From Saccharopolyspora montiporae (GTDB taxonomy: Bacteria > Actinomycetota > Actinomycetes > Mycobacteriales > Pseudonocardiaceae), in assembly GCF_015209505.1 (NCBI RefSeq), contig NZ_JADEYC010000005.1, positions 124,001-188,000 of the forward strand: 64,000 nucleotides of DNA, read 5' to 3'. Positions 1-64,000 of the stretch are shown here, piece by piece. Each line of letters opens with the position of its first letter. The stretch's first letter is position 1. A program made the translations under genes and the position numbers. Below the pieces are notes generated by a model that was not told where the DNA came from, made no database searches, and saw only the letters and a program-made list of their open reading frames with translations.

Positions 1-782
1 GCGACGTGGAGGTGCAGTCCTACACCACCACCATGGACCGCGCCATGGAGCTCGGCGCCGTCGCGCTGTTCGGCGAAAAGTACGGCGACCAGGTCCGGGT
101 CGTGGACATGGGCGACTACTCGCGGGAGCTGTGCGGCGGTACGCACGTCCCGCGCATCGGCAACCTCGGCGTGGTCAAGCTGGTCGCGGACTCCTCGGTG
201 GGGTCCGGGGTGCACCGGGTCGAGGCCCTGGTCGGCATGGACGCGATGCGGCACATCAGCAAGGAGCACCTGCTGGTGACCCGGCTCGCCGAGCAGTTCA
301 AGGTCCCGGCCGAGGAGCTGCCCGAGCGCATCGAGGGCGTGGTCTCCCGGCTGCGCGACGCGGAGAAGGAACTGGACCAGCTGCGCATCGAGCGGGTGCT
401 CGCCTCCGCGGGCCAACTGGCGGACAAGGGCACCGACGTGCGCGGGGTGACGCTGGTCGCCGAGCAGGTCGCCGACGGTGTGGACGGCAACGGGCTCCGC
501 GCGCTGGCCGGGGAGGTCCGCGGCAGGCTCGGCTCCCGCCCGGGCGCGGTGGCGCTGTTCTCCGCGAGCGAGGGCAAGGTCAACTTCGTGGTCAGCGTGA
601 ACGAGGCGGGCCGGGACGCCGGTCTGGCCGCGGGCAAGCTGGTCCCGTCGTTCGCCGCCGAGGTCGGCGGCCGCGGCGGGGGTAAACCGGACATGGCGCA
701 GGGCGGGGGCACCGACCCGGCGGGGATCACCGCGGCGATCGGCGCGCTGCGCGGCGAAGTTGCGCAGGTGGTCGGCAGTTGA
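1..782 (+). CDS. alaS: Alanyl-tRNA synthetase, C-terminal part (5' end outside window)
   Basis: Class II aminoacyl-tRNA synthetase that charges tRNA-Ala and edits mischarged tRNA. About 259 C-terminal residues are present; the catalytic core lies upstream of the window. Visible are the CGGTH zinc-binding motif of the editing domain about 43 residues in, the linker helices (about 90-130), and the C-terminal DHHA1-type domain ending in the glycine-rich GGRGGGKPDMAQGGG signature. The reading frame is open to the window edge, so the gene is partial, not truncated. Its TGA overlaps the next start (TTGA), so ruvX is probably co-translated. The alaS-ruvX-mltG-aroE order is the standard actinobacterial arrangement. 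Confidence 0.97.
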   Translation, partial: DVEVQSYTTTMDRAMELGAVALFGEKYGDQVRVVDMGDYSRELCGGTHVPRIGNLGVVKLVADSSVGSGVHRVEALVGMDAMRHISKEHLLVTRLAEQFKVPAEELPERIEGVVSRLRDAEKELDQLRIERVLASAGQLADKGTDVRGVTLVAEQVADGVDGNGLRALAGEVRGRLGSRPGAVALFSASEGKVNFVVSVNEAGRDAGLAAGKLVPSFAAEVGGRGGGKPDMAQGGGTDPAGITAAIGALRGEVAQVVGS

Positions 783-1252
783 GTGACCCCGCGCAGCAGC
801 GGCCCGGACCGGGCAGGCGGCTGGGCGTCGACGTCGGCGACGTGCGGGTGGGCGTGGCGCTCAGCGATCCGTCGCCGATGATGGCCAGCCCGCTGGTCAC
901 CCTGGCCCGGGACGAATCCGGGGGCGGCGACCTGACCCAGCTGGCGGGCCTGGTCGCCGAGCACGAGGTGGTCGAGGTGGTCGTCGGGCTGCCGAAGACG
1001 CTGCAGAACCGGCACGGTGCCGCGGCGGACAAGGCCCGGACCTACGGGGAGGCGCTCGCCGAGCGGATCGCGCCGGTTCCGGTGCGGTTCTCCGACGAGC
1101 GGCTGACCACCGTCACCGCCAGCCGCATGCTGTCCCAGCGCGGTGTGCGCGGCAAGAAGCAGCGCTCCGTCGTCGACCAGGCAGCGGCGGTGGAGATCCT
1201 GCAGGCATTTCTGGACACTCGGGGGCGCGAGACACGAGAGGACCTGTCGTGA
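779..1252 (+). CDS. ruvX: Putative Holliday junction resolvase RuvX/YqgF
   Basis: 157-aa RNase H-fold protein of the YqgF/RuvX family, linked in other bacteria to Holliday junction resolution and 16S pre-rRNA processing. The N-terminus has the family signature LGVDVGDVRVGVALSD with the first acidic residue; further on are VVGLPKTLQNRHGAAADKA and DERLTTVTASR, which carry the remaining catalytic acidic residues. The start is a TTG that overlaps the alaS stop codon; no other in-frame start fits as well. The 3' end overlaps mltG by 4 bp (GTGA), so it lies in the middle of a tightly coupled operon. Confidence 0.93.
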   Translation: MSDPAQQRPGPGRRLGVDVGDVRVGVALSDPSPMMASPLVTLARDESGGGDLTQLAGLVAEHEVVEVVVGLPKTLQNRHGAAADKARTYGEALAERIAPVPVRFSDERLTTVTASRMLSQRGVRGKKQRSVVDQAAAVEILQAFLDTRGRETREDLS

Positions 1253-2451
1253 GCGACGATCTCGGACTGTTCGCCGACGAGTCGGATCAGCCGCCCAGAC
1301 GGGCGTCGGACCCCGAGCGCTTCCGCCGTCGCAGGCGCCGCCGGGTGGTCACCGCGCTGGCCGGATTGTTCGTGCTGGTGCTGGTCACCGGCGGTGTGCT
1401 CTACGGGGCCCGGACGATCATGCAGATCGGTTCCTACGACGACTACTCCGGCGCGGGAACCGGTGAGGTCGTGATCGAGGTGGAATCCGGCGATACGGTC
1501 AGCGCGATCGCCAGCACCATGGCCGAGCAGGATGTGGTGGCCAGTTCGAGCGCGTTCGTCTCCGCCGCCGAGCAGGACAACCGGGTGAACAGCATCCAGC
1601 CCGGCTTCTACCTGATGCGCGGGCAGATGTCCGGGGACGAGGCGGTGCAGCGGATCCTGTCCCCGGACGCGCAGACCGGCCGGGTCGACATTCGCGGCGG
1701 GATGCGGATGGAGGACCAGCTGGCCCCGGACGGCGGACACACGCCCGGCGTTCTGGCGATGCTCGCCGAGGCGACCTGCGCCGGGGACGCCCAGCAGTGC
1801 ACCACCCCGGAGGAGATGCACGCGGTCGCCGAGAACGCCGACCTGGCGTCGTTGGGCGTGCCGGACTGGGCCGTGCGGGGCGCGCAGCAGGCCGAACCGA
1901 AGCGGCGGCTGGAAGGGCTGATCATGCCGGGCGTCTACGACGTGAAACCGGGGGAGAGCGCGGAGAACGTGCTGCGCAGCGTCCTCGGGAAGTCGGCGGC
2001 GCAGATGGAGGTCGCCGGGCTGCCGCAGGCGGCGGCCGAGACCGGCAAGAGCCCGTACGAACTGCTGGTCATCGCCTCGCTGGTGCAGAGCGAAGGCATC
2101 GAGAAGGACTTCCCGAAGATCTCCCGAGTGATCCACAACCGGCTCGAACCGCCGGCGATGCACCTGGGCATGGACTCCACGATCAACTACCCGCTGGACA
2201 AGCCCTCGCTGCTGACCGAACCGGAGGACCGCAACCGGCCCGGCCCGTACAACACCTACGAGAACTACGGGCTGCCGCCGACGCCGATCTCCGCGGCGAG
2301 CAAGGAGGCCATCACCGCGGCGGAGAAGCCGGAACCGGGCGCCTGGCAGTACTTCGTCAAGTGCTACCCGGACGGGACCTCCTGCTTCGCCGAGGACGAG
2401 CAGCAGCACGACCAGTACCGCCGGGAGGCGCAGGAACGTGGCGCGTTCTGA
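1249..2451 (+). CDS. mltG: Endolytic murein transglycosylase MltG (YceG-like)
   Basis: 400-aa membrane-anchored lytic transglycosylase that cleaves nascent peptidoglycan strands. It has a basic cytoplasmic N-terminus (RRRRRRVV at about 27-34), one membrane segment (about 33-53), a LysM-like region, and the YceG catalytic domain. The catalytic Glu should be the one in SLVQSEGIEKDFPKISRV near residue 282, followed by the conserved HNRL and the LGMDSTINYPL stretch. Near the C-terminus, YGLPPTPISAAS is also a family signature. The start is a GTG overlapping the ruvX stop; the end overlaps aroE by 14 bp. Confidence 0.95.
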   Translation: MSDDLGLFADESDQPPRRASDPERFRRRRRRRVVTALAGLFVLVLVTGGVLYGARTIMQIGSYDDYSGAGTGEVVIEVESGDTVSAIASTMAEQDVVASSSAFVSAAEQDNRVNSIQPGFYLMRGQMSGDEAVQRILSPDAQTGRVDIRGGMRMEDQLAPDGGHTPGVLAMLAEATCAGDAQQCTTPEEMHAVAENADLASLGVPDWAVRGAQQAEPKRRLEGLIMPGVYDVKPGESAENVLRSVLGKSAAQMEVAGLPQAAAETGKSPYELLVIASLVQSEGIEKDFPKISRVIHNRLEPPAMHLGMDSTINYPLDKPSLLTEPEDRNRPGPYNTYENYGLPPTPISAASKEAITAAEKPEPGAWQYFVKCYPDGTSCFAEDEQQHDQYRREAQERGAF

Positions 2452-3292
2452 GGGACGGCGGGCCGCGGTGCTCGGTTCGCCCGTCGAGCACTCCCTGTCG
2501 CCGGTGCTGCACGGCAGCGCCTACGCGGCGCTGGGCCTGCACGACTGGACCTACGAGCGGGTGCGGGCCGACGAGCAGCGGCTGGTGGAGTTCGTCGGTG
2601 GCCTCGGGCCGGAGTGGGCCGGGCTGTCGGTGACCATGCCGGGCAAGCGGGCGGCGCTGTCGGTGGCCGACGAGGTCACCGACCGGGCGCGGTCCGTGGG
2701 CGCGGCCAACACGCTCACCCACCGCTCCGGCGGCGGTTGGCGCGCCGACTGCACCGATGTGGACGGCGTGCGCGACGCGCTGCGCGTTGCGGGCGGGTTC
2801 GAGTCCGGGAAGCGGGCGCTCGTGCTCGGTGCCGGCGGTACGGCGGCCGCGGCGCTGGTCGCGTTCGCCGAATTGGGGCTGCACGAGGTGGTGCTGGCGG
2901 TGCGCGAGCCCACGCGGGCCGCCGACTCCGAAGCCGCCGCGCACCGGGTGGGGCTGGCCTGCCGGACCGAGCGGTTGGACGAGCTGGACCTGGCCGCGGC
3001 CGCCGCCGGGGCGGACGTGGTGGTGTCCACGTTGCCCGCGGGCGGGGCCGATTCCCGGGCGCGGGAGTTGGCCGGGGCGGCCTGCGTGCTGGACGTGATC
3101 TACCACCCCTGGCCGACTCCGCTGGCGGCGGCGGTCACCGCTGCGGGCGGCCGGGTGGCGACCGGGTTGGACATGCTGCTGCACCAGGCGTTCGGGCAGG
3201 TCGAGCAGTTCACCGGGCTGTCCGCGCCGCGCGGGGCGATGCGCGACGCGCTCGCCGAGGCGACCGGGGGTGAGATCCCGCTGCCGCTGTAG
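2438..3292 (+). CDS. aroE: Shikimate dehydrogenase
   Basis: 284-aa NADP-dependent enzyme reducing 3-dehydroshikimate to shikimate. The substrate-binding SPVEHSLSPVLH motif is at residues 14-25, the catalytic Lys in VTMPGKRAA near 69, then GAANTLT, and the NADP-binding GAGGTAAAAL near 130. The usual DNTDG motif is here CTDVDG, which keeps the key Asp. The start is a GTG inside the end of mltG. It opens the shikimate gene cluster that resumes at aroC, about 3 kb downstream; a PTS cassette and a prepilin peptidase separate them. The 3' end faces the PTS IIC gene with only 5 bp between. Confidence 0.95.
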   Translation: MARSEGRRAAVLGSPVEHSLSPVLHGSAYAALGLHDWTYERVRADEQRLVEFVGGLGPEWAGLSVTMPGKRAALSVADEVTDRARSVGAANTLTHRSGGGWRADCTDVDGVRDALRVAGGFESGKRALVLGAGGTAAAALVAFAELGLHEVVLAVREPTRAADSEAAAHRVGLACRTERLDELDLAAAAAGADVVVSTLPAGGADSRARELAGAACVLDVIYHPWPTPLAAAVTAAGGRVATGLDMLLHQAFGQVEQFTGLSAPRGAMRDALAEATGGEIPLPL

Positions 3293-3297
3293 CGGCC

Positions 3298-4509
3298 TCA
3301 GTCCCGCTCGGTCGCGTCCTCGTCCTCGCGGCCCGGGGTGCGCAGGTTCCACCGGGTGATCACGAACCGGAACAGCACGTAGTAGAGCACCGCGTAGCCG
3401 AGCCCGATCGGGATCAGCCACAGCGCGTTCTGCGAGATGCCGAAGTTGAGCACGTAGTCGATCGCCCCGGCCGAGAAGCCGAACCCGCTGTGGATGTCCA
3501 GCGCGTTGACCAGCGCCATCGACGTCCCGGTCAGCACCGCGTGGATGAGCAGCAGCGGCCAGGCCACGAAGATGAACGAGAACTCCAGCGGTTCGGTGAC
3601 GCCGGTGAGGAACGCGGTCAGCGCCACGGAGAGCATCACACCGCCGACGGTCTTGCGGTGCTCGGGCTTCGCGCTGCGCCAGATCGCCAGGGCCGCGGCG
3701 GGCAGCGCGAACATGAAGATGGGGAAGAACCCGGTCATGAACGTGCCCGCTGTGGGGTCACCGGCGAAGAACCGCGCGATGTCGCCCTTTTCGCCTTCGT
3801 AGTCGCCGAACAGGAACCACACGACGTTGTTCGGGATGTGGTGCAGCCCGAACGGCAGCAGCAGCCGGTTGATCACGCCGTACACCCCGGCGCCGGCGAC
3901 GGCGTTGCCGGTCACCGCGTCGCTGAACGCGGTCAGCCCGGTGTCGAACAGCGGGAACAGCAGGCCCAGCAGCACACCGGCGAGCAGCATGGCGAACGCG
4001 GTCACGATCGGGACGAACCGGCGACCGCCGAAGAACGCCAGGTAGGCGGGCAGTTTGATCCGGTGGTAGCGCTGCCACAGCCAGGCGGCGGTGATGCCCG
4101 CGATGATGCCGCCGAGCACCCCGTACGGCCCCTCGTTGTAGGTGGCGCCGGACTCCTGGCCGGTCATCTGCCACAGCACACCGGACAGCACCAGGTACCC
4201 CACCGCCCCGGACAACGCGGTGGAGCCGTCCGCCCGCTTGGCGAACCCGATCGAGACGCCGATCGCGAACAGCAGCGGGAGGTTGTCGAACAGTGCGCTG
4301 CCCGCGGCGCCGATGACCTCGGCGACCGGCAGCAGCCATGGCAGGACCGCGCCGAGCCCTTCCCCGCCGAGCAGGTCGTCGTGCCCGAGGCGGGACAGCA
4401 GGGCGGCCGCGGGCAGGATCGCGATCGGCAGCATCAGGCTGCGGCCCAACCGCTGCAGCAGGGCGAATCCGGCGCGGTCCGAACCGCCTCCGGTGGCTCC
4501 GGCGCTCAT
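3298..4509 (-). CDS. PTS glucose/N-acetylglucosamine-family permease, EIIC only
   Basis: 403-aa multi-spanning EIIC of the glucose/GlcNAc (ptsG/nagE) family, the sugar channel of a phosphotransferase system. About ten hydrophobic helices are visible from SLMLPIAILPAAALLSRLG at the N-terminus; the family signature TGVTEPLEFSF and the late FGFSAGAIDYVLNFG segment are present. IIB and IIA domains are absent but are encoded divergently just upstream. The ATG chosen has GGAGG 5 nt before it; the frame stays open further upstream for 84 codons, but that part is polar, Arg/Pro-rich and unlike the family. The substrate cannot be fixed from sequence; glucose or GlcNAc is most likely. Confidence 0.9.
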   Translation of the reverse strand: MSAGATGGGSDRAGFALLQRLGRSLMLPIAILPAAALLSRLGHDDLLGGEGLGAVLPWLLPVAEVIGAAGSALFDNLPLLFAIGVSIGFAKRADGSTALSGAVGYLVLSGVLWQMTGQESGATYNEGPYGVLGGIIAGITAAWLWQRYHRIKLPAYLAFFGGRRFVPIVTAFAMLLAGVLLGLLFPLFDTGLTAFSDAVTGNAVAGAGVYGVINRLLLPFGLHHIPNNVVWFLFGDYEGEKGDIARFFAGDPTAGTFMTGFFPIFMFALPAAALAIWRSAKPEHRKTVGGVMLSVALTAFLTGVTEPLEFSFIFVAWPLLLIHAVLTGTSMALVNALDIHSGFGFSAGAIDYVLNFGISQNALWLIPIGLGYAVLYYVLFRFVITRWNLRTPGREDEDATERD

Positions 4510-4623
4510 GGGCACCTCCGGTCGGAAGACGACGGCCGCCGCCGCGCGGTGTGCGCCGATTCCCGCCCGGCGCCCGGATTCCGGCGGTGTTGGCCGGTCA
4601 CGCGCCGCGCGCGGATTGGTACT

Positions 4624-4646
4624 GTCCGAACCGGAACCGGTCGGAC
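4624..4646. promoter_or_regulatory. Imperfect inverted repeat between divergent PTS genes, possible operator
   Basis: The arms GTCCGA and TCGGAC are perfectly complementary, and the inner CCGG pairs extend the symmetry with one base offset. It lies roughly midway between the divergent IIC and IIB starts, where a shared regulator would bind. It does not match the ACTGGTCTAGACCACT consensus of the Streptomyces GlcNAc regulator DasR. Assignment as an operator is inference only. Confidence 0.3.
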
Positions 4647-4763
4647 GCGCACGATGCGCCGCGGTCTGATCAAGTGCCCTGACACTAGGCGCTTCATCGC
4701 CGCACCGACAGCCGATGGCGCAAGATCGTCGTGAGCGGCGGCGCCGGACGAAAGGGAGCACGG

Positions 4764-5000
4764 GTGGCTCAGGACAAGGCCGCGGCGATCCTGGCCGCGC
4801 TCGGCGGCGGCGACAACGTGGTGGACCTGGAGCCGTGCATCACGCGGCTGCGCTGCGAGGTGGACGACGCGGGCTTGGTCGACGTCGCGGCGCTGGAAGC
4901 GGCGGGCGCGCACGGGGTCCTGCAGCAGGGCACGGTGGTGCAGGTGGTGGTGGGCCCGGAGGCCGACACGCTGGCGGGCGATATCGAGGACCTGCTGTGA
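4764..5000 (+). CDS. PTS glucose-family EIIB
   Basis: 78-aa single-domain EIIB that passes phosphate from EIIA to the incoming sugar. The active-site motif EPCITRLRCEV carries the phospho-accepting Cys at about residue 24, as in glucose/GlcNAc IIB domains. The GTG start has AAAGGGAG 7 nt upstream; the longer frame from 4731 adds only a short basic tail. It overlaps the IIA start by 4 bp (GTGA), so IIB and IIA are coupled. Together with the divergent IIC it would make a complete sugar-specific PTS; EI and HPr are not in the window. Confidence 0.9.
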   Translation: MAQDKAAAILAALGGGDNVVDLEPCITRLRCEVDDAGLVDVAALEAAGAHGVLQQGTVVQVVVGPEADTLAGDIEDLL

Positions 5001-5452
5001 GCCGCGAGGTCGGCAGCCCGGTCGACGGGCTGGTGGTCGCGCTGTCCGAGGTGCCGGACCCGGTGTTCTCCCAGGCGATGGTGGGGCCGGGGGCCGCGGT
5101 CACCCCGCGCGGTGGCCGGCAGGACGCGCTGGCCCCGGTGGCCGGGACGGTGTCCACGCTGCACCCGCACGCCTTCGTGATCAGCACCCCGGAGGGCACC
5201 GGGATCCTCGTGCACCTGGGGATCGACACGGTGAAGCTGCGCGGCGAGGGTTTCGCGCTGCACGTGTCCGAAGGGGACGCGGTGGTCGCGGGGCAACCGG
5301 TCGTGTCCTGGGACCCGGGGTCCGTGGAGCAGCAGGGCTTCTCGGCGGTGTGCCCGGTGGTGGTGCTCGACGTCGCGCCGGAGGCGCTCGGTGATCTGCG
5401 CGAGGGCTCCCCGGTGGTCGCCGGGGACCCGCTGTTCGCCCTGGAGGCCTGA
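4997..5452 (+). CDS. PTS glucose-family EIIA (Crr-like)
   Basis: 151-aa EIIA of the glucose family. The N-terminal SPVDGLVVALSEVPDPVFS motif and the two active-site histidine segments, HPHAFVI (near 57) and GILVHLGIDTVKL (near 75), are conserved; the second His is the phosphoryl acceptor. The length fits a stand-alone IIA (E. coli Crr has 169 aa). It starts at a GTG overlapping the IIB stop. A longer open frame exists upstream, but it is out-of-frame translation of IIB. In other bacteria EIIA-Glc also regulates; nothing here shows that for this copy. Confidence 0.9.
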   Translation: MSREVGSPVDGLVVALSEVPDPVFSQAMVGPGAAVTPRGGRQDALAPVAGTVSTLHPHAFVISTPEGTGILVHLGIDTVKLRGEGFALHVSEGDAVVAGQPVVSWDPGSVEQQGFSAVCPVVVLDVAPEALGDLREGSPVVAGDPLFALEA

Positions 5453-5580
5453 CCGCCGGGACGCCCGACCGCGCGGGGACGCCTGATCGCTGCCGCCGGT
5501 CGGGTGATGCGGGTGGACGACACGCGCCGCCCGGTGCCGCGGTCGGTGCGCGCGGACGCCGCCTCCCGGACGCTTCCCGG

Positions 5581-6186
5581 GTGCTGATCTTCGCGCTGTT
5601 CCCGCTGGCCGGGCTGGTCGCCGGTCACCTCGGTGCCCGGCTGTTGCACGCGTGCCCGCGGGGAGCGGTGCCCGCTGCGGGGTGCTGCGAACTGGGCGTG
5701 GCCGCCGCTTGGGCACTGGCCGCCGCTGGTGCGCTGGCCGGGACCCCGCCGTGGTGGCTGCCGGTACCGCTGCTGCTCGGGTGGGCCGGGGTGCTGCTGG
5801 CGGTCTGCGACCTGAAGGCCGCGCGGCTGCCGGACGTGCTCACCCTGCCCGCCTACCCGGTGGTCGCGGTGCTGCTGGCCGCGGCCGCCGCGCACCGGCC
5901 CGGCCTGCTGCCCGCCGCGGTCGCGGGCGGCGCGCTGTTCGCCGGTGCGTACCTGGCGGTCCGGTTGCTGCGCCCGGCTGCGCTGGGCGCGGGTGACGTC
6001 AAGCTCGCCGGGAGCCTGGGCGCGGTGGTCGGTGCGGTCTCGGTGCCGCTGGTCCCGGTGGTGATGGCGGCGGCCGCGGTGGCGACGCTGCCCGCGGCCC
6101 GGGCGCGCATCGCCGTGCCGCACGCCCCGGCGATGCTGGTCCCGGCGTGGCTGGTGACGGCGTTCCCGGTGGTGCTGGCGTGGTGA
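5581..6186 (+). CDS. A24 family prepilin peptidase (truncated type)
   Basis: 201-aa, almost entirely hydrophobic membrane protein of the A24 aspartic peptidase family, which cleaves type IV prepilin leaders. Both expected acidic sites are visible: [11 protein letters not shown] (about 78-88) and the family signature GAGDVKLAG (about 137-145). The N-terminal cytoplasmic methyltransferase domain of classical PilD is missing, as in the short actinobacterial forms. The GTG start has no strong SD. Relatives keep a gene of this kind between aroE and aroC, so the PTS genes look inserted on its upstream side. No pilin gene is nearby. Confidence 0.8.
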
Positions 6187-6254
6187 TCGTGCGGTGCGCG
6201 GCCGGACACCCCGGCCGGGCCGGCTCCCGCGCGAGCGTGGCAGGATCTGTGGAC

Positions 6255-7456
6255 GTGCTGCGCTGGATGACCGCTGGAGAATCGCACGGCCCCGCCCTGG
6301 TGGCGGTGCTGGAAGGCATGGTGGCCGGAGTCGGGGTGACCACCACCGATATCGCCGCCCAGCTGGAGCGGCGCAAGCTCGGTTTCGGCCGCAGCCCGCG
6401 GATGAACTTCGAGGCCGACGAGCTGGAGCTCATCGGCGGCGTCCGGCACGGCGTCACCCAGGGCGGTCCGATCGCGGTGCGCATCGGCAACACCGAGTGG
6501 CCCAAGTGGGAACAGGTGATGGCAGCCGATCCGGTGGACGAGCAGGTGCTGGGCGGGTTGGCCCGCAACGAGCCGCTCACCCGGCCCCGCCCCGGGCACG
6601 CCGATCTGGCCGGGATGCAGAAGTACGGCTTCGATGAGGCGCGGCCGGTCCTCGAACGCGCCAGTGCCCGGGAGACGGCGTCCCGAGTGGCCGTGGGCAC
6701 GGTGGCCCGGCACTTCCTGCGTCAGCTGCTCGAGGTGGAGGTCATCAGCCACGTCGTGTCGCTGGGCGGCGCCGATGCCGAGCACGACGTGCTGCCCGGG
6801 CCGGATGATCTGGGCGCGATCGACCACAACCCGGTGCGCGCGTTCGGCGATGCGGCCACCGAGCGGATGATGGCCGAGGTGGACGCGGCGAAGAAGGACG
6901 GCGACACGCTCGGCGGGGTGGTCGAGGTCATCGCCTACGGCCTGCCGCCGGGCATCGGTTCGCACGTGCACTGGGACCGCAAGCTCGACGCCCGGCTGTC
7001 CGGTGCGCTGATGAGCATCCAGGCGATCAAGGGCGTGGAGATCGGCGAGGGCTTCGCCAACGCCCGCCGCCGCGGCAGCGCCGCGCACGACGAGATCCAC
7101 CCGGCGACCGGGGAGAAGTGGGTCAGCCGGTCGAGCAACCGCGCAGGCGGTTTGGAAGGCGGCATCACCAACGGCGAACCGCTGATCGTGCGCGCCGCCA
7201 AGAAGCCCATTTCCAGTCTCCCGCGCGCACTGGCCACTGTGGACATGCACACGGGCGAACCGGCGCAGGCGATGCACCAGCGTTCGGACATCACCGCTGT
7301 GCCCCGCGCCGCCGTCGTCGCCGAGACCATGGTGGCGCTGGTGCTCGCCGAGGCGGTGTTGGAGAAGTTCGGCGGTGACTCGCTGCCGGAAACGGCGCGC
7401 AACGTCGAGGGCTACCGCTCCGCGTTGCGCGAGCGGGCCGAACGGCGGGGCGAGTG

Positions 7457-7457
<1 letters not shown>
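6255..7457 (+). CDS. aroC: Chorismate synthase
   Basis: 400-aa FMN-dependent enzyme converting EPSP to chorismate, the last shikimate step. The N-terminus [15 protein letters not shown] matches the family start (GESHG), followed by [12 protein letters not shown], and the central [18 protein letters not shown] and [15 protein letters not shown] segments bind FMN/EPSP. The C-terminus ends in the usual long actinobacterial form. The GTG at 6255 is chosen because it gives the conserved N-terminus; the open frame from 6147 adds a non-conserved tail. It ends overlapping aroK (TGATG). Confidence 0.96.
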
Positions 7458-9568
<2,111 letters not shown>

Positions 9569-9581
9569 CCGGGTCGGCGCG

Positions 9582-10241
9582 ATGGCCGAACGGATCGCCC
9601 GGGCGCTCTCGGAACGCGGTGAACTCGTCCTGCTGCGCCGGGACGACGCGCTCGAACTCCGGGTCAACGGCGTGTTCGTCATGGACACCGCGCACACCGC
9701 CACCGAGCGCGCCCTGGCCACCGCGACCCTGCGACAGGTGTCCGGGGACGGGCTGCGCGTGCTGGTCGGCGGGCTGGGGCTGGGTTTCACCCTGCACGAG
9801 GTGCTGGCCGATCCGCGGGTGGGCGAGGCCGTCGTCGCCGAGATCGAACCGGCCCTGGTGGACTGGCACCGGCAGGGCCTTCTCCCGGACGGCGCGGCGG
9901 CGCTCGGCGATGCCCGGGTGCGGCTGCGGGTCGGTGATGTGGCCGATGTCCTGCAGGTGGGCGCACCGTTCGACGTGGTGCTGCTCGACGTGGACAACGG
10001 GCCCGGCTACCTGGTGTATGAGGACAACGCGGAGATCTACCGGAGCGGCTTCCTCACCCGGTGCCGGGACCGGCTCGCCGCCGGCGGGGTGCTGGCGGTG
10101 TGGTCGGCCAGCCCGGCCCCGCAGCTGCGCGAGGCGCTGCGCGCGGTGTTCGGCGACTGCACCGAGCTGGACATCCCGGTCGTGCTCGGCTCCACCGAGA
10201 CCAGCTACCTGCTCTACCTCGCCGAGCGGCCGCACAGCTGA
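9582..10241 (+). CDS. Spermidine synthase-like SAM-binding protein
   Basis: 219-aa Rossmann-fold protein related to spermidine/spermine synthases. The SAM/dcSAM-binding loop is VLVGGLGLGFTLHEVL near residue 60, an acidic residue follows at the end of the next strand (VVAEIEPALVDWH), and FDVVLLDVDNGPG near 130 occupies the position of the catalytic Asp. It lacks the N-terminal beta-barrel domain of true spermidine synthases, so polyamine synthesis is unproven and another methyl- or aminopropyl-transfer is possible. It starts 13 bp after aroQ, probably in the same transcript. Confidence 0.75.
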   Translation: MAERIARALSERGELVLLRRDDALELRVNGVFVMDTAHTATERALATATLRQVSGDGLRVLVGGLGLGFTLHEVLADPRVGEAVVAEIEPALVDWHRQGLLPDGAAALGDARVRLRVGDVADVLQVGAPFDVVLLDVDNGPGYLVYEDNAEIYRSGFLTRCRDRLAAGGVLAVWSASPAPQLREALRAVFGDCTELDIPVVLGSTETSYLLYLAERPHS

Positions 10242-10343
10242 ACAGGGCGGCCGCGGGGCAGGCACCGCCGCCGGTGCGCAGCAAGGCCCTGGCGGCTTCC
10301 CGCCGAGCTCCGCGCGGGCCCGCTGCGCGTGCGCGCGCGGCGT

Positions 10344-10349
10344 TAGGCT
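10344..10349 (+). promoter_or_regulatory. -10 box of probable leaderless pepQ mRNA
   Basis: TAGGCT fits the TANNNT consensus and is followed by 7 nt and then the pepQ ATG, so transcription would begin at or next to the start codon. No Shine-Dalgarno sequence is present between it and the ATG. This supports an internal promoter separating pepQ-efp-nusB from the aro genes. Confidence 0.55.
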
Positions 10350-10356
10350 CCGGACC

Positions 10357-11469
10357 ATGCCCGAATCGCACGCGCAGCGCCGCCAGCACCTCCGGTCCCG
10401 ATTGCACGAGCGGGAACTGGACGCGGTGCTGGTGACCGATCTGCTCAACATCCGCTACTTGACGGGGTTCACCGGTTCCAACGCGGCGCTGCTGGTGCAC
10501 ACCGCCGACGAGCCGGGGGCGGAGCCGCGCACGGTGCTGTGCACCGACGGGCGGTACACGGCCCAGGCGGCGACGCAGGTCCCGGACCTGGAGCACGTCA
10601 TCGAGCGGATCAGCGATCTGGCGCTGGCGCAGCGCGCGGGCGAACGGGCCGGGCAGTACCGCAGGACGGGTTTCGAGAGCGGGCATGTCACCGTCGACGG
10701 ATTGGACGGGATGGCGGCGGCCGCGGGGGACGCGGTGCAGCTGCTGCGAGCACCGGGCCTGGTGGAGGAGCTGCGCCTGGTCAAGGACGAGACCGAGATC
10801 GACGCGCTGCGCACGGCCTGCGCGGCCGCCGACCTCGCGCTGGCGGATCTGATCGGGCAGGGCGGGATCCGGCCGGGGCGCAGCGAGCTGCAGATCGCCC
10901 GCGACCTGGAGGCGCGGATGCTCGACCATGGCGCGGTCGGCCCGTCGTTCGACACGATCGTCGCCGCGGGGGCGAATTCCGCGATCCCGCACCACCGGCC
11001 CACCGATGCGGTGCTGGTGCGCGGCGACTTGGTGAAGATGGACTTCGGTGCGCTGGTGGACGGGTACCACTCGGACATGACGCGCACGGTCGTGGTCGGC
11101 GAGCCCGCGGACTGGCAGCGGGAGATCTACGAGCTGGTGCACACCGCGCAGGCGGCGGGCAGTGCCGCGGTGCGGGCCGATGCCGACGTGCGCGAGGTGG
11201 ACGCGGTGGCGCGCGCGGTGATCGCCGGTGCGGGTTACGGCGAGCAGTTCCCGCACGGTCTGGGGCACGGAGTCGGGCTGCAGATCCACGAGGCACCGGC
11301 GCTGTCCCCGCGCGGGGACGGTAGAATCCGGTCCGGGATGGCGGTCACCGTCGAGCCCGGCGTCTACCTGCCGGGGCAGGGCGGGGTCCGCATCGAGGAC
11401 ACGCTGGTGGTGCGGCAGAGCACCGCAGAGCTCCTCACCTCGACGACGAAAGAGCTCGTCGCAGTCTGA
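10357..11469 (+). CDS. pepQ: M24 family Xaa-Pro aminopeptidase/dipeptidase
   Basis: 370-aa metallopeptidase with the creatinase-like N-terminal domain (about 1-135) and the pita-bread catalytic domain. The dinuclear metal ligands are visible: two Asp in [18 protein letters not shown], His in [15 protein letters not shown], Glu in VEPGVYLPG, and Glu in [11 protein letters not shown]. It removes N-terminal residues preceding proline or cleaves Xaa-Pro dipeptides. The ATG follows a TAGGCT box, so translation is probably leaderless; the open frame upstream of it is not conserved. The neighbours efp and nusB are its usual partners in actinobacteria. Confidence 0.93.
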
Positions 11470-11543
11470 CTGACGCGCCGGTCCCCTCCGGGGCGCGAGC
11501 CGGCGGAATTGCCTACAGCCATCACCACAGGAGAGACCCCCAC

Positions 11544-12104
11544 GTGGCGACCACGAACGACCTGAAGAACGGAATGGTGCTCAACCTCGACGGCCAGCTC
11601 TGGTCCGTCGTGAACTTCCAGCACGTCAAGCCGGGCAAGGGCGCCGCCTTCGTGCGCACCACCCTGAAGAACGTGCTCTCCGGCAAAGTGGTGGACAAGA
11701 CGTTCAACGCCGGACTGAAGGTGGAGACCGCGAACGTCGACCGTCGGGAGATGACCTACCTCTACACCGACGGCAGCGAGTACTACTTCATGGACCCGGA
11801 CACCTACGACCAGGTCGGCGTGTCCGCGGACGTGGTGGGTGACGCCGCGAACTACATGCTGGAGAACAGCGCGGTGGTCGTGGCCCGCCACGAGGAGGAC
11901 CCGCTGTACGTGGAGCTGCCCGCCTCCGTCGAGCTGGTCATCTCGCACACCGATCCGGGCGTGCAGGGCGACCGCTCCACCGGCGGCACGAAGCCGGCCA
12001 CGCTGGAAACCGGTGCGGAGGTCCACGTCCCGCTGTTCCTGAACGTCGGCGACAAGGTGAAGGTCGACCCGCGGGACGGCCGCTACCTGAGCCGCACCAA
12101 ATGA
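11544..12104 (+). CDS. efp: Elongation factor P
   Basis: 186-aa three-domain beta-barrel protein that relieves ribosome stalling at polyproline stretches. Domain I carries the tip loop [10 protein letters not shown] with an unmodified-looking Lys at about residue 33; domains II/III include the family signatures MDPDTYDQV and the C-terminal [19 protein letters not shown]. The GTG start is preceded by AGGAGAG with good spacing. No EpmA/EpmB-like modification genes are seen in the window. Confidence 0.97.
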
Positions 12105-12167
12105 GCGGGTCCGCGGACGCGCGAACGGCGCCCCGGGTCCGCCCGGCAGCCGGAAAGAGGGTGTGAG

Positions 12168-12623
12168 GTGGGTTCTCGCAGCAATGCCCGCAAGCGGGCC
12201 GTCGACATCCTCTACGAAGCCGACCTGCGCGGCGTGGACGCGGTGACGTTGCTGTCCGAGCGCGTCGGGTCCCCGGAGGTCGCGCCGATCGGCGAGTACG
12301 CGGTGACCCTGGTGGAGGGGATCTCCGCCAACCAGCAGCGCATCGACGAGGTGCTGACCGAGCACGCCGAGGGCTGGACGCTGTCCCGGATGCCCCCGGT
12401 GGACCGCTCGGTGCTGCGCCTGGGCCTGTACGAGCTGCTGTTCAGCGACGACGTTCCCTCGGCGGTGGCCATCGACCAGTCCGTCGAGCTGGTCAAGGCG
12501 CTGTCCACGGACGACTCGCCGCGGTTCGTCAACGGCGTGCTGGGCCGCATCGCGGGGATCCGGTCCCGGTTGCGCAAGAGCGTGCGCACCGAGCCGGTCG
12601 CCGGCGACGGACAGGGCCAGTGA
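12168..12623 (+). CDS. nusB: Transcription antitermination factor NusB
   Basis: 151-aa all-helical protein that binds boxA RNA with NusE (S10) in rRNA antitermination. The N-terminal RNA-binding SRSNARKRAVDILYEAD and the central MPPVDRSVLRLGLYELLF and VAIDQSVELVKAL segments are typical. The GTG start follows GGAAAGAGG with 7-nt spacing. It is the last gene of the operon and is followed by a 21-bp hairpin terminator. Confidence 0.96.
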   Translation: MGSRSNARKRAVDILYEADLRGVDAVTLLSERVGSPEVAPIGEYAVTLVEGISANQQRIDEVLTEHAEGWTLSRMPPVDRSVLRLGLYELLFSDDVPSAVAIDQSVELVKALSTDDSPRFVNGVLGRIAGIRSRLRKSVRTEPVAGDGQGQ

Positions 12624-12676
12624 CGCGTTCCGGCCGGTGACCCGCCGGAGCGCACGATGCCGGTGCCGGTGCACCG

Positions 12677-12722
12677 GACACGAGGAGCCGGTCCCCGTTC
12701 GCGGGGACCGGCTCCTCGTGTC
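12677..12722. terminator. 21-bp perfect hairpin between nusB and bldD
   Basis: Two 21-nt arms (12677-12697 and 12702-12722) are perfectly complementary around a TTCG tetraloop, with no mismatches. There is no U-tract, as is common for actinobacterial terminators. It sits between the converging nusB and bldD genes and can fold on either strand, so it likely ends both transcripts. Confidence 0.85.
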
Positions 12723-12857
12723 GTGCGGCCCGGTGACCGCGGATCCGCGGTCCGGTCTGCGCGTTGAACGGGTCTGCGCGGTCGGCAGAGCTCCGCTCGT
12801 CGGCGCGGTCGCGGGCGATCCGTCCGCCCCGGGCGGAGCGGACGGACCCGCTGCCGC

Positions 12858-13346
12858 TCACTCCTCGCGGGCGGGGCGGGCCTCCGGGGGAAGCACGCCC
12901 CAGTCGATGAGCTGCTCGGTGAGCTCACCCGGAGTCATGTCGTAGATGATGGCCAGGGATCGCAGGTCCTCGGTCCGGATGGACAGCACCTTGCCGTTGT
13001 AGTCACCGCGCTGGCTCTGGATGGTGGCCGCGTAGCGGGCCAGCGGGCCGACCTTCTCGGCGGGCAGCTGCTGCAGCCGTTCGAGGTTGATCACGACCTT
13101 GGTGGCGGGCTCGGCGCCGGACGGCACGCGGCCCTCCGGGAGCAGTTCCGCGACCGGCACGCCGTAGAAGTCGGCGAGTTCGGCCAGCTTCTGCACGGTC
13201 ACCGCGCGGTCGCCGCGTTCGTAGGACCCGACGACCACGGCCTTCCACCGCCCGCCTGACTTCTGCTCGACGCCGTGCAGCGAAAGACCCTGCTGCTGGC
13301 GGATGGCGCGAAGCTTGCTGCCCAGCGCCTTGGCGTAGTCGCCCAT
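12858..13346 (-). CDS. bldD: Developmental master regulator BldD
   Basis: 162-aa homologue of Streptomyces BldD, a c-di-GMP-responsive repressor of sporulation genes. The N-terminal helix-turn-helix domain (LRAIRQQQGLSLHGVEQKS to SYERGDRAVTV) is nearly identical to what I know of the Streptomyces protein. The C-terminal domain keeps RGD and, 8 residues further on, RTED: the RxD-X8-RxxD c-di-GMP signature (RGD/RQDD in S. coelicolor). The ATG at 13346 has GGAGAA upstream and gives the conserved start; an open frame extends 19 codons further. It is divergent from pyrR, the position it has in Streptomyces. Confidence 0.95.
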   Translation of the reverse strand: MGDYAKALGSKLRAIRQQQGLSLHGVEQKSGGRWKAVVVGSYERGDRAVTVQKLAELADFYGVPVAELLPEGRVPSGAEPATKVVINLERLQQLPAEKVGPLARYAATIQSQRGDYNGKVLSIRTEDLRSLAIIYDMTPGELTEQLIDWGVLPPEARPAREE

Positions 13347-13398
13347 GTGGCGTTTCTCCGTTTCATTCGCCCCGTCAGCCGACAACGGCGCCCGGGGT

Positions 13399-13425
13399 GT
13401 CACGCTCAGATCGATACGGAGAGTA
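13399..13425 (-). promoter_or_regulatory. Possible bldD promoter and BldD half-site
   Basis: On the minus strand TACTCT (13420-13425) fits a -10 box about 75 bp upstream of the bldD ATG, and GAGCGTGAC (13399-13407) just downstream matches the right half of the pseudo-palindromic BldD operator; the left half does not match. Autorepression is known for Streptomyces bldD. Both calls rest on short matches. Confidence 0.3.
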
Positions 13426-13503
13426 ATGTTGGCTGGCGAGCTTCACCAGGTCAAGTTGGTCTTGGTCGGGATGGGGGCGAGTACCACCACACCACCCGGA
13501 CGA

Positions 13504-13532
13504 TTGACCCGCCCGCGCTGATAGCGTACAGG
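13504..13532 (+). promoter_or_regulatory. Promoter of the pyr operon
   Basis: TTGACC (13504-13509) and TACAGG (13527-13532) are separated by 17 bp, the ideal spacing for a housekeeping sigma factor. Transcription would begin near 13540 and give a leader of about 95 nt before pyrR, which contains the PyrR-type loop. Confidence 0.6.
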
Positions 13533-13599
13533 TCAGCCCGGTGGTCGGCAGACGCCTCCCGCGTCGTCACTGCGGGGCAGCTCACACACCATCCTTTAA

Positions 13600-14231
<632 letters not shown>

Positions 14232-14232
<1 letters not shown>

Positions 14233-15164
14233 TGCGTCACCTGCTGTCCACCGAGGACCTCGACGCGGATGCCGCGACCGCCGTGCTGGACACCGCGGAC
14301 AGCCTCAAGCAGACGCTGCTGGGGCGCGAGGTGCGCAAGCTGCCCACGCTGCGCGGGCGCACGGTCGTGACGATGTTCTACGAGAACTCCACCCGCACCC
14401 GGGTTTCCTTCGAGGTCGCCGGCAAGTGGATGAGCGCCGACGTGATCAACGTCTCGGCCAGCGGATCTTCGGCGGGCAAGGGCGAATCGCTGCGGGACAC
14501 CGCGCTGACCCTGTCCGCGGCCGGGGCGGACTGCGTGATCGTGCGCCATCCGGCCTCCGGGGCGCCGCACCGGCTCCGCGGCTGGCTCGCCGACACCGGC
14601 ACCCAGGTCGTCAACGCCGGCGACGGCACGCACGAGCACCCGACGCAGGCGCTGCTGGACGCGGCGACCCTGCGCGAGCGGCTCGGCGGGTTGTCCGGGA
14701 TCCGGGTCGGGATCGTGGGTGACCTCCTGCACAGCCGGGTCGCCCGCTCGAACGTGCACCTGCTGCGTACGCTGGGAGCGGAGGTCGTGCTGGTCGCGCC
14801 GCCGACGCTGGTGCCCGCGGGCGTGCAGCACTGGGGGGTCGAGGTGCGGCACGAGCTCGATCCGGAGCTGCCCGGGCTCGACGCCGTGATGATGCTGCGC
14901 GTGCAAGCGGAGCGGATGCACGGCGGGTTCTTCCCGTCGGCGCGCGAGTACTCGATCGCCTACGGCCTGACCGAGCGGCGCCTGGCCCGGCTGCCCGAGC
15001 ACGCGGTCGTGCTGCACCCGGGCCCGATGCTGCGCGGCATGGAGATCGCGCCCGCGGTGGCGGATTCCCCGCGAGCGGCCATCACCCAGCAGGTCGAGAA
15101 CGGCGTGCACGTGCGGATGGCGGTGCTCTACCACCTGTTGGCCGGAGAGGAGATCGCGGCATGA
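14232..15164 (+). CDS. pyrB: Aspartate carbamoyltransferase catalytic subunit
   Basis: 310-aa ATCase, first committed step of UMP synthesis (carbamoyl phosphate + aspartate). The carbamoyl-phosphate loop [13 protein letters not shown] is at about 50-62, the KGESLRDT loop near 83, [12 protein letters not shown] near 135, and the aspartate-binding [10 protein letters not shown] and HPGPMLRG late in the protein. No pyrI regulatory subunit is present. The ATG overlaps the pyrR stop; a GTG one codon earlier is possible. Confidence 0.97.
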
Positions 15165-16468
15165 GCCGGGTGCTGCTGCGCCAGGTGCGCCCCTACGGTG
15201 CGGGCGAGCCGGTGGACGTGCTCGTCGAGGGCGAGACCATCGCGGGCACAGGTCCGGCGGGCCGGTTCGATCCCGCCGACGCGGACGAGGTCGTCGACGG
15301 CGGTGGTGCCGTGGCGCTGCCGGGCTTCGTCGACCTGCACACCCATCTGCGCGAGCCGGGCCGGGAGGACGCCGAGAGCATCGGCACCGGATCGGCCGCG
15401 GCCGCGCTCGGCGGGTACACCGCGGTGTTCGCCATGGCCAACACCGATCCGGTCGCCGACAACGCGGTGGTCGTCGAGCACGTCGCGCGTCGCGGCCGCG
15501 AGGTCGGGCTGGTGGATGTGCACCCGGTCGGCGCGGTGACGGTCGGCCTGGCCGGGGAGAAGCTCGCCGAGCTGGGTGCGATGGCCGGATCCGCCGCGCA
15601 GGTGCGGGTGTTCTCCGATGACGGGAAGTGCGTGCACGACCCGCTGATCATGCGCCGCGCCCTGGAGTACACCAGCGCGCTCGGCGGTCTCGTCGCCCAG
15701 CACGCGGAGGAGCCGCGGCTGACGGTGGACGCCCAGGCGCACGAAGGCCCCGCTGCGGCCCGGCTCGGGCTGACCGGCTGGCCGGCACCGGCCGAGGAGT
15801 CGATCATCGCGCGGGACTGCCTGCTGTCCGGGCACACCGGCGGGCGGCTGCACGTCTGCCACGTCTCGACGGCCGGCTCGGCCGACATCCTGCGCTGGTG
15901 GAAGGCCAAGGAAGCCGGCGGCCGGGTCTCGGCCGAGGTCACCCCGCACCACCTGCTGCTCACCGACGACCGGCTGGACGGCTTCGACCCGGTCAACAAG
16001 GTCAACCCGCCGCTGCGCGCGGACGCCGACGTCGAGGCCCTGCGCCGGGCGCTGGCCGACGGGACCGTCGACTGCGTGGCCACCGACCACGCCCCGCACG
16101 CCGACCAGGACAAGGACTGCGAATGGGCGGCGGCCCGGCCGGGCATGCTGGGGCTGCAGACGGCGCTGGGCATCGTCGTGGCGACGATGGTGCGCACCGG
16201 CCTGCTGGACTGGCGCGGCGTGGCCCGGGTGCTCAGCGAACGGCCCGCCGAGATCGCCGGGCTGGCCGACCAGGGTCGTCCGATCGCCGAGGGCGAGCCG
16301 GCCAACATCGTGCTGGTCGATCCGGACGCGGAGCAGACCGTGCGGTCCGCGGATCTGGCCAGCATCGGGCGGAATTCGCCGTTCGACGGGATGCAGCTGC
16401 CGGGACGGGTGGTCGCGACGCTGCTGCGCGGTCGAATCACCGCGCACGAGGGCGAGGTGAGGCAGTGA
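15161..16468 (+). CDS. pyrC: Dihydroorotase
   Basis: 435-aa class I dihydroorotase, a zinc amidohydrolase closing carbamoyl-aspartate to dihydroorotate. The metal-binding [12 protein letters not shown] is near residue 55, [12 protein letters not shown] carries a conserved Asp, HAEE and [10 protein letters not shown] supply His ligands, and [11 protein letters not shown] (near 308) holds the catalytic Asp. The ATG overlaps the pyrB stop by 4 bp. Confidence 0.96.
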
Positions 16469-16998
16469 TGGAACGCTTGATCTGGGTGCTGGTGCTGGTG
16501 GCGCTGGCCGGACTGGTCGTGTTCGGGATGCGCCGCGGGTGGAGCAACCGCCGCCGCAGGCAGGCCGCTGAACTGGCCGAGTTCCCGACCCCGCCGCCCC
16601 GGTTCGCCGACGAGCCGGTGCTCGCCGAGCTCACCGGCATGTACATGGGCACCACCAAGGCCGGCGATTGGCAGGACCGCATCGTCGTCGGCGATATCGG
16701 GCACCGCGCGACCGCCTCGGTGCTGCTGCACCGCGAGGGGCTGCTGGTGCAGCGCAGCGGGGCGAGCCCGGTGTGGATCCCGGCGGAGTCGTTCACCGGT
16801 GCCCGGGTGGACCACAAGCTCGCGAACAAGGTGGTGCCCGGCGTCGGGCTGCTCGTGGTCCGCTGGCGACTCGGCGACCAGTTGCTCGACACCGGCTTCC
16901 GCGCCGACGACGCGCCCGAGCAGGCCCGCTGGGCGGAGGCGATCGGCGACCTGGTCCCGGACGCGGAAGGTCGGCGCAGCGGGGCGGAGTCGTCGTGA
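16468..16998 (+). CDS. Membrane-anchored PH-like domain protein of the pyr operon
   Basis: 176-aa protein with one N-terminal membrane helix (about 4-21, [19 protein letters not shown]), a basic stop-transfer patch ([11 protein letters not shown]), and a cytoplasmic PH-like beta domain with [20 protein letters not shown] and DTGFRADD. Relatives keep an equivalent gene between pyrC and carA (for example Rv1382 in M. tuberculosis), so it is a stable but uncharacterised member of the pyr operon. The ATG overlaps the pyrC stop. The function is unknown. Confidence 0.85.
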
Positions 16999-17081
16999 CC
17001 GCGCGTACCGGCCGCCCGGGCGGCGCCACGGCGAACACCGAAGGACACGAATCCGCGAGGTCACTCGCGGCAGGAGGAGAC

Positions 17082-18209
17082 ATGACCGCGCACAACCCGG
17101 CCGCCCTGGTGCTCGAAGACGGCCGGATCTTCCGCGGGGAGGCGTACGGCGAGACCGGCAGCACCCTGGGCGAGGTGGTGTTCACCACCGGCATGACGGG
17201 GTACCAGGAAACGCTGACCGACCCCTCGTACCACCGCCAGATCGTGGTGCAGACCGCGCCGCAGATCGGCAACACCGGCTGGAACGACGAGGACGACGAG
17301 TCCAGCCGCATCTGGGTCGCCGGGTACGCGGTGCGCGACCCCGCCCGCATGCCGTCGAACTGGCGCTCCGCGCGCTCGCTGGACCAGGAGCTGCGCGAGC
17401 AGGGCATCGTCGGCATCTCCGGGATCGACACCCGCACGCTGACGCGGCACGTCCGCGAATCCGGCGCCATGCGCGGCGGGATCTTCTCCGGAGCCGAGCT
17501 CGGCTCCGACGAGCGGATGCTGGCGCAGGTCACCGGCAGCGCCGAGATGGTCGGGGCCTCGCTGGCCGGGGACGTGACCACCGACGGCACCTACGTGGTC
17601 CCGGCGATCGGCGAGCGGCGGTTCACCGTCGCCGCGCTGGACCTGGGCATCAAGTCGAACACCCCGCGGATGATGGCCGCGCGCGGCATCGAGGTGCACG
17701 TGCTGCCGCTGCAGACCTCGTTCGACCAGCTGCTGGACCTCGCGCCGGACGGGGTGTTCCTGTCCAACGGGCCGGGCGATCCGGCCACCACCGGTGCGCA
17801 GATCGAGCTGACCAAGCAGGTCCTGGACCGCGGGCTGCCGCTGTTCGGCATCTGCTTCGGCAACCAGGTCCTGGGCCGCGCGCTGGGCCGCGGCACCTAC
17901 AAGCTCCGCTACGGCCACCGCGGCATCAACGTGCCGGTGATCGACGCCCAGTCCGGCAAGGTCGCCATCACCGCGCAGAACCACGGTTTCGCGGTGGAGG
18001 GCGAACCGGGGGAGCGGTTCGACACCGACTTCGGCCGCGCGGTGGTCAGCCACCACTGCGCCAACGACGGGGCGGTGGAAGGGCTGCAGCTGCTCGACCG
18101 GCCCGCGTTCAGCGTCCAGTACCACCCGGAGGCGGCCGCCGGCCCGCACGACGCGGCGCCGCTGTTCGATTGTTTCGTGGACCTCATGTCGGGATCGGGT
18201 GCGTCATGA
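17082..18209 (+). CDS. carA: Carbamoyl-phosphate synthase small subunit
   Basis: 375-aa glutamine amidotransferase subunit feeding ammonia to CarB. The N-terminal CPSase domain ([35 protein letters not shown]) precedes a class I GATase domain with the Cys nucleophile at about 258 in GICFGNQ and the His/Glu pair in QYHPEA. The ATG has AGGAGGAGA just upstream; the long open frame upstream is not conserved. A 139-bp gap separates it from carB. Confidence 0.97.
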
Positions 18210-18348
18210 ACGGCGTTGTGCCGAGCCGAGTCGAGCACGACGGACCCTCAGGGGAACGTCACGTGCAGCGACCAGCGGAAACCTCGGGGCGGGAGTTGCC
18301 GTCACACGTCACCACCACTGTGAATTGCGGAGAGGCGGTACTGCGCTG

Positions 18349-21683
<3,335 letters not shown>

Positions 21684-21684
<1 letters not shown>

Positions 21685-22532
21685 TGACCGGCGCGGTCCG
21701 CTCCGGTTTCGGCAAGCGGCTGGCGGATGCGGTGCGGGCGCGCGGTGCGCTGTGCGTCGGCATCGATCCGCACCCGTCGCTGCTGCAGGCCTGGAACCTG
21801 GACGAGAGCCCGGGTTCGGTGGAGCGGTTCGCGATGACCGCGGTGGAAGCGCTGGCCGGTGAGGTCGCGGTGCTCAAGCCGCAGTCGGCGTTCTTCGAGG
21901 GCTACGGTTCGGCCGGGGTCGCCGTGCTGGAGAAGGTGGTGGCCGAGGCGCGCGCCGCCGGTGCGCTGGTGCTGCTGGACGTCAAGCGCGGGGACATCGG
22001 TTCGACCATGACCGCCTACGCGAACGCCTACCTGGACGAGAACGCCCCGCTGGCAGCGGACGCGGTGACCGTTTCGCCCTACCTGGGCTACGGTTCGCTG
22101 GCGCCGGCGCTGGGCATCGCCGAGCAGACCGGGCGCGGGGTGTTCGTGCTGTCCCGCACGTCCAACCCGGAAGGCGTCGGGCTGCAGCGGGCGGCGCAGT
22201 CGGAGGGCCGCACCGTCGCGCAGTCCATCGTGGACGCCGCGGGGGAGACGAACGCGGGCGTCGAGCCGATGGGGCACGTCGGCGTGGTCGCCGGTGCCAC
22301 GATCCGTTCCGGCGAGCTGGACTTCTCCCGGCTCAACGGCCCGATCCTGGCGCCGGGCCTGGGTGCGCAGGGCGGCACGGTGCAGAGCCTGCGCACGGTG
22401 TTCGGTTCGGCGTTGCCGCAGGTGCTACCGGTCACCGCCCGCGATGTGCTGGGCAGCGGCCCGGACGTCGCAGGTCTGCGCAGCGCGGCCCGCCGGGTCC
22501 GCGACGAGTTCGCCGCGCAGCTCGCCGTGTGA
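21684..22532 (+). CDS. pyrF: Orotidine 5'-phosphate decarboxylase, type 2
   Basis: 282-aa decarboxylase producing UMP. The N-terminal LCVGIDPHPSLLQAW and the catalytic Lys/Asp tetrad LLDVKRGDIGSTMTAYANAY (near residues 91-110) identify the longer actinobacterial type 2 family. The C-terminal LAPGLGAQGGT is the phosphate-binding region. The ATG overlaps the carB stop by one base. It is the last gene of the pyr operon and is followed by a strong hairpin. Confidence 0.96.
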
Positions 22533-22545
22533 GGCGTTTTCCCGC

Positions 22546-22583
22546 CGTGCGCCCCACTTCCCATCTGGGAGGTGGGGCGCACG
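22546..22583. terminator. Bidirectional hairpin after pyrF
   Basis: Arms 22546-22563 and 22566-22583 are complementary apart from one G-T wobble, leaving a tiny ATCT loop once the inner pair opens. It lies between convergent pyrF and the large WxG protein gene and marks the border between conserved chromosome and the accessory island. Confidence 0.8.
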
Positions 22584-22617
22584 TGTTTGCTGTGCGGTCG
22601 ACCCGAACCGCCGGACG

Positions 22618-23901
22618 TCACCGTGGGAAGTGCTCGTCGGCGGACGGCAACGTCCCGGACAGGCGGTGCGAGCCGTCGTAGTAGGTCCCGTCGCTGTCCT
22701 CGTCGTAGTTCTGCTCGTGGTACTGCTGCTCACCGAGGGCACCGCGGGCGAACTGGCTCTCCGTCTGCTGGACGTTGGAGGCACGTTCGGCGGTTTCCCG
22801 GGCGGCGGCGTTGTTGACGTTGTCGCCTTCCTTCCACTTCGGGACCGAGTCCATGCCCCTCTGCGCGTTGTGCGCTGCGGTCTGGCCGACCCCGTCGGCA
22901 CCGGCCATCCGTTCGACCCCGCGAGCTCCCAGCTGCTCGGCTCCCTTGCCGAGGCCTTCCGCCGCGTCGGCGGTGCGGACGCTGGCGTTGCCCAGGGCGT
23001 CACTGCCTCGACCGACCGCGCCGGACGCCGAACCGAGCGCATCGGAGGTCGTGGCCGCGGACTGGCCGACCGTGCTGGCCGCGCCGCCGAGTGCCGGGGA
23101 CGTCGGGAAGGTCGCCGCGCCGGTCGTGGTGAGCTTCGCGCCGAGCTTCGTACCCACTTCGGCCATGTCGTCGAGCACCCTGGCCAGGAACGTACCGGCC
23201 TTGCCGAGCTTGGCGAGCAGATCGCTGATCTTGGTGGCGATCTTGCTCAGCGTCATCCCGATGCGGCCGGCCGCGTAACCCAGGTAGCCCGCCACCGTCG
23301 CGCCGAAGCTGACGACGGAGCCGGCCAGGGCGGCGATCGCACCTTTGATGAGTTCGGCGACGATCGCGGCGATGATGTCGCGGATTAGCCCGCGGCAGGT
23401 GGCGACCATGGTGCCCGCGGTCGCGATGGCGTCCGACGCGGTGCCCGCGCTGATCGACATCGCCTCGACGCCCTCGGCGAACTCGGCCGCACGCTGCCGG
23501 TAGGCGTCACCGGCTTTGCCGGACCACTCGCCGGTCTGATCCTGCACCTTCCCGGGAATCTCCGCGGCGAGACCTTCCAGTTCTGCCTTGACCTGCTGCC
23601 AGGTGTCGGCGCCCGCTTTGATGGCGACCGGATCCCCGGCGACGAAGTCGAGTGCCTCGCGCAGCGGGGCGAAGTGCTCCATCAGCCAACCAACACCAGC
23701 AGAGAGGGCCGCCCCGATCGGGTCGATCGCGGCGGCCAGTAGGTCGAGTGCAGCTACACCACCGCTAGCGGCCAAGTCGCCCCAGTCAGCTGTGAAGAAG
23801 GCGGCTCCGGTTGCCCTGGTAGAATCTATTAGCCCCGAACCTGCGGTGACTGTGCCGTCTTCGACGGCTTCTTCGTCTACGTCGACGAACCACTCGGTCA
23901 T
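22618..23901 (-). CDS. Large WxG/EspB-like type VII secretion-associated protein
   Basis: 427-aa acidic protein. Residues 1-20 are very acidic; a helical region follows with W126-S-G128 (QTGEWSGKAGDAYRQRAAEF), the WxG turn of T7SS substrates. Residues about 172-225 are strongly hydrophobic and amphipathic (IIAAIVAELIKGAIAALAGS), perhaps a membrane-inserting hairpin. The last 150 residues are low-complexity Ala/Gly/Ser/Glu repeats, then an acidic QNYDEDSDGTYYDG tail. No nuclease or ADP-ribosyltransferase-like toxin domain is recognisable. Size and layout recall EspB of the ESX-1 system. The ATG overlaps the EspC-like stop by 4 bp, so the two are coupled. Homology to EspB is inferred from architecture only. 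Confidence 0.65.
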   Translation of the reverse strand: MTEWFVDVDEEAVEDGTVTAGSGLIDSTRATGAAFFTADWGDLAASGGVAALDLLAAAIDPIGAALSAGVGWLMEHFAPLREALDFVAGDPVAIKAGADTWQQVKAELEGLAAEIPGKVQDQTGEWSGKAGDAYRQRAAEFAEGVEAMSISAGTASDAIATAGTMVATCRGLIRDIIAAIVAELIKGAIAALAGSVVSFGATVAGYLGYAAGRIGMTLSKIATKISDLLAKLGKAGTFLARVLDDMAEVGTKLGAKLTTTGAATFPTSPALGGAASTVGQSAATTSDALGSASGAVGRGSDALGNASVRTADAAEGLGKGAEQLGARGVERMAGADGVGQTAAHNAQRGMDSVPKWKEGDNVNNAAARETAERASNVQQTESQFARGALGEQQYHEQNYDEDSDGTYYDGSHRLSGTLPSADEHFPR

Positions 23902-24197
23902 GGCTGTGCCTGCCCTAGAGCATCGGCGTTCCCGCTGTCGGTGTCCCGGTAATCCGCGGCGGTATCCTTTACTCGTTGCGCAAGGTCGCGCGTCAGCTCG
24001 GCGAACTTCTGGAGTTCGGCGACAGCTTGCGTCGAGGTTTGACGGGCATCGTCGGCGAACAACTGCCCCACCAGCCCGAAGGTATCGACGCCGAACGACA
24101 CGGAGTCGCCTTTCGTGCCCGCAGCGGCGATGTCCTCGGCGAGACCGTCGAGCCATTCCGAATGCGTGTCCAGCCGGTCGGGACTGACGTTGAACAT
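23898..24197 (-). CDS. EspC-like (ESX-1 secretion-associated) small protein
   Basis: 99-aa helical-hairpin protein resembling the EspC/type VII secretion target family. It begins MFNVSPDRLDTHSEWLDGLA, has a central turn with FGLVGQLFADDARQ, and ends with a long helix followed by Y83-R-D-T-D87, a clear YxxxD T7SS export signal. Its neighbour carries the WxG motif, so the two may pair as the two halves of one secreted complex. The ATG is clear; the gene overlaps the next by 4 bp and follows the YbaB-like gene by 15 bp. Family assignment is by motif and context. Confidence 0.75.
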   Translation of the reverse strand: MFNVSPDRLDTHSEWLDGLAEDIAAAGTKGDSVSFGVDTFGLVGQLFADDARQTSTQAVAELQKFAELTRDLAQRVKDTAADYRDTDSGNADALGQAQP

Positions 24198-24212
24198 GGG
24201 TTCCTTCCCGTA

Positions 24213-24623
24213 TCAGCGCAAGAAACTCTGCGGTGGTTCGTCGTCGGTGCCCGGGTCGTCGGCAGGGTCCTGGTCGGGTGCTTGCGGTTCGGCCGGGAGT
24301 TGAGTGCGCAGGAATTCCATCCCGGTGGAACCGGTGAACGGCTCCACTGCCTGCACGACCTGGTGCGCCACGTTCGCCTGTGCTTCACCGGCGAGCCGCA
24401 GGATGGTCGTGCGCAGCTCAGTCGGCCCGCGCTGCATGGCACGCTGGTCGATCTGCAGGTCCTGCAGCGCACCGTTGGCGCCTACGGTGACTGAGATGCC
24501 GCCGTCGCTGGCGGTTTCGGCCATGGAGCCCAGCTGATCCTGCAGTTGCTGGGATTGCCGGGTCATCTCGTCGGCGCGTTCCTGCAGATCGGTGAGGAAC
24601 TCCTCCGGTGACCGGTCATCCAT
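24213..24623 (-). CDS. YbaB/EbfC family protein (EspL-like context)
   Basis: 136-aa protein with an N-terminal coiled coil (DLQERADEMTRQSQQLQDQL), then the YbaB-type beta-sheet GGISVTVGANGALQDLQID and a second helix, and an acidic, Pro-rich tail (QAPDQDPADDPGTDDEPP). YbaB proteins bind DNA as dimers, but copies beside Esp genes, such as EspL next to EspB in M. tuberculosis, act in type VII secretion. The location here favours the second role. It overlaps the upstream 6-TM gene by 8 bp, so all four genes look like one transcript. Confidence 0.75.
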   Translation of the reverse strand: MDDRSPEEFLTDLQERADEMTRQSQQLQDQLGSMAETASDGGISVTVGANGALQDLQIDQRAMQRGPTELRTTILRLAGEAQANVAHQVVQAVEPFTGSTGMEFLRTQLPAEPQAPDQDPADDPGTDDEPPQSFLR

Positions 24624-25578
24624 CGCGTACCTCTCCTTCTTCGGATCGTTCGGTAAGTCGCCGGATGCGGGTGCTGACGAGGTGTCCGCGGAGGCCGAAT
24701 CCGAGGGCGATGAGGGGGAATGCGGTGAGTGCGAGGGTTCCTCGTGCTGTTTCGTCGGTGGAGAGTGCGGCGAGGAGTCCGAGTGTGCCGAGGATGAGGA
24801 GTGCGTTGGCTCGGCGGGCGCGGTTGCCGACTGATGTGGGGACTTCGCGGTCGGGGTACTGGTTCTGCCGTCGGGTGACTGCCATGGAGGCGCCGATGGC
24901 GAGGACGCCGTGGCCGATAACGATGGTGGTGATCGGGAGGTAGGTCAGGGTGGTGAGGTGGCCGTGGCCGAGGCCGCCTGCGATGACCAGCCACCATCCT
25001 GCGGCGAGGACGGCGGGTGGCCAGACGTGGAGCCGTTCTCGGCGGCGCTGTTCACGGCCTGGGTATCCGCGGGGGAGGCCGGGGACCTGGATGCCGGTGA
25101 GGACCATGCCGATCAGTGGGATGAACAGTGCCCAGCCGAGTGCGGCGTATGGGGTGGGTTCGTCGACGACGATGTTGCTGCCACGGTTGTCCAGTTCGTG
25201 GCGGACGACCGGTTGGGGGGTGGTGTAGTTCTCCGGGGTCAGGAAGGAGAACTGGAACGGTTGCTGCTGGGTGCTGCCGTCGGGCCAGGTGATGGTGGCG
25301 TCGCAGGACCACCACCAACCCAACCCGGAGATGCTGAGCGGGCCGACGTAGTCGCATTCGTCGGCTAGGGCTGTCCCGCGTTCCGTCGGAGCCCCGTCGC
25401 TCATCAAGCTTCCGGTTGCGCCCGTGACTGTGTAGAAGAGGGCGAGTACCAGGAACCGGATGAGGATCTGCGAGCTGATGTGCGCGATGCGCCGTCCGCG
25501 TCCTCGGGTGTCCGGTGGTGCTTGCGGTGGTTCCGGTCGGGGTTCGCCGTAGCCGGGGAGCAGGTCGTCGCGGTCCAC
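24616..25578 (-). CDS. 6-TM membrane protein, paralogue 1 (operon-linked)
   Basis: 320-aa protein of unknown function (possibly the DUF6346-type family; I cannot verify this). A Pro-rich cytoplasmic N-terminus (about 1-33) precedes TM1 (34-56). A large extracytoplasmic loop follows with two Cys (75, 92) around GLGWWWSCDATITWPDGS, likely a disulfide. TM2-TM6 lie at about 145-165, 185-203, 211-234, 256-273 and 281-298. GTG start, as in both paralogues. It is the only copy whose C-terminus (TERSEEGEVRDG) differs and overlaps the YbaB-like gene, coupling it to the Esp-like genes. Confidence 0.8.
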   Translation of the reverse strand: MDRDDLLPGYGEPRPEPPQAPPDTRGRGRRIAHISSQILIRFLVLALFYTVTGATGSLMSDGAPTERGTALADECDYVGPLSISGLGWWWSCDATITWPDGSTQQQPFQFSFLTPENYTTPQPVVRHELDNRGSNIVVDEPTPYAALGWALFIPLIGMVLTGIQVPGLPRGYPGREQRRRERLHVWPPAVLAAGWWLVIAGGLGHGHLTTLTYLPITTIVIGHGVLAIGASMAVTRRQNQYPDREVPTSVGNRARRANALLILGTLGLLAALSTDETARGTLALTAFPLIALGFGLRGHLVSTRIRRLTERSEEGEVRDG

Positions 25579-25949
25579 TAGGTCTCGTCCAAGTCGGCAT
25601 GATCACGGATGGCGGGCTGAGAGAAGTTATCAAGGGGCCCGGCGGTACCGGTTCGGAATGCGAAGGATCGTCGGGAGGCGTGCCGCACGTACGCGGTCAC
25701 GCCTGGTTCAGTCGTCGGATACGGGTGCTGACGAGGTGTCCGCGGAGGCCGAATCCGAGGGCGATGAGGGGGAATGCGGTGAGTGCGAGGGTTCCTCGTG
25801 CTGTTTCGTCGGTGGAGAGTGCGGCGAGGAGTCCGAGTGTGCCGAGGATGAGGAGTGCGTTGGCTCGGCGGGCGCGGTTGCCGACTGATGTGGGGACTTC
25901 GCGGTCGGGGTACTGGTTCTGCCGTCGGGTGACTGCCATGGAGGCGCCG
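24669..25949. repeat. 227-nt identical block shared by paralogues 1 and 2
   Basis: Positions 24669-24895 and 25723-25949 are identical base for base by eye (offset 1054). The block encodes TM4 to TM6. Identity at all codon positions over this length means a recent duplication or gene conversion. Confidence 0.85.
25600..25634 (-). promoter_or_regulatory. Conserved upstream element of paralogue 1
   Basis: TGATCACGG (25600-25608) and GAGAAGTTATCAAG (25621-25634) recur with nearly the same spacing before all three 6-TM genes. On the minus strand the second part reads CTTGATAACTTCTC and contains TAACTT, a possible -10. In this copy the palindrome is imperfect (CATGATCACG). Confidence 0.5.
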
Positions 25950-26638
25950 GCGGCGAGGACGCCGTGGCCGATGACGATGGCGATCATGGGCAAGAAGGTC
26001 AGGGTGGTGAGGTGCCCGTGGCCGAGGCCGCCTGCGATGACCAGCCACCATCCTGCGGCGAGGACGGCGGGTGGCCAGACGTGGAGTCGTTCGCGCCGGC
26101 GCTGTTCGCGGTCGGGATATCCCCGGGGGAGACCGGGGACCTGGACGCCGACGATGAAGAGGAAGATCAGCGGGATGAGCAGGGCCCAGCCGAGTTCGGC
26201 GTATTCGGCGGTTTCGTCGAGGACGATGTTGTCACCGCGGTTGTCCTTTTCGCGCAGCACAACCGGTTCTGGTGTCGTGTAGTTCTCCGGGGTGAGCTCG
26301 GAGAACTTGAACGGCTGTTCTTGGGTGCTGCCGTCGGGCCAGGTCACCGTTGCGTCGCAAGACCACCACCAGCCGAATCCGGAATCGAGGCTGAGCGGAC
26401 CGACGCGTTCGCAGTGGTCGGCCAGTGCCGTCCCGCGTTTTGTCAGTGTTCCCTCGACGGTCTCGGTTCCGGTCGCGCCCATGACGGTGTGGAACACGGC
26501 CACGATCAATATCCGGATCACGATCTGCGAGGTGATGTGCGTGATGCGCCATCCGCGTCCCCGGGTGTCCGGTGGTGCTTGCTGTTGCGGTTCCGGTCGG
26601 GGTTCGCCGTAGCCGGGCAGCATGTCGTCCGAACGCAC
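25697..26638 (-). CDS. 6-TM membrane protein, paralogue 2
   Basis: 313-aa paralogue of the preceding gene with the same topology: Pro-rich N-terminus (LPGYGEPRPEPQQQ), TM1, extracytoplasmic loop with a Cys pair (DHCERVGPLS, WWWSCDATVTWPDGS), then five TM helices. The C-terminal third is identical to paralogue 1 except for the end (RRLNQA). The loop is the most divergent part (for example DKTRGT-type versus ERGTALADEC stretches), suggesting that the exposed surface varies while the membrane core is held constant. GTG start at 26638. It has its own upstream element, so it may be transcribed separately. Confidence 0.78.
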   Translation of the reverse strand: MRSDDMLPGYGEPRPEPQQQAPPDTRGRGWRITHITSQIVIRILIVAVFHTVMGATGTETVEGTLTKRGTALADHCERVGPLSLDSGFGWWWSCDATVTWPDGSTQEQPFKFSELTPENYTTPEPVVLREKDNRGDNIVLDETAEYAELGWALLIPLIFLFIVGVQVPGLPRGYPDREQRRRERLHVWPPAVLAAGWWLVIAGGLGHGHLTTLTFLPMIAIVIGHGVLAAGASMAVTRRQNQYPDREVPTSVGNRARRANALLILGTLGLLAALSTDETARGTLALTAFPLIALGFGLRGHLVSTRIRRLNQA

Positions 26639-26657
26639 CAGATCTCTTCCTGTTCAG

Positions 26658-26694
26658 CGTGATCACGGGTTGCGAGTCGGGAGAAGTTATCAAG
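26658..26694 (-). promoter_or_regulatory. Conserved upstream element of paralogue 2
   Basis: The perfect palindrome CGTGATCACG (26658-26667) lies 19 bp before the GTG start, and GAGAAGTTATCAAG (26681-26694) 13 bp beyond it. The flanking bases differ between copies, so conservation of these two words points to function (promoter plus operator). Confidence 0.5.
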
Positions 26695-26924
26695 CGACGG
26701 CGAACTGCCGGCTCGGATCGCGAAGGAAGACCGACGAGACGTCGGGCACATGTGCGGGATCAGCTGCGGTGCACCTGCCGGCGAGCGCGAGGTGGCCGTC
26801 GGCCGGACCGTCGATTCCCGCGCCCCGCGGGCCAGCTGGAGCGTCTCGTGCAGGGCAACACCACGGGGCGGTCAGCGGCGGTGGTGGCCCGCGGTCGACA
26901 GCCGCTCGTATCGCACGTACGCGG

Positions 26925-27860
26925 TCACGCCTGGTTCAGTCGTCGGATACGGGTGCTGACGAGGTGTCCGCGGAGGCCGAATCCGAGGGCGATGAGGGGG
27001 AATGCGGTGAGTGCGAGGGTTCCTCGTGCTGTTTCGTCGGTGGAGAGTGCGGCGAGGAGTCCGAGTGTGCCGAGGATGAGGAGTGCGTTGGCTCGGCGTG
27101 TGTGGTTTCGGGCGGTGACGCGGGGTTCGCGGTCTGGGTAGCCGTCGCGTCGGCGGAGGAGTGCGAGCCAGGCTCCGGCGGCGAGGACGCCGTGGCCGAG
27201 CACGATGGCGGTCATCGGGAGGTAGGTCAGGGCGGTGAGGTGCCCGTGGCCGAGTCCGCCTGCGATGACGAGCCACCATCCGGCGGCTAGTACGGCGGGT
27301 GGCCAGACCTGCAGGCGTGCTCGGCGGCACTGTTCGCGGTTGGGGTATCCGGGTGCGATGAAGGGAAGGCGGATACCGACGAACGTGAAGCCGATCAGCG
27401 GGATGAACAGTGCCCAGCCGAGTGCGGCGTATGGGACGGGTTCGTCGACGACGATGTTGCTGCCGCTGTTGTCCAGTTCGCGGCGGACGACCGGCTGAGG
27501 TGTCGTGTGGTTCTCCGGGGTCAGTTGGGAGAACTTGAACGGTTGCTGCTGGGTGCTGCCGTCGGGCCAGGTGATGGTGGCGTCGCAGGACCACCACCAG
27601 CCCAATCCGGACAGGCTGAGCGGACCGACGTAGTCGCATTCGTCGGCTAGGGCTGTTCCGCGTTCCGTTGGCGCCCCGTCGACGGCCGAGGTCCCGGTCA
27701 CGCCTGTTGCTGTGTAGAACAGAGCGGCCAGCAGGAACCGGATGAGGATCTGCGAGCTGATGTGCGCGATGCGCCGTCCTCGTCCTCGGGTGTCCGGTGG
27801 TGCTTGCGGTGGTTCCGGTCGGGGTTCGCCGTAGCCGGGCAGCATGTCGTCGGAAAGCAC
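26925..27860 (-). CDS. 6-TM membrane protein, paralogue 3
   Basis: 311-aa paralogue with the same N-terminal LPGYGEPRPEPPQAPP motif, Cys-containing WWWSCDATITWPDGS loop and six TM helices. TM3-TM5 differ from copies 1 and 2 (LALLRRRDGYPDREPRV instead of MAVTRRQNQYPDREVPT), while the last 60 residues match copy 2 exactly. Loop residues are closer to copy 1. This patchwork suggests gene conversion between copies. GTG start at 27860 with the same upstream element about 20 bp away. It is the most upstream gene of the island. Confidence 0.78.
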   Translation of the reverse strand: MLSDDMLPGYGEPRPEPPQAPPDTRGRGRRIAHISSQILIRFLLAALFYTATGVTGTSAVDGAPTERGTALADECDYVGPLSLSGLGWWWSCDATITWPDGSTQQQPFKFSQLTPENHTTPQPVVRRELDNSGSNIVVDEPVPYAALGWALFIPLIGFTFVGIRLPFIAPGYPNREQCRRARLQVWPPAVLAAGWWLVIAGGLGHGHLTALTYLPMTAIVLGHGVLAAGAWLALLRRRDGYPDREPRVTARNHTRRANALLILGTLGLLAALSTDETARGTLALTAFPLIALGFGLRGHLVSTRIRRLNQA

Positions 27861-27879
27861 CGGGCCTCGTCCTGTTCGG

Positions 27880-27915
27880 CGTGATCACGGATCGCGGGCC
27901 GGAGAAGTTATCAAG
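27880..27915 (-). promoter_or_regulatory. Conserved upstream element of paralogue 3
   Basis: The same perfect palindrome CGTGATCACG (27880-27889), again 19 bp before the GTG, and GAGAAGTTATCAAG (27902-27915). Identical arrangement to copy 2. Confidence 0.5.
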
Positions 27916-28411
27916 CGATGGCGACCTGCCGGTTCCGATCGCCAAAGATGCCCACCGGCGGCTGGGCGAATCCGGTCCTGCGCCCTCGGTCCGACACCGT
28001 GGGTGTGCCGGAGCGTCTCGTGCAGCGCAACACCACGGGGCGGCCGGCGTCGGCGGCCCGCGGTCGATAGCTGCTCCGGGGCGCATGATCGGGTGCCACT
28101 GGGCCGTTCCGGTGACATCGGGGCCGATTGCGTCCGTGATGCGGAGGCAAGCTTCCGACCAGCGAAAATCGTGCCACTTCGACGAGTTCTAGCTCACGCG
28201 TTCGATGAGGGGTATTTCACCTGGGTTCACCTGCGATGACGCACCCGGTGTGGCTCAACCGCCCGGAAATCGGACACATTTGAAGAGTTTTGGCCGAGAT
28301 TAGTGCACTTCAGCGGCATTGTTGGTAGTACTTGCAGCGGCCCCGCGCTCGTGCACGCCTTGTACGGGTGAGAACGAAGGGCCTGGTGACGGTGCTAGTA
28401 CCGACCGCTCA

Positions 28412-28417
28412 TACACT
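28412..28417 (+). promoter_or_regulatory. Likely -10 box of mihF
   Basis: TACACT matches TANNNT and lies about 80 bp before the mihF start, with a weak TGACGG at 28387 as a possible -35 (19-bp spacing). It would give an untranslated leader of about 75 nt. Confidence 0.4.
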
Positions 28418-28498
28418 GGACCCCCTTCGGGCCGGGTGGCGGGAAGTAGGTACCGTCGCCGCACCGATCAAGAGAAACCCCACATCACGGAGGACATG

Positions 28499-28816
28499 GT
28501 GGCCCTTCCCCAGCTGACCGAGGAGCAGCGGGCAGCAGCTCTGGAAAAGGCGGCTGCCGCCCGTCGCGCCCGAGCTGAGCTCAAGGAGCGCCTCAAGCGC
28601 GGTGGAACCACGCTGGCGGAGGTCCTGGACACCGCCGACAACGACGAGGTCTTGGGCAAGATGAAGGTCTCCGCCCTGCTCGAAGCCCTTCCCGGCGTTG
28701 GCAAGGTGCGTGCTCAGCAGATCATGGAGCGGTTGGAGATCGCCAACAGCCGCAGGCTGCGCGGTCTCGGTGAGCGGCAGCGCAAGGCGCTGCTGTCCGA
28801 GTTCAGCGGCGAGTGA
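28499..28816 (+). CDS. mihF: Actinobacterial integration host factor mIHF
   Basis: 105-aa nucleoid-associated protein of the mIHF/sIHF family. The N-terminus [20 protein letters not shown] and the helix-two-turn-helix region [20 protein letters not shown], followed by [15 protein letters not shown], match the mycobacterial and Streptomyces proteins. GTG at 28499 is chosen because GGAGG is 5 nt away and it gives the family N-terminus; the ATG one codon earlier is too close to the SD. It overlaps gmk by 4 bp, as expected for the conserved mihF-gmk-rpoZ unit. Confidence 0.94.
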
Positions 28817-29424
28817 TCGACGCGCAAGCCGGCGAGGAGCCGAGGTTGGCCCCTGCGGGCGAGCCTCGGCTCACCGTCGTTTCCGGTCCGTCCGGTGTCG
28901 GCAAGTCCAGCGTGCTCGCGGAGGTCCGCAGGCAGGCGCCCGAGGTGTACTTCAGCGTGTCCGCCACCACTCGCGCCCCGCGGGCCGGGGAGATCGACGG
29001 CGAGCACTACCACTTCGTGAGCGTCGCCGAGTTCGAGCGGATGATCGCCGCGGGCGAGATGCTCGAACACGCGCGGTACGCGGGCAATCTCTACGGCACC
29101 CCGCGCGGGCCGGTCGAGCGGGCCCTGGCGGCCGGGCAGCCCGCGGTTCTGGAGATCGAACTGCAGGGCGCCCGCCAGGTCCGCCGCGCCATGCCGGAAG
29201 CGAACCTGGTCATGCTCGTGCCGCCGTCCTGGGACGAGCTCGTGTCCCGGCTGACCGGGCGCGGGACCGACGCTTCCGCGGTGGTGCGGCAGCGGCTGGA
29301 CACCGCCCGCGAGGAACTGGACGCCGCCGCGGAGTTCGACACGACGGTCGTGAACTCCGATGTGCAGGCCGCGACCAGGGAATTGATAGCATTGATTGCG
29401 GGACGCGACCGGGAAACCGGCTGA
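28813..29424 (+). CDS. gmk: Guanylate kinase
   Basis: 203-aa P-loop kinase phosphorylating GMP to GDP. Walker A is [10 protein letters not shown] near residue 24-33, the GMP-binding [20 protein letters not shown] segment follows, then GNLYGTP and [11 protein letters not shown]. The GTG start overlaps the mihF stop, and the first 20 residues are a non-conserved extension before LTVVSGPSG. Confidence 0.96.
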
Positions 29425-29558
29425 TCGGCCCTCGCGGCACCCCCGGTTCCCGCCGGGCGCCGCCGGAGACCGGCCCACCGACATCCCGCGCCACCCGCCA
29501 CCCACGGCGTCCGCGACCCACGGCGTCGTCGATACCGCACAGGAGCAGGAGCCCCCAC

Positions 29559-29852
29559 GTGAGCACCCCCAGCGCGCTGGCTGCCCTGAACAGCAGCCCG
29601 TCCACCAACACCGTCGAGGGCATCACCTACCCGCCGATCGACGACCTGCTGGAGCAGGTCAGCTCGAAGTACGCGCTGGTGATCTACTCGGCCAAGCGCG
29701 CTCGCCAGATCAACGACTACTACGCGCAGCTCGGCGAGGGCCTGCTGGAGTACGTCGGTCCGCTGGTCGAGCCCGGTCCGCGGGAGAAGCCGCTGTCGAT
29801 CGCGCTGCGTGAGATCCACGCGGGCGTGCTCGAACACACCGAAGGCGAGTGA
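29559..29852 (+). CDS. rpoZ: RNA polymerase omega subunit
   Basis: 97-aa omega subunit that stabilises the beta' subunit. The core motif [32 protein letters not shown] is split here between residues 20 and 51: [26 protein letters not shown]; then GPLVEP and the C-terminal [13 protein letters not shown]. The GTG start has AGGAGCAGGAG upstream. It overlaps coaBC by 4 bp. Confidence 0.96.
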
Positions 29853-31099
29853 CGCCGCAGCGGCCCGAGGACCGTCCGCGGGTGGTCCTCGGTGTCAGCG
29901 GCGGCATCGCCGCCTACAAGGCGTGCGAGGTCCTGCGCAGGCTCACCGAGTCCGGCCACAGCGTGCGCGTGGTGCCCACCGAGTCCGCGCTGCGGTTCGT
30001 CGGGGCCGCGACGTTCGAGGCGCTGTCCGGGCAACCGGTGACCACCGGGGTGTTCACCGACGTCGAGCAGGTTCCGCACGTCCGGCTCGGGCAGGAAGCC
30101 GACCTGGTGGTGGTCGCACCGGCCACCGCCGACCTGATGGCGCGCGCCGCGCACGGTCAGGCCGATGACCTGCTCACCTCGACGCTGCTCACCGCGCGCT
30201 GCCCTGTGCTCATGGCACCCGCGATGCACACCGAGATGTGGGAGCACCCGGCGACTCGGGACAACGTCGCCACGCTGCGCGGGCACGGCGTGACGGTCGC
30301 CGAACCGGACAGCGGGCGGCTCACCGGAGCCGACACCGGCAAGGGGCGGTTGCCGGATCCCGCCGAGATCACCGATATCGCCCGGCTGCTGCTCGCGGCG
30401 CCCGGCGCTCTGCCGCGCGATCTCGAAGGCCGCCGCGTGGTCGTCTCCGCAGGCGGCACCCGCGAACCCTTGGACCCGGTGCGCTACCTCGGCAACCGCT
30501 CCTCGGGGCGCCAGGGCTACGCGCTGGCCCGGGTCGCCGCGCAGCGCGGGGCGCAGGTCACGCTGGTGACGGCGCACACCGTGGACCTGGTCGATCCGGC
30601 CGGGGTGCGCGTGGTGCGGGTCGGCACGGCCGATGAGCTGCGCACGGCGATGCTGGCCGAGTCCGACGGGGCCGACGCGGTGGTGATGGCCGCTGCGGTC
30701 GCCGACTTCCGTCCGGTCGAGCACACCGAGCACAAGATCAAGAAGTCCGATCGCGACCCGGACCCGGTCGCGCTCACCCGCAATCCCGATGTGCTCGCCG
30801 AACTCGTCGAAGCGCGCGCGGACGGCAAGCTGGACGCCGCCTTGCTGGTCGGGTTCGCCGCCGAGACCGGCGACGCGGACACCACCGTGCTCGACCACGG
30901 CCGCGCCAAGCTCGCGCGCAAGGGCTGCGAGCTGCTGGTGGTCAACGCCGTCGGCGAGGGCCAGGCGTTCGAGGTCGAGGACAACGCGGGCTGGCTGCTG
31001 GGCGTCGACGGCACCGAACAGCCCATTCCGTACGGGGCGAAGGCCGTCCTCGCGTCCACCCTGTGGGATGCTGTGAGTGGGCAGCTGAACGGCAAGTAG
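29849..31099 (+). CDS. coaBC: Bifunctional phosphopantothenoylcysteine decarboxylase / synthetase
   Basis: 416-aa enzyme catalysing two steps of coenzyme A synthesis. The N-terminal CoaC flavoprotein domain (about 1-185) starts [20 protein letters not shown] and has the PXMNXXMW-type motif in [12 protein letters not shown]. The CoaB domain (about 195-410) has [19 protein letters not shown] and the AAAVADFRP and KIKK motifs. The GTG start overlaps the rpoZ stop. Confidence 0.96.
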
Positions 31100-31165
31100 G
31101 CTGTTTGACCAGGTCATGACAGTCCGGGCGCTGAAGCGCGCCCGCCGAGAGTCCCGAGGAGAGCC

Positions 31166-32380
31166 GTGAGCCAGTCGGACTTGCCCAGCGGACGCCGCTT
31201 GTTCACCAGCGAGTCGGTCACCGAGGGGCACCCGGACAAGATCTGCGACGCGATCAGCGATTCGGTGCTGGACGCGATGCTCGCGCAGGACCCCCGCTCG
31301 CGGGTGGCGGTGGAGACCCTGGTCACCACCGGGCAGGTGCACGTGGCCGGGGAGGTCACCACCGAGTCCTACGCCGACATCCCGGCGATCGTGCGGGACA
31401 CGATCCTGGGCATCGGCTACGACTCCTCGGCCAAGGGCTTCGACGGCAACTCCTGCGGCGTCAACATCGCGATCGACGCGCAGTCGCCGGACATCGCGCA
31501 GGGCGTGGACACCGCGCACGAGACGCGCGTCGAGGGCGTCATCGACGAGATCGCCCAGCAGGGTGCCGGTGACCAGGGGCTCATGTTCGGCTACGCCTGC
31601 GACGACACGCCGGAGCTCATGCCGCTGCCGATCGCGCTGGGCCACCGGCTGTCCCGCAGGCTGGCCAAGGTCCGCAAGGACGGCGTGCTGCCGTACCTGC
31701 GTCCGGACGGCAAGACCCAGGTGACCATCGAGTACGCCGACGACCAGCCCGTGCGGCTGGACACCGTGGTGCTGTCCACCCAGCACGCCGAGGACATCGA
31801 CCTCGACACGACGCTGACCGGCGACATCACCCGGCATGTGATCCAGCCCGAGCTGGATGACCTGGGCATCGACAGCACGGGTTCGCGCCTGCTCATCAAC
31901 CCGACCGGCCGGTTCGTGGTCGGCGGTCCGATGGGCGACGCCGGGCTGACCGGCCGCAAGATCATCGTGGACACCTACGGCGGCATGGCCCGGCACGGCG
32001 GCGGCGCCTTCTCCGGCAAGGACCCGTCGAAGGTGGACCGCTCGGCCGCCTACGCGATGCGCTGGGTGGCCAAGAACGCGATCGCCGCGGGGCTGGCCGG
32101 GCGGATCGAGGTGCAGGTGGCCTACGCGATCGGCAAGGCCGCTCCGGTGGGGTTGTTCGTGGAGACCTTCGGCACGGAGAACGTGGATCCGGTCAAGATC
32201 CAGGCGGCGATCAACGAGGTGTTCGACCTGCGTCCGGCCGCGATCGTGCGCGACCTGGACCTGCTGCGCCCGATCTACGCGCAGACCGCGGCGTACGGGC
32301 ACTTCGGCCGCACCGACATCGACCTGCCGTGGGAGCGCACCGACCGGGCGGAAGCCCTCAAGCAGGCCGCCGGGGCCTGA
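31166..32380 (+). CDS. metK: S-adenosylmethionine synthetase
   Basis: 404-aa enzyme making SAM from methionine and ATP. The N-terminal [22 protein letters not shown], the [12 protein letters not shown] motif near residue 131 and the P-loop [16 protein letters not shown] near 275 are conserved. GTG start with GAGGAGAG upstream. The 66-bp gap to coaBC is too small for a SAM riboswitch. The stop is followed by a 10-bp hairpin shared with convergent trmL. Confidence 0.97.
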
Positions 32381-32402
32381 TCGGCGATGGGCGAGTTCTC
32401 CG

Positions 32403-32434
32403 GGGCTTGCCGGGCCGCGCAGCTCGGCAAGCCC
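32403..32434. terminator. Hairpin between convergent metK and trmL
   Basis: GGGCTTGCCG (32403-32412) pairs perfectly with CGGCAAGCCC (32425-32434) around a 12-nt loop. It stands in the 65-bp gap between two converging genes and can serve both strands. Confidence 0.7.
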
Positions 32435-32445
32435 GTGGGAACGCG

Positions 32446-32901
32446 CTAGCCGTGGCCGAAGTCGTTCTGGCGCCATGCTTCGTAGACGGCTACTGCTGCT
32501 GAGTTGGCGAGGTTCATCGACCGGATGCCCGGCAGCATCGGGATGCGCACCCGGTCGGTGGCGCGGTCCAGGACCTCCGCGGGCAGGCCGACCGATTCCC
32601 GGCCGAACAGCAGCACATCGCCGGGTGCGTAGCGGAGCTGGGCGTGCGTGCGTTCCGCGTGCGCGGTGAACGCGACGATCCGGTGCGGGGCCAGCTCGTC
32701 CAGCAGCGGATCCAGCGCCGGGTGCACGTGCAGGGCGGCGCGGTCGTGGTAGTCGAGCCCGGCTCGGCGCAACTTCGCGTCCCCCACCGAGAAGCCCAGC
32801 GGTTCGACCAGGTGCAGTGCGCAACCGGATCCGGCCGCCATGCGGATCGCGTTGCCCGCGTTGCCGGGGATCTCCGGTTCGTGGAAGACGACGTGAAACA
32901 C
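32446..32901 (-). CDS. trmL: tRNA (cytidine/uridine 34-2'-O)-methyltransferase, TrmL-type SPOUT enzyme
   Basis: 151-aa SpoU-family knotted methyltransferase modifying the wobble ribose of tRNA-Leu in relatives. Motif 1 is FHEPEIPGNAGNAIRMAA at the N-terminus, motif 2 LLFGRESVGLP (near 105), and motif 3 IPMLPGIRSMNLANSAAVAV near the C-terminus. The GTG at 32901 gives the standard MFHVVFHEPEIP start and length; no clear SD is present, and a GTG at 32916 is an alternative. The frame continues far upstream, antisense to priA, without conservation. Confidence 0.87.
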   Translation of the reverse strand: MFHVVFHEPEIPGNAGNAIRMAAGSGCALHLVEPLGFSVGDAKLRRAGLDYHDRAALHVHPALDPLLDELAPHRIVAFTAHAERTHAQLRYAPGDVLLFGRESVGLPAEVLDRATDRVRIPMLPGIRSMNLANSAAVAVYEAWRQNDFGHG

Positions 32902-32988
32902 CGCGAATCGTTGCACACCCGGCACGACTCGCGGTCGCGCGCCCCTGGTGAGCGGGGCGGTGCTGCACCGTTCTGGTAGAGAAGGGTC

Positions 32989-35007
32989 ATGGTGGGCAAG
33001 CGGGCATCGACCACGGGGACGCGGGAGCAGACCGCGGCCGTTGAGCTCCCCGTGGCCCGAGTGCTGGTCGACGTCCCGCTGCCGGTGCACCTGGACCGGC
33101 CGTTCGACTACCTGATCCCGGAGCGGCTCGACGGTGACGCCCGGCCCGGCTGCCGGTTGCGGGTGCGGTTCCGCGGCAAGCTCGTGGACGGGTACCTGCT
33201 GGAGCGGGTCCAGAGCTCCGAGTTCACCGGCAGGCTGTCCTGGGTGGAGCGCGTGGTCTCCGCCGAACCGGTGCTCACCCCGCAGCTGCTGGAGCTGTCC
33301 CGCGCGATCGCCGCCAAGTACGGGGGGATGCTCGCCGACGTGGTCCGGCTGGTCGTGCCGCCGCGGCACGCGTCGGCGGAGAAGAACGCACCGACCGAGC
33401 CCGGCCCGGCGCCGCAGGTTCCGGACCCCACCGCGTGGCAGCACTACCGGCACGGCACGTCGTTCCTGGACGCGGTGCGCGCCGGGCGCCGGGCGCGGGC
33501 CGTGTGGCAGGCGCTGCCGGGGGAGGAATGGCCGGCCCGGTTGGCCGAGGCGGCTGCGACCGCGGCCGCAGCGGGGCGCGGGGCGCTGCTGGTGGTGCCG
33601 GACCACCGCGACGTGGACCGGCTGCACGCCGCCTGCGTCGAGCTGCTCGGTACGGACGGGGTCGTGGCGCTGTCCGCCGATCTGCCCCCGCAGCAGCGCT
33701 ACCGCCGATGGCTGGCGGTGCTGCGCGGCGCGGTGCGGGTGGTCGTGGGAACACGCGCGGCGATGTTCGCGCCGGTGCACGACCTCGGGCTCGCGGTGGT
33801 GTGGGATGACGGGGACGAGCTGCACAGCTATCCGCAGGTGCCGTTCCCGCACACGCGCGAGGTGCTGGTGCATCGGGCGCACGCCGCGGGCGCCGCGTTG
33901 GTCGTGGGCGGGTTCGCGCGGACGGCGGAGGCGGCGCTGCTGCTGGAGTCCGGGTGGGCGCACGAGCTCTCCGCCGACCGCGACCGGCTCCGCCGGCACG
34001 CGCCGCGGGTGACCGCCATCGGTGAGGACTGGCAGCTGGCCCGGGACGAGGCCGCCCGCGCCGCGCGGCTGCCGTCGGTCGGTTTCGAGGCGGCGCGCAC
34101 CTCGCTGCAGTCCGGGAAACCGGTGCTCGTCCAGGTGCCCCGGCGCGGATACGTCCCGGCACTGGCCTGCGGGGATTGCCGGGAGAAGGCGCGCTGCCGG
34201 CGGTGTGCGGGACCGCTGGCACTGCCCGGCGGTACCGAAGGCGGTGCGCCGAAACCCGCCGCGTGCCGGTGGTGCGGTGCGGCCGAGGCCGCGTTCCGCT
34301 GCTCCTCCTGCGGTTCCCGCAGGTTGCGCGCGGTCGCGGTCGGCGCGGTGCGCACTGCCGAGGAGCTGGGGCGGGCGTTCAGCAATGTCGCGGTGCTGAC
34401 CTCGGGTTCCGGAGCGGTGCTGCCCAGCGTGCCGGACCGGCCGGCGCTGGTGGTGTGCACGCCGGGCGCCGAACCGGTCGCCGCGGGCGGGTACGGCGCG
34501 GCGCTGCTGATGGATGGTGCGGCGCTGCTCGGCCGCCCGGAGCTGCGCGCGGCGGAAACCGCGCTGCGCCTGTGGTTCGGCGCGGCCGCGCTGGTGCGTC
34601 CCGCCGAGCAGGGCGGACGGGTGATCGTGATGGCCGATTCCACCCTGCAGCCGGTGCAGGCGCTGGTGCGCTGGGATCCGGGGTGGTTCGCCGGGCTGGA
34701 ACTGGCCGAACGCGCCGAACTCGGCTTCCCGCCCGCGCGCCGGGTCGCGGCGGTGGACGGTGCTCCGGACGCCATCGAGGCGCTGCTCGACCTGGCCGAA
34801 CTCCCGCCGTCCGCGGAAGTCCTCGGTCCGGTCCCGCTCGGCGAGGTCGACGAGGACGGTGCCGCCGAGCGGGAGCGGTTGATCGTGCGTGTGCCGCGGA
34901 CCGACGGCCGCGCGCTGGCCGGCGCGCTGCACGACGCGCAGGCGGTGCGGGCGGCCCGCAAGGCCAGCGAACTCCAGGTGCGCCTGGATCCGCTGGAGAT
35001 GCTGTGA
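32989..35007 (+). CDS. priA: PriA-like primosomal protein lacking helicase motifs
   Basis: 672-aa actinobacterial form of replication restart protein N'. The N-terminal 3'-DNA-binding domain is clear (VLVDVPLPVHLDRPFDYLIPE). The region that should hold Walker A (GVTGSGKT in E. coli) has only AAAAGRGALLVVPDHRD, and the DEAH box is replaced by VVWDDGDE, so ATPase activity is unlikely. The zinc-binding Cys cluster remains (CGDCREKARCRRC, CRWCGAAEAAFRCSSC, near 400-445). The same degeneration is known in mycobacteria, so it is lineage-typical. Leaderless-like spacing (TAGAGA, 6 nt, ATG) competes with a short AAGGG SD. Confidence 0.9.
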   Translation: MVGKRASTTGTREQTAAVELPVARVLVDVPLPVHLDRPFDYLIPERLDGDARPGCRLRVRFRGKLVDGYLLERVQSSEFTGRLSWVERVVSAEPVLTPQLLELSRAIAAKYGGMLADVVRLVVPPRHASAEKNAPTEPGPAPQVPDPTAWQHYRHGTSFLDAVRAGRRARAVWQALPGEEWPARLAEAAATAAAAGRGALLVVPDHRDVDRLHAACVELLGTDGVVALSADLPPQQRYRRWLAVLRGAVRVVVGTRAAMFAPVHDLGLAVVWDDGDELHSYPQVPFPHTREVLVHRAHAAGAALVVGGFARTAEAALLLESGWAHELSADRDRLRRHAPRVTAIGEDWQLARDEAARAARLPSVGFEAARTSLQSGKPVLVQVPRRGYVPALACGDCREKARCRRCAGPLALPGGTEGGAPKPAACRWCGAAEAAFRCSSCGSRRLRAVAVGAVRTAEELGRAFSNVAVLTSGSGAVLPSVPDRPALVVCTPGAEPVAAGGYGAALLMDGAALLGRPELRAAETALRLWFGAAALVRPAEQGGRVIVMADSTLQPVQALVRWDPGWFAGLELAERAELGFPPARRVAAVDGAPDAIEALLDLAELPPSAEVLGPVPLGEVDEDGAAERERLIVRVPRTDGRALAGALHDAQAVRAARKASELQVRLDPLEML

Positions 35008-35011
35008 GCGG

Positions 35012-36040
35012 TCAGTACCGGTGGACGTCGGCGCCCGGGGATTCCGGCGGCGCGTCCTGCGGTGCCGAGATGCGGTCCGGGTCGCCGTCCGAGGTGTAGC
35101 GGCCGCCCGGATCGGCGGCCAGCGAGTCCAGCCACGCGGTCGAACCGTAGTCGGCGTCCTCGCCCTCCGGTCCCTGCGATCGGATGCGCGGCACGTTCAG
35201 CGGGTCGAAATCGGCCGCGTGTGGCGAGGACGATGGGTTCGATCCGACCAGCATGACGCTGTCGTAGCGGTAGTCGACGCCGTCGGCGGATCCGGCCGCG
35301 GCCAGCTGCTCGTCCTCCGGGTGCACGCCCAGCGGCAGCGCCAGCGAGCGGACCTGCGCCTGCGGTACCGCCTCGCGGATGATCCGGTGCATCCCGGCGA
35401 TCTCCTGTTGGGCCTCCTCGGCCGGGACCTGGCCGAGGTTCGGGTGGCCGACGGTGTGGTTGCCGATCTCGAAACCGTGCTCGTGCAACCAGGTGAGGCT
35501 GCGCTGCCCGGTGGGTTCCTCGAACGGCGGGTCGAAGACGTAGAAGGTCGCCTTCGGTGCGAAACCGGGGTTGCGCTCGGCGACGTCGAGCAGGATCGGC
35601 ACCGCGGTGCCCGGGAGCGGGTTGCCGGCTCCGTCCACCTGGAACTGGCTCGTCGCGCCGTCGTCGAAGGTGAGCACCACCGGGTGCTTGCCCGCGGGGA
35701 TGTCGATGTCCCCGGTCGCGAACTCGGTGGCTGTGACCGGCACGTAATCCTCGTCGGCCAACCGCTGCAGCTCCGCGCGGAAGTCCTCCGGCGTGCGCTC
35801 GTAAACGCCGGACGGCTCCGAGGTGATCCGGTGGTACATGAGCACCGGGACGTCGCCGAGCTCGTTGGCGCCCACGTCCTCCGGTGCGGGCGGCGGCGGT
35901 TCCGGAGGTGGCGGAGCGGGCCGCGGTGCGGGCGGCGCGGTGGCGGCGTCCGGACCGCTTCCCGCGCATCCCGACACCAGCAGACCGAGCGCGGCCGCCG
36001 CGGCGAGCACGGCACCGGGGCGGTTCGTGAGCGCGAACAT
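35012..36040 (-). CDS. Lipoprotein polysaccharide deacetylase (NodB/CE4)
   Basis: 342-aa exported protein. The signal peptide ends in a lipobox LLVSGC (about residues 20-25), followed by a Pro-rich linker (PAPRPAPPPPEPPPPAP) that could span the peptidoglycan. The CE4 domain has VPVLMYHRI, the metal/catalytic VVLTFDDG near 120 and HTVGHPNL (HxxxH) near 193. The probable substrate is an N-acetylated cell-wall or extracellular glycan. The ATG follows a TACGGT box by 8 nt. The gene ends 4 bp from priA, tail to tail, and is divergent from a glycosidase-like gene, suggesting a cell-envelope pair. Confidence 0.88.
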   Translation of the reverse strand: MFALTNRPGAVLAAAAALGLLVSGCAGSGPDAATAPPAPRPAPPPPEPPPPAPEDVGANELGDVPVLMYHRITSEPSGVYERTPEDFRAELQRLADEDYVPVTATEFATGDIDIPAGKHPVVLTFDDGATSQFQVDGAGNPLPGTAVPILLDVAERNPGFAPKATFYVFDPPFEEPTGQRSLTWLHEHGFEIGNHTVGHPNLGQVPAEEAQQEIAGMHRIIREAVPQAQVRSLALPLGVHPEDEQLAAAGSADGVDYRYDSVMLVGSNPSSSPHAADFDPLNVPRIRSQGPEGEDADYGSTAWLDSLAADPGGRYTSDGDPDRISAPQDAPPESPGADVHRY

Positions 36041-36048
36041 ACCGGCAC

Positions 36049-36054
36049 ACCGTA
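36049..36054 (-). promoter_or_regulatory. -10 box of probable leaderless deacetylase mRNA
   Basis: TACGGT on the minus strand is 8 nt from the ATG. There is no SD between them, so transcription most likely begins at or within a base or two of the start codon. Confidence 0.45.
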
Positions 36055-36247
36055 GAGATCTGCGCGCTCGGGCGGTTCCGCCAAGCGGTGGGCGTGATCG
36101 GGTTTCACCCGGACCGAGGTGTCGGCGGCGCACTGAAACGATCACCTGTTGATCCGGGGGTGGCGGTCCTGCGAGGGTTGACGCGTCGTCCGGGTTGCCG
36201 AAGCCGTTCGCAGCCGCGGGAATTCGCCCACGTCGGGGAGGCGAAGG

Positions 36248-37861
36248 ATGTCGGATGCATCTGCGGACCGCGGTGTCTCGGCGAAGCTGCGCGCCGTGCT
36301 GCGGGCCGTGCCGCGGTCGGTGCTGGTGGGCGCGGCGACGGTCCTGGTGCTGCTGGTCGGGTTCGTGCTGCTGCGCTCGCTGTCCACTGCGGACGTTCGG
36401 GTCAGCGGGGCGGGCGGCGACGGGCCGGTGACGCGGGAAGCGGTGCAGCAGATCCGCGTGCACACGGCGGATTCCGCCTCGGCGGTCGTGCTGCTGGATG
36501 GCCGTCCGGTGCCGACCCGCGAGCAGGACGGGGCGATCGGGTTACGTCCGGGCGAATTGTCCGATGGCGAGCACGAGCTCAGCGTCCAGGTGCCGCGGAG
36601 CCCGTCGTGGCTCGGCACGTCCAGCACCGAGCACCGGTTCACTGTGGACGGCGAGCCGCCGGTGCTCCGGGTGGCGGATTCGCTGCGTCCGCAACGCCCG
36701 GGCGAACCGGTGACGGTGGAGGGAACCGCGCAGGGGGCCGAACGCGTCGAGGTCGCCGGGAACGCGGTGCCGACGGCGCCGGACGGCTCGTTCTCCTCGG
36801 TGGTGCAGAATCCGGACCGGGAAGTGCGCGTCACCGCCGTCGACGCGGCGGGAAACCGCGCCGAGCAGATGATGACGGTGCACGTGCGGCATCCCGGGAT
36901 GCGCGCGGTGCACATGACCGGCCTGGCCTGGACCAGCGATACGCTGCGCGAGCCGGTGCTGGAGATGGCGCGGCAGGGCCGCATCGACACGGTGGAGCTC
37001 GACATCAAGGACGAGAGCGGCGAAGTGCCCTACGATTCCCGGGTTCCGCTGGCCAACCGGATCGGCGCGGTCAAGAACTACTACGACGCCAAGCAGAGCA
37101 TCGACCAGTTGCACAGCATGGGGGTGCGGGTCGTGGGCCGGTTGGTGGCGTTCAAGGACCCCATCCTGGGCGAATCATCGTGGCGTGCGGGTCATCCCGA
37201 GCGCGTGGTGCAGACCAGCGACGGGCAGCCGTGGTCGACCGGCGGGTACGGCAGCTTCGCGTTCACCAACTTCGCGGACCCGGTGGTGCGCCAGTACAAC
37301 ATCGACATCGCGGCCGAAGCGGTCGAGCTGGGCTTCGACGACATCCTCTACGACTACGTGCGCCGGCCGGACGGCGACATCGGCGAGATGCGGCTGCCCG
37401 GCCTGCAGACGACTCCGGAGGCCAGCGTGGCCGGATTCCTGCGCGAGACCCAGCCCGAGGTCCGTTCGCGGGGCGCGCTGCTGGGTGCTTCGGTGTTCGG
37501 CATCGCCGTCGACCGGCCCACCGAGATCGCCCAGGACATCCGCCAGATGTCGCAGTTCGTGGACTACATCGCGCCGATGGTCTATCCGTCGCATTGGGCG
37601 CCGGGGGAGTTCGACGTCGACAACCCGGACGCGCAGCCGTTCGACATCGTGCAGCGGTCGTTGGCGGTGTTCGCCGACATCGTGCGCGGGACGGATGTGC
37701 AGATCATCCCGTGGCTGCAGGACTTCAGCCTCGGCGCGGAGTACGGGCCGGAGGAGGTGCGCGCGCAGATCGATGCCGCGGCCAGCAACGACATGGATTC
37801 CTTCCTGCTGTGGGCGGCGAACTGCCGCTACACCGGGGAGGCGCTGACGCCGCAGGGCTGA
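36248..37861 (+). CDS. Membrane-anchored glycoside hydrolase-like protein (DUF4015 type)
   Basis: 537-aa protein with an N-terminal TM anchor (about 24-44, VLVGAATVLVLLVGFVLLRS), an Ig-like beta region (about 100-215, VEGTAQGAERVEVAGNAV...VRVTAVDAAGNRA), and a TIM-barrel domain (about 218-530) with TVELDIKDESGEVPYDS, GVRVVGRLVAFKDP, LGFDDILYDYVRRPDG and YIAPMVYPSHW. This matches the DUF4015 putative glycosidase family. The acidic residues in ELDIKDE and LYDYVRRP are candidate catalytic or binding residues. Start at ATG 36248 with GGGGAGGCGAAGG upstream. It lies divergent from the deacetylase. Confidence 0.85.
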   Translation: MSDASADRGVSAKLRAVLRAVPRSVLVGAATVLVLLVGFVLLRSLSTADVRVSGAGGDGPVTREAVQQIRVHTADSASAVVLLDGRPVPTREQDGAIGLRPGELSDGEHELSVQVPRSPSWLGTSSTEHRFTVDGEPPVLRVADSLRPQRPGEPVTVEGTAQGAERVEVAGNAVPTAPDGSFSSVVQNPDREVRVTAVDAAGNRAEQMMTVHVRHPGMRAVHMTGLAWTSDTLREPVLEMARQGRIDTVELDIKDESGEVPYDSRVPLANRIGAVKNYYDAKQSIDQLHSMGVRVVGRLVAFKDPILGESSWRAGHPERVVQTSDGQPWSTGGYGSFAFTNFADPVVRQYNIDIAAEAVELGFDDILYDYVRRPDGDIGEMRLPGLQTTPEASVAGFLRETQPEVRSRGALLGASVFGIAVDRPTEIAQDIRQMSQFVDYIAPMVYPSHWAPGEFDVDNPDAQPFDIVQRSLAVFADIVRGTDVQIIPWLQDFSLGAEYGPEEVRAQIDAAASNDMDSFLLWAANCRYTGEALTPQG

Positions 37862-37955
37862 GCGGGTGCCGGCCTCCGGGAACCCGGTTCGGCGCCGGGA
37901 CATCGGGGTGCGGATCTGGCAGAGTGTCCGGCACCGCCGAGCCGGGGAGGGTGCG

Positions 37956-39746
37956 ATGCCCGCGAGACCAGTCCGAACCGCACTGAGCGCCGTCGCGTGC
38001 TGCGCCCTGGTCGCGCCCGTCGCGCAGGCCGCTCCGCCCGGCGCGGGATCGGCCGCACCCCCGGAGCAGGCCGAGGCGGTCGGTTATGGCGGCGCGGTGA
38101 GCAGCGTCGATCCGGACGCGACGCGGGCCGGTGTGGAGGTGCTGCGCCGCGGGGGCAACGCTACCGATGCCGCGGTCGCGGTGGCCGCGGCACTGGGCGT
38201 GACCGAACCGTACTCGGCGGGTGTCGGCGGTGGCGGGTACTTCGTGCACTACGACGCGGACAGCGGCAAGGTATCCACAGTGGACGGGAGGGAGCGGGCG
38301 CCGGGATCGGTGGACGAGGACCTCTTCCTCCAGGACGGCGCACCGATCCCGGAGGACGAGGCGATCACCAGCGGCCTGGGCACCGGCGTCCCCGGCACGC
38401 CGGCGACCTGGCAGCGCGCCCTGGACAACTGGGGCAGCGCCGGGCTCGACGAAGTGCTGCGGCCGGCGACCAAACTCGCCGAGAACGGGTTCGCCGTCGA
38501 CGAGACGTTCCGCGAGCAGACCGCCGACAACGAGGAGCGCTTCCGCGACTTCCCGGCCACCCGCGAGCTGTTCCTGCCCGGCGGCCGGCTGCCCGAGGTC
38601 GGGCAGGTGCTGCGCAATCCGGACCTGGCCGAGACCTACCGGCAGCTCGGTGACGACGTCGCGGAGTTCTACCGCGGCGACATCGGCCGGGACGTCGCCG
38701 CGGCGGTCAACCGGCCCCCGGTGGATCCCGCGGCCGACCGGGAGGTGCGCCCGGGCCGGATGGCCGAGCAGGACGTGCGCGGCTACGAGGTCACCGAGCC
38801 CGAGCCGACGCGCAGCGGATACCGCGGGCTGGACGTGTACGGCATGCCGCCGACCAGCTCGGGCGGCATCGCGGTCGGCGAGGCGCTCAACGTGCTGGAG
38901 CGCACCGATCCGGCCGTGCAGGACGACGCGCAGTACCTGCACCGCTTCCTGGAGGCGAGCAAGCTCGCCTTCGCCGACCGCGACCGGTACGTGGGCGATC
39001 CCGAGTCCACCGACGTGCCGACGCAGCAGCTGCTCGACGACCGGTTCGCGGCGTCCCGGGAGTGCCTGATCCGCGACGACGCGGTGCTGCCCGCCCCGGT
39101 GGCGCCCGGCGAACCGCACGATCCCGGCGGCTGCCCGGGCGGGACCGCGCAGCGCCCGGCCGGGGACGAGGGGCCGAACACCACGCACCTGACGGTGGCC
39201 GACCGCAGCGGCGACGTCGTGTCCTACACGCTGACCATCGAGCAGACCGGCGGCAACGGCATCGTCGTGCCCGGCCGGGGTTTCCTGCTCAACAACGAGC
39301 TGACCGACTTCGACTTCGAAGCCACCGGCGAGGGCGATCCGAACCTGCCCGGTCCCGGCAAGCGGCCGCGCAGTTCGATGAGCCCGGTGATCCTGCTGCG
39401 CGACGGTGAACCGGTGCTGGCCGCGGGCAGTCCCGGCGGGGCCACCATCATCACCACCGTGCTGCAGGTGCTCACCGGGCGCGTGGACCGCGGGATGCCG
39501 CTGGTCGACGCGATCGCCGCGCCGCGGGCGTCGCAGCGCAACACCGCGGAGACCGAGGCCGAACCGGCCTTCCGGGACAGCGGGCCGGCGCGCGAGCTGG
39601 CAGCGCTCGGGCACCGGTTCACCGACGGCGGGGAGATCGGCGCGGCCACCGCGCTGGAACGGCTCCCGGACGGGCGGTGGCTCGCGGCGGCCGAACCGGA
39701 GCGCCGCGGCGGCGGCGCGGCGGCGGTGGTGCTGCCCGCGCCCTGA
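37956..39746 (+). CDS. ggt: Secreted gamma-glutamyltransferase
   Basis: 596-aa precursor of the Ntn-hydrolase that removes gamma-glutamyl groups from glutathione-like compounds. Signal peptide MPARPVRTALSAVACCALVA ends at AQA near residue 28. The proenzyme region (VDPDATRAGVEVLRRGGNATDAAVAVAAAL) precedes the autocleavage Thr in GPNTTHLTVAD near 408; the small subunit then has the typical GFLLNNELTDF, RPRSSMSPVIL and GSPGGATIITTVLQVL. The ATG at 37956 has GGGGAGG at good distance; a longer frame from 37866 would hide the signal peptide. Confidence 0.93.
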   Translation: MPARPVRTALSAVACCALVAPVAQAAPPGAGSAAPPEQAEAVGYGGAVSSVDPDATRAGVEVLRRGGNATDAAVAVAAALGVTEPYSAGVGGGGYFVHYDADSGKVSTVDGRERAPGSVDEDLFLQDGAPIPEDEAITSGLGTGVPGTPATWQRALDNWGSAGLDEVLRPATKLAENGFAVDETFREQTADNEERFRDFPATRELFLPGGRLPEVGQVLRNPDLAETYRQLGDDVAEFYRGDIGRDVAAAVNRPPVDPAADREVRPGRMAEQDVRGYEVTEPEPTRSGYRGLDVYGMPPTSSGGIAVGEALNVLERTDPAVQDDAQYLHRFLEASKLAFADRDRYVGDPESTDVPTQQLLDDRFAASRECLIRDDAVLPAPVAPGEPHDPGGCPGGTAQRPAGDEGPNTTHLTVADRSGDVVSYTLTIEQTGGNGIVVPGRGFLLNNELTDFDFEATGEGDPNLPGPGKRPRSSMSPVILLRDGEPVLAAGSPGGATIITTVLQVLTGRVDRGMPLVDAIAAPRASQRNTAETEAEPAFRDSGPARELAALGHRFTDGGEIGAATALERLPDGRWLAAAEPERRGGGAAAVVLPAP

Positions 39747-39837
39747 CGTGCACCGAGGCATTGCGCGGAGATCCGGAGACGGCGACTAGACTCGGCGGGT
39801 CGTGCCCGCCGACCTCGACGCAACGCAGGGAGCGCAT

Positions 39838-40386
39838 GTGACAGTCCAGCCGATCCGGCTCTTCGGCGACCCGGTGCTGCGCAGCCGGGCCGATGAGGTC
39901 GTCGACTTCGACAAGGAGCTGCGCAACCTGGTCCGCGACCTGTGGGACTCGATGGAGGCCGAGCAGGGCGCCGGGCTGGCGGCACCGCAGCTGGGGGTGG
40001 GCCTGCGGGTGTTCACCTACCACTGCGACGGCTTCGCGGGGCACCTGATCAACCCGACCTGGACGGCCGTCGGCGGCGAGGACCAGTTCGGACCGGAGGG
40101 CTGTCTGTCCATCCCCGGCATGTCCTGGGACTGCCTGCGGTCTGCGCACGTGGTGGCGCGCGGCTGGAACATGCACGGTGAGCCGGTCGAGGTCGAGGGC
40201 ACCGACCTGCTGGCGCGCTGCATCCAGCACGAGACCGACCACCTGGACGGCGTGCTGTTCCTGGACCGGCTCGACGAGCAGACCCGCAAGGCCGCGATGC
40301 GCGAGATCCGCGGCGCCGACTGGTTCGCCGGCAGCGAGCCGGTGGTCAAGCAGAACCCGCACCCGCTGTTCGGCGGGGGCCGCTGA
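39838..40386 (+). CDS. def: Peptide deformylase
   Basis: 182-aa metalloenzyme removing formyl groups from nascent peptides. All three motifs are intact: GAGLAAPQ (near 44), EGCLSIPG (near 88) and QHETDHLDG (near 131), the last a HExxH metal site. GTG at 39838 has AGGGAG 8 nt away and gives the usual [14 protein letters not shown] start. An upstream GTG (39802) sits 9 nt after TAGACT and could be a leaderless start adding 12 residues. Overlaps fmt by one base. Confidence 0.95.
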
Positions 40387-41318
40387 TGCGCGTGGTGTTC
40401 GCCGGCACCCCGGAACCGGCGGTGCCCGCGCTGCAGGCGCTGCTGGACGCGGACCGGCACGAGGTCGTGGCCGTGGTCACCCGCCCGGACGCGCCGGCCG
40501 GCCGCGGCCGCAAGCTCGTGCGCTCCCCGGTCGGGGAGCTCGCCGACCGGCACGGGATCGAGGTGCTCACCCCGGCCCGCGCCGCGGATCCGGAATTCCT
40601 GCAGCGGTTGCGCGATCTCGCCCCGGACTGCTGCCCGGTGGTGGCCTACGGCGCCCTGTTGCGCGAGGAAGCGCTGGCGATCCCGCCGCACGGGTGGCTC
40701 AACCTGCACTTCTCGCTGCTGCCCGCGTGGCGCGGAGCCGCCCCGGTGCAGGCCGCGGTGCGGCACGGCGACGAGTTCACCGGGGTCAGCGCGTTCCGGC
40801 TGGTCCCGGAGATGGACGCGGGACCGGTGTACGGGGTCGCGACCGAGCGGGTGCGGCCCGCCGATACCGCGGGCGAGCTCCTCGACCGGCTCGCGGTCTC
40901 CGGAGCGCAGCTGCTGGTGGCGACCCTGGACTCGTTGGAGACCGGGGAGATCCAGGCACGCGAGCAGCCCGCGGACGGGGTCAGCTATGCGCCGAAGGTC
41001 ACCGTCGAGGACGCCAAGGTCGACTTCACCCGGCCCGCGCAGGCGGTGGACCGCCTGATCCGGTCGGTCACGCCCGACCCGGGGGCGTGGGCGCTGCTCG
41101 ACGGCGAGCGATTCAAGCTCGGGCCGGTGCGGGTGGCCGAGGCCGCCGAGGTCCGGCCGGAACCGGGTGAGATCGTGGTGGAACGGCGCCGCGTGCTGGT
41201 GGGCACCGCCACCGCTCCGGTGGAGCTGGGTGCGGTGCAGGCGGCAGGGAAGAAGCGGATGGCGGCTGCGGACTGGGCCCGCGGCACCCGCATCGAGCGA
41301 GGAGAACAGCTCACGTGA
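40386..41318 (+). CDS. fmt: Methionyl-tRNA formyltransferase
   Basis: 310-aa enzyme formylating initiator Met-tRNA. N-terminal [19 protein letters not shown], the folate-site [21 protein letters not shown] near residue 105 and the second signature [16 protein letters not shown] are conserved; the C-terminal OB-like domain follows (about 205-305). Functionally paired with def, whose stop it overlaps. Confidence 0.97.
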
Positions 41319-42727
41319 ACGACCGCAGGCGCCCGTCGCGCCCGCCGAAGTCCCGTCCCCCGAAGCGCAAGCCGGACCCGGCTCGCCCGGTGGACATCGA
41401 TCCGGTCCGCATGGCCGCGGTGGAGACGTTGCGGGCGGTCCGCGAGCGCGACGCCTACGCCAACCTGGCTTTGCCTCCGCTGCTCAAGCAGCGCGCCATC
41501 ACCGGGCGCGATGCGGCGCTGGCCACCGAGCTGACCTACGGCACGTGCCGCGCGCAGGGGCTGCTGGACGAGGTCATCGCGGCCTGCAGCAGCCGCCCGG
41601 TGGCCGAGATGGAACCGGCCATGGTCGACGCGCTGCGGGTCGGCGTGTACCAGCTGCTGCGCACCCGGATTCCGGCACACGCGGCAGTCGCGTCCACAGT
41701 GGATATCGTTCGGTTCGAGAACGGCACGAAGCTCTCCGGTTTCGCCAACGCCGTGCTGCGCAAGGTGACCGAGAAGGACGAGCAGGGCTGGCTCGATGAG
41801 CTCGCGCCGGATGCGGCCACCGACCCGATCGGCAACCTGGCGCTGCGGCACGCCCACCCGCGCTGGATCGCCCAGGCGTTCGCCGACTCGCTGGGCGGCG
41901 AACAGGAGCTGGCGGACGCGCTGGCCGCCGACGACGCTCGGCCCGCCGTGCACCTGACCGCCCGGCCCGGGGAGATCAGCGCGGACGAACTGGCCGCGAT
42001 CACCGGCGGCGACCCGGCCCCGTACTCGCCCTACGGCGTGCGCCTGGAAGCCGGGGCCGGCGACCCCGGCGACCTGGAGCCGGTCCGCGAGGGGTTCGCG
42101 ACCGTGCAAGACGAGGGCAGCCAGCTCGTGGCGCTGGCCGCGACCCGGCCCGAGGTCGGCGGCTCGGACGCACGGTGGCTGGACCTGTGTGCCGGCCCGG
42201 GCGGCAAGGCCGCGCTGCTCGGGGCGCTGGCCTCGCTGGACGGCGGTGCGCTGGACGCGGTCGAGCAGACCGCGCACCGCGCCGACCTGGTGCGCCGGGC
42301 CACCGAAGGCCTGCCGGTCGCGGTGCACGTGGCCGACGGCCGCGAGCCCGGACTGGAACCCGGCTACGACCGGGTGCTGGTCGACGCGCCGTGCACCGGA
42401 TTGGGCGCGCTGCGGCGCAGGCCCGAGGCCCGCTGGCGGCGCAAGCCCTCGGACATCGGCGAGCTGAGCAAGCTGCAGCGCGAACTGCTGCTGTCGGCGA
42501 TCCGGCTCACCAGGCCGGGCGGGATCGTCGCCTACGTGGTGTGCTCGCCGCACCTGGCCGAGACCGAGGGCGTGGTGGCCGACGCCGTGCGCCGCACCGG
42601 TGCCGAGGAGATCGATGCCCGGCCGTGGTTCCCGGACGTCCCGGACCTCGGCGAGGGGCCGTCGGTGCAGCTGTGGCCGCACCGGCACGGCACGGACGCC
42701 ATGTTCTGCGCGCTGCTGCGCGCGTGA
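41315..42727 (+). CDS. rsmB: RsmB/NOP family 16S rRNA m5C methyltransferase
   Basis: 470-aa protein with an N-terminal NusB-like helical domain (about 30-165, [24 protein letters not shown]) and a C-terminal SAM-dependent m5C methyltransferase. SAM-binding [18 protein letters not shown] is near residue 288, the motif IV catalytic Cys region is [23 protein letters not shown] split around 352 (DAPCTGLG), and VYVVCSPH-type [10 protein letters not shown] holds the second Cys near 410. GTG start overlapping fmt. Confidence 0.94.
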
Positions 42728-42745
42728 CCGGCCCGGAGGGTGGCG

Positions 42746-43195
42746 ATGAGCGGAGCTCGCGAGGGGCTCGATGTGGCGCTCGCCGAAGCCCGGGCCGGGC
42801 TGGCTGAAGGCGGGGTCCCGATCGGTGCCGCGCTGCTCGGCCCGGCAGGTGAGGTGCTCGGCCGCGGGCACAACCGCCGGGTGCAGGACGGTGATCCCTC
42901 CGCGCACGCCGAGACCGCCGCGTTCCGCGCCGCGGGTAGGCAGCGCTCCTATGCGGACACGACCATGGTCACCACGTTGTCGCCGTGCTGGTACTGCAGC
43001 GGTCTGGTGCGCCAGTTCGGCATCGGCCGCGTGGTGATCGGCGAGGCCCGCACGTTCCACGGCGGGCACGACTGGCTCACCGAGCACGGCGTGCAGGTGC
43101 AGGTGCTGGACGACGCCGAGTGCGCGCGGATCATGCACGAGTTCGTCGCGGCCCGGCCGGAACTGTGGTTCGAGGACATCGGCCGCGCCCGGTGA
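42746..43195 (+). CDS. Cytosine deaminase (yeast Fcy1 type)
   Basis: 149-aa zinc deaminase. Metal and catalytic sites are SAHAETAAF (HAE, near 53) and TLSPCWYCSG (PCxxC, near 81). Unlike tRNA adenosine deaminases, it carries the yeast cytosine deaminase-like GVPIGAALLG, GRGHNRRVQDG and the C-terminal RPELWFEDIG, which matches the RPQDWFEDIG tail of Fcy1 as I recall it. It therefore most likely deaminates free cytosine to uracil for pyrimidine salvage. ATG with GGAGG 6 nt upstream. Confidence 0.82.
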   Translation: MSGAREGLDVALAEARAGLAEGGVPIGAALLGPAGEVLGRGHNRRVQDGDPSAHAETAAFRAAGRQRSYADTTMVTTLSPCWYCSGLVRQFGIGRVVIGEARTFHGGHDWLTEHGVQVQVLDDAECARIMHEFVAARPELWFEDIGRAR

Positions 43196-43204
43196 TTCCC
43201 GGGG

Positions 43205-43240
43205 GACGGCCCCGCGGCAGGGCGTCACCGCGGGACCGTC
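43205..43240. terminator. Hairpin between cytosine deaminase and SH3-like genes
   Basis: Arms 43205-43217 and 43228-43240 pair over 13 bp with a single C-A mismatch, loop of 10 nt. It lies between convergent genes and probably terminates both. Confidence 0.65.
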
Positions 43241-43252
43241 GACCGGACGTGA

Positions 43253-43612
43253 TCAGGTGGGGCAGACCGCGTCCGGGGTCTTCTTGAGCATGTCGTTGCG
43301 CACCCACCCCTCGACGTTCGTCTCGACGTCGCGCAGGTAGGTCCACTGGGTCGTGTAGCAGTGCAGGTCGACCCGGTGCGACTTCTGGCCCTGGCCGACC
43401 GCATCGCAGTTCGGGCCGCTGCGGATGTTGGTGAAGTCGTTCTTGAACAGCTTGGCGTACTTCGACTGGTCCTTGTCCGGCATCTTCCCGGTCTCGCACC
43501 CGGCGGCCGGTGCGGCAGTCGGCACCCGCTGCTCACCCGCTGCGATTCCGGGGGCCAATGTGGACAGTGCGATTCCGGCGGCCAAGGCCAGTCCGGCGGT
43601 CATCCTGCGCAT
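43253..43612 (-). CDS. Secreted SH3-like protein, paralogue 1
   Basis: 119-aa precursor with a signal peptide (MRRMTAGLALAAGIALSTLA, cleavage near AAG at 25-27). The mature part has the motif DQSKYAKLF, then NIRSGPNC, GQGQKSHRVDLHCY, WTYLRDVETNVEGWV and a C-terminal Cys: the pattern of a bacterial SH3 (SH3b) fold. Four Cys suggest two disulfides. The role is unknown; SH3b domains often bind cell-wall peptides. RBS GAGGAGAA precedes the ATG. Confidence 0.8.
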   Translation of the reverse strand: MRRMTAGLALAAGIALSTLAPGIAAGEQRVPTAAPAAGCETGKMPDKDQSKYAKLFKNDFTNIRSGPNCDAVGQGQKSHRVDLHCYTTQWTYLRDVETNVEGWVRNDMLKKTPDAVCPT

Positions 43613-43915
43613 GGTGTTCTCCTCGGTTGTGCTTGGGTTTGCGTGCGTTGCCCGTGGTCTCGTTCCCGCAGCGTTGATCGGGACTGGGTGGGCGACGTTC
43701 GGTCCGGGTGCGAGCCGATCCGCGGGGCCCGGACGCCACCCGGGGTTCGACCGGACGCGATCAGATGGGGCAGGTCGCGTCCTCGTGCGGGAGCTCGTCG
43801 AGCATGTCGTTGCGCACCCAGCCCTCGACGTTCGTCTCGGCGTTGCGCAGGTAGGTCCACTGGGTCGTGTAGCAGTGCAGGTCGACCCGGTGCGACTTCT
43901 GGCCCTGGCCGACCG
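43331..43915. repeat. 71-nt identical block in SH3-like paralogues 1 and 2
   Basis: 43331-43401 and 43845-43915 are identical base for base (offset 514), within otherwise diverged genes. It encodes the GQG-to-WTYLR core. Local perfect identity between diverged neighbours suggests gene conversion. Confidence 0.85.
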
Positions 43916-44126
43916 GCGTGCAGTTCGGCCCGTCGAGGATCAAGGTGGAGTTCTCCTTGAACAGCTTGGCGTACTTCGAGTGGTCCCTGTCCGGCATCTT
44001 CCGGGTATCGCAGCGGACGTCCGGTGCTCTCGCGGGTTCCTCCTGAACCGCAGTCGCGATACCGGGAGCCACTGTGGACACCGCGATCCCGGTGGCCAGG
44101 GCCAGTCCGGTGGTCATCCTGCGCAT
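43761..44126 (-). CDS. Secreted SH3-like protein, paralogue 2
   Basis: 121-aa precursor, MRRMTTGLALATGIAVSTVA signal peptide, then DHSKYAKLF, GPNC, GQGQKSHRVDLHCY, WTYLRNAETNVEGWV and a final Cys. The usual RSGP is changed to ILDGP, so the ligand-facing loop may differ. The central 71 nt are identical to paralogue 1. Four Cys are kept. The frame stays open upstream, but the signal peptide fixes the ATG at 44126. Confidence 0.8.
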   Translation of the reverse strand: MRRMTTGLALATGIAVSTVAPGIATAVQEEPARAPDVRCDTRKMPDRDHSKYAKLFKENSTLILDGPNCTPVGQGQKSHRVDLHCYTTQWTYLRNAETNVEGWVRNDMLDELPHEDATCPI

Positions 44127-44241
44127 GAGCGTTCTCCTGTCGTTCGGTTGCTCGCTCGGGTGTTGCTGATCCGGACGCCGTCGTCCCGCGCCTCCGGTGG
44201 TCGCGACACGGCGTGGTGCCGCGTGCCGCAAGGTATCCCGA

Positions 44242-44589
44242 TCAGCAGTGGACGTCGGACGTGTCCTTCAGATAGCCGTTGTTCACCCATCCCTCGACTC
44301 CGGTGGACAACCGCAGGTAGGTCCAGGTGCCGGCGGTGCAGTGCAGGTCGACCTTCTGCGACGTGACGCCCTGGCCGAGCGCCTTGCAGGTGGTGCTCGG
44401 GCCGCTGCGGACGTTGACGTGGTTCGTCCTGAACAGCTTGGCGTACTTCGAGTTGTCCTTGTCCGGCTCCGTCTTGGAGCAGTTCGGTGGCGGAGGAGGT
44501 GGGGCCGGTTCGCTGGCCGCGACTCCCGGAGCCACTGTGGACAGTGCGATTCCGGCGGCCAGGGCCAGTCCGGTGGTGAACTTGCGCAT
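44242..44589 (-). CDS. Secreted SH3-like protein, paralogue 3
   Basis: 115-aa precursor with a signal peptide (MRKFTTGLALAAGIALSTVA) and a short poly-Pro linker (APPPPPPNC). The mature domain has DNSKYAKLFRTNHVNVRSGP, then GQGVTSQKVDLHC, WTYLRLSTGVEGWVNNGYL and a C-terminal Cys. It is the most divergent of the three copies but keeps all four Cys and the VRSGP motif. It is the first gene of the array in the direction of transcription. Confidence 0.8.
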   Translation of the reverse strand: MRKFTTGLALAAGIALSTVAPGVAASEPAPPPPPPNCSKTEPDKDNSKYAKLFRTNHVNVRSGPSTTCKALGQGVTSQKVDLHCTAGTWTYLRLSTGVEGWVNNGYLKDTSDVHC

Positions 44590-45055
44590 GACGTGTCCTC
44601 TCTGGTGAACGGACCCGGTGCGGCACCGGGCCGTGCTGCTGCGCCCGGTGCGTGCCGGGCAGTGATCGAGCTCGGGACGTGCGCGAGAACCGGTATGCCC
44701 GAGCAGGCCGGTGCGCTCTGCGGCTCGGCCGCTGCGGACGGGCGGTGCCGTCCCGCGTCGAGGCGGGTGAGCGCGCGATGCCTGCCGACTGGTGCTGCGC
44801 ACGGTGAGTCCCCCAGTGCCGTTGCGGAAGCGGATCCGCGTCCGGTGTCCGACGCTCCGTCCTCGGGGAGCGACCACTCGGATCTTCCGGACCCGCACCT
44901 GGGGTGACCAGGTGTTTGCGCGGATCGGAAAACACCGCGCAGCCGATGCGCTGTTCGAGTGAAACATGGGTAAGTGGTTCGATCATCCATTAGCCCGTGG
45001 CATAGTGATCCCGGACCGGCCGCGCTGCGGTCGTCGGAGCACCACTGGGGGAACG
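44590..45055. other. 466-bp intergenic stretch between SH3-like array and ArsR-type gene
   Basis: Divergent region. It must hold the promoter of the SH3-like genes (ribosome binding site AGAGAGGA just before paralogue 3 on the minus strand) and, at its right end, a promoter for the regulator gene. No protein-like frame was recognised in between. Confidence 0.6.
44978..45006 (+). promoter_or_regulatory. Possible promoter of the ArsR-type regulator
   Basis: TTCGAT (44978-44983) and CATAGT (45001-45006) are 17 bp apart in an unusually AT-rich patch. This would start transcription near 45013, downstream of the ATG at 44966, and so supports the later translation start at 45056. Confidence 0.4.
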
Positions 45056-46090
45056 TTGGTACTTCGCATCCACTTCACCGGGCAGGACCTCGCGCGGACC
45101 CGGCTGCACCGCGACCCGCACCCGATGTGGGAACTGGTGCTGAGCCTGCACGTCCTGCAGTCGGGGTCACCGCTGAACCGCCACCAGCACTGGCTGCGCG
45201 CGGCGCGGCAACGCCTCGGCTCCGCCCCGCACGCGCGTGCCGACCTGCGGCTGCTGAGCACGCTGGTGCCGCCGGCCGGTGCGTTCCCGGACTTCCTCAC
45301 CCCGGTCGACGGGACGGGACCGTTCGAAGCGCAGCTCGACGACGTGCTGTCCACCCCGCGCCCGCGCCGGCACGCGGAACTGGGGCAGGTCTTCGGCGCG
45401 CAGCGCGCTCCGGCGTGGGTGGCGGCCTTCGCCGACGGGGAGCAGGGCGCCGCCCGCGCCGTGCGCATCGCGCTGCAGCGCTACCACGAACTCGTGCTGC
45501 GGCCGCACGCCGACGAGATCGCGCGGTGCGTGCTCGCGGAACGCGAAGCCCGGGTGCGCAGCCTGTGCACCGGCGGGGCAGAAGGCCTGCTCGCCAGCCT
45601 GCCCGGCTGCATGCGCTGGGAACCGCCGGTGCTGGTCGCCGACTACCCGGGTCCGGACCGGGACCTGCACCTGCGCGGGCGCGGGATCACCCTGATCCCC
45701 TCGTACTTCTGCCACGGCAAACCCGTCGGGTTCGTCGACGCCGAACTGCCGCCGGTGCTGGTCTACCCGGTCGGCGCCGATGTGGTCCCGGAACGCGCCG
45801 CCGTCGAGCTCGGTGTCCTCGTCGGGCCCACCCGGGCTCAGGTGCTGCGCGAGCTGCGCGCGACCCGGTCCACCTCGGAACTGGCGCGGCGCGTGGGGAT
45901 CTCGGTCGGGGCGGCCAGCAAGCACGCGGCCGTGCTGCGCAGCGCGGGACTCGTGCACAGCGTGCGGGAGCGCAACACCGTGCTGCACGGGCTCACCGGC
46001 CGCGGTGTGACCGTGGTGTCCGGCCATCCGCCCGCGGAGTCGCCGCTCGGTGAACTCCACCCGGGCGGCCTGGTGCCGTCGGCCGGGTGA
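45056..46090 (+). CDS. ArsR-type winged-helix transcriptional regulator
   Basis: 344-aa regulator. The N-terminal two thirds form a helical domain of unknown ligand typical of actinobacterial ArsR-like proteins (LRIHFTGQDLARTRLHRDPHP is the usual opening; PMWELVLSLHVLQ, SPLNRHQHWLR follow). The winged helix is near the C-terminus: STSELARRVGISVGAASKHA with the recognition helix, then VLRSAGLVHSVRERNTVLHG. The start is uncertain: TTG 45056 gives the family N-terminus, while ATG 44966 adds 30 residues. The target is unknown; the divergent SH3-like genes or downstream osmC are candidates. Confidence 0.78.
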   Translation: MVLRIHFTGQDLARTRLHRDPHPMWELVLSLHVLQSGSPLNRHQHWLRAARQRLGSAPHARADLRLLSTLVPPAGAFPDFLTPVDGTGPFEAQLDDVLSTPRPRRHAELGQVFGAQRAPAWVAAFADGEQGAARAVRIALQRYHELVLRPHADEIARCVLAEREARVRSLCTGGAEGLLASLPGCMRWEPPVLVADYPGPDRDLHLRGRGITLIPSYFCHGKPVGFVDAELPPVLVYPVGADVVPERAAVELGVLVGPTRAQVLRELRATRSTSELARRVGISVGAASKHAAVLRSAGLVHSVRERNTVLHGLTGRGVTVVSGHPPAESPLGELHPGGLVPSAG

Positions 46091-46161
46091 GCCGGGGAAC
46101 AAAAACGTTGCACCACTGGTTGCCCGGGTGTCCCAGGCACCCGAGAACCAGGCGGTGGCAG

Positions 46162-46575
46162 ATGTCGTCCACACCGATCGAAGTCGCCCGCACCGGCGAA
46201 CACACCTTCACCGCGACCAATCCGCGCGGCGCGCAGGTCGCCATCGGTAGGGACGGCGCACCGGGGGCTTTCACCCCGGGTGAGCTGCTGCTGGCGGCCA
46301 TCGCCGGATGCTCCGCCGTGACGAGCGAGAACCTGCTGGTCCGCCGGATCGGCGAGGACGCCCCGCTGCGGGTGCGCGCGGACCGCAGCACGGATCCGGC
46401 CGACCCGAACCGCTTCGCGTCCGTGCAGGTCACCTTCGACGTCGACCTGGACCAGGTGGATCCGGAGCAGCGCGTGAAGCTGTCCGAGGCCGTGCAGCGC
46501 GCCGTCGAACGGTCCTGCACGGTGAGCCGCTCGGTGGAATCCGGCACGCCGGTCGAACTGGAACCGCCGCGCTGA
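46162..46575 (+). CDS. OsmC family peroxiredoxin-like protein
   Basis: 137-aa OsmC/Ohr-type thiol peroxidase. The two redox Cys are in LLLAAIAGCSAVT (near 47) and ERSCTVSRSVESGTPVE (near 116). The domain is complete, IEVARTGEHTFTATNPRGAQ at the start. The ATG at 46162 is preceded by AGGCGGTGGCAG, a weak SD; the longer frame from 46087 is not OsmC-like. It probably detoxifies organic hydroperoxides. It follows the regulator by 71 bp and may be its target. Confidence 0.85.
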   Translation: MSSTPIEVARTGEHTFTATNPRGAQVAIGRDGAPGAFTPGELLLAAIAGCSAVTSENLLVRRIGEDAPLRVRADRSTDPADPNRFASVQVTFDVDLDQVDPEQRVKLSEAVQRAVERSCTVSRSVESGTPVELEPPR

Positions 46576-46663
46576 CACCGGGATCCGCACCGCCGCTCGG
46601 TGGGGCCGACCGCACCGCGTCGTAGGGTGCACGGGCACATCGAGCGGCGAGGAGGCACACCGA

Positions 46664-48058
46664 GTGGAGCAGGACACCGGGGCGGCGGCACCGTCCGGGC
46701 TGCGCAGGGATCTCCGCGGTCGGCACGTCGGCATGATCGCCATCGGCGGCGCCGTCGGGACCGGGTTGTTCCTCGGATCCGGGCTGGCCATCAACATCGC
46801 CGGGCCCGCGGTGGTCATCGCCTACGCGGTGGCCGCGTTCGCCGCGCTGGCACTGGCCTTCGCGCTCGCGGAGATGGTGGCGGTGCATCCGGAAGCGGGC
46901 GGGTTCGGCGCGGTCGCGCAGCGCTACCTCGGCGGTCTGGCGGGTTTCGTGTCCCGCTGGATCTACTTCGCCGCCCAGGTGGTCAACGTCGGCAGCGAGG
47001 TCATCGCAGCGGGGCTGTACATGCAGTTCTGGTACCCGCAGCTGCCGCTGTGGATCCCGGTCGTCGCGTTCTCGGTGATCATGCTCGCGGTGAACCTCGC
47101 CGCGGTGCGGTTCTTCGGCGAGTTCGAGTACTGGTTCGCGATGATCAAGGTCGTCACGATCGTCGTGTTCATCGGGCTCGGGATCTTCTACATCGTCTTC
47201 GGCCTGCCGGGCAGCGAACCGGCCGGGGTCGGCGCGCTGACCGAGCACGGCGGTTTCCTGCCCAACGGCATCGGCGCGGTCTGGCTGGCGCTGACCGTGG
47301 TGACCTTCTCCTACCTGGGCACCGAGGCCGTGTCCATGACGGCCGCCGAATCCCGCAATCCCGCCCGCGACGTCCCGCGCGCCGCGCGCACGATGGTGCT
47401 GCGCCTCGGGCTGTTCTACGTGCTGGGCATGCTGGTGGTCGTCTCGATCCTGCCGTGGAACCAGGTCTCGACGGCCGAGGAGGTCACCGAGAGCCCGTTC
47501 GTGCGGCTGTTCGATCTGGCGGGCGTGCCCGCGGCGGCCGGGGTGATGAACTTCGTGGTGCTCACCGCGGCGCTGTCCGCGATGAACACGAACCTCTACC
47601 TCACGGCGCGGATGACGCATTCGCTGGCCGCGGACGGTTACGCGCCGCGCTGGTTCGCGCGGATCGGGCGCAACGGTGTCCCGCAGCGCGCGCTGCTGCT
47701 GTCGGCGGCCGGGCTCGTGCTGGCCGCGGTGCTCGCGGTCGTCGCCGAGGACACCGCGTTCCCGCTGCTCATCGGCCTGGCGCTGTTCGGCGCGCTGGTG
47801 GTGTGGGTGCTCATCTTCGCCAGCCACGTGGTGTTCCGGCGCAGCCGCGCCCGCGCAGGGCTGGACCCGGCCCCGGTGCGGCTGCGCGGCGCTCCGGCGA
47901 CCACGGTGCTGGCGGGCGGCTTCTTCGTGGCGGTGCTGCTGTCCACGCCGTTCACCGAGCAGTTCAGCACCGCGTGGAAGGCGGGCGTCCCGTTCCTGGC
48001 CGTGCTCTGCGTCGCTTATTACCTCGTACAGCGCCGCCGGGCCCGCGAGGTCGGCTGA
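46664..48058 (+). CDS. APC family amino acid permease
   Basis: 464-aa transporter with about 12 TM helices. The N-terminal signature [20 protein letters not shown], the [15 protein letters not shown] segment, and the long conserved [24 protein letters not shown] region (split near residues 220-243) identify the AAT-like subfamily (GabP/ProY/CycA group). The exact substrate is not deducible. GTG start with GCGAGGAGGC upstream. Confidence 0.88.
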
Positions 48059-48131
48059 CCCGGCCCGTCCCTCGACCGTCCGGGTGAGATCGGGGGTGCG
48101 ACCGGCGCGGCGGCCGCGCCACGCCGGGTCT

Positions 48132-48137
48132 TACACT
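48132..48137 (+). promoter_or_regulatory. -10 box of probable leaderless rpe mRNA
   Basis: TACACT is followed by exactly 6 nt (CCCGAT) and the GTG start of rpe. No SD is possible. This spacing is typical for leaderless actinobacterial transcripts and marks the start of the rpe-rib transcript. Confidence 0.65.
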
Positions 48138-48143
48138 CCCGAT

Positions 48144-48839
48144 GTGTCGAACCAGCCGATGATCGCGCCCTCCATCCTGTCCGCAGACTTCGCCCACTTG
48201 GCCGATGAGATCGCCGCCGTGGACGGCGAACCCGGCACCCGGGCGGACTGGTTGCACGTCGACGTGATGGACGCGCACTTCGTGCCGAACCTGACCCTCG
48301 GGCTGCCGGTGGTGGAGTCGCTGCTCAAGACCAGCGACATCCCGATGGACTGCCACCTGATGATCGAGAACCCGGACCACTGGGCCATCGGTTACGCCGA
48401 AGCCGGCGCGCACAACGTCACGGTGCACGCGGAGGCGGCCAAGGACCCGGTCGCCATCGCCAAGGACCTCAAGGCCGCCGGCGCGAAGGCGGGCCTGTCC
48501 ATCAAGCCCGGTACGCCGCTGGAGCCCAACGTCGACGTGCTCAAGCACTACGACACGCTGCTGGTGATGTCGGTGGAACCGGGCTTCGGCGGCCAGAAGT
48601 TCATCACCGAGGTGCTGGACAAGGCTCGCACCGCGCGCGACCTGGTCGACACCGGGCACCTCAAGCTGCTGGTGGAGATCGACGGCGGCATCAACGCGGA
48701 CACCATCGAACAGGCCGCCGAGGCCGGGGTGGACTGCTTCGTGGCCGGGTCGGCCGTGTACAACGCCGAGGATCCGGCCCGCGCGGTCGAGGCTCTGCGC
48801 GGGCAGGCCGCACCCGGTTTCGCGCACGCTCGCCGGTGA
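48144..48839 (+). CDS. rpe: Ribulose-phosphate 3-epimerase
   Basis: 231-aa TIM-barrel metalloenzyme of the pentose phosphate pathway. [17 protein letters not shown] at the N-terminus, the metal-binding [18 protein letters not shown] and [22 protein letters not shown] near 144, and [20 protein letters not shown] with the catalytic Asp are all present. The GTG start at 48144 directly follows a TACACT box. It leads into the riboflavin genes, whose substrate ribulose 5-phosphate it shares. Confidence 0.95.
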
Positions 48840-48855
48840 CGAGTCCCCGCGCGCG

Positions 48856-49890
48856 ATGAGCTCCGAGAACGGCTCCGCCGAGGAAACGGCCATGCGCACC
48901 GCGCTGGCCGCCGCGGAGGAAGTCGTGGGCACCACCAGCCCCAACCCGCCGGTCGGCTGCGTCGTGCTCGACGCGGGCGGTGCGGTGGTCGGGACCGGTG
49001 CCACGCAGCCGCCGGGCGGTCCGCACGCCGAGGTCGTGGCGCTGTGCGCGGCCGGTGAGCGCGCGGCGGGCGGAACCGCGGTGGTGACCCTGGAGCCGTG
49101 CGGGCACACCGGGCGCACGCCGCCGTGCTCGGATGCGTTGCGCGCGGCGGGAATCGCGCGGGTGGTCTACGCGGTGTCCGACCGGAACCCCGCCGCGGCG
49201 GGCGGGGCGCGGCAGCTGTCCGACGCCGGGGTGCAGGTGCGCGGCGGAGTGCTGGCCGACGAGGTCGCCGCCGGGCCGCTCCGCTCCTGGCTGCACGCCG
49301 CTCGCACCGGACGTCCGCACGTGACCTGGAAGTACGCGGCGTCGCTGGACGGGCGTTCGGCCGCTGAGGACGGCACCAGCCGATGGATCAGCTCGGCCGA
49401 GTCCCGCGCCGAGGTGCACCGGGTGCGGGCGCGGGCCGATGCGGTCGTCGCCGGGACCGGCACGGTGCTGGCCGACGATCCGCGGCTGACCGCGCGCACC
49501 CCGGACGGCGGGCTCGCCGCGCATCAGCCGCTGCGCGTGGTGGTGGGTGACCGGGCGGTCCCGTCCGGGGCGCAGGTGTTCGACGACGCCGCGCCGACGG
49601 TGCGGATCCCCGGCCACGACCCGGCCGCGGTGCTCGCCGAGCTGGCCGAACGGGGCGTGGTCGAGGTGCTGCTGGAGGGCGGGCCGACGCTGGCCGGGGC
49701 CTTCGCGGCCGCCGGGTGCATCGACCGGGTGCTGGCCTACGTGGCGCCGGTGCTGCTCGGCTCCGGCACCGCTGCGCTGGGATACGCCGGAGTGGGAAGC
49801 ATCTCGCAGGCGTGGCGGTTGCACGTGGAGGAGACGACGATGTGCGGCCCGGACGTGCGGATCAGCGCAGTTCCGGTCCCGCGGTCGTGA
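48856..49890 (+). CDS. ribD: Bifunctional riboflavin deaminase/reductase RibD
   Basis: 344-aa two-domain enzyme. The N-terminal deaminase domain (about 10-150) has zinc-binding PHAEV (near 57) and EPCGHTGRTPPC (near 81). The C-terminal reductase domain (about 155-340) has KYAASLDGRSAAEDGTSRWI and LLEGGPTLAGAF. It carries out steps two and three of riboflavin synthesis. It starts 16 bp after rpe. Confidence 0.95.
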   Translation: MSSENGSAEETAMRTALAAAEEVVGTTSPNPPVGCVVLDAGGAVVGTGATQPPGGPHAEVVALCAAGERAAGGTAVVTLEPCGHTGRTPPCSDALRAAGIARVVYAVSDRNPAAAGGARQLSDAGVQVRGGVLADEVAAGPLRSWLHAARTGRPHVTWKYAASLDGRSAAEDGTSRWISSAESRAEVHRVRARADAVVAGTGTVLADDPRLTARTPDGGLAAHQPLRVVVGDRAVPSGAQVFDDAAPTVRIPGHDPAAVLAELAERGVVEVLLEGGPTLAGAFAAAGCIDRVLAYVAPVLLGSGTAALGYAGVGSISQAWRLHVEETTMCGPDVRISAVPVPRS

Positions 49891-49937
49891 TCGCGGGCCG
49901 AACCCGCCGCTGCGGCGGGGTCGACGACTGAGGAGGC

Positions 49938-50585
49938 ATGGGGTTGTTCACCGGGATCGTCGAGGAACTGGGCACCGTCACCGCGGTGGAGGAGCTGGAC
50001 GACGGCAGCAGGCTCACCATCCGCGGACCCGTGGTCACCTCGGATGCGAAGCACGGGGACTCGATCGCGGTCAACGGGGTGTGCCTGACCGTGCTGACCG
50101 CCGAGGACGGGGTGTTCGCGGTGGACGTGGTCGCCGAGACGCTGCGCTCCTCGGCGCTGCGGGCGGTGGCCGTCGGGGACCGGGTGAACCTGGAGCGCGC
50201 CATGGCGCTCGGCGACCGGCTCGGCGGGCACATCGTGCAGGGCCACGTGGACGGCACGGGAGTGCTGCGCGGCGCGGCCGAAGGCGGGCTGACCCGGTTC
50301 GAGATCCCCGGACGCCTGTCCCACTATCTGGTGGAGAAGGGCTCCATCACGATCGATGGGGTATCACTGACCGTGGTCGAGGCGGGGGAACGGGACATCA
50401 GCGTCGCGCTGATCCCGACCACTCTCGACCTCACCACGTTGGGTCTGCGGTCCGCAGGTGACGAGGTCAACATCGAAGTGGATGTGCTGGCCAAACACCT
50501 GGAGCGGCTCGCGGCCGCACAATTGTCCGGACGGAGTCGCGATGGGCGGGACCGTTCGGAGGACAATGGCGACCAGGTGCGGTGA
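49938..50585 (+). CDS. ribE: Riboflavin synthase alpha chain
   Basis: 215-aa trimeric enzyme that dismutates lumazine to riboflavin. It has two homologous beta-barrels: [12 protein letters not shown] at the start with GVCLTVL and [11 protein letters not shown], and the second barrel with [13 protein letters not shown] and [16 protein letters not shown] preceded by GAGGAGG. A 7-bp hairpin (49903-49919) lies just upstream. Confidence 0.95.
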
Positions 50586-50625
50586 TCTGGGAGCAGGTGG
50601 CCCCCGAAGTGTGGGCCGGGTAGAG

Positions 50626-51927
50626 ATGGGCGATGACGCTGTGAGTACGGAGCGGTTCGACAGCATCGAGCGGGCACTGGCCGACATCGCGGCCGGCCGC
50701 CCGGTGGTCGTGGTCGACGACGAGGACCGGGAGAACGAGGGCGACCTCATCTTCGCGGCGGAGAAGGCGACCCCGGAGCTGGTGGCCTTCATGGTCCGCT
50801 ACACCTCGGGCTATATCTGCGTGGCGCTCACCGGTGCGGACTGCGACCGGCTCGACCTCCCGCCGATGTACCACTGGAACCAGGACCGCAAGGGCACCGC
50901 CTACACCGTCACGGTCGACGCGGCCGAGGGCGTGTCCACCGGGATCTCGGCGGCGGATCGGGCGCGCACGCTGGCCGTGCTGGCCTCGCCGGAATCGGTG
51001 CCCGACGACCTGACCAGGCCCGGGCACGTGGTTCCGCTGCGGGCGCGCGACGGCGGTGTGCTGCGCCGCCCCGGGCACACCGAGGCGGCCGTGGACCTGT
51101 CCCGGCTGGCGGGGCTCACCGAGGCCGGCGCGCTGTGCGAGGTGGTCAGCCAGAAGTCCGAAGGCGACATGGCCCGGCGCGACGAGCTGGAAGTCTTCGC
51201 CGAGGAGCACGACCTGGCGATCATCACCATCGCCGACCTGATCAGCTACCGCCGCCGGTTCGAGAAGCAGGTCGTGCGGGTCGCCGAGGCCCGCATCCCC
51301 ACTGCGCACGGCACGTTCCGCACGGTCGGCTACGACAGCAAGATCGACGGCATCGAGCACCTCGCCCTGGTCTACGGCGACATCGGCGACGGCGAGGACA
51401 TCCTGGTGCGGGTGCACTCCGAATGCCTCACCGGTGACGTGCTCGGTTCGATGCGCTGCGACTGCGGGCCGCAGCTGGACGCGGCCATGGCCAAGGTGGC
51501 CGAGGCCGGCCGCGGTGTGGTGCTGTACATGCGCGGGCACGAGGGCCGCGGTATCGGCCTCATGCACAAGTTGCAGGCGTACCAGCTGCAGGACAGCGGC
51601 GCCGACACGGTGGAGGCCAACGTCGCCCTGGGCATGCCGGTGGACGGGCGCGATTACGGGCAGGGCGCGCAGATCCTGTGCGACCTCGGGATCAAGTCGA
51701 TGCGGCTGCTCACCAACAACCCCGCCAAGCGGGTCGGGCTGGAGGGCTACGGCCTGCAGATCGTCGGCCGCGAACCGCTGCCGATCCGGCCGAATCCGGA
51801 GAACATCCGGTACCTGCGGACCAAGCGCGACCGGATGGGGCACGACCTGGACAATCTGGACGACGGAGAGGACTCGTCGATCAACGGCGAGGCCGGTGTC
51901 GACGGTGGATCCGGAGTGACGGCATGA
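50626..51927 (+). CDS. ribBA: Bifunctional DHBP synthase / GTP cyclohydrolase II RibBA
   Basis: 433-aa fusion. The N-terminal DHBP synthase domain (about 1-210) has [19 protein letters not shown] (near 28-46), [10 protein letters not shown] and [11 protein letters not shown]. The C-terminal GTP cyclohydrolase II domain (about 215-405) has the zinc Cys in [20 protein letters not shown] and the catalytic [10 protein letters not shown]. It makes both entry substrates of riboflavin. ATG 50626 or GTG 50641 are possible starts. It overlaps ribH (ATGA). Confidence 0.95.
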
Positions 51928-52406
51928 GCGGAGAAGGGCGGCCGCGGACCAGCGTTCCGCAGGCGGGCGGGTTGCGGCTCGGGATCGCGGCGATCCGCTG
52001 GCACGAGGACCTGATCGAGCAGATGCTCGCGCGGGCGGTCGCGGCGGCGGGCGAGGCGGGGGTCGCGGAACCCGAGGTGGTCCGCGTCCCGGGATCGGTC
52101 GAGCTGCCGGTCGTGTGCCAGCAACTCGCGCGCCAGTGCGATGCGGTCGTGGCGCTGGGCGCCGTCATTCGCGGTGGTACCCCGCACTTCGACTACGTGT
52201 GCGACTCGGTGACCGATGGGCTGACCCGGGTGGCGCTGGACGAGTCGACCGCCGTCGGCAACGGCGTGCTGACCTGCGACACTGTCGAACAGGCCGTGGC
52301 GCGCGCCGGGTTCGACGACTCGATCGAGGACAAGGGCTTCGAGGCGACCGCCGCGGCCCTGGACACCGCGCTGGTCCTTCAGCGGCTGCGCGACGGGAAC
52401 GGCTGA
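51924..52406 (+). CDS. ribH: 6,7-dimethyl-8-ribityllumazine synthase
   Basis: 160-aa lumazine synthase, forming icosahedral or pentameric assemblies in relatives. [20 protein letters not shown] at the N-terminus supplies the Trp of the aromatic pocket, [15 protein letters not shown] follows, then [19 protein letters not shown] with the catalytic His near 88 and [14 protein letters not shown] overlaps the ribBA stop by 4 bp. Confidence 0.95.
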
Positions 52407-52419
52407 ACGGGGGGCTCTT

Positions 52420-52875
52420 GTGAGCACGGACGCGAGTGCGGTGGAGGTCCGGCCGCGGAAGGTGCGCCGTGTGGCCTATCCGCTCGCCGCGGCGTTGGTG
52501 ATCATCTTCGGCGTCGTGGGCACGCTGCTGCGCAACACGCCGACCGGGGTGTACTTCCGGATCTCGGACCAGGTGGCCATGGGGTTGCTCGGCATGCTGC
52601 TGGCCGGCGGGGTGCTGCTGCTGACCCGCCCGCGGCTGCGCGCGGACACCGACGGGATCGAGGTGCGCAACATCATCGGCACGCACCGCTACTCGTGGAA
52701 CGTCTCGAAGCAGATCAGCTTCCCGAACGGTGCGCCGTGGGCCCGGCTGGAGCTGCCCGAGGACGAGTACGTGCCGATCATGGCGATCCAGGCCAGCGAC
52801 GGCGAGCGCGCGGTAGCGGCCATGCGCAAGCTCCGCGAGCTGCGGCGCAGCCTGGAGGACGCGGACGCGGCGTGA
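52420..52875 (+). CDS. Membrane PH-like domain protein after ribH
   Basis: 151-aa protein with two TM helices (about 21-40, VAYPLAAALVIIFGVVGTLL; and about 46-66, MGLLGMLLAGGVLLL) followed by a PH-like domain (RLRADTDGIEVRNIIGTHRYSW, then PEDEYVPIMAIQASDGE). Relatives carry a similar gene after ribH (Rv1417 in M. tuberculosis). GTG start 13 bp after ribH. Function unknown; a link to flavin metabolism is only positional. Confidence 0.82.
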   Translation: MSTDASAVEVRPRKVRRVAYPLAAALVIIFGVVGTLLRNTPTGVYFRISDQVAMGLLGMLLAGGVLLLTRPRLRADTDGIEVRNIIGTHRYSWNVSKQISFPNGAPWARLELPEDEYVPIMAIQASDGERAVAAMRKLRELRRSLEDADAA

Positions 52876-53651
52876 TCGACGACGAGCGGTTCGTCCAGCA
52901 CGTCGCCGACCGGCTCGCCGGGCTGCCCGGCGTGCGCGCGGTGGCCCTCGGCGGTTCGCGCGGGAGCGCAACGCACCGCCCGGACAGCGACTGGGATGTC
53001 GCGCTGTACTACCGGGGTGGTTTCGACGCCGGGAACCTGCGCGGTCTCGGCTGGCCGGGCGAGGTCGTCGACCCGGGCGCGTGGGGCCCGCTGTTCGACG
53101 GCGGGGCGTGGCTGCAGATCGACGAACGACCGGTCGACGTGCACTACCGCGATCTGGACGTGGTCGAGCACCAGCTGGCCGAGGCCCGCGCCGGGCGGTT
53201 CGACTGGCAGCCGCTGACGTTCCACCTGGCCGGGATGCCGGGCTACATGCTGCTCGCGGAGCTGGCCACCGGCCGGGTGCTGCGCGGTGAGCTCGATGTG
53301 CCGGAGTACCCGGACGCACTGCGCGAGCAGGCGCCCGGACGGTGGTGGCGGTTCGCGGCGCTGACCCTCGATTACACCCGGGGCAACCACGCCCGGTTCG
53401 GTCGGGTGGCCGAAACGGCGGGAGCTCTGGCCCAGGCCTCCTGCCAGGCCGCGCACGCGGTGTGCGCCGCGCGCGGGACGTGGGTGACCAACGAGAAGCG
53501 GTTGCTGGAGTCGGCCGGGCTGCGCGGGGTCGATGAGGTGCTCGCCGAGCCCGGCACCGGGCCGGACGGGCTGGTCGCCGCGGTCGACCGGGTGCGCGAA
53601 CGCTGCGCCGCGGCGGTGCGTGCGGCCGGCGGCGTCCCGGACGCGCGCTGA
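52872..53651 (+). CDS. Nucleotidyltransferase-domain protein
   Basis: 259-aa protein with a minimal nucleotidyltransferase fold: ALGGSRGSATHRPDSDWDVA near residues 25-44 supplies the GS and the DxD metal site; VDVHYRDL near 93 holds the third Asp. The C-terminal half (about 120-255) is helical, like the substrate-recognition part of aminoglycoside-type or DUF4037-type nucleotidyltransferases. The substrate is unknown. The GTG overlaps the upstream gene by 4 bp. Not a toxin-antitoxin MNT by context, since no HEPN partner follows. Confidence 0.8.
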   Translation: MIDDERFVQHVADRLAGLPGVRAVALGGSRGSATHRPDSDWDVALYYRGGFDAGNLRGLGWPGEVVDPGAWGPLFDGGAWLQIDERPVDVHYRDLDVVEHQLAEARAGRFDWQPLTFHLAGMPGYMLLAELATGRVLRGELDVPEYPDALREQAPGRWWRFAALTLDYTRGNHARFGRVAETAGALAQASCQAAHAVCAARGTWVTNEKRLLESAGLRGVDEVLAEPGTGPDGLVAAVDRVRERCAAAVRAAGGVPDAR

Positions 53652-53724
53652 CGCCCCGCCTCCGCGGCCGGTGTCGTACGCGAGGAGAATGACCGATGAA
53701 GCGTGCGGCGGGTAGGAGGACATC

Positions 53725-54744
53725 GTGAGCGTGGCCCAGGAGCGCAACCTTCGGCTGGTGCCGGATCCCGATCCGGGACAGGGCGTGGATCTGGGGGGCA
53801 TCCGGCTGCGCAACCGGCTGGTGACCTCGTCCAGCCTGCTCGGCTACGGGGTGGCCAACAGCGGTGTCGTGCCCTACGGCATGAGTCCGATCTCGAAGTT
53901 CGTCCCGCTGTCGCGGTTCGGGGCGATCACCACGCGCACGGTCACGGTCGAACCGCGCGAGGGGCACTTCACCACCCGCGACGTGTGGCCGCTGCGCGAG
54001 CTGCCCGGGCTGCTCAAGCGGTACGGGCAGGCGCTGCGCCAGGTCGACGGCGGCTGGCTCAACGCGTTCGGCTGGTGCAACGTCGGCATCGATGCCTACC
54101 TGCGCGACTACTACCCGCGCACCCGGGAGCAGAACACCATCATCTCCGTCGGCGGGTTCTCCGCCGAGGAGTTCGTGACGCTGGTGGACAAGATCAACGC
54201 GGCGGTACCGGCCGGCGAGATCGCGGCGGTGGAGTTCAACGTCTCCTGCCACAACGTCAACTTCGACTTCAACGCGATCATCGAATCGGTGCTGGCCGAG
54301 GCGGTGCCGCGCAGCAGGCACCCGGTGATCCTCAAGCTCTCGCCGGATTACGACTACCTCGGGCACGCCCGGCTGGCCGCCCGGCACGGCGTCTCGGCGC
54401 TGACCGCGATCAACACCCTCAAGGGCCTGCGACTGGATCCGAACACCGGAGAACCGCTGCTGCGCAACGGATTCGGCGGCCTGTCCGGCAGGGCGATCAA
54501 GCCGGTCGGCCTGCGCGTGGTCAAGGAACTGCGCGATGCCGGGGTGACGCTGCCGGTGATCGCCACCGGCGGGATCCGCAGCTTCGACGACTGCCGCGAG
54601 TACTTCTGGGCCGGTGCCGACGCGGTCAGCCTGGGCAGCGCCTCCTGGTTCGCCAGCTATCCCGGCTACGCGCTCTCCCCGGTGCACGCGATCCGCATCC
54701 GAAACGTCTTGCGCCGCATCGAGAACTACCAACCTCCGCGCTGA
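53725..54744 (+). CDS. pyrD: Dihydroorotate dehydrogenase, class 1-like
   Basis: 339-aa FMN TIM-barrel. Class 1 features: GGIRLRNRLVTSSSLLGYG, FGAITTRTVTVEPREGHF, AVEFNVSCHNVNFDF with the class 1 catalytic Cys near 175 (family NxSCPN, here NVSCHN), and LPVIATGGIRSFDDCREYF near the phosphate site. It lacks the N-terminal membrane-association helices of class 2 enzymes typical of other actinobacteria. GTG with TAGGAGGACA upstream. Divergence from classic class 1 sequences leaves open that it acts on a related pyrimidine. It ends 9 bp from the convergent MBL gene. Confidence 0.75.
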   Translation: MSVAQERNLRLVPDPDPGQGVDLGGIRLRNRLVTSSSLLGYGVANSGVVPYGMSPISKFVPLSRFGAITTRTVTVEPREGHFTTRDVWPLRELPGLLKRYGQALRQVDGGWLNAFGWCNVGIDAYLRDYYPRTREQNTIISVGGFSAEEFVTLVDKINAAVPAGEIAAVEFNVSCHNVNFDFNAIIESVLAEAVPRSRHPVILKLSPDYDYLGHARLAARHGVSALTAINTLKGLRLDPNTGEPLLRNGFGGLSGRAIKPVGLRVVKELRDAGVTLPVIATGGIRSFDDCREYFWAGADAVSLGSASWFASYPGYALSPVHAIRIRNVLRRIENYQPPR

Positions 54745-54753
54745 CCCGCGGGT

Positions 54754-55692
54754 TCAGGCGCCGCAGCTGAGGCGTCCGCCGTTGAACTCCATGGCGTCGC
54801 CGAACGCCTGATCCGGATCCGGGTCGGTGTCGTCGGCGTCGGCGAAGGCGCGGTGCAGGTTCAGCACGAGCCGCTCCTGGTCCGGCCAGTGCTCGAACTC
54901 GCCGAGCTCGGCGTCCCGCGCCGCCTGCAGCGGGTCGAGCCCGTCGGCCCGGGCGCGCCGCGCGGTGTCCAGCACGAACCGGTAGTAGCGGGCGTGGTCC
55001 TCCAGCACCCTGGCGAACGCGGACCCGCTGATCACCGGTCCGTGCCCGGGAACGACGGACGTCACCGGGAATCCGGCCAGCCAGTCCAGCGAGCGCAGCG
55101 CGCCTTCGACCGAGCCGGAGATGACCAGCGGGGTCACCCCGTGGAAGAGCAGGTCCCCGGCGAACAGCACCCCCTCGTCCGCGACCCAGGCGATCACGTC
55201 GCCGGGGCTGTGCGCGGGGTGCCCGGGGTGCTGCAGCTCCACCCGGTGCCGGCCGGTGTGCAGGGTGAGGTCGCCGTGCAGCGCCAGGTCCGGCGCCCGG
55301 TAGCTGCTGATGCCCCAGTCCGGCGCGGGGTCCCAGACTTCGTGCAGCCGATCGTGCAGCGCCTCGCGCAGCATCGCCTCGCGGGTGGCGGTGTGTCCGA
55401 TGACGACCGCGGATTCGGGCAGCAGCGCGTTGCCGTTGGTGTGGTCGCCGTGCAGGTGGGTGTTGACCGCGTAGCGGATCGGCGCGGACGCGTTCGCCTC
55501 GTCCACCGCGTCCAGGAAGCGCCGGGTGCGCGCGGCCGTGGCGCAGGTGTCGACGAGCACGATCCCGCGTTCGTCGGCGATCGCGCCGGCGTTGTTGATG
55601 AACCACGAGCCGTCCGGTTGTACCCAGGCGTGGATCCCACCGGCGAGCTCGGTCAGCGTCGCGCGATCCGGATCGGTGTGCTCGGTCTTCAC
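54754..55692 (-). CDS. MBL-fold metallohydrolase
   Basis: 312-aa metallo-beta-lactamase fold protein. The metal-binding NTHLHGDHTNG (HxHxDH, near 78-88) is intact; later ligands are GHPAHSPGDVIAW, LFAGDLLFHG and VVPGHGPV. Substrate unknown; similar proteins include cyclase-like and lactonase-like hydrolases. GTG start with GGAGGGGG upstream; the longer frame is not conserved. It is divergent from uvrC. Confidence 0.87.
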   Translation of the reverse strand: MKTEHTDPDRATLTELAGGIHAWVQPDGSWFINNAGAIADERGIVLVDTCATAARTRRFLDAVDEANASAPIRYAVNTHLHGDHTNGNALLPESAVVIGHTATREAMLREALHDRLHEVWDPAPDWGISSYRAPDLALHGDLTLHTGRHRVELQHPGHPAHSPGDVIAWVADEGVLFAGDLLFHGVTPLVISGSVEGALRSLDWLAGFPVTSVVPGHGPVISGSAFARVLEDHARYYRFVLDTARRARADGLDPLQAARDAELGEFEHWPDQERLVLNLHRAFADADDTDPDPDQAFGDAMEFNGGRLSCGA

Positions 55693-55810
55693 GATCGCCC
55701 CCTCCGCAGGTACTGCCGAAGCGTGATCATGCTGGCACAGGCGGTGCCGGCTGCCCAGTCGACACCCGGGTGGTCCCGCCCGCCGGGACCGGGACCGACG
55801 GGTGCGCACG

Positions 55811-55816
55811 TAGGGT
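55811..55816 (+). promoter_or_regulatory. -10 box of probable leaderless uvrC mRNA
   Basis: TAGGGT is followed by 6 nt (GGGGGC) and the GTG start of uvrC, the ideal leaderless spacing. Confidence 0.6.
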
Positions 55817-55822
55817 GGGGGC

Positions 55823-57874
55823 GTGGCCGACCCGTCCACCTACCGACCCGCTCCCGGCACGATCCCGGACGCCCCCGGCGTGTACCGGTTCTACGACGCC
55901 GGTGGCCGGGTGATCTACGTCGGCAAGGCGAAGAGCCTGCGCAGCAGGCTCTCGTCGTACTTCGCCGACCTGGCCGGCCTGCACCCGCGCACCCGGCAGA
56001 TGGTCACCAGCGCGGCGGGCGTGACCTGGACCGTGGTCGGTACCGAGGTCGAGGCGCTGCAGCTGGAGTACTCCTGGATCAAGGAGTACGACCCGCGGTT
56101 CAACGTCCGCTACCGCGACGACAAGTCGTACCCGGTGCTGGCGGTCACCCTCAACGAGCAGTACCCGCGGCTGCACGTCTACCGGGGCCCGCGGCGCAAG
56201 GGCGTGCGCTACTTCGGCCCGTACTCGCACGCCTGGGCCATCCGGGAGACGCTCGACCTGCTGCTGCGGGTGTTCCCGGCCCGCACCTGCTCCGGAGGGG
56301 TGTTCAAGCGGCACGCGCAGATCGGCAGGCCCTGCCTGCTCGGCTACATCGGCAAGTGTTCGGCGCCGTGCGTGGGGCGGGTGGACGCCGACGAGCACCG
56401 GGCGATCGTCGAGGACTTCTGCGATTTCCTGTCCGGGCAGACCGACCAGCTGGTGAAACGGCTGGACAAGGCGATGCAGGAGGCCTCCGAGCAGCTGGAG
56501 TTCGAACGCGCCGCGCGACTGCGCGATGACCTCGAAGCCCTGCGCACGGCGATGGCCAAGCAGGCGGTTGTGCTCGGGGACGGCACCGACGCCGATGTGG
56601 TCGCCTTCGCCGAGGACGAACTGGCCGCCGCGGTGCAGGTGTTCCACGTGCGGGGCGGCCGGGTGCGCGGCCAGCGCGGCTGGGTCATCGACAAGGTGGA
56701 CGACACCGGCATCGCCGAGCTCACCAGCCGGTTCCTCACCCAGTTCTACGGCGAGCAGGCGGCGCTGGCCGAGCAGGCCGATTCCGGGGGCGTCCCGGTC
56801 CCGCGGGAGGTCCTGGTCCCGCAGCTGCCGGACGACGCGGAGACGATCACCGGCTGGCTCGGGCAGGTCCGCGGCAGCAAGGTGCGGTTGCGGGTGCCGC
56901 AGCGCGGCGACAAGCGGGCCCTGCTGGAGACGGTGCAGCGCAACGCACGGGAGGCGTTCCAGCAGTACAAGCTGCGCCGTGCGGGCGATCTGACCGCGCG
57001 CTCGGCCGCGCTGCAGGAGCTGCAGGAAGCGCTGGGCCTGGACGAGGCACCGCTGCGCGTCGAGTGCATCGACGTCAGCCACGTGCAGGGCAGCGATGTG
57101 GTCGCCTCGCTGGTGGTGTTCGAGGACGGGGTGCCGCGCAAGTCCGAGTACCGGCGGTTCGACGTCCGCGGCGGTGCCGAGGGCGGTGACGTGGGTTCGA
57201 TCAGCGAGGTGGTGCGGCGGAGGTTCGCGCGTTACCTCGCCGAGACCGGGCACTCGGCCGAGCACGACGCGGTCCCCGCACCGGACGCCGGGCCGGGGGC
57301 GGAGGGCGCCGAGGGGGCGTCCGCACCGGGCATCGATCCGGAGACCGGCAAGCCCCGCAAGTTCTCCTACCCGCCGAACCTGCTGGTCATCGACGGTGGC
57401 GGCCCGCAGGCCAATGCCGCGGCCGACGCGCTGACCGAGCTGGGCGTCACCGATGTCGCCGTCGTCGGGCTGGCCAAGCGGCTGGAGGAGATCTGGCTGC
57501 CCGGGGATCCGGACCCGGTCGTGCTGCCGCGCAGCAGCGAGGCGCTGTACCTGCTGCAGCGGGTCCGCGACGAGGCGCACCGGTTCGCGATCAGCTACCA
57601 CCGCAGCAAGCGGTCCAAGCGGCTGAAAGCGTCCGCGCTGGACGACATTCCCGGGCTGGGGCAGACGCGCAAAGCCGCGCTGCTCAAGCACTTCGGCTCG
57701 GTGAAGAAGCTCCGGCAGGCCGGGGTGGCCGAGATCGCCGCCGTGCCGGGCATCGGACGGCAGACTGCCGAGACGGTGCACGCCGCGTTGGCGTCCGGCG
57801 GGGGAGCCGGACAGCAGGCAGCCGGTCCCGGGAGGGGTCCGGGACCGAGGACCACTGAAGGGGAGAGTCAGTGA
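55823..57874 (+). CDS. uvrC: Excinuclease ABC subunit C
   Basis: 683-aa dual nuclease of nucleotide excision repair. The GIY-YIG domain is at the N-terminus ([20 protein letters not shown]), followed by the UVR motif (near 205-240, [17 protein letters not shown]), the RNase H-like 5' nuclease ([31 protein letters not shown]) and C-terminal helix-hairpin-helix pair ([20 protein letters not shown]). A low-complexity insert of about 30 residues sits near 480. GTG start; overlaps rapZ by 4 bp. Confidence 0.97.
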
Positions 57875-58749
57875 GCGAGGAGCAGTCGGGCATCGAGGTC
57901 GCCGTGGTCAGCGGCCTGTCCGGTGCGGGACGCAGTACCGCGGCCAAGTGCCTGGAGGACCTGGGCTGGTTCGTGGTGGACAACCTGCCGCCGGAGTTGA
58001 TCGCCACGATGGTCGAGCTGGGGGCGCGCTCCAGCGGCGCGATCACCCGGGTGGCCGTGGTCATGGACGTGCGCAGCAGGGCGTTCACCGACGACCTCGG
58101 CGCGGTGATCAAGGACCTGGACGCCCGCGGGTACAAGCCGCGGGTGTTGTTCCTGGAGGCCACCGACGACGTGCTGATCCGCCGGTTCGAGCAGGTGCGT
58201 CGTGGCCACCCGCTGCAGGGGGAGGGCAGGCTCGCCGACGGCATCGCCGCCGAGCGGTCGCTGCTGTCCCCGCTGCGTTCGGAGGCGGACCTGGTGCTGG
58301 ACACGACCGGCCTGTCCGTGCACCAGCTGCGGTCCAAGATCGAGGACGCGTTCGGCACCGAGGCGAGCACGCGAACCCGGGTCACCGTGCTGTCCTTCGG
58401 CTACAAGTACGGCCTGCCGATGGACGCAGACCTGGTCATGGACTGCCGATTCCTGCCGAACCCGTTCTGGATCCCGGAGCTGCGCGAGCACAACGGGCTG
58501 GACGAGGAGGTCCGCAACTACGTGCTGGGCCAGGAGGGGGCCGAGGAGTTCATGCAGAGCTACCGGCACCTGATGCGCCTGGTCGGGTCCGGATACCACC
58601 GCGAGGGCAAGCGCTATCTCACGCTGGCGCTGGGCTGCACGGGCGGCAAGCACCGCAGCGTCGCGCTGACCGAGGAACTGGCGCGCAGGTTGGCCGAGGA
58701 CGACGGGATGGTCGTCAAGACGGTGCATCGGGATTTGGGGCGCGAGTGA
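57871..58749 (+). CDS. rapZ: RapZ family nucleotide-binding protein (YvcJ)
   Basis: 292-aa P-loop protein. Walker [20 protein letters not shown] is near residue 16, with the conserved [11 protein letters not shown] next. The C-terminal domain has [20 protein letters not shown] and the [10 protein letters not shown] motif, which in E. coli RapZ binds glucosamine-6-phosphate and sRNA. In actinobacteria the family's role is unclear. GTG overlap with uvrC, and 4-bp overlap with yvcK: one translationally coupled unit. Confidence 0.94.
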
Positions 58750-59732
58750 GCGGAGCCGGCGAGGACGGGGCACCGCTGCGCGCGGTCGCGCTCGGTGGCG
58801 GGCACGGGCTGCAGGCCACGCTGGCGGCGCTGCGGCGGATCACCCCGGACGTGACCGCGGTGGTGACAGTGGCCGACGACGGCGGTTCGTCCGGCAGGTT
58901 GCGCCAGGAGCTGGGCATGCTGCCGCCGGGCGATCTGCGCAAGGCGCTGGCTGCGCTGGCCGCCGAGGACGCGGACGGCGAGCTGTGGTCGGGGCTGTTC
59001 CAGCACCGGTTCGGCGGCAACGGGGCGCTGGCCGGGCACGCGGTGGGCAACCTGGTGTTGGCCGGGCTGCTGGACGTGCTCGGCGACCCGGTGCAGGTCC
59101 TGGACCACGCGTGCCGGTTGCTGGGCGTGCGCGGCCGGGTGTTGCCGATGTCCACCGGGCCGCTGGACATGGCGGCGGACGTGGTGGGCCTGGACTCAGA
59201 CCCGGACGCGGTACGCACGATCAGGGGGCAGGTGGCCATCGCGAGCACCCCCGGTCGGGTGAAACAGGTACGCCTGGACACCTCCGGATCGGGGGAGGTG
59301 CAGGCGTGTCCGCCGGCCGTGCAGGCCGTTCAGGAGGCCGATCTGGTCCTGCTCGGCCCGGGGTCCTGGTTCACCAGCGTGCTGCCGCACCTGTTGCTCC
59401 CGGAGTTGCACGAAGCCCTGGTCAGCACGCCTGCCCAGCGGTTCGTGGTGCTCAACCTCGTTCCGCAGCCGGGCGAGACGGCGGGCTTCTCGCCGGAGCA
59501 GCACCTGGACGTACTCTCCCAGCACGCCCCCCGGCTGGGGGTCGATGCGGTGCTGGCGGACACTGCGTCGGTGCCCACTCCTGATCGACTTCGCACTGCG
59601 GCGGCGAGCTTGGGTGCGCAGACTCTGCTCGACAAGATCGCCGCGCCCGCCGTGCCGGGTCGGCACGATCCGACTGCGCTCGCGGCGAGTCTGCGGGCCG
59701 CACTGGAGAGGAGGACGGACCGGTGGCGATGA
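58746..59732 (+). CDS. yvcK: Gluconeogenesis factor YvcK/CofD-like
   Basis: 328-aa protein of the CofD/YvcK family, which binds UDP-sugars and links carbon metabolism to cell-wall synthesis and morphogenesis (CuvA in mycobacteria). N-terminal [19 protein letters not shown], then [35 protein letters not shown] and [15 protein letters not shown] are conserved. GTG start overlapping rapZ; its 3' end overlaps whiA by 10 bp. Confidence 0.93.
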
Positions 59733-60709
59733 CCGCAGCGGTCAAGGACGAGTTGAGCCGGTTGTCGGTGACCAAGACGTGCTGCCGGCGGGCCGAGGTG
59801 TCCTCGTTGCTGCGCTTCGCGGGCGGGCTGCACATAGTCGCGGGCCGGGTCGTCGTCGAGGCCGAGCTCGACAGCGGTTCCACGGCGCGCAGGCTGCGCA
59901 AGGACGTCCACGAGCTGTTCGGGCACCACTCCGACGTGCACATGATCACCTCGGGCGGGCTGCGCAAGGGCACCCGGTACGTGGTGCGCGTGGTCAAGGA
60001 CGGCGAAGGCCTCGCCCGGCAGACCGGGCTGCTGGACCCGCGCGGACGCCCGGTGCGCGGGCTGCCCGCACACGTGGTCTCCGGCGGCGAGTGCGATTCC
60101 GAGGCCGCCTGGCGCGGGGCGTTCCTGGCGCACGGATCGCTGACCGAGCCCGGGCGCTCCTCGTCGATGGAGGTCACCTGCCCCGGCCCGGAAGCGGCGC
60201 TGGCGCTGGTCGGCGCGGCGCGGCGGATCGGCGTGCAGGCCAAGTCGCGCGAGGTGCGCGGCGCCGACCGGGTAGTGGTGCGCGACGGCGACGCGATCGG
60301 CGCGCTGCTGACCAGGCTGGGCGCGCACTCCAGCGTGCTGGCCTGGGAGGAGCGGCGGATGCGCCGCGAGGTCCGGGCCACGGCCAACCGGCTGGCCAAC
60401 TTCGACGACGCCAACCTGCGCCGCTCGGCGCGCGCGGCGGTGGCCGCCGCGGCCCGGGTGGAGCGGGCGCTGGACCTGCTCGGCCCGACGGCCCCCGAGC
60501 ACCTGTCCGTGGCGGGCAAGCTGCGGCTGTCGCACCGGCAGGCGTCCTTGGAAGAGCTGGGCCAGCTGGCCGACCCGCCGATGACCAAGGACGCGGTCGC
60601 CGGGCGCATCCGGCGGCTGCTGGCGATGGCCGACAAGCGCGCCCGGGAACTGGGCCTTCCGGACACCGAGTCGGCCGTGACGCAGGAGATGCTCGAAGCC
60701 GAGGCGTGA
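59723..60709 (+). CDS. whiA: Sporulation regulator WhiA
   Basis: 328-aa DNA-binding protein with an N-terminal LAGLIDADG homing-endonuclease-like domain (about 1-215, [51 protein letters not shown]) and a C-terminal helix-turn-helix domain ([33 protein letters not shown]). In Streptomyces it activates sporulation septation with WhiB. Start GTG 59723, or ATG two codons later. A homing nuclease active site is not expected in the family. Confidence 0.96.
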
Positions 60710-60859
60710 GCGCTCGGTCGCCCGGTACGGGACCGGTGCAGAGAGGTCGATCACCCGGGTGCGGGTCGGCTGTGCTGCGGCGAACCCGCGCAGGCGCGGT
60801 TGGCCGCGGACGTGCTCGGGGCTGCCCGCCCATCCGCGTGCGCGCCCATCGCAGGCAGA

Positions 60860-61942
<1,083 letters not shown>

Positions 61943-62008
61943 TCCCGCCGCCCCGCTCCCGGTCCGCTGCGGCCGGACGCGGGCAGCGCACGAACCAGCA
62001 TTCCGAGT

Positions 62009-62056
62009 ACCCGCACGAGCCGGTGGTCCGCCACGGCTCGTGCGGGTTCTTTCTCC
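62009..62056 (+). terminator. Intrinsic terminator/attenuator between gap and pgk
   Basis: Arms 62009-62021 and 62035-62047 pair perfectly over 13 bp; the inner GTGG-TCCG-CCAC pairs four more with one bulged G. The 3' side runs straight into TTCTTTCTCC, a real pyrimidine tract rarely seen in this genome. It would end most gap transcripts, with read-through or a separate promoter supplying pgk. Confidence 0.8.
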
Positions 62057-62072
62057 CCTGCGAGGAGCAGAC

Positions 62073-63275
62073 GTGAAGAATCTCGACGATCTGCTGTCCG
62101 CGGGCGTCCGCGGTCGCCGCGTGCTGGTGCGCGCCGACCTGAACGTTCCGCTGGACGGCGACCGGATCACCGACGACGGTCGGGTGCGGGCCTCGTTGCC
62201 GACCATCTCCCAGCTCGCCGAGGCAGGCGCGCAGGTGGTCGTGACCGCGCACCTGGGCCGTCCGAAGGGGGCGCCGGAGCCGAAGTACTCGTTGGCGCCG
62301 GTCGCCCGCAGGCTGGGTGAACTGCTGGGCACCGAGGTCGCCCTGGCCGGTGATCTCGTCGGCGGCTCGGCGAAGGCCGCGGTCGACGGACTGGCCGATG
62401 GCGGTGTGGCCGTGCTGGAGAACGTCCGGTTCGACCCGCGCGAGACCAGCAAGGACGACGCCGAGCGGGAAGCGCTCGCCGGTGAGCTGGCCGCCCTGGT
62501 CGGCGACGGCGCGGCGTTCGTCTCCGACGGCTTCGGCGTGGTGCACCGCAAGCAGGCGTCGGTCTACGACATCGCCGAGCTGCTGCCCAGCTACGCAGGC
62601 GGTCTGGTGCTGTCCGAGGTCGAGGTGCTGCGCACGCTGACCGGTGACCCGCAGCGCCCGTACGCCGTGGTGCTGGGCGGTTCCAAGGTCTCGGACAAGC
62701 TGGCCGTGATCCAGGCGCTGCTGCCCAAGGTGGACAAGCTGCTCATCGGCGGCGGCATGGCCTACACGTTCCTGGCCGCCCAGGGCTACGGCATCGGGTC
62801 CTCGCTGGTGCAGGAGGACCAGATCGAGTCGACCCGGGCGCTGCTGGCCGAGCACGGCGACAAGCTGGTGCTGCCGGTGGACGTCGTGGTCGCCGACCGG
62901 TTCGCCGCGGACGCCGACCACCGGGTGGTGTCCGCCGAGGCCATCCCGGACGGCTGGATGGGCCTGGACATCGGTCCGCGCAGCGTCGGGGAGTTCGCCG
63001 CGATCCTCGGCGGCGCGCAGACGGTGTTCTGGAACGGTCCGGCCGGCGTGTTCGAATTCGAGGCGTTCGCCGCCGGCACCCGCGGTGTCGCGCAGGCCAT
63101 CGTCGACTCGGACGCGTTCAGCGTCGTCGGCGGCGGGGACTCCGCAGCCGCGGTGCGGTCGCTCGGGCTGCCCGAGGACGGGTTCTCGCACATCTCGACC
63201 GGCGGCGGGGCGTCGCTGGAGTACCTGGAAGGCAAGGACCTGCCCGGGGTAGCCGTGCTGGAAGGTGGGAACTGA
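62073..63275 (+). CDS. pgk: Phosphoglycerate kinase
   Basis: 400-aa two-domain glycolytic kinase. [20 protein letters not shown] at the N-terminus, HLGRPKG (near 68), and [20 protein letters not shown] near 208, then [11 protein letters not shown] and [14 protein letters not shown] with the nucleotide site. GTG start with GAGGAGCAG; a longer frame from 62040 overlaps the hairpin. The gap-pgk-tpiA order is conserved. Confidence 0.97.
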
Positions 63276-63277
63276 CG

Positions 63278-64000
63278 ATGGCCAGGCAGCCGCTGATCGC
63301 GGGCAACTGGAAGATGAACCTGAACCACCTGGAGGCGATCGCCCTGGTGCAGAAGGTCGCCTTCGCGCTGCCCGCCAAGTACTTCAGCAAGGTCGAGGTG
63401 GCGGTCTTGCCGCCGTTCACCGACATCCGCAGCGTGCAGACCCTCATCGACGGGGACAAGCTGCTGCTCAAGCACGGTGCGCAGGACATCTCCGAGCACG
63501 AGTCGGGTGCCTACACCGGTGAGGTGTCCGGTCCGATGCTGGCCAAGCTCGGCTGCGACTACGTCGTGGTAGGCCACTCCGAGCGCCGCGAGCACCACGC
63601 CGAGACCGACGAGGTCGTGAACAAGAAGGTCCGCGCGACGCTCAAGCACGAGATGACGCCGATCCTGTGCGTGGGCGAGGCGCTGGACGTGCGCGAGTCC
63701 GGCGAGCACGTCGAGCACTGCACGGCCCAGGTCATCAACGCGCTCAAGGGCCTCAAGGCCGAGCAGGTGCGCGGGGTGGTCATCGCCTACGAACCGGTGT
63801 GGGCGATCGGCACCGGCAAGGTCGCCACCGCCCAGGATGCGCAGGAAGTGTGCGCGGCGGTGCGCCGGGCACTGAGCGAGAAGTACGGCCAGGAGATCGC
63901 CGAGGAGGTGCGCGTGCTCTACGGCGGTTCGGTCAAGTCGAGCAACATCGGTGAGCTCCTCGGCGAGGAGGACGTGGACGGCGCCCTGGTGGGTGGCGCG
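63278..64000 (+). CDS. tpiA: Triosephosphate isomerase (3' end outside window)
   Basis: 241 residues of a TIM barrel, cut by the window edge; about 20 C-terminal residues are missing. Substrate-site LIAGNWKMN at the start carries the catalytic Lys, VVVGHSERR near 100 the His, and [15 protein letters not shown] near 170 the Glu. [14 protein letters not shown] near 215 is the phosphate gripper. ATG 2 bp after the pgk stop. Confidence 0.97.

Follow-up and report, generated by a model that had tools for sequence, protein, structure and literature searches.

Among the closest described systems are the wall-binding domains of fungal GH24/GH184 muramidases, in whose crystal structures Cys33 is bonded to Cys72 (PMC10394673). 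As reported in the same paper, Micrococcus cells, but not Avicel, removed the fungal domain from solution, and a complex with triglycine is described as well (PMC10394673). The fungal SH3-NlpC/P60 enzyme of a further report is, as far as the text of that paper goes, different from the proteins treated here (PMC12332128). The locus described in the following encodes a known fold in a little-described form, which has four cysteines, is predicted to be exported without an attached enzyme and is triplicated locally in one species, Saccharopolyspora montiporae.

The locus lies in a stretch of 64,000 nucleotides, referred to as the window, and consists of these features:

42740..43195, plus strand: cytidine-deaminase-type gene, left border of the slot
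43253..43612, minus strand: copy 1 (P0001), predicted exported SH3-like protein of 119 aa; SH3_3 E 0.0012, 19.5 bits, below cut-off
43331..43401, minus strand: 71-nt identical block, copy 1 side, exact match with copy 2
43761..44126, minus strand: copy 2 (P0002), predicted SH3-like protein of 121 aa with LDGP for RSGP; SH3_3 E 0.087, 13.5 bits, below cut-off
43845..43915, minus strand: 71-nt identical block, copy 2 side, exact match with copy 1
44242..44589, minus strand: copy 3 (P0003), predicted SH3-like protein of 115 aa; SH3_3 38.6 bits, cut-off 27
44590..44965, between copy 3 and the regulator: divergent intergenic region of 376 bp, presumed control region
44966..46090, plus strand: ArsR-like winged-helix regulator of 374 aa, divergent from the triplet; HTH_20 and HTH_5 above cut-off
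46087..46575, plus strand: right border gene of the slot, which we take to be OsmC-like; gene order kept among congeners

The sequence-only reading of this DNA had placed three neighbouring genes here, correctly as to position, and all three are on the minus strand. Its shared motifs SKYAKLF, GQG, VDLHC and VEGWV recur in all three copies, and each copy holds exactly the four cysteines it had counted (39/69/85/117 in copy 1, 39/69/85/119 in copy 2 and 37/68/84/115 in copy 3). The altered RSGP loop of copy 2 (LILDGP versus NIRSGP) was likewise borne out, as was the perfect 71-nt block, since the longest string common to copies 1 and 2 is exactly 71 nt. All three copies begin with a signal-peptide-like start, as judged crudely from hydropathy, and a GA-rich ribosome-binding-like site lies immediately upstream of each. 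Copy 2 shares 72% and copy 3 59% identity with copy 1. When copy 1 was searched against its own genome, copy 2 (E 4.6e-54) and copy 3 (E 5.6e-36) were found far below the next place (E 0.18), so that the likeness within the triplet is beyond chance; with copy 3 as query the other two were found at 1e-35 and 4e-30. The GC content is 0.67 in the triplet versus 0.72 in the window. One further SH3_3 protein is encoded in the same genome (G000:C51, L083 1573-1971; E 1.7e-6 with the wider profile), with a signal-like start and a score above the Pfam cut-off. As it is distant and has two cysteines only, it was rejected as a fourth copy.

An SH3-like fold and export, both claimed before, are supported by sequence and model and are thus predicted features. 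The cut-off of Pfam SH3_3 (PF08239, 27 bits) is passed by copy 3 (38.6 bits at full length, 39.5 for the mature part) and not reached by copies 1 and 2, whose kinship rests instead on identity within the triplet (72% between copies 1 and 2, 59% between copies 1 and 3). No family besides SH3_3 was above its own cut-off in the Pfam scan of the copies. Among 30 aligned family members, SH3_3 matches 13 and DUF4453 matches 11 at E 0.1 or better. In NCBIfam, copy 3 resembles SH3 wall-binding proteins below the cut-off (TIGR04211 E 2e-6, EntC E 1e-5), and copies 1 and 2 gave no match to such proteins. Searching PDB sequences with copy 3 alone returned three chains resembling bacterial SH3 domains (best E 0.028). 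Antibody chains in the PDB sequence searches (best E 0.012 with the profile, down to 0.001 with the Actinopolyspora relative) were taken as chance.

Structure prediction, which the sequence-only reading had proposed as a check, returned models that resemble an SH3 barrel. The AlphaFold models, built from the window sequences and those of named relatives, show five to six strands in an SH3-like arrangement for copies 2 and 3, with a mean pLDDT of 77.7 for copy 2 and 82.5 for copy 3 (five models, 59.0 to 82.5). Foldseek against the PDB found nothing at E 0.001 or better. The top rows of VIA-align include SH3b-bearing wall hydrolases and fungal wall-binding domains: for copy 3, 4krt (Z 8.4, rmsd 1.8, 63 aligned), 3npf (Z 8.2, rmsd 1.9) and 8b2g (Z 7.3, rmsd 1.7, 61 aligned, 25% identity). 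Similar rows were obtained for copy 2, SH3b domains scoring Z 7 to 8.7 across both copies, and eukaryotic SH3 and FUT8 rows come next (Z 5 to 6.6). Z values near 8 are also within reach of common barrels, and the fold call therefore stands on sequence and model jointly.

When we aligned eight family rows with three fungal domains, Cys3 and Cys4 of the family lined up with fungal Cys33 and Cys72, and all 11 rows have cysteine at both positions. The columns of fungal Cys9 and Cys53 hold other residues in all eight family rows, so the second fungal bridge is absent; the family has its own cysteines instead, one N-terminal and one after the RSGP-ST loop. A profile comparison of the family with the fungal domain was weaker, aligning only 36 columns at a probability of 74.

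From their sequences, the relatives appear to form a family of exported single-domain four-cysteine SH3 proteins of Actinomycetota. The three window copies have the signal-like start and the exactly four mature cysteines by which we delimit it. When GTDB genome contigs were scanned with five relatives, there were 62 pattern hits, and 27 loci were confirmed, which belong to Streptomyces, Micromonospora, Actinopolyspora, Saccharothrix, Umezawaea, Actinosynnema, Actinokineospora, Actinacidiphila and MAGs; a scan with copy 3 alone found no loci. All 27 encode exactly four cysteines between the first family cysteine and the stop, a count in which four loci (L053, L066, L070, L071) are those of query rows, L076 and L077 do not differ in their mature proteins, near-copies account for several MAG rows and signal starts were judged by eye. 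With the three-copy profile, matches at E 1e-4 were found in at least 47 of 297 sampled genomes of the taxonomic family, its own included (39 of them single), and with the wider profile in at least 45 of 298 genomes of the order at E 1e-5. Within the genus, the profile search matched 4 of 22 genomes at E 0.01, namely its own and three congeners (E about 0.002, half length), and copy 3 alone found one match among 21 congeners, at E 3.5e-4 and with three internal stops. The earlier description of the proteins as expanded thus holds for the three copies here, which are without a good match in 21 congeners, but close pairs occur elsewhere too. Such same-strand family pairs were seen in other genera at G544:C1:7351304-7352187 and G445:C495:3966-4701. 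Among the literature matches listed, which leave most subscription journals uncovered, we recognised no description of a four-cysteine SH3 family.

Arguing by analogy, we favour, with a probability of about 0.55, the reading that the triplet encodes regulated, disulfide-pinned wall-peptide binders that were triplicated locally, with wall binding as their most likely work. Each gene would yield a small Sec-exported protein made of one bacterial SH3 barrel with two disulfides. Cys3-Cys4 would fasten the C-terminus to the strand that follows the RT/n-Src region, like in the fungal muramidase wall-binding domains, and Cys1-Cys2 would link the N-terminal arm with the side of the RT loop. Once exported, the protein would bind the peptide part of peptidoglycan, in the wall of its producer or of a neighbour, and would do so with no enzyme attached. 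Its production would be controlled by the adjacent regulator, which is the divergent ArsR-like protein here and would be a two-component pair or an AfsR/SARP-type regulator in relatives. The triplet would have come about through local duplication inside the slot that the deaminase and OsmC-like genes border, and conversion between the 3' parts of copies 1 and 2 would have followed.

The triplet and the divergent ArsR-like regulator occupy this slot together, a setting that the sequence-only reading had overlooked. The 376-bp intergenic region contains seven short inverted repeats and no match to a sigma-70-type promoter. The three regions upstream of the copies have only short GC-rich words in common, and a tRNA search of the window found none. 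We compared the slot in stretches from nine of 21 congeners, and the order deaminase, OsmC-like gene, permease is kept in eight of the nine, the stretch of G006 being without the latter two. In four (G018, G001, G015, G010), the deaminase gene is directly followed by the OsmC-like one at a distance of 78 to 150 bp; three (G020, G013, G004) carry a distant transporter-like match between them, and G003 has a 1.4-kb gap. Across the congeners, the content of the slot (window positions 42740-46575; L112-L120) varies between nothing, a transporter-like gene and the islet described here.

The same regulator family is found divergent from single SH3 relatives in eight other genomes (L031, L042, L044, L045, L046/L068, L047, L067, L125). 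Next to the SH3 gene, Saccharothrix yanglingensis and G295 show short regulator matches (48 and 63 aa), perhaps remnants. When 39 regulators were placed in a tree, that of the window joined the regulators of three congeners (94/98, not a starred branch), which show no SH3 gene on the divergent side. The other SH3-adjacent regulators form a separate clade (99/94), which also holds L122, where no SH3 gene was seen on the divergent side. Mapped onto this tree, SH3 adjacency requires three changes, compared with an average of 8.2 in shuffles. Since regulators of the ArsR-like family occur in 50 of 120 genomes with one to five each, chance adjacency is unlikely for the other SH3-adjacent clade. The tree does not support the window regulator as an ortholog of the SH3-adjacent regulators in Actinosynnema-type genomes; it groups with those of the congeners instead. 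As the regulators of these congeners show no SH3 gene on the divergent side, the pairing is separate here and maybe fortuitous; either it arose at least twice, or it is a coincidence at this locus.

A regulator flanks the SH3 gene at 20 named loci out of 27, and at 18 of these it is a two-component pair or an AfsR-like regulator. Histidine kinase and response regulator are found in 11 loci (L054-L063, L073), where they form a cluster with the SH3 gene and mostly a MacB-type ABC transporter in Streptomyces and Micromonosporaceae; the permease is present in ten of the 11, and the contig of L054 ends just past the gene. AfsR/SARP-type NB-ARC regulators adjoin the SH3 gene in seven loci and ArsR-like ones in two, while seven have none of the three types; among these seven, L079 has HTH_31 and AraC-type neighbours. 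The contig of L064 ends just after the SH3 gene. Domain tests covered one representative each of the kinase and AfsR/SARP types and two ArsR-like regulators, of which the one from Umezawaea shows an HTH match below cut-off only. Across 61 genomes of the genus Micromonospora, the kinase (E 1e-80) occurs in six and an SH3 relative (E 1e-8) in 20, the two being adjacent in one. The two-component link to the SH3 gene is lineage-bound.

These neighbourhoods bear on an alternative in which the SH3 protein serves outside the cell in signalling or as an accessory to a sensor; by binding wall fragments or a receptor it would act back on the adjacent regulator, rather than on the wall. Three unrelated regulator types next to family members would fit such a role, as would the MacB-type permeases of the kinase loci and, at L055, the one locus tested, a neighbour with a peptidoglycan-binding domain (PG_binding_1). 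The ArsR-like regulator, however, has only DNA-binding domains in Pfam and is presumably cytoplasmic, and the kinase pairing is sparse in Micromonospora. We regard this alternative as unlikely, although it is the likeliest of the rival readings.

ArsR-like regulators of this family also stand divergent from other exported proteins. At L131, L132, L134, L135, L137 and L138 these carry a WCGPGS motif (those of L131 and L134, the two tested, match Peptidase_C39_2), at L148, with its look-alike L150, it is an FG-GAP protein, and at L127 a protein with a beta-propeller match below cut-off. Counted by eye with a crude rule, 13 of 31 divergent regions carry an ORF with a signal or transmembrane segment, versus 62 of 239 background ORFs; the 13 include a transporter, two cytoplasmic-looking ORFs, the SH3 locus L125 and near-copies. 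Against this background, the case for the family as a general partner of exoproteins is weak. It is doubtful, if conceivable, that a class of one-component winged-helix regulators of actinobacteria is repeatedly paired divergently with exchangeable exported proteins (four-cysteine SH3, C39-peptidase-like, FG-GAP and perhaps propeller-like), with the SH3 protein as the wall-reading member, an exported binder of wall peptides whose gene joined up with regulators of the ArsR-like, AfsR/SARP-like and two-component types on separate occasions.

The array itself was claimed to be still evolving by conversion between copies 1 and 2. What stood is a past event in the 3' part, but ongoing change cannot be read from one genome. 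The break-point scan places a change at residue 71 of copy 1 (permutation p 0.001), with informative sites of 25 versus 34 before the break and 40 versus 6 after it. Over the first three fifths or so of the gene, the distance between copies 1 and 2 is almost as great as that of either to copy 3; beyond it, windows of 72 nt show 1 to 10 differences between copies 1 and 2 versus 17 to 26 between copies 1 and 3. The 3' parts of copies 1 and 2 form a mosaic as conversion would leave it, and this reading is supported; varying constraint along the gene keeps some probability as an alternative. The 71-nt run exceeds site shuffles (P 5e-5) and codon shuffles (P 2e-4), and Fisher tests on the block gave p 1e-4 for nucleotides and 0.04 to 0.05 for amino acids, for a block picked after the fact; the break-point permutation allows for this choice. 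When only identical codons at conserved residues were counted, the run in copies 1 and 2 gave P 0.14, and the block was rejected as proof of conversion on this account. The same test is not specific for conversion, because copies 1 and 3, for which conversion is not proposed, gave P 0.002. In the mature-domain tree, copies 1 and 2 are firm sisters (99/94), and all three copies group together with 84% bootstrap, a value that is not settled, and SH-aLRT 0, a weak sign of a single origin of the triplet.

For the mature parts, the Nei-Gojobori method puts dN above dS in each of the three pairs. Diversifying selection was nevertheless rejected as an artefact of codon bias, as the excess disappeared in codon models (F3x4), where the mature parts gave omega 0.10 to 0.40 and the full genes 0.27 to 0.44; with window frequencies, the mature pair 1-2 is not distinguishable from omega 1 (p 0.07). 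Still less likely than a signalling role are competition antagonists, that is, the effectors or decoys of the sequence-only reading, which would cover the peptidoglycan of rivals or of the producer and so keep hydrolases away or bring them in. Small, exported proteins with one wall-binding-type domain would suit this task, and their patchy distribution in the taxonomic family, local amplification and the loop change specific to copy 2 are in agreement with it, but no other Pfam family scores above its cut-off, the models corrected for codon bias show no sign of positive selection, and tblastn of copy 3 in 50,697 phage records found no match. The least probable view, that the triplet is a relic of an acquired and duplicated gene without current function, could appeal to the missing good match in 21 congeners, the lower GC and the scores of copies 1 and 2 under the Pfam cut-off, but reading frames, start sites, signal-like starts and four cysteines are intact in all three copies, and omega stays at 0.1 to 0.44.

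If the wall-peptide binder that we favour is correct, the actinobacterial exoproteome would gain an SH3 wall binder that is pinned by disulfides and carries no enzyme, and the conserved cysteine signature would link the family structurally to the fungal wall-binding module. The family would also offer small, readily purified domains with which to ask what peptidoglycan peptides are recognised by SH3 folds, with regulator neighbourhoods that make a role in wall stress directly testable.

Compared with known systems, the proteins differ from Pfam SH3_3 (PF08239) in the four-cysteine pattern and the N-terminal arm, which lie outside the extent of the Pfam match. They share the predicted barrel with the SH3b domains of NlpC/P60 endopeptidases (6biq, 3h41), which in contrast are parts of hydrolases, and likewise with that of lysostaphin, reported as part of a hydrolase (PMC10394673). 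The stand-alone SH3 protein of the Drexlerviridae lysis module (DUF7244) is also described as one SH3 domain without an enzyme, but it is a phage lysis gene, and the terms disulfide and signal peptide are absent from the main text of that paper (PMC13164509); the Pfam scan of the copies at E 10 had no DUF7244 line. The wall-binding domain of fungal GH24/GH184 muramidases shares, as described, an RS(G/S)P start and, by prediction, the SH3 barrel and a pair of disulfides with the window proteins, Cys33-Cys72 corresponding to the Cys3-Cys4 bond predicted here (PMC10394673). Unlike them it has Cys9-Cys53, whereas Cys1 and Cys2 are new in the bacterial family, and it is joined to a muramidase, while the window proteins are bacterial, single-domain and 115 to 121 aa long.
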